A program made the translations under genes and the position numbers. The notes below the pieces were generated by a model that saw only the letters and a list, made by a program, of their open reading frames with translations, did no database searches and was not told the origin of the DNA. A stretch of DNA of 64,000 nt from positions 15,699,163 through 15,763,162 of the forward strand of contig CM060850.1 in assembly GCA_030737835.1 (NCBI GenBank), in the 5' to 3' direction. This DNA is from Acorus gramineus. Taxonomy: Eukaryota; Streptophyta; Magnoliopsida; Acorales; Acoraceae. Shown piece after piece: positions 1-64,000 of this stretch; position 1 is the stretch's first letter, and each line of letters begins with the position of its first letter.

Positions 1-1335
1 CCTTGTTCAAAACATAAATGTGTATTGCGTAGTTTATATTCAAGCTAAATCCAATATATTAGCTTTTTCATTCAAACTCAACAATGAATAATATAATCAT
101 CACATAATCCAAATAATACTTTCTACTTGATGTCTTTATCATTCTTCATTAGCTAGCGGATATGTTTGTACTCTAATCAAAATTTTGTCAATGCTGTGCT
201 ATGAAGCTTGTAAACAATTTCTGTGATCCATGATTGTACCATAGAGGAAAATACTTTGATAAATGACAGCTATGCAAAAAAAAAAAATGATATAAATGAT
301 ATAGATTAGAGGGAAGCTTTGTTTATATTGCCCAAGCACGCTAAGGTGCCCCCTGGTGTTGTCTTATCACCTTGAAGCCTTGACAGCCATTTGTATACTC
401 AGTTATGTGTTGTAGTGGACCTGAATGTTTGTAAAATAGGAGTTGCACAATCCTTAATTGTTATGTTTTTGGAGCAAAGATATTCTGCATTGTTCTCATT
501 CTGCATTTCCTCTGTTTTTTTTTGTCTATTTTTAACATCTTATACAATGTGACTGAGAAGATCAAAGGCAGTTCACTTTTCTTGATATGCTTTTCTAGTT
601 TGATAAACTGCTCAATCTTGATCTTTTAATTGCTTTTAGCATGGAAAGCCATGGGAAAGGTTTACCATTTCCTCTGTTTTTTAAATGAAGATCTACTCAT
701 CTTATTATGAAATTTTTAAGGGACTACAAGCCTTAACTATGACCTTTTTTGCATCCCTTTTTCTGTGAGTCTGATCAGGGGCACTCTTACATGCAGGCCC
801 GCGTGGAGTCTATTTCACTATCGAGGTATACTCTTCATTAGATGAAGTATGTAATTTTTCACATTGTAAGTAAATTTATACAACTAAAGAGGGAATAATT
901 TATATAAAAAAGAGTGTTGTTAAAAGTATGCGCTCAATTTTTTTTATATTTGTGAAATTGGGTTCATTTAATTCAAAATAGAACAATAGTGCATTTTTCA
1001 TCAAGACATATATCACACCTCATTAGATGATGCTTATTATTTAAATTATCAAAACTTGTGCGGACTGTCCTTGAGATTGTTTGCAGGATTGCTCCTAAAA
1101 ATTTTTTATGAAAAAAAACAAAACCCCAGGCCTAGGCTTTGGTAGCGGACATCTCTCTCCACGGGGAAAGCTTTGTCTTCAATCTAGCGACTAAAACCCA
1201 AATGGGCTGATTTTGTGGTTTGTTCTCACAGTTTGTTTGCAAGCGTTGATACACTTGGTTAATTTTACGATCATTTCGTAGCACCATATGATAGTGTAGT
1301 GTATAATGCGTTATCATAGTATATCTGTTATTGTA
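1..1335. other. AT-rich left edge, no gene recognised
   Basis: I find no coding region here. The stretch at about 300-870 is less AT-rich and could be the 3' end of a gene lying left of the window, but no protein family can be read from it. At about 890-1085 there is a diverged copy of a dispersed repeat seen again near 2190, 22270, 40985 and 55940 (shared words such as 'cattagatgat' and 'ttcatttaattcaaaatag'). Confidence 0.4.
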
Positions 1336-1849
1336 GGGGTGCAACTCGGGTGGATTGGGTCGGGTTCGGGTCGGTTAACCCACATTGCACAGAGCCTAAC
1401 CTGAACCCGAGCCCGAACCTGGCCTCAACCCGAAAACCCAACCTCAACCCGTGGGTTCGGGTCGGGTTTGGGTTGAATTCGGGCTCGGATCGGGCTCGGG
1501 TTTAATATTTAAAAGATCATAAAAATTATTTAATAAACAACACAATAAACTCTAATTAATTAAATGTATATTCACCACAAAAAAATTACAAAATCTAAAT
1601 AATTTATGAATACATATTCTAAATTTTAATTAAGTCAAACATAACTTCATCGGTTTTCAACAAAAATATAAAAAAAACATTCACCAATTCAGGTTCGGGT
1701 TGAGCCCGCATAGCCCAACCCCCCAACCTGAACCCAACCCGAATTGGGTTCGGGTTCGGGTCGGGTTGAACCTGGCAGAGAAAAACCTCAACCCAAACCC
1801 GCCCATGAACCGGGTTGGGTTGAGTTCAACCCGCCCAAGTTGCACCCCC
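1336..1849. mobile_element. Non-autonomous TIR element filled with TCGGGTT-type repeats
   Basis: The ends are imperfect inverted repeats: GGGGTGCAACTCGGGTGG on the left matches the complement of the right end at 16 of 18 positions. Both ends are packed with degenerate GGGTT/CGGGTTCGGG repeats, and the middle (about 1505-1680) is very AT-rich and non-coding. I see no convincing target duplication. It belongs to the same architectural class as 2780-3348 and 22460-23283: a short AT core between GC-rich, direction-biased simple repeats. The open frames in it come from repeat composition. Confidence 0.65.
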
Positions 1850-2059
1850 AATGTTTTTGTCATTTTATATAAAGCAAAAGAAAAAAATTAATTTTGAAAT
1901 AGAAAACAATATATTATTGTAACTCATATATTGTAACAGTATGAACTTAAAATGGGAGAGTACTAAAATGGTGTAGATTATAAATGAGGTTGCATCTGAA
2001 TATATCATTTTTCATCTATTCGCTGGTGAAGAACAGATGGAAGTCTCCTTCAGATTAGT

Positions 2060-2165
2060 TTTTTCTCGGCATCGTCAACGGGCTGGGCTGACCAGACTAA
2101 GCCCGGGCCCACGAGCCTGGTTGCCCAACAGGCCCAGGTCGGGTCAGCACGGGACCAAAAAAAGA
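2060..2165. repeat. GC-rich GGGCTGGGC/GCCCGGGCC repeat fragment
   Basis: A stretch of degenerate GGGC/GCCC words starting at a TCAACGGGCTGGGCTG motif. Similar material recurs at about 2497-2520 and 3612-3695. These look like end fragments of another element in the GC-repeat class, broken up by later insertions. No complete boundaries or target duplication can be set. Confidence 0.35.
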
Positions 2166-2187
2166 CATGCCCAGGCATGAGTCTAAA

Positions 2188-2475
2188 TGAAAAAAATACA
2201 CTCAGTCACATTTACCAATAAAGACTCAGATCTTACATGTTTGTTTGTTTTTTTTTTAAATAGTAAACATCATCTAATGAGATATATACTTTGATAAAAA
2301 GTGCATATCGCTCTATTTCAAATTGAATGAACCCATTTTTAGCAAGTATAAGAAAAAATTTAATTAGGTATATACATCATCTAAATACATCATCTAACGA
2401 GATATATACTTAATTAAATCTGTAACGAGGTATACAAGGTCTGTGTTTTGAACTGAGAATAAAACTAAGTGTAGC
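2188..2475. repeat. Copy of the ACTCAGTC...ACAGTC dispersed repeat
   Basis: Begins with ACACTCAGTCA and ends near AACTAAGTGTAGC, a weak inverted repeat. The interior has the recurring words 'catctaatgagatatatact', 'gcatatcgctctatttcaaattgaatgaa' and 'taacgaggtata', shared with copies near 22270, 40985 and 55940. It has no coding capacity and is probably a MITE family. Confidence 0.5.
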
Positions 2476-2651
2476 AGCACTCAAGGCTAAATGAGCCTAC
2501 GGGCCGGGCCTGTGAGCCCAAAAAAAATTTAAAAGAAAAATCTGAGGGAGGGGGAATCCCCTCCCTACAAGTGTTCTCCCATTTTTGAAGGGAGCATCTA
2601 TCTCCACCACCTTTATCCAAAAAAAATTTTGGACGGGGACAAATAATCCAG

Positions 2652-3466
2652 CTAGCCCTCCGTTGCAACTCCACCGGCCTCATCAAACGCCTCTGTGCCC
2701 TCACCCATGCCACCGCCTTCAAAAGGATGTCTTCCCAGCTTGAGAACTCCATCGACAACGTCTCCTGGCTCCTCTGTGTTAATCATGTCAATAGGACGGA
2801 TACGGATCGAATATGCACATATCCGTATCCGTATCTGAACTAGATATCCAAAAAAATATCCGTATCCGATATCAAACGGATATTGAAAGTAAGTATCCGT
2901 ATCCGATCCAAAAGTTCGGATTCGGTTACGGATAATTATCCGAAATATCCAAAAATTCAAATTAAATATGAAATGATTAAAATATCCAAAGATCTAATAT
3001 CCAAAAATAAAAATCATATATCTAATATTTGAAATATTTAAAAAAATATAATAATTACTTAGTATAAAACATAAAATTATAAGTATATACATAAAACATT
3101 ACATGCTTTAAAGTAAAAATAAAAATAAAAAACTTTTACTAATTCTAAAAATATAAATCTACAATTAAATAAATAATAATATAACAATATTTTAGGATAC
3201 GGGTATTTTCCGTATCCGATTCAAAAGTTTTCAGATATGGATAATTTTTTTGAATACGGATACGGATTTTTTGGATATCGGTTATTTTTTGGATTTTCAG
3301 ATACGGCTTCGGATCATAGACATATATTTTTTTGGATAATTGACAATACTCCGTGTCTCTACCGCGTTTGACAATGATGACGGCCTCCTCCCCCCCCCCC
3401 CCATTGCTGCCAACGAGCCCATCATCTGTTTGATATGGGAACCCATTGCCACCCTCCATTGTCCCC
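2652..3466 (+). pseudogene. ARMADILLO REPEAT ONLY (ARO)-like gene fragment, split by a transposon
   Basis: Two short stretches read as consecutive parts of the N-terminal region of plant ARO-type armadillo proteins. The left part (about 2664-2779) contains KRMSSQLENSIDNVSWLL. The right part (3349-3466) contains LRVSTAFDNDD and then IAANEPIICLIWEPIA. From memory of the family, Arabidopsis ARO1 has MSSQLENSIGDVSWLLRVS followed by PPIAANEPILCLIWEQIA. Between them sits a 569-bp hAT-like element. A 13-base C run (3390-3402) at the Leu-Pro-Pro codons breaks the frame. Only about 75 codons of a protein of more than 650 aa are present, with no intact ends, so this is a dead copied fragment. Confidence 0.75.
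2780..3348. mobile_element. hAT-like non-autonomous element in the ARO fragment
   Basis: Left end TAATCATGTCAATAGG; the right end reads TATTGTCAATTATCC on the complement. It is flanked by an 8-bp target duplication, CTCTGTGT (2772-2779) and CTCCGTGT (3349-3356), with one mismatch. Eight-base duplications and a TGTCAA motif about six bases inside the end fit the hAT class. The subterminal regions are made of degenerate ATCCGTATCCG repeats in inverted orientation. The AT-rich core, with words such as 'ataaaacataaaattataa', is shared with the element that forms ABCB intron 4 at 16655-16984. Confidence 0.75.
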
Positions 3467-4294
3467 TCCATCCTCCGCCCCCTCATGCCACTACACCTCG
3501 CGCCGCCTCCGCCCTCCTGAGCCACCGCCTCCCATTTCTCCTCTATCTCTCATCCCTTTCTCTCTTTCATCCTATTCTGATTTAATCCTTATCCCACCAC
3601 CCAAAATTTTTTCGGGCCAGCCCAACCAAGAAACAGGCCTGACTAGGTTTTGGTCTTACGGGCTTGGGTTGGGTGGTCTGTGTTTTCGAGCTTCGGACCA
3701 AATGGTGACTCTTAGTTTGACTCATTGTGTTGAGACCTGGAAAAATAACAGGTTCTATCTCATTTATAGCTGACATGCATTTTGATTTTTTCCTTAAAGT
3801 ATATATTTGTCTAATGAAAGCATATACGTAGTTAATTAAGTATATTTTTATAATATATCCGAATGTTAGTTAATGTTAGTGATATGATAATTGCGAATGG
3901 AACTGTAAAACAGATTAAGTGTATTAAGGCCCTCTAGAAAGTTTTAAAGGGCTTTTGTTTTTGTAGAAATTAAAAAGCGCAGACGTATTTTCAAACAGTT
4001 TCGAAAAACCACATTTAATGGAAAAGTTTGTTTTCAGCTTTTAATACAAAAATATGCTTTTAAAAAAACAAAGAAAGCGAGCTTTTTGAAATCAGGTTTC
4101 TTTAAACTACTTAAAAACTTTCCAAACGGGTCCCAAACGACACTAATAAATGTTAAATATTCACCTAATATACCTCATTGAATCCTAGGCCTTAGCTAAA
4201 AAAAATGAATTTATAGAAATATATGATTTTAATTCACATTTTTTTAACCAATTCTTTTAGATAGATAAATATTATTCTTAATTAATGACATGAT

Positions 4295-4297
<3 letters not shown>
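3467..4297. other. No gene; CT-rich stretch and a small element
   Basis: 3470-3600 is a CT-rich run whose open frames are compositional. At about 3612-3695 there is a GC-repeat fragment. At about 3925-4145 there is a MITE-like stretch resembling the TTTGGA...TCCAAA family, ending in 'ccaaacgggtccc'. Nothing else is recognised. Confidence 0.4.

Positions 4298-4354
<57 letters not shown>
4298..4354. repeat. (AT)n microsatellite
   Basis: About 28 uninterrupted AT units. Shorter AT tracts occur at about 15441-15463 (ABCB intron 3) and about 22045-22069 (EDS1 intron 1). Confidence 0.97.
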
Positions 4355-4358
<4 letters not shown>

Positions 4359-7300
4359 CAAATTGTTTTACTTTATTTGAGTATTTTTTAATTATAACAT
4401 GTTTCTTCAAGTTAAAAATTAATAACAAAATCGATGATTTAGTTGTGACACATTTTATAACTCTAAATTTAAATGGATAAAATTATATTATGATTGTTTT
4501 ATCCATATATAATATGTAATATTATATCACGTGTTTTAACCCGTGCATAAAACTAGTAATATATTATGTAGCAATCTAAATAAGTAAATATTAGCCTATT
4601 AGAACATGGGATGGTTCAGACTATTACAAAGATGCTAAAATTAATCCAATAAAAGATTGCATGACGTGGATAACTGATGTTGCATATGTATAAAGCAAAA
4701 CTTTTTTGTTGTTTGATTTCACGACTAACAACTCTAGAAACAGCCAGAGAAACAGCAGGGATGGTTAAAGATAGAATAGTGGTTGAAGAGTCATATTTCT
4801 AATTAGAATTACATGATCACAATCTAATTTCATGGTTTGACTTGTGTGTTAAATTCAAAATAGAATCTTATTAAGTGTTTCATTTATTTATAAAATTACA
4901 TTTTTAGAACCACCTTGATCACTGATCTAACCTTATTTCTCGATTAATTAGTGAGTAATATCCAAAAATCAAATTTATCTTTGGAGGAGAGTGATGGAGT
5001 GTACTCCAGAGAGTCAATAGACAATACTCCCTACATTCAAATACAGTCTATTTTTTAAATTAATCTACACAAGTAAAAATAATTTATAATACCCAAATGT
5101 AGTGTAAATAATAAATAAAAGACCAAAATAATTAAAAGTTAACATCACCAAACTTATATATATTCAATCTTTTTTACAATCACAAATACAGTTTTATGTA
5201 TGCCTCGTTAGTCAACTCCACTCACTGTAACAAGATATATATATCGTTATATATTTTATATTTAATAAAAATATATATCTCATTAGATAATATACATATA
5301 TGATTTATCAAAAAAATGAAGATAAGTGTGAATTGTGTTGGACCGATTAATGTGACTGACCTTAACATTTTTCTATATATATATTTAATTATTGGAAAGA
5401 TTGAGCATTCATCACACGTGCATTTCTTTTATTTGCGACAATGATTTCTAACATGAATGGCCTGCTCTCTGATATATAACAAACCAGGGATCATAACTAT
5501 TCACTTTATAGATAGGGCTACCTACATGTATAGTATCACAGTTCCTGAAGAAAAGCTTTTAAAGGCCATTAATGATTGTATATATAAGCTAATCTGTGCA
5601 AGGGATATTGATAGATTAGTGTATTCATTCATTTAAATTCACATTTATTTTTAAATGAATGTATATATCTCTTGTATTTTTAGAATAACAGTAAGAATAA
5701 AAGTCATACTCATCACTTATTAGAATAAGGACTTATTTTTAAATTAATTATTTATCTATTATCATCACAATTTTTTTTTTCAAAATTAACCACTAAAATT
5801 CTTACACAACTAATCCTAAAATAAATTAATTTCAATAAAATAAGAAAAATGAATAAATATAAAATTGAAAAGAGATGAATAAACAAGTAAATAACAAACA
5901 TAACTACAATAAAAACAAAAGGAAAGAAACTAATAAGTTTCTAAAATTGAACGGGGATAGGTTTTATTCTAGGGTATACATTTATTCAAGCATAAATGAG
6001 TATAAATAAAGATAAAGTGATTTTGTGTTAGGTTGTGTTTTGAATTATTCTTGTTGGTAAACGTAAGAATAAATGTTTTGTTGTTTGGGTAAAATGTGAA
6101 TAAAGTATGGATAAAGATTTATAAAAGGTAAAAAAATAATGATAGTTAATTTGACAGGTGATTTATAAGAGGTGATGACAGTTGATTTGACAGTGGACCC
6201 ACATATTCTTTAGGTGGAATAACATAGGATAACTTTAATTCTAGGAGTTGATTGGAATCCATATACCACTTTATCATGATTTATTCTGACATACTTTATT
6301 AGGGGTTATCCAATGTAAATAAACACTTAAAAATTCTTATCCGGGGTTTCCGAGCTTATCCGGGTCTTATACCATAAACAAAAGAGGGGCTTAGTAAATA
6401 AGAAATAAAAAAAAATGGTCCTATGTCGAGGTTGTCACGGAATAGACATTCATGAGCAAACTCTTTTTGTATAGCCTTTCTTTCTCTCTCTAATTAATTT
6501 AAAGCTGCTTTTTCCATGGGGAGTAGATATTCCAAAACTTTCATCCATGTGAAATCTCCAAATATTTAATGATAAATCATTACATATAAAGCATTATTAA
6601 ATAAGGAAGGAATAAATTGATGCCCACTTGGAATGGACATTTCATATTTTTCATGAAGCGTTTTGAAACATTAGGCTTTTATTATAGACCAAGATCTGTG
6701 GATATAGGGAGGAATCTTAATTTACAACTATATTTGTGGATGCTTGATTAACTGAGTATTTCATTTGATGTAGATATAGAGGTTATGTAGGTTTCAGTTT
6801 GGTGAGCTGTTAATCAACTAGGTTACTATATTCATGTGTCACATGATTTCCAATTATATCTTCCATATAAGGTTCTAGCTATTTTTTGAAATATAAATGT
6901 ATTATTTCATTTGTTGGTTGCTCGTTATATAAAAACAACAAACATGCATTTAGGGTGGCCCCTCCTAAATTAACCTTGCATATCTGAATATTGAACTTAA
7001 TCAAGTTAGATAGTCATGAAAATTTGTCTAATTCCACATCGAATTTGTTCTAACAAATAATCATAAGTGATTAACCAGAGAATATATTGAAAATAAGATT
7101 ACTTAATTTACAATCCCATTTGGTTCATGTCATTGTTTTGCATGGATCGACTTCATCAGTAATCATTTTGTCAAAAATCATTTACTAGGAATCAAGAATA
7201 CATTAGAATATTTGGTTCACTAGATTGACTTTTCCATGCTTAATTCACTCATGAAAATTGCTGAGAATTTGACTGATATATCCAAAATATCCTTATTAAT

Positions 7301-7500
7301 ACAATAAAATACCTACTAAATTAAAATAATATAAATAATAAAATATATAAAAAATCAATATAATGACATACAATTAGAAAAATATTTAAAAACAAGCTGC
7401 ATGTAACATAGTATTTAAATACTTAAACCATAGCATAATGATAATACCAAAAATAAAATATATTTTTAAAAGTTATTTATAATTAAAATGATTTTTGTTT
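4355..7500. other. Gene-free AT-rich DNA
   Basis: No coding region is supported. About 5180-5340 resembles the ACTCAGTC dispersed repeat. About 6025-6330 is related to the dispersed repeat described at 9600 and 56310 ('atagttaatttgacagg'). About 7105-7260 has the 'catttggttcatg' form of a short insertion element. The rest shows nothing recognisable. Confidence 0.4.
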
Positions 7501-7506
7501 TTACTG

Positions 7507-8131
7507 AGGCCCCATTTGGATATAAGTTTAGGTAGATTTTGTGTTTAAAAAACTAAAAAATTTCAAACTCAGATCCAAACACATTTTGAGCGTTTAGCTT
7601 TCCAGATCACCATCTTTCATTTTTAGGCCAAAAAAACTTGCGATTGAAAATATAATAAAATATAGCTTTTCAAAAGCTGAGTTTGAAACACAAGATTTTA
7701 GTGTTTCAACCTCAAATCCAAACGTAACATGAGAGATAGTCATTGGGCGCTTTTGAGAATGGGTTAAGGCTTTTTGGGCTAAGTATACCACAATGTAGAT
7801 ATTGTAACTCTTATAAACTTAATCCATTTTTTATTTGAAAATTTTAATTAAATAATTTAGTCTTGTTATATAAAAAAATTTATTTTTTTATTCATCCTTA
7901 GGTTGCGTTTGGATGTGAGGTTGAAACTATGAAATTCTTAAAATCTTATGTTTCAAACTCTGCTTTTGAAAAGCTATGTTTTATTAGATTTTCAACCGCA
8001 ATATTTTTTTACCTAAAAAGGAATATTGTGGTTTAAAAAGCTAAACGCTAAAAATGTGTTTGGATCTGAGTTTTAGAATTTTTAACTTTTCAAACGCAGA
8101 ATCTACCTAAACTCATATCCAAATGGACCCT
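7507..8131. repeat. Two TTTGGA...TCCAAA elements facing each other
   Basis: Copy 1 (about 7507-7726) begins 'ccccatttggatataag' and ends 'caaatccaaacgtaac'. Copy 2 (about 7903-8131) begins 'ggttgcgtttggatgtgag' and ends 'catatccaaatggaccc'. The reverse complement of copy 2 aligns along its length with copy 1, so they form an inverted pair with a spacer of about 175 bp. Both are short non-coding TIR elements; related forms lie at about 14787-14995, 18172-18345, 31448-31662 and 57478-57715. Confidence 0.65.
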
Positions 8132-10639
8132 TAGGATCGTGCATCCATTTTTTAAAGGGGAAAATATCCAAAAAAATCATCTAAGTATTGGAAATACACA
8201 AATCCGTCATTTTGAAAAATTCTACCAAAAAAAGCCTTCTTTCATAATTTATGAAAGTAAAATGACTTAACTCCCCCTATGTTATCTGTTATTTAATCAT
8301 CATCAGATATATTTAATTGTTTAACACCCCAATTAAGAAAAATTAATAATTTCTAAAATATTTTTTTAATTTGTGCAAGAAATTTGTTATTATTTTTTGT
8401 ATATATAAAGACACCATTAAGAGTTAAATTATAAAAATTATAATTTTTCATTATAAAATTATTTTTAGACATCTTAAACTTTATAAAATCCCTTGAGGCA
8501 ATTATATATGTTTAATATTATACAAAAAAAATCCTTATACAAGACATTTATAAAATATAAATAACAAAAAAATGAAAAAATCTTTAAAAAGTTAGAAAAA
8601 ATCCAAAAAAATCTTGTAAATTTATTAATGATAATTTTAACATTTTGATAACATATTTTAAAAATTTTTATTAACATGTAAAATCACTCTCAAATAAAAA
8701 TAATTTTTATATTGATATTATTTTTCAATTAGTTGAAGATTATGAAAAGTTTTAAATATGATGAGAGATAATTTAAAAATTACATAAGGGTGTGTTAGTC
8801 CTTTTAGTTTCTAAAATTGAGAAATGAGAATTTTTAGGTATAGTTTTAAAAAGTGACTGATTTAGGTATTTTCAACTTTTAGAAGAATTTTTTAAATATT
8901 TTTTCTTTTTAAAATACCAATTATATATGTAAATAAAATATGAAGAATATGGGGAAGTAAACGACAAAAAGATAAGTAATTAATGAACCAAAAAATTATC
9001 ATGGGTTCGAGTTGATATCTTACCAACACGACCTCTGTCCTCGTTGTTTTGGATGGAGGGATGAGGGTCATCCATCTCCAAAATTTTTGGTTTTTTTTCC
9101 TATCACTTCCTTTCTTCTCATCTCTCTTTTGTAAACTCGTGTCTGTTTTAATTTTTAATTAGAATAGATATGCCCACAAGTTTCTCAAGAAAAAAAATGT
9201 AATTAATGAACCTATTCTTATCAATATTTTAAAGTTATTTTTAATGTTATTTATTATTTTATTATTAGATTATTTATTATTTCTTAAAATAATGATTGAT
9301 TGTTATGATGATAATAATAATACTTTAATAAACTATTATTAATTAGCATTAATTTTCATACTATCAATATTTAATAGTATTATTAATTTGATTATTATAA
9401 GTGATGGATTAGAATTTATAATAATTATTCTATTAGCATCATCATCTTCATTAGAGGTATTCATTTTATATAAACCATTGAGAGAAAAAAGTGATATAAG
9501 TCCTAATCCTTGTTTCAAATGGATCCACTTTTGATAATCTTATCCTCTGTTTATTCATTTTGGATGGCCATATTGAAATTGATGGCTATCCATACATAAA
9601 AAAATAAATTTTTATTTGGTTGTTTCTTCTGTTTTTCTCTTTTGAAAATTTAAAAATAATTTTTTTATTGTTTGATTTATATATGACAAATTGAAGATAA
9701 ATGGTGGGGGAAAAGATGAATAATAATATATGATTTTCTAAATGACAACTATACCGATTTATAAATTGTTTGTGTTTTGAAATAAGGTGAGAGATGTGTG
9801 TTATATGACAGATGTAACATTTTTTGGATGTATGTAAAAATATTAGGTGAGATAAATTTTTTAAAACGATACAGAAGAATATTTTTATCTATTAGTATAA
9901 ATAAGTCTTAATAAATAATTTCATCACCCTCTAAAATAGTTACTGGATTTGTTCGTAATTTATTTTGATATAACTATTGCAGTTTATTCTCTAAAAAAAA
10001 ATTATTTTTTTTTTCTTTATTTTTCTCTATTCCCCTTATTCTCCCGCTATGCCTCACCCACGTAGAGGGTTTGAATGTAATAAGAATATATTCTAAAGTA
10101 CCACTACATAATACTGGGTTCTAGATAAATTAGAAAATGCAACATACAAGATATATTCGATATATATATATATTTATATAAAAGTTACATATTCCTGAAG
10201 TTATCTTTATTTATTAGTAAAAAAAAAAAAAATGATGTAATTGTGTAGAACGACAAGTGAGGGAAGCTTGTCGTGGATGACCCATCAAGATCATCAGACC
10301 CTAGCCCTTCAGATGGTTCCCTTTTTGACAATGATACACTCAGTGCAATTCACAGTCTACAACGCAATATATCCATGTTTTTATTTTTTATTTTTAATCT
10401 TATATCTCATAGATATAATATATACTCAAATAATAAAATGAATTGAATTATATCATTTACAAAAATTATAAAAAAAAATTATGTTTCAACAAGATATATA
10501 ATTTGTTACAGTGAATAGAAGTTTTTTTTTATTTTTATTTTATAAAGATAAATGGTAGGCATCGCTTAATTAAATAAGAGAGCCCAAAAGAAAAATTAAA
10601 ACAAACTTGTCATTTACAACCCCTGCTCTAGGGGACCCT
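8132..10639. other. Gene-free AT-rich DNA with one dispersed repeat
   Basis: No gene is seen. About 9540-9905 is a dispersed repeat whose second copy lies at about 56259-56600: both have 'gatgaataa...tatgatttt..taaatgac/taa.tataacc' and 'gagagat...gacagatgt.ac'. The stretch 8270-8900 is extremely AT-rich without structure I can name. Confidence 0.4.
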
Positions 10640-10980
10640 GCACAATACATACCCCAATCTTTGACTGCACACACCACCGAATCCCAATTGTTTTCCATGT
10701 ACGGGATAGATCCCCAAAATTACGCATGATTTCGGATTATCCATATAGCCCACGTTACCGCTAGGATGAAAGAAAGATAAAACTTGGCTTCAATGCTATG
10801 ATCACCCCTCCTCCGCAAAGTCACATTCCCTATTGTCTCATCTTCACCCAGCACGATTCGTCCGTTTGGTGTGATCACCTGGACCGTAAACAATTTATTT
10901 TGCGTGAGAAGCCATATAAATACACGGATTTTCAATGAGACTTTGGGTGACCAAGTAGAGCTAACAAGGTACATGTAACT
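10640..10980 (-). mobile_element. LINE fragment (zf-RVT region)
   Basis: On the minus strand a frame of about 84 codons contains WSPKVSLKIRVFIWLLTQNK and, later, AVTWAIWIIRNHA. The first matches the 'W...vP.Kv..FlWlll..rl.T' core of the zf-RVT domain that ends plant L1-type LINE polyproteins, and the second the 'WaIWl.RN' motif near the protein end. The normal cysteine/histidine centre is absent or degraded. It is a short 5'- and 3'-truncated relic. Confidence 0.6.
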
Positions 10981-11284
10981 ACATTTAATACATTAAAAAA
11001 AATTTAAGTTTTTCATCGTTGTATTTTTAAAATAAATACAAATATTTGATGCCAACCATTTTATTAAATAATAAATAAATAATAAATACATTTAAGTCCC
11101 CAAGGAGAAACCCCTGGGCAACAGTAAGCCAATTAATGATCTATTTTAAAAGTCAAACCGCCGATCTCTCGCTCACCCCCACACGTCGACCTTTTTTCTT
11201 TCCCTCTTTTGACGTGTTCACAGTTTCATGACCACGTTGAATTTCACTATCACTGGTTGTCCTCGTCTCCAATTATTTTTTCTC

Positions 11285-11965
11285 TTTTTCATTCCTTTTT
11301 ATTGTTTATTTTTCCTCAATATATAAATATATCATTAATGAAACATGTTTTCAAATAGTTTTGTAAAGTAACAGTAGACACCATGCAAGATCTAATGGTG
11401 TCGGTTGGCTCCAATTAAATTATTTTTTAAAATAAAAAAGTTTGAATAAGAACTAACTTAAAATTTTAAAATTATCCCTTAGACATTAATGTTCTATAAA
11501 AAAATAAAAATTATATGTTTATTATTATGTGTAATAATGTCACAATTCAATTAGAGCTGAACCAGCAATTGAACCTGGTCCATTTTTCAGGTTCAATGAA
11601 ACATTTGATTTTTTTATTCATCCCTTTATTGTTTTCTTCGAGATATCATTAATCAAACATATTTTCAAAGAATTTTATAAAGTAATAATAGATACCATAC
11701 AAGAGCTAAAATTGTCGGTTAGCTTCCAATTCAATTACTTTTTAAAATAAAATAAAAAATTCAAATAAGAGCTACCTTGAAATTTAAAATTGCATGTCCA
11801 TGTTATACAAAAACATAAAAGTACTTTTCTAATTATTTTAAATTTTCATATAATAAAATTCATATACTTTATTATTATGTGTAATAATGTCACAATTCAA
11901 CTCTAACTAAACCAACGGTCAAATCTAATTTATTATTTATTTTTCTGGTCCAAATGAATCTTTCA
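11285..11965. repeat. Imperfect tandem duplication upstream of the ABCB gene
   Basis: Unit 1 is about 11285-11610 and unit 2 about 11615-11965. Both contain, in order, 'atatcattaat.aaacat.ttttcaaa', 'aagtaa.agta/ataga.accat.caaga', 'gtcggtt.gct.ccaatt', 'ttattattatgtgtaataatgtcacaattcaa' and 'ctggtcca'. The repeat is non-coding and ends about 140 bp upstream of the ABCB TATA-like box, so it could duplicate promoter-proximal sequence. Confidence 0.7.
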
Positions 11966-12107
11966 ATTTTCTTTTTTTTAAAAAAAAAACACTGGTGTCA
12001 TCCACGTACTGTTTAAAACACAATTCAGGAGGTGGTGCCGCATAAGAACGCATGCACCTCATGAAAAATTCCGTGTCTCTACCATATATATATACACTCA
12101 ACCACCA

Positions 12108-12114
12108 TATAAAG
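12108..12114 (+). promoter_or_regulatory. Likely TATA box of the ABCB gene
   Basis: TATAAAG lies 84 bp upstream of the ABCB start codon, with an A/C-rich leader after it. An alternative (TA)n tract lies at about 12084-12095. Confidence 0.5.
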
Positions 12115-12197
12115 AGAAGCCAAAGCCATTTCTAACTCAACCCAACAAACATCAAGAGAGTGAGTGTGACAGTTGCATTGAGAAAAAAGAGTGAGAG

Positions 12198-15100
12198 ATG
12201 GAGGTGGTGAAGGAGAGCAAGAAAAAACCAACTTCACCATCGACACTCACCTCACTAGGATCAATTTTCATGCATGCAGACTCCACCGACATGTGGTTGA
12301 TGGCCTTCGGTTTCACCGGCGCCGTCGTCGACGGTCTTGGCATCCCCCTCATGCTCATCGTCACTAGCAAGATCATGAACAACCTCGGTGGCGCCGCTAC
12401 CTCCGACAACACTTCCCTCTTCACTCAGAATCTCAAAAAGGTCTGCTTTTTTTTAAAAAGGAAAGTTAGATATTACTACCATGATTTCACTTATTGTAAT
12501 TCTGAACAGAACTCAATCAACTTGTTATATTTGGCGTGCGCGTCCTGGGTCTCGTCCTTCCTAGAGGGCTACTGCTGGACGAGGACTGGCGAGCGACAGG
12601 CCTCGCGCATGCGCGCGAGGTACTTAAAAGCGGTCATAAGACAGGACATCAGCTACTTCGACATGCGCGTCACCTCCACAAATGAAGTCATCGACGGCGT
12701 CTCGACTGACAGCCTCGCCGTCCAAGACGTCCTCACAGAGAAGGTCCCCCACTTCGTCATGAACGCCTCCACCTTCTTCGGCGCGCACGCCGTCGCGTTC
12801 TTCCTCTCATGGCGGCTCGCGCTCGTGGCGCTCCCGTTCTTGGTGGTGCTCATCATCCCCGGTCTGATGTACGGGCGGATCCTGATGGGGCTCGCGCGGA
12901 GGATCAGAGAGGAGTACGGTAAGGCTGGGGTGGTGGCGGAGAGGGCGGTGTCGTCGATTCGGACAGTTTACGCCTTCGTCGGGGAGGGCGGGACGATGCG
13001 GGAGTTCTCGCGCGCGTTGGAGGGGTCGGTGAAGCTCGGGCTCAAGCAGGGGCTCGTGAAGGGCGTCGCTATAGGCAGCAATGGCATCACTTTCGCGATT
13101 TGGTCTTTCATGTGCTGGTACGGGAGCCGCCTCGTCATGAACCACGGCGGGGATGGCGGGACCGTCTTTGCCGTCGGCGCTTCCATCATCGGTGGCGGCT
13201 TGTGCGTATCCACCCAATTTTTTAAACTAGTCATCACCACCTCTGTTTTAAACTTTTTTATTCAGATTTTTATAATTGGTGAACAGAGCGTTGGGGGCGG
13301 GGTTATCGAACGTGAAGTACTTCTCGGAGGCGGCGGCAGCAGCAGAGCGGGTGATGGAGGTGATAGAGAGGGTCCCCAACATCGACTCAGACGATATGGG
13401 AGGGGAGGTGCTGGGAGAGGTGTCGGGCGAGGTGGAATTCAGGTCGGTTGGGTTCGCGTACCCGTCTCGACCGGACGCGTTAGTGTTTGGGGACTTCAAT
13501 TTCAAAGTCCCGGCGGGGCGGACCGTAGCGTTGGTCGGGGGAAGCGGGTCCGGGAAATCTACGGCGATCGCGCTGCTTGAGCGGTTCTATGATCCATTAA
13601 AAGGGGAGATATTGCTGGATGGGGTGGACATAAAGCGGCTTCAGCTGAAGTGGTTGAGGTCCCAAATTGGGCTAGTGAGTCAGGAGCCGGCATTGTTCGC
13701 GACCACCATTAAAAATAACATAATGTTTGGCAGAGAAGACGCAACCATGGACGAAGTAGTAGCCGCTGCCAAAGCCGCCAACATCCACGCCTTCGTGTCC
13801 CAGCTCCCGGAAGCCTACGACACCGAGGTCGGCGAGTGCGGGGTGAAGATGTCGGGCGGGCAGAAGCAGCGCATCGCGATCGCGCGCGCCGTCGTGAAGC
13901 GTCCGAAGCTGCTCCTCCTCGACGAGGCTACGAGCGCGCTCGACGCGGAGTCCGAGCGCGTCGTGCAGGACGCGCTGGATGCCGCATCCGTCGGGCGGAC
14001 CACCATCGTCGTCGCGCACAGGCTCTCCACCGTCCGCGGGGCCGACGCGATCGCGGTGTTGCAGTCCGGCCGCGTTGCGGAGTGCGGGACCCATGACGAG
14101 CTCGTGCGAGGCGACCGCGACGGGGTCTACGCGGCGCTCGTGCGCCTTCAGCGCGTCGACGAGGTCCCGTCGCTCGCTACCACTGCCGCGTCGCACGACA
14201 GCTCCGAAAACTCGTCGTTCCGCTCATCGGCGTGTAACGATGAATGCGAGGCATCACCGGAAGAGCTAGCAGTGCCAAAGTTCAGGAGGCTTTTGATGAT
14301 GAACCGGCCCGAGTGGAGGGAGGGAGCGATAGGGTGCGCGTGCGCGTTGGTTTTCGGGGCGATACAGCCGTTGTACGCGTACGCGTTGGGGGGGATGATC
14401 GCGGTGTATTTTATAGAGGACCATGAAGAGATGAAGAGGAAGACGAGGACGTACTGTTTGGTGTTCGTCGGGCTCGCTTTGCTTTCGATGGGGGTGAACG
14501 TTGGACAGCATTATAGCTTCGCCGCCATGGGAGAGAGGCTCACGAGGAGGGTGAGAGAGAGAATGCTTTCGAACATATTGATGTTTGAGGTCGGGTGGTT
14601 TGATCAGGATGACAATTCGACGGGGGCTGTCTGCTCCCGCCTCGTCAAGGATGCTAATGTGGTAAGTATTTTTTTTTATGCTCTTGGTGATACTAGTAGT
14701 GGTATTTCCATTTCTTGGGAAGTTGAGAACAAATGTAGGATTCCAAAGTAATTTGGTTATGAGAAAACTTAATTAGAAAACACACTTAGGTTGTGTCTGG
14801 ATGTGCGGTAGACATGCTGGGATTCTTAAAACTGGCATTTTAAACTTAACTTTTGAATAACGTTTGTTTTGTTAATTTTTCGATCACTGGGTTTTTAGTC
14901 TAAAAAAACAAAATGAGGGATTGAAAAGCCAATTGGTGAAATATGTTAAGATTCGTAAAGCCTGCCTAAACACATATTTGAACATGGCTTTATTTGCCGT
15001 GTATATAATATTATTTTTCAATTGATATTGAAGGTTTGATTCAATTTAATTAGTGAATAAAATGGAAAATAAGAATATTAAATTTTAAGTGATTATTAAT

Positions 15101-17933
15101 TTATACGAAGGTGGTTTCTGTTTGTTATTTTTTATATGATCCAAGTTGATAGATTTTGGAGTCCTTTTTCAAATTAAGTTCTCCTTTCCGAAGTATGTTT
15201 AGCAGGTTTTTATATATTATTTTTGATAGGATTAGCTATGAAAGTTATGATAATAGCTTTGTGAGTAACTGAGCCCCACAAATTCTTTAATAATTCATGA
15301 TAGCAAATCAGTTTTCTAATGCCATTATTTAATGAGATTCACAGTTTCAAACATTGACATCTGCTTATAGCAAGTGAAAATGGATGACCCACCATCTGGA
15401 CTTCTAACATCTACCTTGAAGTCTGAATAAATAAAAAATTATATATATATATATATATATATAATCTTGGGAGAGTCATTAAAGGCTTGGGAGACGTGAC
15501 AAATCCTCGTCTTTATAGATCCCAAAAACAGGTAGAGATACACTTGGTATGTGGAGTTCAGTGCGCATTGGGAAAGACATGCCTGCGCATGCTCGTACTG
15601 CCTTTGTCTACCACTTCACTTTCCCTCCTGTATCATCTCCTTCAATTAACATCCTTTTTAGGTCCACCATGTTCAATAACGTGCATTTTGTTTTCTTAAA
15701 AAAGCTAAACCCAATCTCTCAATACAGTACTCAAATCATTTCAGTACTCATAACATGGGCATGCTTGTTACAATTTTAATTTATAAACTAGAATTTATAG
15801 AATTTTAGATTTTAATTTTTCAGATAAACAATTGACTTTTTTGTTGTGTTAAAAAAGGAAAAATAAACAGCAATTGATGCTTGTTAGAATAAATTGTAGA
15901 ACAGTTTTTTGTTATGTAATTATTAAAAATATTCAATTTAAACTATAGGAGATGAAGAGTTTGAAATAAGATAAAAAGACATTTGTCATTAGTAAAAAAT
16001 TCAAAAACATTAATGTCCAGAATAAAAATTACGTTATAATCTCTAGATCATTTTCACCCAATGTTCATATTCTTACTTTTTAAAAAAAAAATTTATCTTA
16101 AATAAATTATAATAAATTTACTTTAAATAAATTATAATAAATTTAAAAAATATGCAACAACAACTTAATTTAATGTAAAAGTTATAATCTCCAGTTTTGA
16201 CAAGATAGGCTGTCCCTTACATTGTAGGTGCGATCCTTGGTGGGGGACCGGATGGCGCTGGTGGTGCAGACGTTGTCGGCGGTGGTGATCGCGTGCGCGA
16301 TGGGTCTGGCGCTGGCGTGGAGACTCGCGGTGGTCATGGTGGCGGTGCAGCCACTGATCATCCTTTGCTTCTACTCGCGGCGCGTGCTCCTGAAGGCGAT
16401 GTCCGCCAAGGCCATGAAGTCCCAATCCGAGAGCAGCAAAATCGCAGCCGAGGCCGTCTCCAACCTCCGCACCGTCACCGCCTTCTCAGCTCAGGACCGC
16501 ATCCTCCGCCTCTTCGACGAGGCCCAACAAGCCCCCAAACGCGAGTCCGCGCGCCAGTCATGGTTCGCCGGTCTCGGCCTCGGCACCACCCAGAGCCTCA
16601 TGTCATGCTCATGGGCCCTCGACTTCTGGTACGGCGGCCGCCTAGTCTCTCAGGTAAATCTGTCAACAAAGGGAATACGGATTGGATAATTATATGAAAT
16701 ATTCAAAAAGTAAATATAATATATCTGATATATAAAATATGTAAAAAATTTAATAATTATTTAAAATAAAACATAAAATTATAAAAATTATAAGAAATTT
16801 TAAAGTGTAATGAATAAAAAAAAAATTTCATACTAATTTTAAATATATAAATATATTGATAAATAATAATATAAAAAAATTTCAAATATTTTCGATACTG
16901 ATTTTCTGATATCCAATAATTTTTTAAATTTTCATATATGGATTGGGAATTTCTTTTTTTTTTTCTGGATAATTGACACACTCTCTCTCAGGGCCATATC
17001 ACCGCCAAGGCCCTGTTCCAAACGTTCATGATACTGGTCAGCACCGGCCGAGTTATCGCTGACGCGGGGAGCATGACTTCCGACCTCGCCAAGGGCGCCG
17101 ATGCCGTCGCGTCGGTGTTCGCGGTGCTCGACAGGGTCACGCGCGTCGACCCGGACGACCCGGACGGTCTCCGCGTTGATCGGCTCGATGGGCGCGTGGA
17201 ATTCCGCGACGTGCACTTCGCGTACCCCGCGCGCCCCGACGTCGCGATCTTACGAGGTTTGAATCTGTCGGCGGAGGCGGGAAAGTCGACCGCGCTGGTC
17301 GGGCGGAGCGGGTCGGGGAAATCCACGGTGATCGCGCTGATCGAGCGTTTCTACGACCCAGTGAAGGGGGTGGTGAGGATCGACGGGCGGGACGTGCGGT
17401 CGTATCACCTCCGCACACTGAGGAGGCGCATCGCACTCGTCGGGCAGGAGCCCCCGCTGTTCGCAGGGACAGTGAGGGAGAACATCGCATACGGGTGCGG
17501 GGGGGAGGCGAGCGAGGCGGAGGTCATGGAGGCCGCGCGCGCAGCTAACGCGCACGAGTTCGTGGCGTGTTTGAGAGAGGGGTACGAGACGCGGTGTGGG
17601 GAGAGGGGAGCGCAGCTTTCAGGGGGGCAGAAGCAAAGGATTGCGATCGCGAGGGCGATACTGAAGGATCCGGCAATACTGCTTTTGGACGAAGCAACGA
17701 GCGCGCTCGATGGACAGTCAGAGAGGCTCGTGCAGGAGGCGCTCGAGAGGGTGATGGTCGGGCGGACAAGCGTGGTCGTCGCACATAGGCTTAACACAAT
17801 ACAGAATTGTGATGCGATTGCGGTGCTCGACAAGGGGAGGGTCGTCGAGAAGGGGACGCATGCATCGCTGCTTGCGAAGGGGCAATCCAGGGTGTACTTT
17901 TCACTTGTCAGACTTCAACAATCTGATCACTGA
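12198..17933 (+). CDS. ABCB full-size ABC transporter (MDR/P-glycoprotein type), 5 exons
   Basis: Exons: 12198-12440, 12510-13201, 13287-14661, 16228-16653 and 16992-17933; the phases agree and give 1225 aa, a normal length. The protein is an export ATPase with two membrane domains and two nucleotide-binding domains, expected in the plasma membrane. Domain 1 has Walker [10 protein letters not shown] (396-404), signature SGGQ (501-504), Walker B LLLLDE (520-525) and the H-loop His near 556. Domain 2 has GRSGSGKST (1016-1024), LSGGQ (1121-1125) and ILLLDE (1141-1146). The N-terminal SIFMHAD motif and '[14 protein letters not shown]' place it near AtABCB15; that clade's substrates are poorly defined, so none is assigned. 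Introns 1 and 2 are 69 and 85 bp; intron 1 has no stop and keeps frame, so reading through it adds 23 residues. Exons are strikingly GC- and CpG-rich. Intron 4 is a transposon. The gene converges on EDS1. Confidence 0.95.
14662..16227 (+). other. ABCB intron 3 (1566 bp)
   Basis: Donor GTAAGT follows the GTG codon and acceptor GTAG precedes GTGCGATCC. It holds a TTTGGA-family short element at about 14787-14995 and an AT microsatellite at about 15441-15463. Its AT-rich base composition contrasts sharply with the exons on both sides. Confidence 0.85.
16655..16984 (+). mobile_element. hAT-like MITE that constitutes ABCB intron 4
   Basis: The element is 330 bp and is flanked by a perfect 8-bp direct repeat, CTCTCAGG (16647-16654 and 16985-16992). 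TGTCAA lies exactly six bases inside each end (TAAATCTGTCAA on the left, AGAGTGTGTCAA on the complement of the right). The right-hand 'ggataattgaca' and the AT core match the element at 2780-3348. The spliced intron (16654-16991, 338 bp) equals the element plus one 8-bp duplication. The donor CAG|GTAAAT combines the last G of the left duplication with the T of the element; the acceptor CTCTCAG|G is the right duplication. Removal restores Val-Ser-Gln-Gly-His in frame. Confidence 0.88.
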
Positions 17934-19610
17934 AAGGTTTTTGTTTGCCTTTTAGGACTGCTGCTGATGAATGTCATAACTGTAACCATAATAGCATTTT
18001 ATAAGTTTATTATGTAAGTATGCCTACCTCATTTACGCAGTGTATTGTTTAGAATTGGTTTAATGCAGCAATTTCAGATTGGTCTAGTGAGGTAACAACA
18101 CTGCATGAGACTTTTATAATAACTAACAACAAAAAACTGAGATATGTTGGATGATATCATTTGGTTATAGGTAGTGTTTGGCAATAGGTTTGAAAAGCAA
18201 CTTTCACTTAAAAGCAGATTATGAAAATAGGAAACCGTTGGGGGCTTTGAAACTGAGTTTGGATTAAGTATGATTTCTGCAATAACAAAATTGTTAAAAG
18301 CTGTCTAAACTGAAGTGGGGTGCTGACGGATGTGGACCATTCAAAATGATAATAATTTGAACATGCTAAGCTGTATGGTTCACTTTTTCCCCCTCACAAA
18401 AAGAACGCTAAGCATGATCAATCCAAAAGAAACTTATTCGAAATAGTTGTTCATCAGTTGCGAAAAAATAGGCTTTTTGTGTACATGCTTTGGATACATT
18501 GGAATATCTCTCAGAACAGGGAAAATAATATGTACAACCATGCCAACTATGGAACATCATTTCTCCAAAAGGAAGTTCTGTTGGTTGTGCAAGCAGTACT
18601 GGATCACTCAATATTGGTGCCCTATGAAACCTCATTTTCATCAACAGATATTAGCATGAAAGTGAAAGTGTCTAAAGCAGCAAAAGATGCATCAGAGATA
18701 ACAGTCACACTGAATGTGACACGTGAGGCAATGCGAGAGGGGATTGCGAAAAATTTGAAGAATCACTACTTGCATCATCATACAGATGGTGGGAAAAGAA
18801 AGGTTTGCTTGGAAGATCACATCTTTAGGAAAAGAAAAGCGACTGCAGTCATAATCGCAGCAGCGTGTTCCGCTTCATCCATTTGATTCTCAACTTTAGC
18901 AAGTGTTTTGACTAGACAAGAAGAATCACTTTCCCTGGATGGGCACCCACTGCAAATTGTGAAAGTATCTCAACCTGTAGTAGAGTCCATATCTATCATA
19001 TTCTGGTCTGCAAATAGATTCTCAGCTGTTGGATTTGATTCATCCAAAAAGTTGGATGTTGTAATGTTGTCCATGTAGGCTGCATATCTGAGATGGAATA
19101 GATCAAGTGCTCATAATTAATGAAGCAAAATATTCCCCCTGTTATTATAATAACACAATGTTTCACATGGAGTGCTAATTGGATATGACAAGACCAAACA
19201 ATGAATTTGATGACTGCATAAAAGTTTCCCGTTGCAACCAACTTATACGTCAACTGCTCTAACATATGTTCCTTAGTTGAATAAAGCAGCTTGTATTTAA
19301 TGAAAGCTGATATTACAAAGAAAAGCCATGTTAGAAACAGGTCTATTGGCAAACCAAATGGATAATTAGAAGTAAACAATACACAAGAATAGACCCACCA
19401 AAATAACATAAGCAAGCATATGTTCTTATTTACTCCATCAACTTATGGAACTGGAAAGAAACTTCCGGTATATATACAAGGAAAAATAGCATGTCTGACA
19501 GTCTGAGTACATGGTAATAACTAGCATGCTGTTCTAGATCTTATTATAATTTATGCGAACACATTCTCTGTAACGAAGTGATCTAATAAAATGGGCAGCA
19601 CTTTGAACAC
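17934..19610. other. Convergent intergenic region between ABCB and EDS1
   Basis: This must contain both 3' UTRs and poly(A) sites. A TTTGGC-type short element lies at about 18172-18345. One unexplained open frame (18458-18886, +) is listed separately. The remainder shows no gene. Confidence 0.5.
18458..18886 (+). CDS. Unrecognised 142-aa open frame
   Basis: An ATG-to-TGA frame on the plus strand between two convergent genes. The predicted product is basic in its C-terminal half (stretches such as KVKVSKAAKD and RKRKAT) and ends in an alanine/serine-rich tail. I recognise no domain. It could be a real small gene, an exon of a longer transcript, or a chance frame over the extended 3' region of EDS1, which is transcribed from the opposite strand. 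I see no splice signals or promoter that settle it. Confidence 0.2.
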   Translation: MRKNRLFVYMLWIHWNISQNRENNMYNHANYGTSFLQKEVLLVVQAVLDHSILVPYETSFSSTDISMKVKVSKAAKDASEITVTLNVTREAMREGIAKNLKNHYLHHHTDGGKRKVCLEDHIFRKRKATAVIIAAACSASSI

Positions 19611-22600
19611 CTACTTCATAAGTGGTGCAATGCAAGAGCTTAACCTATGCTGCTCTGGAAGAGTATTCCACCATTTGACAAAGGTGGAATCCTTCAATAA
19701 CACATCTCTACAAAACTCCGAGTCCATTAACCAACCTGCTGCTTCATTTTCCAATTCCAATACGATTCCACGTACCTCTTCAAAGTGATTGCTTTCACTA
19801 GTCTTGATGCAAAGCTCCTCAACGAAGGCCCAGAAACATGATTGCAAACTAGATCTTCTTGGGAATACCTGAATCTGCTGCTTCTTCCTTTGGGAATGCT
19901 CGAACCACCTCTGCATGTATTTGTAGCGCTGTGGCCTTCCTTTGATCATATAAGGCCCCGAGTCATCATTCTTGGCACGATTGTAGAAGTTCGCAATATC
20001 CAAGGGCTCAACTAAGCACCTATATGTATTGCCCAAATTCACCCAATTTGGCCTTGCTTCAAAGTCCTCAGGGAGTTCATTCCTCCTCAACATCTCCTTG
20101 ATCTCATCCCAATGTCCTGCCAATTCAGCTCTCTTAATATTTGCTTTGAAGTCCACCTCGTTCTTTTGAAGTTTGAAGGCGTCGTAGTAGCCAACCTCGT
20201 GTATCCTACACGACTCACGGTATTTTTTCAGATAATTTAACATTTCTTCGATATTCTTGTAGTCTCCATCTATCTTTGACTGGTTATTCTGTTTTTTCTT
20301 CTCCCACTCCCCCGCAGCAGAGAGACGCAGTCTAGCATCTGTACTCTGAATTGCCAGAAGAAAAGTGATTAGTCTAGCACACATGAGATGCCAAAAAAGT
20401 TGAAATTCCAAAATTAATTTTTGAGGCAATCTATCTTAGATTTATGCCCACCACCAAATTAAATACGAGCATTTCCTCTAACTTTGGTGTTCCATTACAT
20501 GACAATTGAGGTCCCAAGATTTAAATTTTATGAAATATAAACAGTTGCTAATAGTAAGAACATTAAGAAAGCATCCTCCCATTACATAACTAAAATGACA
20601 AAGGTAAGGCATATATATAACCATCTCATACTATTGATAGATAACAGATAACAATTTGGGAATGATTTTTTCATTTATCATCAAGTGAGATTGAAGGAGC
20701 TTACAAGTCCAAGATCATCAAGGACCATGGAGGCTGAAGTCATCTCTCTTCTGTTTCCATAAACGTCTTCCAAATGGTCCAAATGTATGAATTCCAAGAT
20801 TTCCTGGACCTCTGATTCATAGGACATATGCTCCACCACTGATTTGAATGCTACATTACTTACTTCCTCTCCAGAGCTCAATTGTAGACTATAAAAAAGC
20901 AGTTGTAAGATAGCATTCGCGTTCTTAACAGATAGTACCCTTCCATTGCCCGCTAAAAACGCATATGATCCAAAAGGTCTGAAGGGACTAAACTTTATGA
21001 ATGCAGGCAACGCTTCCAACAACATGTTAGTGCATTCCATGTATAGGCATGCATCATGACTAGCAACAGATGACGCGTTCCTCAACACCGTGATATAGAA
21101 ACTGGAGACAAGTTGAGTAATCTCAATGGAGGGATATCCCATGATTGTGGCACGCTGAAACAACAAATGCAACATGGTGTGGAAGTTTTCCTTAATGGAT
21201 GGAAGGGGAGCCAGCAAGACACGTGGAACCAGGTCACGTTTCGTGACAAAATGCAAGAAGCAGCGAGACCAGTTTTCTCGCCGGATGGCATGATTGAAGA
21301 TACTGTCTCCAACAAGAGGTGAACCAAAAGTAACACAGGAAGTTATGCTCTGGCGAGGTTGTTCGAGCAACCATATTGTGGCGAGGACTGATATGGGGCC
21401 ACCTGAGGAGTGCCCTGTGAACACTATATGCTTTCTGTCTGCTATAGCCTTTTTCACCTAGTAGAGAAGAAAGGAGTTCAACCCATCAAAATAAATATAT
21501 ATACATTCCATGACAGCAAAAAACTTGATAAAAATTCATAAGAACAAACTCATGTTTTCTGCTACAAATGCCTGAGGCTACCAGTGGAGGATTTCCATAG
21601 TTGATTGGTTACCAACAACCATAGTCACAAAATTCTATGGTTGGAAAAGTTCGGTGATTAAATATCTCCCTTACCCATTGGCCAAACAAACATCTGTTCT
21701 CTGTACTGTGAGTTTAATATCTTCATAATCAGGGTACGTTGGATAATTTATCATCATCTTCATAATTTAAAAAGCTAGCAATAATTTCATTACCACTTTT
21801 GCACCAGATATATAAATTTTTCTGTGTGTATTTTTCATATTAATGATTATATTACATCTTGAATAGAGTTTACCTATAATTATACTGTACATATCCTGTA
21901 TCATTTATGAATGTATGTTCACTATACAGAACAGAACTTTTGCAAAAAAATTTGTCATAGTTGAACTTTGTGACAATGCCAACTAACATTTGTCACTATT
22001 TAATTTCTTAACCCATAGTTCCGACCTAGAAAAATAACATTATCTATATATATATATATATATATATATCAAAATGCAGGTGTAAAACATGCATGTCTTC
22101 CTTGTGGTTGAACTTCAACACAGGGTGAAATACACTGAGATACATAAAAAGCAATGTATGACATTTGAAATTGGCATTATATACAAATTCCAAAATAAAT
22201 AAATAAATAAAACCAAGCTTCATTGAACACAAGTTTCAGAACAACCCGTTTTCAAGGTTTAACCAATTTAAAAATAAAAAAAGTTACACTCAGTCAATTT
22301 TACAGTCCAAAATGCAAACCACAAATTTCTTTTAGATATATATTTTTATAAAATGTGAAATGCATACTTTAATAAATTGAATGAAATTATTCATAGAAAA
22401 TGTGAACAATTTCTATCGAGGTATATGCCTCAATAAAATGAGTATATGGGGCTCACGATTAGGCCTGTCAACGGGTCGACCCGTGACAAGACCCAACGGG
22501 TCCGGGGAAATGTAGACCCAGACCCGGACCCGTCGGACCCGGTCCGACCCGACCCGTATGGTTGGTGAAAAAAAAGAAGAGCTCATGTATTTGTTTGTCT

Positions 22601-23744
22601 TATCATTCTATTTGAAATTTTTTATAATAAAACATTATTATTAATGAGATTATGTTTGAATATAATTTTATACAATTCAAAACAATAATCACTAACATAA
22701 AAAACATATTAACCTAAATAATAAACATAACTAATTATACAGACATTCAAAACAATATTAACCTAAACAACATTCAAAACAATAGACACTAACATATTAA
22801 CCTAAATAATAAACATAAATCATGCAACAAACTAATTAATTATACAAATTCAAAAACTAATAAGTTAATTGTCCAAAACAAACCGACGACAATACATTAC
22901 TAAGTTTATTACATATTAAACAATCAAGTTCTCGCAAGTTGCAACATCAACACAACGGAAAAAATGTTATGATTATGATTTATGAGCTTGTTATGATTAT
23001 GATTTATGAACTTTTGAATACAAAAATAAATTAAATAAGAAATAAAATTATATATCAACTAATACTAATAATCTTATAATATATGAACATATTTTAATAA
23101 AACAATCAAAACAATCGGGTCTCGGGTCCAACGGGTCGGGGCTGGGTGGACCCGGACCCGACCCGTTTGTTTGTTTGTTCGGGTCCGCCGGGTCGGGTCC
23201 AAATCGGGTCGGGTATATTACATGTGTAATCGGGTCCGGGTCGGGTCGGGTCCGGGTCTGGACCCGACCCGTTGACAGGCCTAATCGAGGACAATAAAAA
23301 TGGCTGTGTAACAGAGCTCAAAAAAAAAAAAAAAGCCACCAAAAATCCAACATTTAAAGCAAAGTTTCTGAACTAACAAAGACGAATTGAAGAACAGATT
23401 CGAAACAACACCTCATGTTCGAGCGAAGAATCGTTAAGGATCCGCTTGAACCGACTCTGGAAGGCCCCATAAACCGAAGCGGTCACGTCGCTTCCCACGC
23501 CTCTGAGTGAAGGAAAGATGGAGGAGTCGATCTCGACTTCCCCGAACAGGGAACCGCCTTCTTCGCCGGAGAACCACCCATCGTCGTCGGAATTCGGTCC
23601 GGAAGAGCCGGCGAAGGCGAAGATTGCGAGGGAAGGATCGAAGGCCCCGTCGAGGACGAAAGGAGGGGATGAGTGGGCTCTGATTGAGAGTGAGCAGGTG
23701 TGCTTCACCGCGTCCGAACTCAAGTTGAGGTTCTCCATCTCCAT
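19611..23744 (-). CDS. EDS1: EDS1 lipase-like immune regulator, 3 exons
   Basis: Exons on the minus strand: 23744-23412, 21457-20705 and 20345-19611; phases close to give 606 aa (Arabidopsis EDS1 is about 620). EDS1 pairs with PAD4 or SAG101 to relay TIR-type NLR immune receptor signals and basal resistance, in nucleus and cytoplasm. The N-terminal alpha/beta-hydrolase part has VFTGHSSGG with the nucleophile-like Ser128, Asp186 in KRDLVPR, and His321 in VEHMSYE, so the triad seen in EDS1 is kept. The C-terminal EP domain has KRAELAGHWDEI, LVEPLDIANFY and GPYMIKGRPQRY, diagnostic of EDS1 rather than PAD4 or SAG101. The start is the first of two in-frame ATGs (23744, 23738). Intron 1 carries a TIR element, and a 6.4-kb MULE begins about 55 bp upstream of the ATG. 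Confidence 0.95.
22270..22455. repeat. Partial ACTCAGTC-family repeat in EDS1 intron 1
   Basis: Starts 'acactcagtcaattttacagtcc' and has 'tcgaggtatatgcctcaataaaatg', words shared with the copies at 2188, 40985 and 55940. It directly abuts the TIR element at 22460. Confidence 0.45.
22460..23283. mobile_element. hAT-like TIR element with GGGTCC/GGGTCGG repeat ends, in EDS1 intron 1
   Basis: The termini TAGGCCTGTCAACGGGTC are perfect inverted repeats, and the match extends outward into CGAT/ATCG. The subterminal parts are degenerate GGGTC repeats, and the core is AT-rich and non-coding ('acctaaataataaacataa' repeated several times). TGTCAA is six bases from the end, as in 2780-3348 and 16655-16984. 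No 8-bp target duplication is visible. It makes up about 42% of the 1954-bp first intron of EDS1 and appears to be spliced out harmlessly. Confidence 0.8.
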
Positions 23745-23894
23745 TGTTTATTTGTTTTTCTTTCGTTTCGCTTTCTTTCCTTATTGTTATTTATTTTTGG
23801 GGAAATTATCATTTTTAGCCCCGGAAAAATGAATATTTACAAAAATAGCCCCCCCACCCGAATATTTGCAAAAACTAGCCCCGTTGGCATTTTA

Positions 23895-24090
23895 CACTGG
23901 AGACGGATTATATATAATCCGTCTCCAGTGTTCCATTCAAAAAAAAACAAACCAAACCAATCATCCAAAAAACAACTGGAGACGGCATATATATATGCCG
24001 TCTCCTGGAGACGGTATATATATATGCCGTCTCCTGGAGACGGTATATATATATACCGTCTCCAGGGACGGCATATATATATGCCGTCCC
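23895..24090. repeat. Left palindrome array of the MULE (five units)
   Basis: Five near-perfect palindromes: 23895-23930 (36 bp, perfect, inside the TIR), 23978-24005 (28, perfect), 24007-24034 (28, one mismatched pair), 24036-24063 (28, perfect) and 24065-24090 (26, perfect). All have GGAGACGG or GGGACGG arms, a TATATA-type centre and CCGTCTCC or CCGTCCC arms. Units 2-5 are separated by single bases. Each could form a hairpin in single-stranded DNA or RNA, or bind a dimeric protein. Confidence 0.95.
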
Positions 24091-24657
24091 CGCAGCCAAG
24101 CCCTAAAAAACCCTTTTTTTCACCTCTTTTCTCCCTCTTTCACCCACCCACCCGTTGCCAACCCCGAAAAATCATCAAAAACAAGTTTGAATCCGAAGGT
24201 AAACATCAAAACCCTAAATGTTCTTGAATTTTATTATTTATTTGTCAATTGTTTTGATTTTTTTGAATAAATTTTTTTGAATAAATTAGGGTTTTTAAAA
24301 AAAATCCTAAATGTTGAATGTTGAATTTATTTATTATTGGAATGTTGATTGTATGATGTTTTGTTAAGTGAAATGCGAATTTTTTTAGGGTTTTGGTTAT
24401 TTTAAAATGTTTTATTTGTCAAAATAAACTTTTAAATCTTAAAAAAATTTGTAATTTTTTTTAAAAATTGTATGGCCTTAGGAAATAATTCAATGGCCTC
24501 TTAGTAAACATTTTTAAAAAATTAAAGGCTATTTTTAGGAAATATGCTTTGTATGTGTTGCATGAATGTTTTTTGTGTTTAATGTGTATGTGTTGGATGG
24601 ATTTTATTATTATGAATTTAGAAATATATTTACTAAGTTGAATAATTTATGGTTTAG

Positions 24658-27600
24658 ATGGTAAAGAAATCCGATGTCCCGTTAATGTACTCTTTTAACG
24701 GGAGGATTGTTCGAAGCGAAGGTAGTTCATTTTATGAAGGAGGTACCATGAAAACCACCATCATAAATAAGAAGATCTCTTATGTCGATTTACTCCAAAT
24801 GATGTACCATATGACGGAGACCGATCCAAGTCTTTACAAATTGTCCATGACTGCTGTGCATCCAACTCACGACGGAAAGTGTATGGGTGCCCCTCTCGAA
24901 GATGATATGGGGGTGAAAGTTATGATAATGATGTACCCAAAGCACGCGCATATCATTCAAATATGGTTAGAGAAGGAAGAGATCATACAAAGAGGCCGTG
25001 GCGCGATGAATTATGATCCAGAAGATTCATATCCTTCCATTGTTCGTGAACCATATCAACCTTCATCGTCGTCGTTTGTTCCGTGCACCCAAGAGAATAT
25101 GATTGAAGCAACACCGACCAATGCCTATGGAGTGTGAATATACCACATTTGTAAGTATTGTGAATTTATAGGATGTTTTTGGTGGGTGTATTCATATATG
25201 TAAGTATATTGTGTTTGCATTTATAGGTCCCCATTTCATGACATGGGTTGGGACGATATTCGTGAAGGAATTGAAGTGAACAATGAAGGAGAAGAAGATC
25301 AAGAAGGGGGAGAAGAAGAAGATCAAGATTGGGGAGAAGAAGAAGAGGATGATTATGAAGAAGGCTCCGAAGAAGAAGAAGAAGCAGAGGAACCTGATAG
25401 TGAGGAGGACCATGATGTGAGGAGAACTGCCATCAGTGAATATGGTGTTCCTCAAATGTTTCCTACACGTGAGCTTATGGAGCAGGCGGTGGCTGAAAAT
25501 GTCCATCCATGCATTTATGAAATCGGATCTTCTTCGTGTAATGAACTTGAGGTTGGTCAGCTTTTCGCGAATAAGAAGTCACTCATTAATGCTGTCCGAA
25601 CCTGGAGCATAAAGAAATGCGCACAATGTCATGTGGTGAAATCAAATGCAGAAAAATACGCCGTTAAGTGCATAAATGATGAATGTAATTGGAGATTATA
25701 TGCGAGGAGGGTCAGTGGTTCAGAAATGTTCAAGATTTCCACTCTGAGAGTTCCTCATACATGCTCCGATCCTCTTCTCAGTTCAAATCACAGACAATTT
25801 AGTTCTGATTATATCTCACAGCTGATTATGCCAACGATTCGTCATAATTTGAGAATCAGTGCTACTGAGATAATGGACAGGATACGTGCTGATCATCACT
25901 ACACAATTTCATACTCAAAAGCAAACCGTGCCAAATGGAAGGCTATGGAGAGGATATTTGGAAATTGGGAGGAATCATATGCTGAGTTGCCTCTATATGT
26001 TGATGCCTTGAGGAGGTCTAATCCAGGAACAACTGTGTTCTTCGAAGGCCCTGTCATACAAGAGAATAACATGGGCAGACCGATCCGACAGTTTGAACGT
26101 GTTTTTTGGGCATTCGGTCCAGCCTTAGAGGCTTTCAAACATTGTCGTCCATTGGTTTGCATCGATGGAACACATCTGTATGGAAAGTATAAAGGAACTC
26201 TCCTGATAGCCACTGCTTGCGATGCAGAAAATGGTTTGCTTCCGATAGCCTTTGCTATAGTTGAGTCTGAGAACAGAAGCAGTTGGACCTTCTTCCTTTG
26301 GAACTTGTACATTTCTGTTGGTGGTATAAACAATTTGTGTGTCATATCTGATCGGCACTTGGGCATCATAGCAGGCATGAAGGATATTGAGGAATCAAGC
26401 AATGTAACATGGCACCATCGTTTCTGTATGAGACACATGATAGACAACTTCAAAAAACATGTAAAATCAAAGGAGTTGAGTGACCAGGTGTGGAGGGCTG
26501 CCACCTTGAAATGTCCAAATCAATTTGCTGATGAAATGCGAAAGATTCTTACTGCCTCCTCACAAGCTCGCACATGGCTTGATCAAGTCCCTCCACAAAC
26601 ATGGGCCCTTTGTTATGACGATGGCCGTCGTCATGGCACGATGACCACCAATAGAGCTGAAAGCATGAACAGTGTCTTGAAAGGTGTAAGAGGGTTGCCA
26701 ATCACTGCCATATTACAACAAACATTCATACGAGTGTCAGAGTATTTTTATACAAGGCGTGAATCGGCCGAGAGCATGTCAGGTGAACATGTGCCATCTA
26801 TGCAGCAACATTTGGAGAGAACTGCACATGATGCAAGGGCGATGTTAGTAAGAAGGCTTGATAGATCAGAATTCAATGTCCAAGACAAGAATGCGGTTAT
26901 GTACATTGTTTTCCTATATCCTGACAATGCAGAATGTCAATGTCATGTTCCGAAGTTGTTTCACTATCCATGTGCACATGTCATAGCGGCCTGTGGGTAT
27001 GCTCGTATTAGTCCTGGGAGATATGTGTCACATTGGCTTTCCTCAGAGTCATATAGACACACTTATGAACCCCGATTCCACTCCGTTGATGATAAAAGTC
27101 GTTGGCCGATTCCTACGGAAAACGATCCCATCTTCATCCCACCAAATGTTAGGAGACAAGCGGGGCGCCCTGTATCAACTCGTCGACGTATGCATATGGA
27201 CTCCAGGGATCCAAGTCTGAGATATACATGTTCAATATGTCATGAGAAAGGCCATAGAAAAAATAAATGTCCACGTAGAATACAAATGCTGGTAATTGAT
27301 GTTAAATATGATTGTGATATGATTTTTTGTGTTCAATTGTTTGAGTAGATATTAACTTGTGTTCAAATTACAGGTGATGGACATCCGTGAGTGGCATGGA
27401 CCCGTCGTGGATGATTTGCTGTATTTTCAGGGATCTCATAGGTCTCATCATGGATTCCAGGGCAAGGTATGACAGATGCTGTGTTTTTCTCTAATGTTAT
27501 TCTTCATATATGATTTTTTTCTTACTTCAATATATAATTTCCTTAAACAGACCGACTCCTCCAAGTTTACTATCCACATGGTGGCATTGCGGCACTGGGT

Positions 27601-29609
27601 CATGGATCCACGCATCGAGCCATACGTGAGGGCATCAGGATTGTATTATTTGACAGAGATGGGGTATACCAGATCAGATCATCGACTTCTACAAGCACTG
27701 ACTGAGAGATGGAGACCAGAGACCAACACATTTCATCTGCGACAGGGCGAGATGACAATTACACTTCAGGACGTTGCTATTCTGACTGGACTACCCATTG
27801 ATGGCAAGCCCGTGACTGGTATCACAGACCACGATGATTGGGCCAGCGTCTGTGAGGAGCTGTTAGGTGTTGGCCCCCCTGCAGATAAGATCAAGGGTGG
27901 AAGAATTTTTCTGTCATGGCTTAAAGAAACCTTCAGCATCGTACCAGATGTTGAATTGGACGACGATATCCTTGGGCAGTATGCACGTGCATACATCTTA
28001 TTTGTGCTTGGATCAACAATCTTCGCCGATGGCACAGGAAATAAGATACATGCGTGCTACCTTCTTTATTCAGAGATTTTGAGGATGCTGGTCGATATTC
28101 ATGGGGTGCAGCTGCGTTGGCCCACTTATATAGAGCATTGTACAGAGGTAGTGTGCTTGGAGAGAGGATGTCGGCAGGATCTCATGGTTTTTATTCTTTG
28201 CTACAGGTAATATGCAAACCTCAATTTTCATCCATACATACTAAATTTGTTTTTTTTCTTGTGTTACTAAAGATTTTGTTCCAATGCAGCTATGGTCGTG
28301 GGAGAGATTACATGTGGGACGACCGTCATTGCATGATCCGGATTTTATTCTTGGAGATCGACCTTTGGGAGCAAGGTAATGTCAATATTTTCATCTTCTT
28401 TTGTCAATTCATAGAAGATCATATATCATTAAATTCGAAATTTCAGGTGGAATGTGACTCAGAGGTTTGATGAAAATTCGCGTGTTCTGATATACTATAG
28501 AGCACAACTGGACTATCAGCTTCAGTCGCAGGTGACTATACAATTAGCCATATATTTGACAAATGATATATTCTACGTTAATTGTCATACTAATTATATA
28601 TTTGGTTTTTGGTAGGTTATATGGCAGCCTTATGCTGGGACATATGAGACACTACCACCTGCATGTTTGGATCATATGGAGTTGTGGACGGCTAGGGTCC
28701 CACTCATTTGCTTTGATATTGTGGAGATGCACGTGCCGGATCGAGTCGCACGTCAATTTGGATGGCATCAGGACATTCCATCTGATGTAGAGGCCATCGA
28801 CCGGGTAAACCGACGAGGTAGACAGGATGTGAATTGGTGTGTTTTTCACGAGTCTTATATCGAGCGTTGGGACCAACGATTGGATCACATCCACCAATTT
28901 CCTGATACCCGGAGTTCGAGGAGATATATGGAGTGGTACTGGGAGAGAACAGTCAGACATATCACACCTCCACCACCCCCACAGTACCATCCAGGCTATG
29001 TCGCACCAAATTCGGTAAGAATTTTAAACGCGTGTTACATTTGTAGATAGTGATAAATGATTTTATAACAACTTATTATATTGAAACTTTTGTTAACAGG
29101 GGGGAGTTACACAGAACATCACCGAGGTGCTTGCAAGGGGGTTGGTCTTATACCCCAACTGCGGTGAGTGGGATCGTATAGTTGCGGTGGCACGGGACTA
29201 TGCAGATGCGATGATGGGAGACATGGGACAACCTTCGAGTACTCCCAGTGCATCTACAGATGCTGATGATTCTCAGGATGTGGTAGATGATAGTTTCGCT
29301 CACACGGAATTCACCATTGACGAGTTCTTCAATGATGTACGACTGGATGCAGAGATCGATGAGCAACCACAACAACCAGCCCCAGCTCCTGATCAGGCTC
29401 CACAGATGACACTCCAGACATATACTCGTGGACCACGCAGGGTTTGGTGTACTTCTTCTACTACTGCCAGTCGGGGATCGGGCGAACAATTTACCACTCC
29501 ACCACAATCAGGTGTGCCACCATCCACAGCAACTGACGTACCCTCTTCATCAGCACCTCCTGCTCCGAGAAAAGCCAAAAAGAAAGGACTTCTGAGAATA
29601 TTTGGATGA
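24658..29609 (+). CDS. MULE transposase fused to a plant mobile domain, 8 exons
   Basis: Proposed exons: 24658-25133, 25227-27291, 27374-27466, 27551-28206, 28290-28375, 28447-28531, 28616-29014 and 29100-29609, about 1456 aa. Order: N-terminal PB1-like part (1-159); acidic Glu-rich linker; MuDR-type DNA-binding region; DDE catalytic domain with Asp472 (CIDGTHLYGKYKG), Asp534 (VISDRHLGI) and Glu637 (NRAESMNSV); SWIM zinc finger C-x-C...C-x-H; CCHC knuckle (CSICHEKGH..NKC); then a plant mobile domain (FHLRQGEMTITLQDVAILTG, DAGRYSWGAAALAHLYRAL) and a basic KKKGLL tail. The intron after 25133 is phase 2 and its donor overlaps a stop at 25135-25137; if retained, a 159-aa protein results. The fourth exon is 656 nt where 657 would keep frame: the frame slips by one base near 28050-28062, so the PMD part may be broken here or the base miscalled. 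Confidence 0.85.
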
Positions 29610-29909
29610 TTGTATTTCTGTTGCATGTAAAACACTTTTATTTCTGCATTTTCATTTCTGTGTATTGATTTCTGAGAAAGGACTTCTGAGAATATTTTCA
29701 TTTCATTTCTGTTGGATGACTGTAATTCATGCATTTTCATTTCTGTGTATTGTATTTGTGTATTTTCATTGGTGTTTAGAAACAGGAGTCAAGTGATTAC
29801 AATGGATTTATGTAAATATCAATGCATTCTTATTATATGTTCAAGCAGGAATTTTTATACAGGTGAGATAGCCAAAGTTGTATACAACTCAAAAAAAAAA
29901 AAAGGGCCT

Positions 29910-30097
29910 GAAGACGGATTGTATATAATCCGTCTTCTGGAGACGGATTATATACAATCCGTCTCCAGGAGACGGGTTATATATAACCCGTCTTCAGGAG
30001 ACGGGTTATATATAACCCGTCTCCAGTGTAAATCCATACCATTTACACTGGAGACGGATTACACTGGAGACGGATTATATATAATCCGTCTCCAGTG
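29910..30097. repeat. Right palindrome array of the MULE
   Basis: Palindromes at 29910-29937, 29939-29966, 29968-29995 and 29997-30024 (28 bp each, some arms GAAGACGG/CCGTCTTC), a half-unit at about 30046-30061 (arm only), and the 36-bp terminal palindrome 30062-30097. The arm sequence is shared with the left array, but the centres differ (GATTATATAATC or GTTATATATAAC instead of CATATATATATG), so the two arrays expanded separately. Confidence 0.95.
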
Positions 30098-30203
30098 TAA
30101 AATACCTGCGGGGCTAGTTTTTGCAAATATTCGGGTGGGGGGGCTATTTTTGTAAATATTCATTTTTCCGGGGCTAAAAATGATAATTTCCCTATTTATT
30201 TCT

Positions 30204-30857
30204 GGGGAAATTAATTCTGGGTCCTTACGTGAACCCCTAAAATATTTGTAGGTCCCTGAAATTTCTAAACTTATTTTAAAGTCCCCAAACATCATTGTGT
30301 ATTATTTATGGGTCCTTTCGTCTCTACACCGCTGCTAAGTCCACCATTATATTTTTCATTTTTATCCTCATTTCTTCACCTTCTATGTACATTGTTAAAC
30401 TGTATGTACAAGCAGGCCTGTGTATGTAGATCTGTGTATACTGTATGTGTATTTTGTTAATAGGTTTTATACATTATTTATTTTCTTATTATGAATGTCA
30501 TTATATTGTAACATGATAAAAATTTATTATATTCTTAGAGTTGATTGTGGTATGTTCATCATCAAATTTGACGCGCGTGGAGGAATGTGATGTTGTATGT
30601 GTACATGTGAGAGAAGGGATACAAAGAAATGTGAAGACATGAGCAAATTTGAAAAAAAAAAAGAGTGATAAAAGATGATCCTCAGTTTCTCATTGAATGG
30701 AAAGGATCTAAGAATAATACTCCAAGTAATCTGGGAATCTAAAATTCAATTAAAAAATAATACTCTAAGTAATCTGGGTAACTAAAATTCAATCTAGATA
30801 TTATAGGGACCTAGAAATAATTTACGGATTCTCTGGAGGACCAGAATTAAGTTCTCC
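30204..30857. mobile_element. 654-bp TIR element flanking the MULE
   Basis: The ends GGGGAAATTAATTCTGGGTCC and, on the right complement, GGAGAACTTAATTCTGGTCC are imperfect inverted repeats. Similarity continues inward through 'aggtccctgaaatttct' on the left and its complement on the right, giving a TIR of about 60 bp. Non-coding. The MULE insertion lies directly against its left end, so this element was probably already in the EDS1 promoter. Confidence 0.6.
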
Positions 30858-30895
30858 TTATCCTTAAAGGCTCACTAAATAGGTGTGCCCGTCTG

Positions 30896-30949
30896 ATTGG
30901 TGGATTTTTGTGTTGGGGTCAAATTATTGTCGTCTACTTTATGAGTCAA
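30896..30949 (-). promoter_or_regulatory. Possible displaced EDS1 promoter (CCAAT and W-boxes)
   Basis: Read toward EDS1 (minus strand), this stretch has TTGACT (30944-30949), TTGACC (30917-30922) and CCAAT (30896-30900) within 54 bp. TTGAC[C/T] is the WRKY-bound W-box typical of defence genes. With the MULE and the small element removed, it would lie only a few hundred bases or less upstream of the EDS1 leader. The motifs are short, so this is inference. Confidence 0.35.
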
Positions 30950-33726
30950 AGTCTTCTCTGATCGGGATTGCACAGGAAATAGAACACGTTACATGTTACA
31001 TGATGTTTACATTTTTTTTAAAATTAAAACACGTTTGAGTTGAGTTTTTTTTTTTTTTTTAGTAAAAATGACTGACTCTAACATTTTTCTACGATAGAAT
31101 TATTGCTCTAAGTTTTGGGCTTGAGAGAACCCTGCCAAGCTCATTTGGGACACGGATGGGTTCACTCAATTCCGGTCATCTGCAGCTCAGAAACAATCGT
31201 GACTCGTGAACCACCTATCGTAGTATATATTTGTATTATTGTAGTATATGAAAATTTTAAAAAAATATTTTTTAGAAAAAAACGTTTAGTGCCTTTTAGT
31301 GTATACTTTAATTTTTATAACGGTACATACTTCAATGTTTTAATGATGTGAGTGTAGATTTAAAAAAAATAGTAATAATGAAATGATTAGCAATAGACTG
31401 CACAAGAGTCGGACGTATCATTTTTAGGTGGTTCACAGTTGTAAGCCCACGTTTGGGAACAAGATTTAATTCTTAAAAATCATACATTTATTTTGAAAAT
31501 TGATTTTTATAAAGCACTTCAAGTGATATTTATAACCAAAAAACAGAGTCATACTTTAATTATTAATTATTTAAAGTTTTGGACGTTTGAAAATTTGTTT
31601 ATAGCTTTTGGCTTCTTGCAAAAAGTGAAATCTCCTAAACTGTGTGTCCAAATGCCCCCATTGTCATTATTGTTTTGTAGAACAATTTGCTTATTTTTTA
31701 AGTATGTTGTTTTCGATTGTAGGTTATCTTTTTAGAAATGAAATATATTGAAATGTATTCATTTTTATGTTTTTTTATAATAAAGTATATTGCGGTATAT
31801 ATTTTATATATATATTTGATAAGTAATATGGTGACTATAAATGGGATTACAAAAATGATTGAGTACATCAACTCTCAGAATACGTACCCGATAGAACTCA
31901 TTTGAGAGAGACTCTATTGAGTTATGGATCATGTGGTTTATTGATGGATTTTAGCCCACACCGGGGACGCTTATGGGAGTAGAAGATGTTAGAAAAGGAA
32001 ATTGGCATGGATCATGCACGGTGCAACCTCACATGTTTTGTTTTTCTTTAACATATATACTTATTTAATGAAATATTTATTTTATAAAAATATATATATG
32101 TGCTCAAACATTTTTTTAGTTTCTTAACCTAAAATATATTAGTTTAATACAATATATATTAAGTTAGGAGGTAACCGGTATAGCATTAATGACTTCAAGA
32201 ATAATTTGAGTGTACCAACATCTTTTGTGAATGAAAAAATAATGAACTTTGATATACATGACCTTAAAAATCGTCTTAAAAATCGCCCAGAATCATATAT
32301 ACTTATGTGAAAGTCAAATGTATTTATACGGTACAGAAGAAAACTCATATAAATACATATGACATTAAACAAAAAGTATAAGATGATTTTTAAAGCTAGG
32401 TGTATTATTTTTGAAAAATGTTACATTCATTCCTGAATATTGCCTAGCTTTAAATGTATACCGTTTATTTGAGATAACATGCAGACCTCCAAGTAAGGGT
32501 CCACATCGTCTGTTATTTTTTCTCTATTATTATCTTGCTTTGCTTTTCCCCTAAGGTATGCCTCGCATAATTCGGCATAATGGACGGCCAAAAAGCAAGC
32601 ATGAGCCCCACCTTTTTTCTTTCTTTCTTTCAGTTCACACAAAAACTCAGGATCCACCTTTGTTATCATTTAAAGTGGGCCCCACTTATATTCTTTCTTC
32701 AGTTCACACACAATACACTTGATAGAATGAAATTCAAAGACTTTTTCTTGTTTGGCACAACCTAAATTTTGAAACAAAAACAGATCTTTTTTTTTCTTCT
32801 ATGTTTCATTTGAAACAACTGGGTTACATTACATTTATAATACTCAAAAAAATTAAATTTCACTAATAACATATTTTAAGTTCAAAATAAAATATATAGA
32901 CATGATACATGACACCAGTCACTATAATACAAGAACATCATATTTCAATAGAAATATAAATGAGAAAGTTCAGTAAAATAAAAAGACACCTTATAGAAAA
33001 GTTTACTTAAACATCATATTTTTTTGGGATTCTTTGGACATAAGATGATTTTTATGACATCAAACAAAACCCATATAAATCATGTGGGGAGATATATGTA
33101 CACCCAGTACAAGATAAATAATAATTTAAATGAACCAGCCGGATGATATGAAATTTAATTCAATATTAAATATAAATTAAATAGCCTGAAAAGGCTGTGA
33201 GAGTGGTGGAGGATAGGGACACTCGTAGCAACAACATGTTTAGAAATATCAAGACCACTATGTATCATTTCAAACCAAATGAACAAATATATATTACTGT
33301 AATTGAATCACTTTCGGATGCACCATTTGATATCTTATCAAACTTGGAGCATAGGGACCAATCCAAATAGGTCAATTGCAACTTAGGATCCACCTCAATG
33401 TTATGCCCATGCATGCCTTGCACAATTTCAGCTCTTGTTTTTTTTCTTGTCCATCTTTTGAAGATATATTTGTTATCAATTTTCACGATATTCAATTTAT
33501 TTTTAAAGACTTTAATCTTAAGACTATATAGAATGCCTCTCATCTTGAACAACCTTAACTACAAAAGATGGTTTTGGAGCCCAATACAAGGGCTATTTGT
33601 TGGGTTGGCACACATGCATTGTGGTTTGTGCTTTTTGAATCCATATTCATTATTATATGCTCTCGAGAGGTGGGAGTGACAATTGACCTGCCTCTGGGAG
33701 ATCGAGCGGGTTTGGTGCATTTTAAC
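30950..33726. other. Gene-free DNA between EDS1 upstream region and LINE debris
   Basis: Holds a TTTGGA-family element at about 31448-31662 ('cacgtttggga...tgtccaaatgcccc'), a short ACTCAGTC-family scrap near 31065-31095 and several AT-rich tracts. Open frames at 32427-32669, 33265-33552 and 33398-33679 show no recognisable domain. Confidence 0.4.
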
Positions 33727-33845
33727 CTCCTGAGATGATGTATTACCTGTGAACAATCTTGGGGTGTTGGCTACTATTCCGACTCTCATTTTTAACACTT
33801 AAATATCAACCCTATTTTACTCGATCAAAACAACATTCTAATTAT
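33727..33845. repeat. Segment duplicated at 39642-40368 (copy 1)
   Basis: About 119 bp from 'ctcctgagatgatgtatta' to 'caacattctaattat'. The second copy begins at 39642 and is interrupted by a LINE tail between 39736 and 40326. Confidence 0.8.
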
Positions 33846-33849
33846 GACC

Positions 33850-34390
33850 AATTGAAAGGTAGTAGGCTAGTTGGATATGGGGAGAGGGCCAAGAGGCCTT
33901 CATTAAGGGGATCATTTATCCACATCCCCAACAATACTTTAGAAATGAGTAAAACATGGTTTGATAGATTTTTGGAAGTTTCAATTGGCGACGAGCACAC
34001 TTCTCTCATATTGATTCAATATGCTAATAACACCATTCTTCTTTGTGATGGAGGGGAAAACTTTCATACCTTGAAGTTCACCATGAAATGCTATGAGTGG
34101 TTTCCGTCCTTAAGGTAAAAATTGTTAAGAAAGGTTTCGTGATAATTAATATGTTTTAGTAGGTTTCCTTGCATATTTGGAGAATAGGTTGCCAAGAAAT
34201 AAACTTCTCAATCCTCTCCTTGAAGCTTGAAGAAAAATGTTCAGACATCGATATTCTAAAGATTTGACAGGAGACTAGAGACATGGAAAGGTAAATTATT
34301 GTGCTTGGGAGGTCACCCAGTCTTCATAAAGCGATTTTCTTAGGCCTCCCTCTATATTTCTTTTCAATAATTATGAAGTTTGATCCAAAG
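33850..34390 (+). mobile_element. LINE reverse-transcriptase remnant
   Basis: Frames on the plus strand contain HTSLILIQYANNTILLCDG, a decayed form of the L1-type 'ishl.fADDtllf..a' motif (the YADD catalytic motif reads YANN). Further on come [15 protein letters not shown] and [14 protein letters not shown], the plant LINE 'WkgklLSlGGrltLi.svL..lP.Yf.Sl.k.P' segment. It is spread over more than one frame with stops, so it is long dead. It ends near 34390 where Ty3/gypsy sequence begins. Confidence 0.75.
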
Positions 34391-34399
34391 ATAAAGAAA

Positions 34400-37300
34400 A
34401 ATGGGAGAGACCTTTTTTCACAGAAGGAGCTAAACTTTCGTCAGAGGCGATGGCTCGAGCTTTTGAAGGATTATGATTGCACCATTCAATACCATCCAGG
34501 GAAGGCGAACGTCGTTGCTGATGCCCTGAGTAGAAAGTCAGCAGTAAGTGTAGCGCATCTGATGGTTAGTGAGTGGTGTTTGCTCGAGGAAATTCGAGAC
34601 TCTGATGTGACATTGCAGATGGGAATGCCAGGAGTTTTGATTGCCCAGATGAGGGTACAACCGATCTTGTTAACCCAGATAGGAGAAGCTCAGAGGAGAG
34701 ATGTCGAGTTTGAGGAGTACCGCCGAGTATCTGAGTCTAAGACAGTGGTTTCAGAATGGAAGATGAGGACAGATGGATTACTCTACTTTCGAGGACGGAT
34801 TTGGGTTCCATCAGATGATGAGATCCGACGAGAGATCCTACAGGAGGCACACCATTCTGCATACACTATGCACCCTGGTAGCACAAAGATGTACCAGAAT
34901 CTGCGAGGAATGTACTGGTGGTGAGGTATGAAGAAGGATATTGTAGTGTTTGTTGGGAGATGTCTGACCTGTCAGAGGGTCAAGGCAAAGCACCGGAGAC
35001 CGGGAGGCTTGTTGCAGCCATTGGAGGTGCCGGAATGGAAGTGGGAGCATGTCACTATGGATTTCGTATGTGGATTACCTCGATCCCAGAAGGGGTGTGA
35101 TACCATTTGGGTTATCGTAGATAGGCTGACGAAATCAGCCCACTTTCTTGCCATTCGAGCTACGCAGTCGATGGATAGTCTGGCGGCTAAGTATATTGAT
35201 GAAGTTGTTCGATATCATGGGGTGCCTGTCAGTATCATATCGGACCGTGATCCGAGGTTTACATCTCATTTTTGGAAAGGTCTACAACAGGCTTTGGGGA
35301 CCAGATTGCAGTTTAGCACAGCATTTCACCCCCAGACTGATGGTCAATCTGAAAGGACCATCCAGACTCTCGAGGACATGTTGAGAGCATCAGTTCTTGA
35401 ATTCGAGAACAGATGGGAGAAGAACCTAGCATTGATGGAGTTTGCCTACAATAATAGCTACCATAGCAGCATCGGGATGGCACCGTTTGAGGTATTATAT
35501 GGTAGAAGGTGTAGGACTCCTATTTGTTGGGAGGAGGTTGGAGATCGACAGATGCTTGGACCGGAGATCGTGCAACGATCGACCGACGCAATTCGTGTCG
35601 TCAGAGATCGGCTTAAAACAGCTCAGAGTCGACAGAAAAGCTATGCCGATAACCGGAGGAGAGATTTGGAGTTTCAAGTTGGGGACCACGTTTTTCTGAA
35701 GATATCACCGACGAAAGGGGTGATGAGGTTTGGGAAGAAGGGCAAATTGAGCCCTAGATATACTGGTCCATTTGAGATCCTAGAGAGAATTGGTACGTTG
35801 GCATATCGGCTTGCTTTGCCGCCGCAATTGGAAGGTGTTCATAACGTGTTTCATGTGTCCATGTTGAGGAAGTATCATCCGGATCCGTCGCACATCATTG
35901 ATTATCAACCTTTAGAGGTTCGTGATGATTTGACGTTCGAGGTGCGACCCATCCGCATTGTAGCACGTCAAGAGAAGCAGTTGAGGACTAAGACCATTCC
36001 ATTGGTTAAGGTCCTATGGCAACATCAGACCTCCGAGGATGCAACATGGGAGCGTGAGGCGGAGATGAGGGAGCGTTATCCTCATCTATTTTCATCCTGA
36101 GGTATGCTTTGCGGATTTGGAGGACCAAATCCTATTTAAGGGGGGTAGGATGTAATAGCCCGGATCCTCTTATGCCGAATTATGCTAATATTTACGTGTT
36201 TGGATTGCAAAATAGGATAATTTTATGTTATTAAGCTTTTTGTCCTTATTATTATTGAAGCCTTGCATTTGGTTACATTTTCATAAAACACCTTCGAGGC
36301 ATAATTGGATTTTGCGCTAAACATAAGAAGTCTTCATTTTTGAGTTATCTCTCATATAAAATTGGTTTGGTGTCATTTGGAGCTGTATTAGAAAAGTTAT
36401 GGCTATTTTACCGTTTCTGCCCGTAGAAGAAGAAATCGCGAGGTCTTCTGTTCGTCGTTATTTTTAATATAGTTGGAGGCTTCTTTTGATCTTGGTCTAG
36501 ACATAGAAGTTATACATATTTTCGTTACCTTTCCAACAGAAGTTGAATCATTTGAAGTGGACTCTCCTACAACAAGATATAGCGGTTTGAGTCGAGGCTG
36601 CGCAGGTTATTAAGGAGGGGTACTTTGGTAATTTTAGCGGATTTATAAACTTCACTTACTTAGGTGAGTCGGTGGTGGTTATATATGTGAGAGAGGGAGA
36701 GTCGTCCGAGACTCATTTGAGGGAAAATAAAAAGGGGAAAAATTAGGAAAAATTAGGAAAAGCTTCGTGGAATATTTTTCGTGTCATACTGGGTAAGGAT
36801 TTTTATTCTTTTCATCGTTATTCTTCATCTAGGGTTGTTCTATTTTAGTTCTAAATTAAAAATTGTGATTTGGGACTGAAATATGAATTTGTTTTTGGGG
36901 CTGGATAAATAAGAATTGGAGAGTTATTTTTATTGCGTTAATTTAGGATTTGTATTTAGGACATCAGATTTGATTTGGGGGAAACTGAGAATTTCTTGAT
37001 TATTAGAATGAATTATATGATAGTATCTGATTGAGATTATATTTTTATCAGTGGATTTCCTCTCTGCCTGTTTTAAGAGTTGGAATAGGGTGAGTCCAGT
37101 TGAGGTGGTGAATTGCGAGGTAAGTAACCCGATCGATATTTGTTTGTCCTACATTCCATTCCACGTGGTATTATTATAAGTGACCCAATATTTGTGTTTG
37201 TTATTTCCAATTCCGCGCTTCATTGTTGTTTCTTATCATCTCTGATATTGTTGAGACCCGATCGGTTACTATACTATATTGTTGAGACCCATAATTATTC

Positions 37301-38704
37301 ATGTCACCTTTATTAATTAGAATTGTTTCTCATTGAGGCTTGCTTCATATTTATCCACTATAATTCAATTATCATTCGAGAGTGTGGTTTATGTTATCCC
37401 AGTTCAGATCAGTCCTTGAAGTGTCATTATTGAGGTTTGCTTCGTGATTCATCATCATCATCTAATCGTTGTCATTTATCATTGTTCTAGACAGTTTTCG
37501 AGAGTTACTAAATCTATAGTTGATTTGTGAGCCTTTCTTTGATCATGATGTATCCATCCCAGTGTCTTGCCATTGATCTATGATCTGCATGGTCGTGCTG
37601 TCCGACCATGAAGCCTTGTACTGTGTGTGTTTCATTGCTTGTATATTACCTCTTGAATTTGTATTCTTGGAGTTGGATGACCATAGACCTTACAGTGAGG
37701 GTTGAGGATTACCTCCCCAGCGCGCATGAGTACGTACGGTCCAGCGAGGGGGACTTGAGAATACCCTGCCGTGCCTGGACGTTCCGAGGGCCAGGTAGCG
37801 ATTCCGCGGTGGACGTTCCGAGGGCCACACGCGAGAGGTATAGATGTGGACATCCCGGACATAGGGGCCGAGATGGGGTCATGTAGATGGTCTATCCGAA
37901 GCTTCAGTCATTCAGGAGCCAGAGTTGTGATTCCCTTATCATTCTTGTAGAGTTGTGACATCTCGAGTGCCATCAATGAGTTAATTGACCTTCTTTGATT
38001 GATGGGTGATTTCAGAGTATGTGCCTTCAATCCAGTGGTGTTGCTTCTTGATGATATTTATTGGTCCTATCACTTGTGATGTGTTCGTTTGAGCTATTCA
38101 TTCCTATTTTTATATATCAGCGATGTTATTGTTCTCCACTGATGATCATAGAGTGCTTTCATGTGTTATTATGCTTTGACCTGATGTTGATGAAGCTTGA
38201 CTTTGATATCATCCTTGTTTTCCTTATGCGTGGAATGTTTGGGTTACTTACTGAGCATCTTTCGCTCATTCTATTCTTTTTTTCTATTTTTGCAGAGTAG
38301 AGGCGGGGGTTCCTGGGCGTTGACTTTGTCTTCTTTTGGGGGTCACGTCCAGTTGGTGATAGGTATATATATGTAGATATGGATAATGTTGATGTTTTGG
38401 ATCTGTATATGATTATTTTTGGTAGAGGCTGGTCTAGTGAACCATGCCTATGTTAAAATGCTCTGTATATATGGATGACTGTATATGAGGTGTGTTAGAT
38501 GCTCTGTTGACTGCTTAAACTTTCCTGGGTGAGTTTATATAGGTGATTATATATTTCTTGATGATTATATGTTATCCCAGGGTTGTTACCAGATGAGTTT
38601 ATATAGGGTAGTTATTTCGATGTTTTTTTTTATATATAAAAGAGTGGTGAGTTTTGAGGCACGTGGCGTGCACGTGTCGAGGGTTTGGGACACGGGCCGT
38701 CACA
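34400..38704 (+). mobile_element. Fossil Ty3/gypsy retrotransposon, 5'-truncated, with a long 3' LTR
   Basis: The internal part (about 34400-36100) matches the RNase H end, integrase and C-terminal chromodomain-like tail of a chromovirus-type polyprotein (Tekay/Del-like). It is followed by a purine-rich tract and a probable 3' LTR from 36151 (TGTAATAGCC) to about 38704, roughly 2.55 kb. Gag, protease, reverse transcriptase and the 5' LTR are absent. The copy is broken: it lacks its 5' half and has at least one further interruption. With only one LTR, age cannot be estimated; the still readable integrase suggests it is not very old. Confidence 0.85.
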
Positions 38705-39641
38705 CAGCTAGCAGCACACAGAGGTGAAAACGGGAAATCATTTTCTGCTTTCGGGACTTCACAAAGAGAGGTTTTAAAAGACATGGGAGTTGGTGAGGGT
38801 CGGCTAGTAGGGTTTATCCGCCTTGAGGGGGACGGCTAGTTGTGATTAGTTGTCTGGGACCTGGCTCTATTTGGGCAGAACCTGGGTAGGGTTTGGTTTG
38901 GGCTTTGGCTGAAGTTAAACTAGGTTTAACCAGGGTTTTGGAGAGGGTTTTTGGAGAGTGGATTTATGTAGGAAATGGGTTTCCTTCTCTCAAAATAGGA
39001 CTCTTTCTCTCTCTCAAAGGTTTCAAGTAATGGGTGTAGGGGGGGTTTGATGAGTGATTGTTGATGATGGTTGATATTGGATTGATATTGATGTTAGAAG
39101 AAGTGTTGGGTGCTCCCTATTTATAGTAAAAATGGGGCAGGGGAGTATCAACTGGACAATAGATCAAATTGGATAATAGGGTGGTTGATTTGACCTCCCA
39201 TTAGATCTTTGTTCTTCTAACAATGTCCAAGTGAGGTGGCTACTTTCAAGATGCCTCCCCCATGATGACCTGTCAAACATCCAATCTCTGACAAGCGGTG
39301 GCTTGAGGTGGCTATTGGGAGTTAGCCATCAGAGAAGAGGCGGCCAATTGGAACAAACCATCACAATCATCAGTATTAAATGCTGCTTTATGTCCCATCT
39401 AAGGGAAGCAGTTGGGGGCGGTTTAAGGGACGGCTAGTTGAGACTAGCAGCCCAGTGAGGGGCGGCTGTACTTTCAACTAGCCACCCAAATCCTGGTCTT
39501 TTAATTTTTCTAAGTGTTGTGGTCAGGGTTCCTTTTGTTCCTTTAAAAGATGTGTTCTATTAGATTTTCAAATGTGGTCATTTCTAAATATTACTTGAAG
39601 TATTTTCATTTCTTTGAATGGTCAAAATTGGGGTATCTACA
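38705..39641. mobile_element. Possible LTR-like fossil
   Basis: A less AT-rich block with a TATTTATAG box near 39120 and an end reading 'ggggtatctaca', a form common at plant LTR ends. It abuts the second copy of the duplicated segment at 39642. No coding part and no partner LTR are seen, so the family is unassigned. Confidence 0.3.
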
Positions 39642-40368
39642 CTCCTGAGATGATATATTGCCTATGGACAATCTTAGGGTGTCAATTAATATTCTGACTC
39701 TCATTTTAATACTTAACTATATATCAACTCTATTTCTGCACACTTCATGAAATGTGGGAAGTAGACACGGACTTGCGTTCCAGATCAGCCCCGGGCAATG
39801 CCAAGATAACTGCTAGCTCGGTTATTCCCACATTTATATGGGTGATTTGGTGCTCAAGGAACGACGTCATGTTTAAGGGTGTGAAGGTGTATGTAGAAAA
39901 CATGTGGGAACTTATGGCGGCACTTATTCAGTATGGGGCTCGAGAGCTGGTAGGGGCGCGGGACGTGACCCTTGGGGGGGGGGCAATTGAAGTCACAACG
40001 TAAGCTCGATGCTCTTCTTGGAACGTTCGGAAGCGAGTCGATAGCCTATCTACTCCCCCGACCACGCCTCTTGGTTTTCTTTGTTTTCCTTGCATTTTGT
40101 ATTGTAACATTTATTTATTTTCCTTTTTGCTTAATTATGTATCCTCTCATCCCCATTAAGATATGTACTACGTGGTTTTCTTTGCATTTTGTATTGTAAC
40201 ATTTATTTATTTTCTTTTTTGCTTAATTCTGTATCCTCTCATCCCCATTAAGATCTGTACTAACTCTTTTTAATATGAAATCAATTGATAGCATCAGTCT
40301 ACCTTGCTTCAAAAAAAAAAAAAAATTATCAACCCTATTTTATTCGATCAAAATAACATTCTAATTAT
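39642..40368. repeat. Segment duplicated from 33727-33845 (copy 2), interrupted
   Basis: 39642-39735 and 40327-40368 together reproduce copy 1 with scattered substitutions. The gap is an inserted LINE tail. Confidence 0.8.
39736..40326 (+). mobile_element. 5'-truncated LINE insertion with target duplication
   Basis: Flanked by 14-bp direct repeats TATCAACTCTATTT (39722-39735) and TATCAACCCTATTT (40327-40340). It contains a short C-terminal frame (39752-40003) with the LINE 'viWviWcsRNd..FkG' motif, a 3' UTR and an A tract at about 40309-40325. The 3' UTR carries a tandem duplication of about 95 bp (about 40070-40163 and 40168-40261: 'ttttctttg...cattttgtattgtaacatttatttatttt...ctcatccccattaagat'). 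Confidence 0.85.
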
Positions 40369-40374
40369 TATCCT

Positions 40375-40984
40375 AATAAAATTTGGTGAAAAAAAAATAG
40401 ACTTAACACCAACAATGGAGACATATATAGATGAAAAACACATATTAATTTGATAATTAAGTCATATAGAAAAATACTCTGAAAACATTTAACATGCACC
40501 GATCATTTTATAATTGTTTACATGATACTATGTCTATGCCTATATTTAAGCCAACTAATCATCAAAAGAAGTATCATTTTCATACTCCTCAATTGCTCTA
40601 TAGCGCGCAGTTTAAATTCATTTTATTTCAAATTTCACAAAAAAAAACAATCATATTTATAAATGCAACACACTAAAATTTCACATAATTATTAGAAGAC
40701 ATTTTGGTGCCCTACCTTACAATCCTTTAGTCTCAAAATCATTAATTTTTTTTATACCGAACATCAACATAATATATACATCATATAATCCAACATGTGT
40801 TCTTAAAATTTTGGATATACATCTATACATCAAGAAATAAATGAATCTAAACATCATCACACTAGCATAAATTATGAACCCGCTACATGTTTGGAGAGAC
40901 ATTATTGAAATGGAGAGACCTAGAAGATGATTCAATTTAGCCCCAGGAAGGGATGGTACTCAATTTTGGATCATAAAGGGCGCT
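40375..40984. other. AT-rich DNA, nothing recognised
   Basis: No gene or element boundary is visible. Confidence 0.4.
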
Positions 40985-41245
40985 ATTACACTCAGTTTTT
41001 TTTTACAGTTCTATATACCTCGTTAGAAATCTAGTAAAACACATATATCGTTAGAAGATACATAAACCTCGTTAATATTTTTTTTTTTTTACACTTCCTA
41101 AATATAGGTTCATTCAACTTGAAATGGAACAATATACACTTTTTGTTAAAACATATATCTCATTAGATGATATTTGTTGTTTTTAAAAAGATATAAGCAT
41201 GTGTGGTCCGAGTTTTAGACTGTAAAAATGATTGAGTCTACCATT
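40985..41245. repeat. Best-preserved ACTCAGTC-family repeat
   Basis: Left end ACACTCAGTTTTTTTTTACAG and right end CTGTAAAAATGATTGAGTC are inverted repeats about 250 bp apart. The interior has 'atacctcgttag', 'ttcattcaacttgaaatgg' and 'atatctcattagatgat', common to all copies in the window. Non-coding MITE-like repeat. Confidence 0.6.
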
Positions 41246-42139
41246 TTTCTTTTTAAAAAGCCTCGAAGGAACACCGCCACGAGAGCTTCCTTCCATTTGT
41301 TTTGTTTACTAGATTTGTGGTGTACCATTGCCTTTAAAAGCCCATTAATTTTTATGATTGCTCTCATATATAAGTAGTGATATGGTACGGTCATGTGGTC
41401 TGTGCGAACCGCATATATACACCCTTTATCAAGTATATGTGTCGATAAAGAAAGCATATCAGTTATTGAAGCATATGCCTCACTGGGCTATATTCCTTTT
41501 TTATCGGTACATATACCTCGATAAAATATGTATATATGCGACGAATCGCATAATATCATTTCACCTCATTTGAAATACTTCTCAGAGAGATTAGTCGTTT
41601 AAAATAGATGGTAACACTATTTGTTAGCTGTGTGATTTAGAGGAAACCCGTGATCATCTTTGTTATGGATGCAGTATGGTATCCAAATATGGTCTCTGAT
41701 TGACTTGGATTTTGAGAATAAATGAGAAGAAACAAATGAAATATTGTCAAATACAATGATGGAGACTAAAATGTCTTATATAAATACAAGAGATACAAAA
41801 CCCTATGAATAGAAAAAGATTAAAAAAACCTATGAAAAAATTCAACTCGAGAAAGCTACCCTAGAAACCGCGTGGGCCTAATCGTCGATTCCCCGGGTCT
41901 TCAAGAATATGTCTATTCCGTTATAATAACTCTAATAAAATGCAATGTCTCTTATATCAAAAACATGTGAGTGCAACATATCTGTGGTGTAGTGTGGTGT
42001 GGTGAGACATAGAGTTAACCAAAAGCAAACGATTTTTTTAAAGAATGATCAAATATTGAAAACATTTGACAGCTATCATGAGACTTCATTTGTGGATCTC
42101 CACTCTTCTTCTAATGTAAAAGCTAACAAAGGAGTAGCT
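41246..42139. other. No gene recognised
   Basis: AT-rich sequence downstream (3') of the kinesin gene. The open frames here are short and featureless. Confidence 0.4.
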
Positions 42140-42624
42140 CACAGAAAGTGATAGAATGTCTAGCTAACTAGAAACCCTCAGCTATAACCTCGAATGATTA
42201 CTTCTACTTTTAGAGGGGAGAGGGAAGGAGTTCGGATCCAGTCAAGACTAACTTCAGGCAGTCTAGCCATTATTAAATTGCACAGTTTATGAATCGAACT
42301 GTATAGTCAATTGTTGAATAGAAGTATCACTCTCTTATTGGATTCAGTCAATCCTGGGTTTGGTCAGTACCATCAGTATCTAATGAGAGAGTGACACCAA
42401 AACCAGTCTTGACCGGAATTGGACTCGAAGGGGAGATGGTCCATCAGTATAAAGGGGAGTTTAGTGTCCTTGTTTCTCAATTTGCAATCTGCCTCCGTGT
42501 TGTCAGTTAAATTTTTTTCTAATCTTCTGTATTTCTTATTGGAGATCCCTCATCTCCATTTTATTTAAGTGGTGACATTACTTAATATGAATCTCGAATC
42601 TCATTTCACCAAAAAAAAAAAAAA
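42140..42624 (+). repeat. Poly(A)-tailed retroposon-like sequence
   Basis: A moderately GC-containing block ending 'atctcatttcacc' followed by a run of 15 A. The form resembles the tail of a LINE or a SINE. It has no coding part and I could not find a clear target duplication. Confidence 0.35.
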
Positions 42625-42891
42625 TACAGTCTAACAGTAAAAACAGCTCTGTTATGCTAGTCAATTTGAGGTGCTCCAACGACAAAGTATTAACTATTAA
42701 GTCAATCAATATACTATATGATCGATGATAAACAATACATTGAGTTCAAATACATAGACGACACAAGGCCGAAGCGTGGCAAAAGATCAGTCAGTGCAAT
42801 CAAGAAAATATGCACTTTGCTGATGCTACACTATAAATTGTAATCATACAATCAAACAACAGTTTCTCGCTGAAAAAAGTAAACACTTCCG

Positions 42892-45800
42892 CTACTGCCA
42901 TCGTCTCAGAGACTTAGCTGACAGACCTGCTGTTTGTACAGCTGTGACTCTTCTCGAACCTGAATGTTTGGAGAGCAATTCAGATTAACATAAGATGCAG
43001 AAATCCAACCATATTTTTTTTAAGATAAAAGAGGAAGAGAAGGGCATGTACTTGATGGAGTCTTTGAAGAATCCTTCAAAGATCGAGCAGAGGTCGGCAG
43101 AGGCGGTGGAGAACTCTTCACAGGGGGTCTCGGAATTCGTGACTGGACTTTGGACCTGCAATATTAACTCATGATAAGACATAGGTTCAGTTAATGATCT
43201 AAACAAACTGATTGTGACAAACACAGTATGTGCAAGACCATTATGCCTAGGAACAAGAGCAATTCAAAATTTAGTACAAAAATTCCAACCATTTTTTTTT
43301 AAATTTCACCCACTGAAAAATCATCATTGATTGATGGTAGTTCATAATGTTAATAGATAACATAAAATGAGTGAAAGCAATAATAATACTATGATTAATT
43401 TAAAAAGCTACTCACGTCTTGTCATTGTTCTCGGTTGCTTTTCCATTTTCAGGGAAAAGAGTGAACTCAACGACGCTGCTTATCGAGCCATCAGTTTCTG
43501 TGCCCATGGAAAGACCGCTATCAGAAATATCACTTAATCTCTCCTCTAAATCTGCATCGCCAAATCCAAGGAGCTCAACATCTCCACAAACATTCTGACC
43601 CATGTCCTCTTCAGAGAGCTGTTGCTGACACAATACTTCCTTTTGATGCCTTGAATCATCCACCGATTGCTGAGAGCCAGACTCAGAATGCTTATCACTG
43701 TTGGAAGAATTATCGCGATCGGAAGCTAATTTGGCGGTAAGACCCGTTGTTGTCCCACTTGACAATCTCCGGCCATGTTGAAAAGGGCTACCTGGAGGCC
43801 TCCCAGGAGACGAAGATGCATGCCTTGATGAGTTGGATCCACGCTTCTCACCATTTGCACTCGGGGATAGTGTTTTAAGATCTTTGAGCAGATGCAACCG
43901 TTCTATCTCTTCTTCTTTCCTTGCAATTGTGTCCTTCAGGGATGCTACCTTCAGAATAACATTGCAGAGATAGTTAATTAAAGTACAGGCAAACATGTGG
44001 AAATATTTGGCTCACAATTTATATCAATCAACCTTCCAATAAGGATCCGACAGGTCATCATTTCTGTACAAGATCAAACAACTTGGAAGTTCTTACTACT
44101 TTCTAGTAGGCTCCTTTCTGATACAATCATCAGAATCATGTATAGATTTCAACCTCAGTTCAACTGAATCACTCCTTCCATGCATCTCATTGTAGAACTC
44201 ATACATCAAAAAGAGATCAAATGCTCTTCGAATTTGAATGATAATACTTATTACTTAATACCATTTTATTCTTTCTCAGAAGCAAAATATCCATGGAACA
44301 GAGAACAAACAGACAAGAGTGAACAGAAAAACAAAACAAACCTGTTCTATCAACTCTCTAACATCCTTGCCCTCTTTGTTGCTTCGTGCAGCACCTAGTT
44401 CAACTCCAGAGACCCGCTCAGCAAATTTCAGGGTACTTACGGTCTCAGAATATGACTCCACATCTGGATTGAGTTGTACAAACATAAGTGTCTTTGCTTG
44501 ACCACCTGCATCATGGTATGACAAATGAAGATGAAAATGCACGCCGATAGGATGAATGCCATGCAACAATTGGGTTAGCAAACATAGTGAAAACATGGAG
44601 AAACAACCTGAAATTGTACAAGGAGAAAATGATGAAATATATACCTAAAGAACTTTGTAGGATTTGGGTCAATTTGCTATTTCGATATGGTACATGGGAG
44701 CTCTTCTGTGCTAAAGCAAAAATGACATCCCCAAGGGCAGAAAGCGATCTGTTAATGTGCTGTGCTTCCTTAAGCCTGTCCCCTGTTGCTTCAGAGCGAT
44801 CCACTCTTTCACTTCCAGCAAGATCTACCAAATTAAGGCAACCACGCAAAGCAGCACCACTCTCCAAATCCACGCCCCGAACATGAACAGTGAGAACACT
44901 ACAAGACATGATGACAGCAATTCATTAAGTAGACAGGGAGGAGCCAAAGATTAAAGAAAAAAGAAAAGAACAAGAAAATACCTATGAGATCTGCTACTTC
45001 TTTCATTAAGGGCAGTGGCACCTACAGCCCTATTCATTTGTCCAATCTGCATCAGATCCAGGACATCCGAAGTTGATTGGACAGGGTAAATACTAGCATC
45101 AGGGACCGCAAGTCCATTGGGTTGAGATGTAGCCCAAATCCCAAGTGTGTGGAAGTCAAAGTAAACAATCATGTACAAAAGAGAGATTATTATCTAGATG
45201 GAATGTATAAAAATGCAATGATAAAATTAGCAGACAGTAAAATGTAATGAATTATTTAACATGTTTTAATGCCTGGAATGCTCTGAAAAAGGGACCATCT
45301 GCACCCTCAGATCTCCCACCGAATCAAATCTTGGATTTCTTCCCTATCGGTTATCAACACTCAACCCATGGTCCATCCCAACAAATTCTCCGCATTTAGA
45401 TATATTCACTCCAGTCAAAAAATGCCTAGGAAATCCAAGGTCAACAATATATCTGACTACAATAATAAGCAATAAGAGGAAGCATCCTAGGAGGAACAGA
45501 AGATTGAGGGATTCCACGAGGGGAAGGGGGCACTATAAGATGTGTTTTGGTTGGCCTTTCAACTTTTACCCTCAGCAAAAATATATATTCATTATATGAG
45601 TTTTAAAAATAAAGGTTCTCCATAATTTGAAGAAAGACTTTCCACATGATATATTTTCCAATCTAAAAAAGAAAGCACCGAAATATACCAAACGTTTTAG
45701 ATGAAAACTATTTTATTTTTGAAGCTTTTCCTTGCAACATTCACTCACAATTAGAAGCATTTTTACAGGAATAAAATAAACATCCAAGGATATCTCCGTT

Positions 45801-48800
45801 GGGACCCATCAGTTTTTAGCAGATCACGCACTTGTTCATTGTATATTTCAACCATTTGAACGGTTATTTCATATGTAAAGCTGTTCTTCCTCTTTTGAGA
45901 AATATCAAAAAGATCGTTCAATGCCCTGTAGTTCACCCCCCAGTCTTTTTTTGACGATGCATTTGGCCCAGTCTGTGCATAAAACAATCAAAAGAATAAG
46001 ATAAGAGTAGAGATGTTATCAGATACTTACTAGAATCTAATATTAAAAAATCACATGATATTTATGACTTTAAATTATAACTTATTTGAAGTATCACGCA
46101 TATACACCCAAGGGATTACCATTGTGTAGGTTTTTCCGGATCCAGTTTGGCCATAGGCAAAGATGCATACATTGAAGCCATCAAGAACAGACCGTATCAA
46201 TGGTTGGGTATCATGAAACACCTCCTCTATAAGCATTCCACCAAATATGATTAGAAAGTACTGCATGTCTCACACGATCGTGTAATTAAACAAAACATTT
46301 AAAAAAAAGAAGAGTAGATAAATTGGAAACCTTGAGAAGCAGATGGAGCAAAGACTTTGTTGAACTTGAACATTCGATGGTTATCTTTTCCTTGTTTGGA
46401 AGGATTTATCACAAGCAACTCTCCATTCTCACCAATGTAATCAATAGTTGTCTGTTTTGCAATCTGGCCAGCAAGAAATGGCCTTACCCGGCAATACACC
46501 CTAATGTTACCTGGAAAAAGAGGCGGCATACATTGGCAAAGAACACAAGTATTATTTCGCATTTTAGAGATCCCTTGTCTCCTTTTGTATGAGGAGCATA
46601 CGATCATTCCTTTAGCATATGGCCCAAATCTTTTTTTTGTTTCACAAAAAGGTATAATATATTTCATGTTGTACTATGAAATCACCTTTTAGTTCTTGAA
46701 CCTCGTTAAAGAGCTTTCGATTTTCTGCAAGAACAGCATGATAGTTTGCAGCAGCATCTGCTAATTCTTTAAGTTTTACTCCTGTGCAAAGCAAGTGAAA
46801 TGGAACTAGCATATAAAATTTGTATCCCCACTAAATACAGATATTCTAAGGTAAACTACTAACACCCTTCTTACCTAACATTGTAAATTCTTCTGACCAA
46901 TTTTGTTGTGCCTTGGTAACATCCGTCTTGACTGACTCAGAAGCCTTTCTCAAGTCCTGAATGGTTCTAACTTTAAGATGCTTTAACTAGAATATTATAA
47001 GGAAAAATAATCTTGACATGAATAGGTAAGAGCATATACCCTCAGAGATTCAAGCTGAAAATTTACAAAATTTTTGTAGATGTCCTCCTTCTCATTCCAT
47101 TTTTTAACTTTGGATTTTGAAAATTCTTCAAGTTCTTCTGACCTTTTCCTCGACTCTGATAGAAGATTTTCTAGTTCTTTTATCCTATTTTCCAACCTCA
47201 TTCTCTCTTCTTTAGATTCTGTTTCCAATTGTAGGCACTGTTGCTCATATGATTTGTTTGTTGTCTCTATACGTTGTTTCAATCCTGTGATAGTAAGGTC
47301 TTTATTTTCCTTTTCCTTCAGCAGCCTAACTATATCCTCATCTCCGAGTTTCTTCTTTTCTTCCATTATGGTCTTTTCACTCTGAAACAAGGAGCCACAC
47401 AAAATCAGATAAAAACTGAAATCACACTAAATGGATGATAACATTATAATTCATGAGACAGTAAAGCAACATATTTATTCCAAATTTCCATATAAATTCT
47501 CATCATGATAGGACAAGGGTTTATCCCTGCAATGTCAGCCAAAAACAGCACTGCAATTTGCAGAAACACCGTCTGTGTTTAACAATTATACAAGGAAGAA
47601 CATGAAGTTACGATTATTTAACAGGTGACCCTTAAGTGTCAATTAGTTTGAACAAAGCAAACACTACACCCGAAGTTTTAAATTGAACATAATACAAACA
47701 AAAAAAAAAAAAAACCACAACAAGATTGTCTTTGGTATCGGGATTACACTTTTTTCAACGGATGCATTTAAGATAGACCATGGAAATGTGATACTCTTTC
47801 GGTATATAATTTATCACAAACATTAGATGACATATTGCAAAGCAGGTAACTGTTAAACTATATGACATTCCAGTAAATACACAATTACCAAATATCATAT
47901 TACACGTAAAATTGTGAACAATAAAACTGAAAATTTACTGGCATATATTGATCTCAACAATTTGGATGGACTGACTATGACACTTGTTCAATTAGAAGGA
48001 TGCTATATATTTCATTCATGCATCCTGATAAACCAAATTGAAGTTAAGACAAGGGGATGAAAAAATGAACGGAAAAGAGTTGTGAGGATACAAAACATAA
48101 ACAAGTTGACATATATTGATGAATATCTAAGCCAAGAATCTATATGATTGAAGCTTCAACTAAGCTGCTGGCATTAGTATCACAGAGTTAGTGACTCTGC
48201 ACCTCGAAAATATATATTTACACTCTCAAATAAAAAAGCATAAAATATCAACCAAAAAAATGTGTAAGATTGACAATTAATGTGCAACATCCTAGGTGTT
48301 GACTACTAACATGACGCACATTACATAACGAATATATGCAGAAATTCTGAGCCCTAACTATGCTTATTTCTTCATTTGCAAGATTCCATAGATGGAAGTT
48401 ATTCTTCACGGACCTAGTTCTCAAGGAATTGGGAGAGGAAATATAATAAATTGTTCACCACAAAGGAATTTGTCATCACACTAAAATATAAAAAAACAAA
48501 CTGGAGACAAATGAACAAAAGAAGATGAGTAGATGACAAAACACTAGCAAAGCCTTGATTATACTATGTAAGGAATAACATAAATTTGAATGGTAAATCA
48601 CTGAAAATATACTATGTAATACATTGAAAAAAATGGTCAAAATAAATTACCTTTATCCTCTTGATTTGGCTCATTACTATCTGCACAAGAAACAAGAAGT
48701 TACAAACTTTTGAACAAAATATCATGTGTGTGGATAAATGTTTGAATTTGCAAATGACATAAAGAAAGATACAGAGCCCATCAAAACCTGGGTTTCTTCG

Positions 48801-51024
48801 TTTGTCCCAGTTGCAAGTGTTTCCAATACTCTGATTCTAGATTGATATTTTTCTTCACGTGCCTTGATTATATTACTTTGCTGTAAATATAAAATATCAA
48901 GCGGATGACAGCTTCGTAAGATCAAAGTATTATAGAAACAATAAATGCCAAAAGGATCTTACATTTCTAATATGCTCTGCCTGGGTTGATATTCGTCGCT
49001 CAATCTCTTGAACAACTTTTCTCAATAGACAAGCTACGCGCTGAACAAGTGAAAGAATAATGGAACTTAAGTCAGAAAATAGAAATGTAGCCAACAATTA
49101 TTTAGTTTGTGCATCTGAAATCTGATGAAAAATACATGCTACACTATCTAACATACATGAGGTATTTCTCCATTCTTCCTGTCAATGCTTTCATCTAGGA
49201 TCCCATTCACAACACTCAGTAATGACTGAGTTGGAGCATTCTGCTAAAAATGATACATATGACATAAGAAGAACATTCAATAGAACGCAAAAATAATACG
49301 AGACCCAAATGAACTTCTATTGCTGGTAAACAAAATCCAGGACTTACATCTAAACTGGTAGATTTCATCATTTCTGAAAGCTTAGCTGCTGGAAGATCCG
49401 AGTAACGTCCTTGCTTCAATTGGAAAACTTCATGGAACTTATGCCCAACATGGTGTAATAAGGCGGTGGATGGCTCTACAATAAGCAAAACAAAAACCAG
49501 TCATCTATCATTAATCATAATGTGAAAACAATGATCTAAGAATATGTACTTACAGGAAAAATAATTTCATGCACATTGAACAATTTAAATCCCTACAAAT
49601 TAATTTCATTCACTGCCATATTCCAACTAATAAAAACTTACAAATCCATTCAAGTTAATAAAAAAAAGCATCACGGTTTATTATATTGTGTATGATCTTA
49701 TAGAAATTCAATATAACTTTTGAGTCATTTTCAAGACTATTTAGAGTTTCCATTTTTTTTATGAGGGTAGACAACTGCCACCTCGATTATATTATTATTT
49801 TTTAATTAGTCTGAAATGGGTTGAGAAAAGAGAGCAAAACAAATAAAAACAAACAAGACAAACATGTCTCACCCCTAGAGCTTTTCATGTTTATCAGCAC
49901 AAACTTTTTATTGTGTCACATCTTAGAAATCTTTTAACCAAGAGTCTATGAAAAAAAAAATGAAACAGACCATTTCAATAATCCATGGCTGCATTCGTGT
50001 ATATAAGTTTAATTTTCATGTTCAGCAAGCTACTAGTGTGATATAAAAGATCATATTGTGTTGAAGGCTATGCCTGAAAGATTAAATATTTGGGCCATCA
50101 AACTACCATTCTACATATGTCAACTGCTTCCATACCTGACATTACCGGACTCCGTAAGACAGGGTGGAACTTAGAGTCCTTAAAATTCTTCTTCTCCTCT
50201 CGTGGCATCATGGCATCTTGCCCGCTCGTGGAGGCATGCTCCCCACTAACACCATTCATCCCCTCCCCAACCTCGGCTTCTGGAAACTTCCACCTTCTCC
50301 TAGGCAATGAATCATGTTCCCTTGTATCCGAACCAAAGTAATCCTTCAGAGCAAGAAGGGACTCCACCACTAGACTCATGGATCCCTATAGTCGAAAATT
50401 TACAAAAGATATATTAAAAAAGCACTAAGAGAAATCAATAAAAAAATGCTAATTTCCACTCGTTATAAAAATGGAGCCACCAAATAGAGGCATTTGAAAG
50501 ATGGAAAATTATCCGTTGCATATAAATACAATATAAAAGAATAGCAGACAAGAAATAAAACCCATACATAACCTATATACCTGCTCCAGGTCTGAAACTT
50601 CGAACACAGGCAACCCAATTTCCTGCATGGCTGACAAAAATCCATGGATACTTCTGGGACCATTATGAATCTACAATATGAAACAAACAACACTGTCAGC
50701 AAAGTTAATAAATTAGCTATCTTTTTAAAACTGGTGCAACTTCCATAATAACCCACCTTTTCGGGGCTCAGCTTGTTCAAAATGCAACATAACACAGACC
50801 CATCAATCAGTTTCTCTCTCAGCTCTTCTTCTGAAGCCTCAGACGAAAGATTCAATTGTGGTAACAAACTATTTAACCACACCACCAACTCTGATCGGCG
50901 TTTTGCTATACATAACAAACATCATAATCAGACGACAAATATTCCACCATCTTCAAAGAGAGAGAGGAAAGAGAGCATGTATAAAAACGACAGCTTTTCT
51001 ACCCTCAATTGCCTCGAAATTCAT
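42892..51024 (-). CDS. Kinesin-14 with calponin-homology domain (KCH type), 21 exons
   Basis: Coding exons on the minus strand, 5' to 3' (high-low): 51024-51003, 50905-50757, 50670-50581, 50385-50136, 49475-49348, 49240-49157, 49040-48963, 48880-48788, 48680-48651, 47381-47040, 46956-46875, 46781-46686, 46510-46331, 46226-46120, 45972-45794, 45146-44982, 44898-44645, 44505-44342, 43948-43416, 43155-43052 and 42959-42892. All phases agree, giving 1065 aa. A CH domain (about 8-105; actin-binding type) is followed by coiled coil, the kinesin-14 neck and the motor from [12 protein letters not shown] (482): P-loop GQTGSGKT (567-574), switch [10 protein letters not shown], switch [10 protein letters not shown]. 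The tail is Ser/Pro/Arg-rich. KCH kinesins are minus-end motors linking microtubules and actin. The tiny first exon (MNFEAIE + G) is supported by frame and family resemblance. Intron 15 is AT-AC. Confidence 0.95.
45147..45793 (-). other. U12-type AT-AC intron in the kinesin gene
   Basis: Read on the minus strand, the exon ends CGGAG and the intron begins ATATCCTT, the exact U12 5' splice consensus. It ends TACTTTGACTTCCACAC, where TACTTTGAC fits the U12 branch site (TTCCTTRAC) at 7 of 9 positions with the branch A nine bases from the AC end. Using it, phases close and the protein reads [17 protein letters not shown], the length expected against other kinesin-14 motors. No GT-AG pair gives an acceptable junction. 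Confidence 0.8.
47382..48650 (-). other. Longest kinesin intron (1269 bp)
   Basis: Plain AT-rich intron between the 30-nt exon and the coiled-coil exon. I see no element in it. Confidence 0.7.
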
Positions 51025-51620
51025 AATCCCCACTGCTCCGTGACCCGTTCAACACCAATTCCCACACACAGCGGCCGAAAGTATCATCAGAAGTCGTCAC
51101 CACACCTCAGAATTGGATTCAGAGATGAAAAAAGGCATCTTTTGTTACAATGTAGCACCCTAAAAACAATAAATCGCTCAAAAACTCAAAATCGAACGGT
51201 GAAAAATGCAGATCTGCAAATGCCCTAGAATTTTTTTCTAAAAACAAATCCGTCTTTAAGCAAAAACTCGCAAGATCTGCTCTCTAATCAACTTATAAGC
51301 TCAAACCAGCACAAAATCGACCTAAAAATCACACACAAAAAACATCAATTGAAGTTCGAGAGACAAAGAATCGAACTGTTGCCCACGATCGACGACGACG
51401 ATACCTCCTAAATTTTTTTCTGTTCTTCCTCGATTTGGACCTTCGATTGTTCCCAATTAAGAGAGAGACCTTCGAAGGTCCAAAGCTTGGCCAAATTAAG
51501 GAGCAAAAACGCCGATTTAACTGGCTCTCTCTCTCTCTCGTTTTGGTTTTGTGTGTCTTTTTGAAAAAAAAAATTAAAGATTTGAATAAAAAAAAAACCT
51601 AAAAATCCGTATCGGAGGCT

Positions 51621-51627
51621 ATTTATA
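51621..51627 (-). promoter_or_regulatory. TATA box of the kinesin gene
   Basis: TATAAAT (in CTATAAATAGCC on the minus strand) lies about 600 bp upstream of the start codon. The leader between contains a GAGAGAGAGAGA tract (about 51524-51540). A leader intron is plausible, with donor AG|GTATCG near 51405 and acceptor TTTGCAG near 51217. Confidence 0.6.
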
Positions 51628-51659
51628 GTCTGTGGGAGCAAATGCAGAGAGGACACCAA

Positions 51660-52066
51660 GGGCAAATTTTTTATTTTTTGTGTTTGAAATTGAACGGCGA
51701 TTATTTCGCAACTGCCAACTGATTAACTCCAAGAAAAGACATGGTCTTCAAAATTTGGGTCGAAAGTTGATCAAAATTACAAACATTTGAAAAATGTGTT
51801 ACATAATGAGATAAATGTGCTGCATGATGCCCATCTTCTTTTTATATTTCATACTCTCAATACTTCAATTAATATGTATTCAGAATAGAAATTATAATGC
51901 ATGCCTTCTTTACCTATGTTAAAAACAATGATGAAATATAATAGTTTCAATTATTCAAATTTAATCATGAAAATGAATATTAAGTTTCCAAGTAGTTAAT
52001 ATTTAAATTCATTTTTTTTTAATTCAAAACAAATAATATTTATAATTGAACAATGACCATGTGAAT
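51660..52066. other. Upstream AT-rich DNA of the kinesin gene
   Basis: No gene or complete element is seen. Confidence 0.4.
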
Positions 52067-52208
52067 GGGGGGTGATTAGCCTCTTATTGATATTTTTTCT
52101 TCTTCCTGTTTTTTCTTTTGTTTTGCTCTTTTGGTATGGGATGTACTCCTTTTAACTTAATGCAAAGAAATAGCATGCCTACCATTTTATTTTTCAAAAA
52201 AAAAATCA
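52067..52208 (+). mobile_element. Very short 5'-truncated LINE tail
   Basis: Flanked by direct repeats AATGACCATGTGAAT (52052-52066) and AATGATCATGTGATT (52209-52223), 13 of 15 identical. It is T-rich, resembles LINE 3' UTRs ('ttttgctcttttggtatgggatgtact') and ends in an A run before the right repeat. Confidence 0.7.
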
Positions 52209-52259
52209 AATGATCATGTGATTAGAAGGGTGATGGAACAATTGAAAAAAATTTAGAGT

Positions 52260-52433
52260 TACAATTGGTCATACAAAATAATTAATTTTAATAGTGTGAA
52301 CTTAATAATAAATCAAATTCCAATATGTTCAAATGGATACCTTAATATTTATTTCAATGAATCTAATTTAATATTTGATTTTTGATATATAGATTTAGAG
52401 TAGATGGGGATATTTTTGGGATAATTGACAAAT
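52260..52433. repeat. Possible right-end remnant of the ATCCGTATCCG hAT-like family
   Basis: Ends 'tttttgggataattgacaa', matching the right terminus of the elements at 2780-3348 and 16655-16984. The left end is not found. Confidence 0.3.
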
Positions 52434-52509
52434 TTATTTGGAGTTATGGGTTGATCACTTTCAAAAATAATTTAATAAAACAAATGTGAAATGATATCTT
52501 AGATTTTGT

Positions 52510-53710
52510 GGGAAGAAAAAATAACTAGTTCTCACATTTTTTACACATGTTACGAACACATGATATTGTGTTGAACTTTGACAACTCATTATTTTCTCAT
52601 AGATATGGATCCAACGCAGGTTGTGCTATAGGTTGCAAGAAGGCTCATATAGAGTTGCAATCTAGTAAATTATTCCAGAGATCGGGGACGCATCAGTTGA
52701 CCTAGTCAACAGCTGGCGTGATCTGCATAAACTTATTCAAAAGCACGTGGCTAAACAAAGGGGTCACACAGGACCTCAAGTGAGCAACAGGTAATTAGAA
52801 GAGAGAATGTCATGTAGTGACGTGTCATTGGCTTTCAAACTCATATATGACACATTCTCATGGAATAAGTTACAGAAGACTTAACCACTTTTAGACCGTT
52901 AAGAAGAATGTTCTAGAGTGATTCCTAACTTAAGCGTCGAAAACTTTTTGACAGACATCGCACTTAGGTCCATTTTAGATAGTTTCCTGACGATTTTTTT
53001 GACAAACGTCGCACCATAAAATTACACATCACTTCCCTTGTTGTGGAGTTTTACACGCTCTACATTCTAAAAACTAAGGAACAATTTGGTGTTCCTAGTC
53101 ATGATGAATTTTTCAATCCTCAAAATCCAATTTTGATAGGTTCTGTTAAAAGACGAAACTAAAAATGTCATTTTGTCTAGAACACTTATGAATGGACACA
53201 CAATAAAATATTTCAAATGTAATATATATGAATGCTTCAGTAGTGTGGGAGGTGAAAATGTCCTCCTCTTCGATTGGGCTGGACTCGAGGGTGGTCCGAG
53301 GTTGGTTTGAGTAGATCCACGAAGAGACAATGACTAAGGTCTGCCGTGGAGGGATTGACGAGGTTCGTCTGGACTGAACTTGATGTAAATCAGGCTACCT
53401 ACGTACCCTTTTTGAGGGATCAAGCCACACATAGTTCCTTTTTGACGAGAACTTCCGACGATGAAGCCTAATCTCCATTAAAATGGGATTTCAAGTTTAA
53501 GTCTAGGGTTCTCTTTTTTTGGGGGGGAAGAAGAAGAAATCCCTCCTTGATGAAGGGGATACCCTTCTATTTATAGTGGGAGGGGGTGTGCTTATTTCCA
53601 TGGAGGTGTGAGCATATCATGGCCCAACCTGAGATAGTGTTATGTTTCTGGCCCCATGTCATCGGCCGAGACGGTATGGCATTTTTAAATGAATCCTAAG
53701 GTGTGACAGA
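52510..53710. mobile_element. LTR-like fossil fragments
   Basis: Two less AT-rich blocks (about 52520-53050 and 53246-53710). The second contains 'ggctacctacgtacccttttt' and a 'ttctatttatagtggga' box, forms typical of plant gypsy LTRs. No coding part or paired repeat is visible. They are probably broken solo-LTR remains; family and age cannot be given. Confidence 0.3.
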
Positions 53711-54369
53711 TTTGATCTTCTACAAGTAGAAAGAGAATGTACAATGTTATTAATCTTGTCACATATAAATGAGCATTGATATACTCAATCCATTTTATAG
53801 TCTCGTTTGCAACTAAAAAAAAAACGGTCTCACAATCGCCTATATATTGCGCTATGTATACTGTGCACTATTACAATATACGAAAATTGTTATTTTATTT
53901 TTTCAAAGAAAAAATATGTTACTGTATCTCAATGTAAACTTCATTTTTTTTTATAATAGTATGTAATTCAATAAATAAATGTATATCTTTTTCTAAAATA
54001 AAAAAAATTGATGAGTATTAGGGCCAACTAAACAAGGCTGTATAAAATATTGGACATATCATTTCCCATGTAAAATTTCAAGAGAAGAGGTTTGATCCAC
54101 TATTTACTTTAATGGTGTGGTGTGAAATCAAATCGGATCATTATGATAGTATCACCTTTTTACAACCAAACAATGTATATTAATAAGAGCATATGCTCCT
54201 ATAACAGATAGAATTATTTTTTGTAAAGTAGATAGGGAGCAGGTTCGGCAGCTGAAGCTCTTCCGAAGCACGCGAGGTGGATGTAGGATCATAGGCTGTC
54301 TAATACATTATCTGATTATATTATAATAAGCATTTTGAATCCATATATACATAGTATACATATATGTAT

Positions 54370-55672
54370 GAGTCATGATACCCAGGCCCCATAATATAAG
54401 CCCCACTCACAATCCCCATGAGGTGTCATCATTTCATTGGTTGGTTTTTTGGTTTGTTAACTTTTTCAAAAATGGTAAAATGACAAAATACAAATTTGCC
54501 CTTCATTAAAAATTTATTTTATTAACCCAAATCCCCCATTTTCTCTATTTGGTTATGACTCTTCCATGTAAATCTTAAAATCCATTTACCTATTTCAAAT
54601 TTTGAATTTTGAAATCATTACCTAAATTATAATTGAATGTAGATTACACCAAAAATTACCGAAATTGTTTTCATTAAAATCATTCAAACGACTCATTTTC
54701 TCTAGGTAGTTATTGTATTCAAATTTAAATAAAAAAACACATATATTTAACATATGAAACAGTTACATTTTATATTGGTAGTTACAAATACATTTCTTAA
54801 ATGTTTACATCTCTCACAACAATTTGTTACATTTATATAAAAACTGTTACATTTATATAGATGGAACAAACAATTATATTTACCTAAATGTCAAACAGTT
54901 ACATTTACTATTTAAAATTATCTATTTCAATTTCTAGTGTACTGCCTTCCAAAGAAAATGTATCAGAATCTTCTGTAAAAGTATGTACTTCACTGTTACA
55001 TTTATACGTCATTTCTATTTGCATTGTTAAAAGAAATGCACAACATGAGATAATGTTACATTTTCAGAGTGTTACATTTATGAATGTAACAAAATTGTGT
55101 AAATGAATATCCGAGTTCGGGAGTCTAATATAAACATCACACAAACCAGTAACAATTAAATGTAACAATATCAAAATTACATTTATGAAATTATAACGAA
55201 ACAAATATATAAAAAAGTGTGAAATAGTGATCAAAACATAAAAAAAATTCATTTTTTGAATTGAAACATGTAACATAGATTGAATATTTGATCATCAAAA
55301 ATTTAATTTCAAATTCGATGTGACTTTAATTCAATAAGATAAAAAAAATAAAAAAAATAATTGACAAACCTGATCCGAAAGAGAGATCCAACTCGATAAA
55401 GAACAAATCAGTTTTTCAAACTTCTTCAGATTAAAATTTCGGGACTGCTACGAATATGTTCATCGTAAATTATAGGGATTAATGATTTTACACAAGGCAA
55501 GGAAGAAGAAATACAGTAATTAATGAAATCTCCACAATCCTATGAATAAATCAAACTGTTTTCCTTGTTTAGAGGTAGTTATCAATTAGAGGGTATAATA
55601 GGTAATGTCCTATTGCCACATCATGGGGCCTGTGATGGGGCCTAAAAAGTTGGGGTCCAGGAATCATTATTG
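54370..55672. mobile_element. 1.3-kb MULE-type non-autonomous element with repeated TGTTACATTTAT
   Basis: Perfect 9-bp direct repeats TATATGTAT flank it (54361-54369 and 55673-55681), as expected for Mutator-like elements. The ends are imperfect inverted repeats over about 60 bp: the left has 'cccaggccccataatataagccccactcacaatccccatgaggtg' in sections, mirrored by 'cacatcatggggcctgtgatggggcc' on the right. The interior (about 54750-55200) repeats TGTTACATTTAT or its complement about ten times. There is no transposase. Confidence 0.75.
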
Positions 55673-55939
55673 TATATGTATAGCGGAGGTAGCAACTTCT
55701 ATCTAGCCTGCTGTAACTGGACTGTAATCTTTTTGTAATGCATGAATGATAAGCTCATTGAGACTAAAAGGGGATATATACTTTAAATCTGGGGATTAAA
55801 ACTAAAATACAAAAGGAGTGAGGGATCGATCACTAAATCCTATGTTTTACAGGGACTTAAAAATTAAAAAACCCTTTAATAAAAATGTGTATCCTTATAT
55901 CAAGTCTCATATGTAAAATATAATAAAAAGAAAATATTA

Positions 55940-56220
55940 AACTCAATTATTTTTATCAACAAAAACTCAGACTACACATGCTTTTATTTTTTTTAATATT
56001 AAACATGACCAAATGAAGTATATGTTTTAATAAAAAGTATGTTTCAATCCATTTCAAAGTGAATGAATTCATTTTTAGTGTAAGTAAAAAAAAAAATTAA
56101 TGAGGTGCATATATATTTACATAAGAAAAAAATTAATAAAATACATATATTGTTTAACAAAATATATATTTCACTTAATTTTAAACTATATATAAAGCTA
56201 TACTAAATAAAATAAGATAT
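55940..56220. repeat. ACTCAGTC-family repeat copy
   Basis: Contains 'aaactcagactacacatgct', 'aatccatttcaaagtgaatgaattcatttttag' and 'attaatgaggtgcatatat', matching the copies at 2188 and 40985. Confidence 0.5.
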
Positions 56221-56258
56221 GTAAAAGTATATTTTAAACTATAAACTCCCGTATGCTG

Positions 56259-56600
56259 TGTGACATTAGGTTATTCGTTCATGATAGCTATACTGGGATA
56301 GATAACAATCCAGGCTGAATAAGCAACTTTTTGTTTTGTTGTCTTTTTTGTTATTCTCATTGGGAAACGTAAAAATGATTTTTTTGTTGTTTAGTTCACC
56401 TTGGATAAAGTGATGATAAATGGTTGATAAGTGATGAATAAGAGTTTATGATTTTTTAAATGATAATTATACCCCCTTGGAATAGTGTGAGAGATATATG
56501 GTTGATTTGATAGATGTGACAGTTTTTTGAATTTATGTGAGTCTATTAAGTGAGATAAATTTTTTAACATGACAAAAAATATTTATTCTATTAAAACAAA
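56259..56600. repeat. Dispersed repeat, second copy of that at about 9540-9905
   Basis: Shared ordered words: 'gatgaata..a...tatgatttt.taaatgata', 'gagagatat.tggttgat', 'gacag.tttttgaatttatgt' and 'gtgagataaattttttaa'. Non-coding; boundaries uncertain. Confidence 0.5.
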
Positions 56601-57477
56601 CAATTTTTTTGTTTTAGCTATTTTAATCTTTTCTTCATTATTCCTCGCCATTTAAGGGGGAGGGGTGTGTGTGTAAAAAAACAGAATTGAATATAACTGT
56701 GCCGTAATAAAAGCACGTGAAAACCTGACAATGGTAGTGCAAGTAACGTAAGTCCAACGAAATTGAATGGATTCAATGAACTGACATAAAATCCAACCAA
56801 TCTTGATCGTTCTTTCTGGATTGGACGGAGTGGATTGAGCTAGACCTAATGGTATGCCTTGGTAAATAACCTGGAAAGTGAGTCAATCAGGGGACTTGAT
56901 TCAAAGGCTTCGTCGGCACGTCATTTTGACGGAGTCTACGATGCGACAAAAGAATCGGAGCTTTTGTTTTTTGTTTTTTATTATTTTTTTTATAACCCTT
57001 TCAAATGAATTTCCCGCTTATTTGGAACTTCAACACGTGCGTATAACGGGATTTGTTTCGTTCAATTACTATTGTGCCCCTATTTGTTTCAACAATCAAC
57101 AAACATACTATATACCAAAATAAATAAAAAACATACAAACAACTATAAAGATTATAGTTATACCTATTGTTATACAAGCAACAATTTGTTATACTACATA
57201 GTACATACTATAACAAACATACTATATACCAAAATCAACAAACATACAAGCAACTGATCAATGTTACACTATCTCCATTTTACAGTTCACTCAATCAGCT
57301 TATGTTTTTAATTTTTAAAAATTATATATCATATTTAATGAAGTGTGTTTTTTACAAAAAAAATATATTTTAATAAATTAAATAATATCACTTATATAAA
57401 ACTATATTTTTTTTCTAACAATGTATAATATGACATATGAGACTGTATTTGAAAATTGGAACTGTAAAAAAAAACTA

Positions 57478-57715
57478 AGGGGGCATTTGACAACACTTAA
57501 ATAAGATGATTCTGCTTTTAATTAAATAAAAAGCTGAAAAGTGTTGTCAAACACATTCTAAAATGCAGGTTTAATTAAAAAGTTACTCACAATTTTAGTA
57601 CAAAAATGTTATTTTTTAAAAAACATAGAAAATGCGTTTTTCAAGAATCAAATCTATTTAAACCATTTTATTCAAACTCTTATTTTTCAAACGGACTATG
57701 AGTAAACCGCTTAAA
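57478..57715. repeat. TTTGACAAC/TTTGGA-family short element
   Basis: Starts 'gggggcatttgacaacac' and ends 'ttttcaaacggactatg', with an interior rich in 'aaaagctgaaaa' and 'gtttttcaag', like the elements at 3925 and 31448. Confidence 0.4.
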
Positions 57716-59990
57716 AATCATTAATCAGCAAGAAAATAGTTTTAAAAAATATATTAAAAATGTGTATTCAAATTCATTCAAGGTGTATATTTTATTTTTC
57801 CGAATGGACGTACGGGGGTAGTCAACCGTTACTTTTAAGGATATAAAATATATGTTCATGAATTTGTGTAACTTAATCAGGATTTTATTTTGCTGACGAA
57901 AAATCAAATATTATTTGATTCATAGTAATGGAAGTGTCGTAGCGAGATCTATTTTTTCTAAAAAAAAAAAAAAACATTTATTTGATTCAAACTTCCCAAC
58001 AGACTTAACACGAATGACATCCCACGAAATCATGGTTCAAGGATTAATGAATACATATAAGCGTTTGTTTCCGTCTCCAGTGCTCATAGCACAACGGTTC
58101 AAGGTTGAACAATGTTATTATTCAAAAAATATTCTGTGGGACCGGGATAAACAGGCGTATAAAAAAAAAAAATCACGTGTTTAAACTAGCATGTGTTGTA
58201 TTTGTACATCACAAGGAGCCCACGTATACAGTCCCATGAAACTAGTGGATGTCACGTTTAACATGAATAGTCATGGAGGCAAACATGTAAAATGTGTAAT
58301 ATCGAATAACTATCATTGAAAATTACATTCATGGAATAATTAATTCAATAATTTTTGTCAAATTAGTTTTTGTTCTTATATTAGTATTAATATGGGCATA
58401 TGGCTCTCTCGTGCACACACAAAAAAGAAAGCACCAAAACATTGATATCTCAAATCAATTTTTTGTAGTTGTGGTTTTTTTTTTTTTTAATACTATTGTG
58501 GTTATATATTTTAATTTTCAATATTTAATTTGTTATTAATATTTACGTGGAAAGAAAAAAAATTATGAGTTCTCACAAAACAGCACATGTCATGAGTTTG
58601 CTCTAATGGACCTCACGAAACGACCGTGATTGTGCTAATGATCTAGATCATAAACCTCCTAGTCTACATCAAAAACATCTGGTTAAATAAGAGGTCTCAT
58701 GCAATTTCAAATGAGTCGTAAATAGTAGTATGATATACCACATTGTGGCTTGTCATTGAAAAAATATTAAATATATTCTTATCAACTTTGTCATGAGAAA
58801 CAAAAAAGATTCTAAAGTTCTCTCCCTGAATTAGCGTCATAGACCCTCTTACTAGCACCAAACCAATGTCCCAGTTTAGATGGTCTTTCGTCGATCTCCC
58901 AGTTTTCTCCGGTACCACGTGGAGCGACTAATGAGATGACACTCTCCGTTGTGAAGTTTTTTGGGCTCCATTTAATCTGGATATTCATTCGGCAATCACC
59001 CAATATGCCTGTGCTTGATATGGAAGATCATTGATGCATCAAGATGATGAGTAAAATCAGTGACCACATGTTAAGAAATTAGAGAATTTCATAGTACAAG
59101 TAATCAAGTAAAACAAAGTCCAAGGAGGCTATGTTCATTGAGTTTCTTAGAATCCTTGGGCATTATAAGTGGCAACCATCATAAATCAAGAGATTTCTTA
59201 AGAAGACCTGGCATTACATTTTTTTTCCTGTTAGAATGCAAAGCAATCTCCCCGATATCAACACTACCCTATGATTCAAATAAGTAATCTGAAATCGAAG
59301 TTAGAAAAACATTGTGCTCCTCAGACACTGGGTCCTCCTTGATCTTAGAACAACCTGAATTCAACCAACCAAAACCACAAAAACAGTCATTTCAACAAAC
59401 CACAACTTTCAAAAACATCATATTATATTAATAATATCATAAACTCAAATGAATTGCTACATTATCCAATGTGCCTTTCAGAGTCAAGTGCAATCTATCC
59501 AATGCACCTTGCGAATGCACATCTTTACCTTTCCCCATGATCACGTACTTCGTTTCAAACCCATGTTAAATAGTGTGACAACCAACATAAAAAGAGAGTT
59601 TTGGAACAACTGAACCAGTTGTACATGCGATGCTGGTCAGTTTTTGTTTTTCGGATAATTTAACTCAAATCAGCTTAAGGTTAAGAAATTAGCACTTCGT
59701 ACGAGCGTAAATAATGTTTAAATTCCAAAATTACAGAAACATACTACAAGGATAAACAGTAGAAGCAGGAGGGAGGATCTGAATTTCACAATATCTAACG
59801 CAAGCAGGGGCATCACGACTACACCAACAGCGATATATTATGAAATCAGCCACAGAAGTTAAAAAGAGCAAAACACCTCTCAGGTTTGTGCAAGAACAGT
59901 CTGTTTTCTGCACTGTACAATTCCACGCAATGAAGAGATTATGAGCAGAAAAGGCATATACTCTTTAAGACAACCTCCATTTCCATCCTC
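57716..59990. other. Gene-free region before the PHD gene
   Basis: About 58640-59000 has weak LTR-end-like resemblance to 52680-52940 ('gtcattg...cattctcatggaa' and 'ttagcgtc'), too weak to call. No coding region is supported. Confidence 0.35.
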
Positions 59991-59995
59991 TACAA

Positions 59996-62900
59996 TCACC
60001 TCTTCCTCCGTTTTGATTCCACCTGGAAAACAAAAAGGCTCTTTTCAAGTTCAGAACTAGAAACTGAATATTCAAATAGAAGAAAGTAAATGCATACACC
60101 CCGAACATATTTATTTCATGATTCCAACAAATATGAAAAATAATACAATAACAGTATTATGAAATATAAAAAAGTTCTCCCATTAAACAAGTAACACAAA
60201 TGAATGCTTTCCACAAAATTCCTGCTCACTCTCCAGTTCACCTGTTCTTTCGATAATGTATGAGGTTAAAAGCATAAAACAATACAGGCTGAAAGTAATC
60301 AAATCTAGTCATAACAAAATCGAGCACCAAGTTCCTGTCCTGCCATCAAATGAAAAGGCACAATCTGAGCACTGAAAGCGACATAACTAAACATAATTTA
60401 TAGTACAACAGTTAAATTGTTTTCATAATGAATCTGATATTTGTTCAACCATACCACCTTTGCTGATTATCTTCCCTTTGCATTTATATTCTTCATCAGT
60501 TGAAGAAAAAGTTCAGCAAACATACTATCCCATGTAGCATGTGGCAATTCCTTAAATTGGCAATTTTTGAAAATAAAACCCTCCTTATATATGCATATAT
60601 ATTACAACTTTGACCCAACCTTTGCATCATTACCAAAAGTGGGCCTGGATTAAGGTTAAGGACCTGGCAAGCCATAACTCTAGTCCAATTTTTATGCCAA
60701 CCTTCTTTCTTCTTTTTTTAAGTTTTCGACCTGGCAGTGTTTGAATTTTTTCACTTTTCAAATGAACTTATTCCACCATTTGTTCCTTTTCTTATTTTTC
60801 CACATGGTAAACTTATGCCATCACTAAAAAAACAAAATCAAGGTGGCATAACTCGTACCATTCTCAACAACAAAATAGGCGACACTTGACCATTCAAAAG
60901 AGGTCACATCTTCCAAAAGAAAAAAAAATTCTATACATCGAAGCATTAAAAATTAAATCATGAGTTTATTAATTAATATTTATTGAATCATAACCATATC
61001 ATGAGGTAACAAGGGAGTTACCTCAACCCACCACATTGAAATAACTGGGTAGAAAATAGAAATCATATTAATTTACAATTCTCTCAACTCTGGAGTGGGA
61101 GGTTGAAGATGGTCTAAAATCAGAGTTTATGGGGTACATGGTGTATTATGAAACCCCTCAAGTCCAAGTTCCCAAGGATTTTTGTTGCTGCTGCTAATAA
61201 AGGGGGTCTAGTTCATGTGGCATTCAGGTGGAATCCAGCATGCACCTTTTCTGCCCTTGCCCTGTGGCAAAGCTCATTTAGAGGGCCCTTGGTGAGGTGC
61301 CGGGCTCAAACATGACTTCAACTCCCTAGAGCAAATGTGGGAGGCTGGAAAACATCTAAAGAAGAAAGGTGCCCAAAGAAAAAGGGAAAAATCTATCAAA
61401 TTCTCATCCTGGCTGCAGTGTGGGCGATTTGGCTTGCTAGGAACCAACTTGTGTTCAAGAGGTCCCTCTTGTTATGATAACGTGTGGGGCCTGGTGGAAA
61501 AGTTCATTTCCAACTGGAGGCATTATTTTGCTGAGGCTACCAGTGTTCGGGGGGAAGGCAAGTGATCGAGGAGTAAATTGTTCGGGCCCGAGGCCATGGT
61601 GTAGACATCTTGTCTACTCCATCTTACCCCCTTGTTTTTTGTTTCCTTTCTATTTCTCAGTTTTTCTTCCTTCCTTTTCTGGTGGCTTTGGGTGTACTAT
61701 GTACTTGATTTATTATCAACTATGGATAGCCAATCTTTTTCTTTTTTTTTTGGGTTGGGGGGGGGGGGGGGGTGTCTGGTCCAAGAATTCGGAGAACGGA
61801 CAGCAGCCAGTGGTGTGTGGAATCCAATCTTGAGACGACAACTACAGAATTAAGAACATTCTCATTTTTTTCCCTCATGTTCCAGTATTGCAGCCCATAA
61901 AACTCCAACACGATAAAGCTGATTCTGTCATCTGGATGGCCCAGGCAAGAGACAGTTTTCTGTCAGGAGCTGTTGTAGTTGATTGCAAAGAAATATTGTG
62001 ATCCAACCATCCACAGTATCAAAACATAAAGAAATTCAGGGGACGATGGTCCCATTGAAAGTTCAGGGTTTTATGTGACTGATGTCCAAATAAAGGCTCT
62101 TAACTAAGGTTTATAAAGCTAAGTGAATAAATGGAGAATCTATTCTATGCTCATTATGTGATAATAATATGAAAGGGTGCTCACATGTTTTGTTTATGCC
62201 TCTTTTCAAGACAAATTTGGGAGAAATTAGGCCAAGTGGCTGATGTGAATAAATTTCAACTTGTTGGATCAGCTTTGAGACGCATGAATAAATTTTAAGC
62301 AGAATGCAGACAAAAGCGTTCATACAAATGTCACACAAAGCTTTGTGCTGGCAGTTGCTGGACTGAGTTGTTGACCGGAAATTAGATATTTTTTAAGCGT
62401 ATCACTCCATACTTGGAAAATACGCGGGGGTGAATGAAGGGATCAAGGGACTGATCGATACTAAACTATACATTGTGCGGGTGCTAAGAGGGTGTGCTTT
62501 GAGGATAACCAATTGCTGATTGAGTTGTAGTTTTGGTGTTATCACTCTGCTGTCTGCTCAGTACACAACTCATCTACCTTTCCTATATTTTCCTTTTGGC
62601 TTTCTACATAATCTAGAATTGTACCCCAAATCTGATTAATAATATTTTGATGGTACAATTTCTATCAATTTCTCAGAAAAAAAAAAAAACTCTTCTTCCC
62701 CTATGTACTGACATGCATCACCATGCACAACTAGATCGCAATCACCAGCATTCATTGAATCTACCCTTTTAAAAAGCACACTAAACAGAAGAGTATGAAT
62801 GTATCACTTCAGCAATAGATCAAGGCAAATCATAGAACGTTTACTCAATGGTGGGGGTTTTAAAGATTCAGCTCGCCTTCGTTCTTTGTCTTTGACTGAA

Positions 62901-63837
62901 GTTTACGAGGAGATAATGCGTATAAGGCGGTAGCATATACGCAAAAAACCTCCACACCAATCTTATGGCTAGCAATGTTGAGATAAATATTAGACAACCG
63001 AACCTATTATAGCCAAGGCAGGAATAATGCAGTGATCCATGGAATTTAACAATCCAAAAAGAAATGCAGATATATCAATATACAAATACTTTTATGAGTC
63101 CACAAAATATTAAGGATTTTAAACTTCTATATATAACTTATCGCAGAAGGAAAGTAGAATCTCATTTCGAATGTAAAATAAATGGAATATAACTGGTAAA
63201 GAAGGTGGGCTGGGTCCACGAATTTCAGAACCCGAATTTCAAAGAAGGGTGGGAAGTGTTGTTGAGACAGAACATGAAGGATTGGGAGGTCAAGGAGTAT
63301 TTGTTGTCCACAGTCGAAACTTGCAAGGCACTGTGTATATGTGGGGCAATTGTAATGGATGAAGTGGAACTTGGAAACATTTATTAAGACAACTTTTCTT
63401 TTCTTTTTATTTTTCTTTCTTATCTCTCTTTGCACCTATCATTTATCAGTATTAATATATCTTGGTGATGCTAACCTTTATTTTAAATGACTGTAGTGGA
63501 AGTGTCACTTTCAATAAAATGGAAAAAAAAACTGGATACTCTTTATTTTCATCAGTTCATATACTCATGGTGTACTCAAAACACCCTACAAAATTTGGAA
63601 AAAAAAAAAAGGCTCGCCCAACTAAAAAAATCCATAAAGATTGGACAACTTCAATGACTGGGCATGTTAAGAGAAACACCATTAACTATCCCACTTACCT
63701 TAGTCTCTGTGATTGGAGAAACAGTATACGCATTCACAGATCTTTTGGCATCATCTTCAGAAGAACAATCAGAACACAGGAAGTGCTCCAACTTTTTAGC
63801 TTGTTCAATTGTCATGCCCATACAAGTTGGATGAAAC
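59996..63837 (-). CDS. 3' end of an EBS/SHL-type BAH-PHD chromatin reader (partial)
   Basis: Two coding exons on the minus strand: 63837-63699 (46 full codons plus one split base) and 60022-59996 (last nine codons including TGA), joined across a 3676-bp intron. The first has FHPTCMGMTIEQAKKLEHF then LCSDCSSEDDAKRS, the second half of a PHD finger as in Arabidopsis EBS and SHL. The last exon encodes VESKRRKR-stop, the short basic tail those proteins end with. EBS and SHL bind methylated histone H3 tails in the nucleus and delay flowering. The preceding residue is completed as Trp by the split codon (TG|G), fitting the aromatic cage. The BAH domain and the rest of the PHD finger lie beyond 64000. 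EBS and SHL cannot be told apart here. Confidence 0.85.
61080..61756 (+). mobile_element. LINE 3'-end fragment in the PHD-gene intron
   Basis: Plus-strand frames contain 'ILAAVWAIWLARNQLVF' and VWGLVEKFISNWRHYFAE, the C-terminal motif and tail of plant L1-type LINE polyproteins, then a T-rich 3' UTR. Stops break it up. It is antisense to the host gene. Confidence 0.65.
61757..61772. repeat. G16 homopolymer
   Basis: Sixteen consecutive G after a T-rich run. The length may be unreliable in the assembly. Confidence 0.95.
62350..62692 (+). repeat. Poly(A)-tailed retroposon tail
   Basis: A block ending 'atttctatcaatttctcag' followed by 12-13 A. It resembles a LINE 3' UTR, possibly belonging with the fragment at 61080. 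No clear target duplication. Confidence 0.35.
63195..63480 (+). mobile_element. LINE fragment (region before zf-RVT)
   Basis: The frame at 63205-63387 contains WEVLLRQNMKDWEVKEYL, matching the 'W.l.frRnL.DWEveev..Ll' stretch upstream of the zf-RVT domain in plant LINEs. It is short and isolated, and antisense to the PHD gene. Confidence 0.55.
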
Positions 63838-64000
63838 CTGTCAACAGAACAGTATAAGGACCACGGATCATATATCAAATGGGTGTGAATAGACACTAGT
63901 TGGAAATATCTCTCTAGTGCATCTTTTTGTTCTAGTATACTGACATGTAAAAATAGTAAATGATTGTGAGTATTTAGATATTTTTTACAAGTCTGGTTGC

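Follow-up and report, generated by a model that had tools for sequence, protein, structure and literature searches.

The ABCB gene and its fourth intron

The window analysed, a stretch of 64,000 nucleotides (64 kb) from Acorus gramineus, carries on its + strand the gene for a full ABCB transporter, which is made up of five exons (Table 1). With the predicted splicing, the joined exons form 1225 codons and a terminal stop without any internal stop, and Pfam assigns two stretches of the product to the ABC membrane domain and another two to the ABC ATPase domain. The best solved relatives of the part encoded by exons 4 and 5 are ABC transporter B family members 19 and 1 of Arabidopsis, and the name ABCB15-like, used for the gene in an earlier note on this DNA, is a plausible one. 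A search with an 80 aa query from the exon 4-5 region led to no confirmed relatives among 15 pattern stretches in viral contigs and 265 in prokaryotic genome contigs. The coding sequence, at 3678 bases, has a G+C content of 62% and includes 88 AGG and 17 CAGG sites. Intron 2 (13202-13286) has an unusual donor, CTT/GTGCGT (slashes mark splice junctions), in this frame-keeping gene model.

Intron 4 is in phase 0, follows codon 912 and has the lowest G+C content of the gene's four introns. The earlier note had described it as a 330-bp element plus an 8-bp duplication, and this was borne out, as the element and one copy of the perfect duplication CTCTCAGG cover the whole intron and no intron sequence is left over. 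Direct reading also upheld the proposal that the donor is formed by the last G of the left duplication and the first T of the element while the acceptor is the CAG of the right duplication, together with the claim that splicing out the element and one duplication copy keeps the frame, the removal of intron 4 being predicted to restore the pre-insertion reading frame exactly. Under the 330-bp delimitation, six bases separate TGTCAA from the left edge of the element and TTGACA from its right edge, and the TTGAC of the latter, 15 nt before the acceptor, is a possible match to a branch-point motif. Folding of the intron 4 RNA revealed nothing special (z +1.1).

Table 1. Features of the ABCB gene, intron 4 and the related element in the window
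Feature	Position	Strand	Remarks
Left target-site duplication of second copy	2772..2779	+	CTCTGTGT
Second, longer copy of the intron-element family	2780..3348	+	569 bp; TATCCG/CGGATA repeats
Right target-site duplication of second copy	3349..3356	+	CTCCGTGT; 7/8 identical to left
ABCB exon 1	12198..12440	+	gene model
ABCB exon 2	12510..13201	+	gene model
ABCB exon 3	13287..14661	+	gene model
ABCB exon 4	16228..16653	+	gene model
Left target-site duplication at intron 4	16647..16654	+	CTCTCAGG; first 7 bases close exon 4 (Ser-Gln), final G opens the intron
ABCB intron 4	16654..16991	+	GT-AG, phase 0, 338 bp, 16% G+C
Intron 4 donor GTAAAT	16654..16659	+	G from duplication, TAAAT from element; direct reading
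Intron element, non-autonomous	16655..16984	+	330 bp; ends TAAATCTGTCAAC...AATTGACACACTCT
TTGACA motif, right end of intron element	16973..16978	+	sequence
Right target-site duplication at intron 4	16985..16992	+	CTCTCAGG; gives end of pyrimidine tract, acceptor CAG and first base of exon 5
ABCB exon 5	16992..17933	+	codes for the remainder of the second membrane domain and for the second ATPase domain

A second copy in a former coding sequence

The core of the intron element had been said to match the element at 2780-3348, and this was confirmed using blastn, the two sharing 76% identity over 200 columns (E 5.7e-34) and, in a second block, 74% over 88 columns (E 2.3e-7). The local alignment score of 174 compares with a mean of 41.9 (sd 6.7, maximum 70) for 300 dinucleotide shuffles, and the same element scored no higher than 54 against 211 tiles of the window, from which tiles lying within 900 bp of either element were omitted. 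As judged from these alignments, the intron element is a shortened relative of the 569-bp copy. About one quarter of the aligned sites differ, and the second copy includes eight TATCCG and four CGGATA hexamers (12 in total) while the intron copy, which is the shorter, has none of either. The description of the intron as newly made was not supported, the copies being approximately 24-26% diverged in the parts that align and the intron copy lacking the 12 hexamers. Though the two duplication copies flanking the intron element are identical, they cannot be used to date the insertion because they are too short and are partly held in place by codons and by splicing.

The two elements differ at their right ends, where TTGACA is followed by CACTCT in the intron copy versus ATA in the second copy, making the intron copy 3 nt longer at this end and leaving some doubt over the right edge of the element. 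The difference would be accounted for by slippage in the CT tract or by a variant terminus. Hence, the statement that TGTCAA is found six bases in holds for both ends of the intron copy but not for the right end of the second copy, where TTGACA lies 3 bases from the end.

The second copy interrupts what was formerly coding sequence. When the element and one copy of its duplication are removed, an open frame runs through the empty site. Its translation has a Pfam DUF7792 match (E 5.3e-12) at residues 3-47, of which residues 44-46 are encoded by the duplication, and this open frame provides independent support for the duplication assigned to the second copy. The coding fragment, at 2643-3560, is a partial DUF7792 (profile positions 75-119 of 120) split by the 569-bp copy; DUF7792 is the N-terminal part of armadillo-repeat-only proteins. 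As there is no AG in the duplication of the second copy (CTCTGTGT/CTCCGTGT), that insertion could have taken no acceptor from its own duplication. The second copy is thus a natural contrast to the one in intron 4, and the fragment hosting it may have been dead beforehand.

The repeat flanking intron 4

The in-register direct repeat across the junctions of intron 4 is 9 bp long, TCTCTCAGG. It overlaps a CT tract as well as the splice consensus, which is CAG/G at donor and acceptor alike, and any intron with this consensus would share four of the 8-9 bases. Because of this overlap and of the CT run before the acceptor, the repeat taken by itself carries less weight than its appearance suggests. 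One alternative is that an ancient intron lay at this codon, that the element was inserted into it later and the original sequence was lost, and that the flanking repeat is simply a chance similarity, as the splice consensus alone would account for CAG/G on both sides and a CT run stands at the acceptor. However, no remnant of an older intron was found on either side of the element, and the gene's three upstream introns have in-register repeats of 2, 0 and 3 bp, as against 9 bp here. Sixteen further CAGG sites occur in the ABCB coding sequence, and their match to the intron 4 acceptor is 6 bp at most. The probability of TCTCT preceding CAGG is approximately 5e-4 at the coding base composition.

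All 17 TGTCAA...TTGACA pairs separated by 60-2500 bp in the window were scanned for duplications, with 63 end offsets for each pair, using a motif that was derived from the two elements themselves. Duplications of 8 bp with no more than one mismatch were found only at the intron 4 and 2780-3348 loci (2 of the 17 pairs). Random pairs passed the same scan in 4.35% (2000 pairs) or 3.7% (20,000 pairs) of cases, so that approximately 0.6-0.7 loci would be expected by chance among 17, and the scan on its own is moderate support for real duplications. A perfect 8-bp match at any offset occurred in 0.32% of 20,000 random pairs, and this fell to 0.055% of 20,000 when the left offset was fixed at 6 and any of nine right offsets was allowed. 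The left end that is predicted from the second copy, with TAA first and TGTCAA six bases in, is the exact edge of the left duplication in intron 4. A candidate third copy of the family near 52.4 kb (GGATAATTGACA) was dropped because no partner end with a duplication was found for it.

Intron positions in related genes

The structures published for homologous genes bear directly on whether an older intron could have been present at this codon. In ABCB1 from 80 angiosperms the number of introns ranges from one to nine, and the intron positions of ABCB19 are those of ABCB1 except for intron 8 (Parvathaneni et al. 2017, PMC5716013). In the available text of that study, ABCB1 is given no intron where intron 4 lies and, by virtue of the shared positions, the same applies to ABCB19. 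Two of its last-exon primers translate to QFLLYASY and FMVLMV and flank the codon homologous to the intron 4 site, and hence the last exon of ABCB1 spans this position. As far as they can be compared, the published ABCB1 and ABCB19 structures agree with the absence of an intron here, the ABCB15 clade being outside that study. Intron 3 of the Acorus gene, which is in phase 0 and located just before VRS, would correspond to ABCB1/ABCB19 intron 9 by position and phase, and intron 9 is given as phase 0 for Arabidopsis and soybean in the accessible part of PMC4245006.

There are, nevertheless, introns beyond this point in some relatives, and these are in favour of the ancient intron. Beyond intron 9, Arabidopsis ABCB2 and ABCB10 have three more (introns 10-12), while Amborella ABCB19 has a single extra one that its authors consider a possible gain; in both cases the main description in PMC5716013 leaves the positions to its supplement. 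Carnation ABCB genes are described, in the account available, as having 5 to 12 exons. Plant introns are also described in the available literature as having been lost more than gained, so that an apparent gain can represent many losses. Weighing these points against the structures of ABCB1 and ABCB19 and the properties of the flanking repeat, we consider it unlikely that intron 4 is an ancient intron later occupied by the element.

Assignment of the element to a family

The earlier note called the element hAT-like. The 8-bp duplication and the layout are in accord with this, but neither a transposase nor a classical hAT terminus was found for the intron-element family in the 64-kb window. The duplications are of the hAT-type length at two loci, with 8/8 bases matching at intron 4, where 9 bp also fits, and 7/8 at 2780-3348. 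Clustered subterminal repeats, another hAT trait, may be represented by the hexamers of the second copy, which are missing from the intron copy. As regards the short terminal inverted repeats and first bases typical of hAT elements, TGTCAA lies near both ends and the first bases are TA, but the terminal bases are asymmetric. Membership of the hAT group is therefore plausible, based on duplication length and layout, and the element would presumably have been moved by a hAT transposase. A Mutator-like origin was considered in view of the 9-bp repeat at intron 4 but is disfavoured, as the second copy gives 8 bp, with the ninth base differing at both sides of its duplication, and as no long terminal inverted repeat was found among the 25 longest of the 95 pairs listed.

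Other candidate mobile elements were seen in the window. A hAT-looking element at 1334-1851 has the ends TAGGGGTGCAACTC and AGTTGCACCCCCAA, is rich in CGGGTT-type repeats and is flanked by an 8-bp duplication, TGTTATTG/TGTTTTTG, with 7/8 bases matching. Its AT-rich core is weakly similar to the intron family, with scores that were reached by 5/300 and 4/300 shuffles. Judged from its translation, a long open frame within 25204-28210 resembles a MuDR/FAR1-type transposase, and after it, at 27473-28210, comes a frame resembling a plant mobile domain. The frames at 34295-36100 are presumably, again from the translations, those of a gypsy-type retrotransposon polyprotein and integrase.

Origin of intron 4

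The anatomy is best read as the earlier note proposed, with the intron created by an element that duplicated 8 bp on insertion, and the second copy was likewise inserted in former coding DNA with a duplication matching at 7/8 bases. We infer that, probably, a hAT-like non-autonomous transposon was inserted in a single ancestral ABCB exon and was intronised at once. Insertion would have occurred between the Ser-Gln and Gly-His codons, with 8 bp (CTCTCAGG) duplicated. The duplication, ending in CAGG, and the leading TAA of the element would together have created the donor CAG/GTAAAT, and the second copy of CTCTCAGG, with the CT bases before it, would have supplied the acceptor CAG/G. The spliceosome would then remove the element and one duplication copy, leaving an mRNA the same as that of the empty site, and close orthologues would be expected to have no intron here. 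For an insertion to be ready for splicing in this way, its duplication would need to end in AGG. From the AGG and CAGG counts of the coding sequence (88 and 17), approximately 0.5-2.4% of random exonic insertions in the same orientation would be splice-ready.

These figures are also relevant to the possibility that the insertion is recent and is not spliced, or is poorly spliced, and so disrupts the gene in the sequenced individual, as a null or weak allele. If intron 4 were retained, translation would meet a stop codon at nt 34-36 of the intron (16687-16689), and the identity of the duplication copies would be in keeping with a recent event. However, joining at this donor and acceptor gives back the exact frame, which few coding positions would permit, and the coding sequence downstream is intact. 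The donor also matches the plant consensus at 8/9 positions, the best fit among the gene's four introns. The divergence of the intron copy and its lack of hexamer repeats likewise argue against a recent event, though the copy could still be young if it came from a diverged subfamily. That a splice-ready insertion lies in a gene with no other damage is easier to reconcile with survival through splicing than with a fresh disruptive insertion, and the latter we regard as very unlikely.

A different route to the intron, namely tandem duplication of a piece of exon bearing AGGT or filler introduced during break repair, with the element captured by chance, was also considered. Tandem duplication has been documented in plants for the potato RdRp gene (PMC4974935, as far as its available text goes), and both tandem duplication and break repair are included in the accessible table of a 2012 review. 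As the insert is not an exon copy but a relative of the element at 2780-3348 with similar ends, and as the flanking repeat, at 8-9 bp, is like the 8 bp of the second copy, such an origin is extremely improbable. Intronisation of an inserted transposon thus remains the preferred reading, and the resulting intron may be fixed in the species.

Comparison with known systems

Insertions of the maize hAT element Ds are reportedly spliced as introns, and Giroux et al. are said to have described a de novo intron of this kind in 1994. The splice sites in those cases are reportedly near the edge of the element, as in intron 4. Intron 4 is also like the Ds insertions in that a small non-autonomous hAT (or hAT-like) element with an 8-bp duplication was inserted in an exon of a plant gene, but differs in that the coding sequence of its host is intact and the Ac/Ds ends are absent from the element. 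The Ds cases, moreover, are said to be mutant alleles from genetic stocks. A transposon-similar intron was reportedly also found in rice catalase by Iwamoto et al. in 1998.

Other plant introns with transposon-like sequence have been recorded. In rice segmental duplicates, two of five gained introns were transposon-like, 430 of the 741 bp of one of them matching Rim2 and the other matching a copia-type protein (Lin et al. 2006, PMC1779517, from the text available). Intron 4 resembles these in being a plant intron with transposon-like sequence, whereas the end-to-end fit of an element and its duplication seen here is not stated for the rice cases in that text. In the accessible part of the 2012 review, 35 events of intron creation by transposon insertion are counted in Oryza, Drosophila, Oikopleura and Zea.

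A further parallel is with introners. For those with duplications and inverted repeats, the splice sites come wholly or partly from the duplication, and mRNA length is unchanged in most introner families; none was recorded in land plants in the 2022 survey, according to its available text (Gozashti et al. 2022, PMC9860276). Intron 4 would likewise be a DNA-transposon insertion with splice sites drawn partly from the duplication and, as predicted, no change in mRNA length. However, introners form families of similar introns in each genome while a single such intron was found here, in 64 kb. No earlier report of intron 4 or of its element family was found in the open-licence literature. The mechanism is already known from maize Ds and the algal introners, but fixed introns made by transposons are hardly documented in land plants.

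Only two copies of the family were detected in the 64-kb window, and one of them is the intron. It is decidedly unlikely, but conceivable, that the family is a land-plant introner family, in which the leading TAA and the right end would turn any exonic insertion with a duplication ending in AGG into an intron. If this were true, the genome would hold a series of introns equal in length to an element plus 8 bp, and they would be the first introners in land plants. The origin of new spliceosomal introns is an old open question. With both copies of the duplication present, a host gene whose coding sequence is intact and a contrasting second copy, the mechanism is directly testable at this locus, and intron 4 offers a clean plant case as well as a way into what may be a family of intron-making elements.
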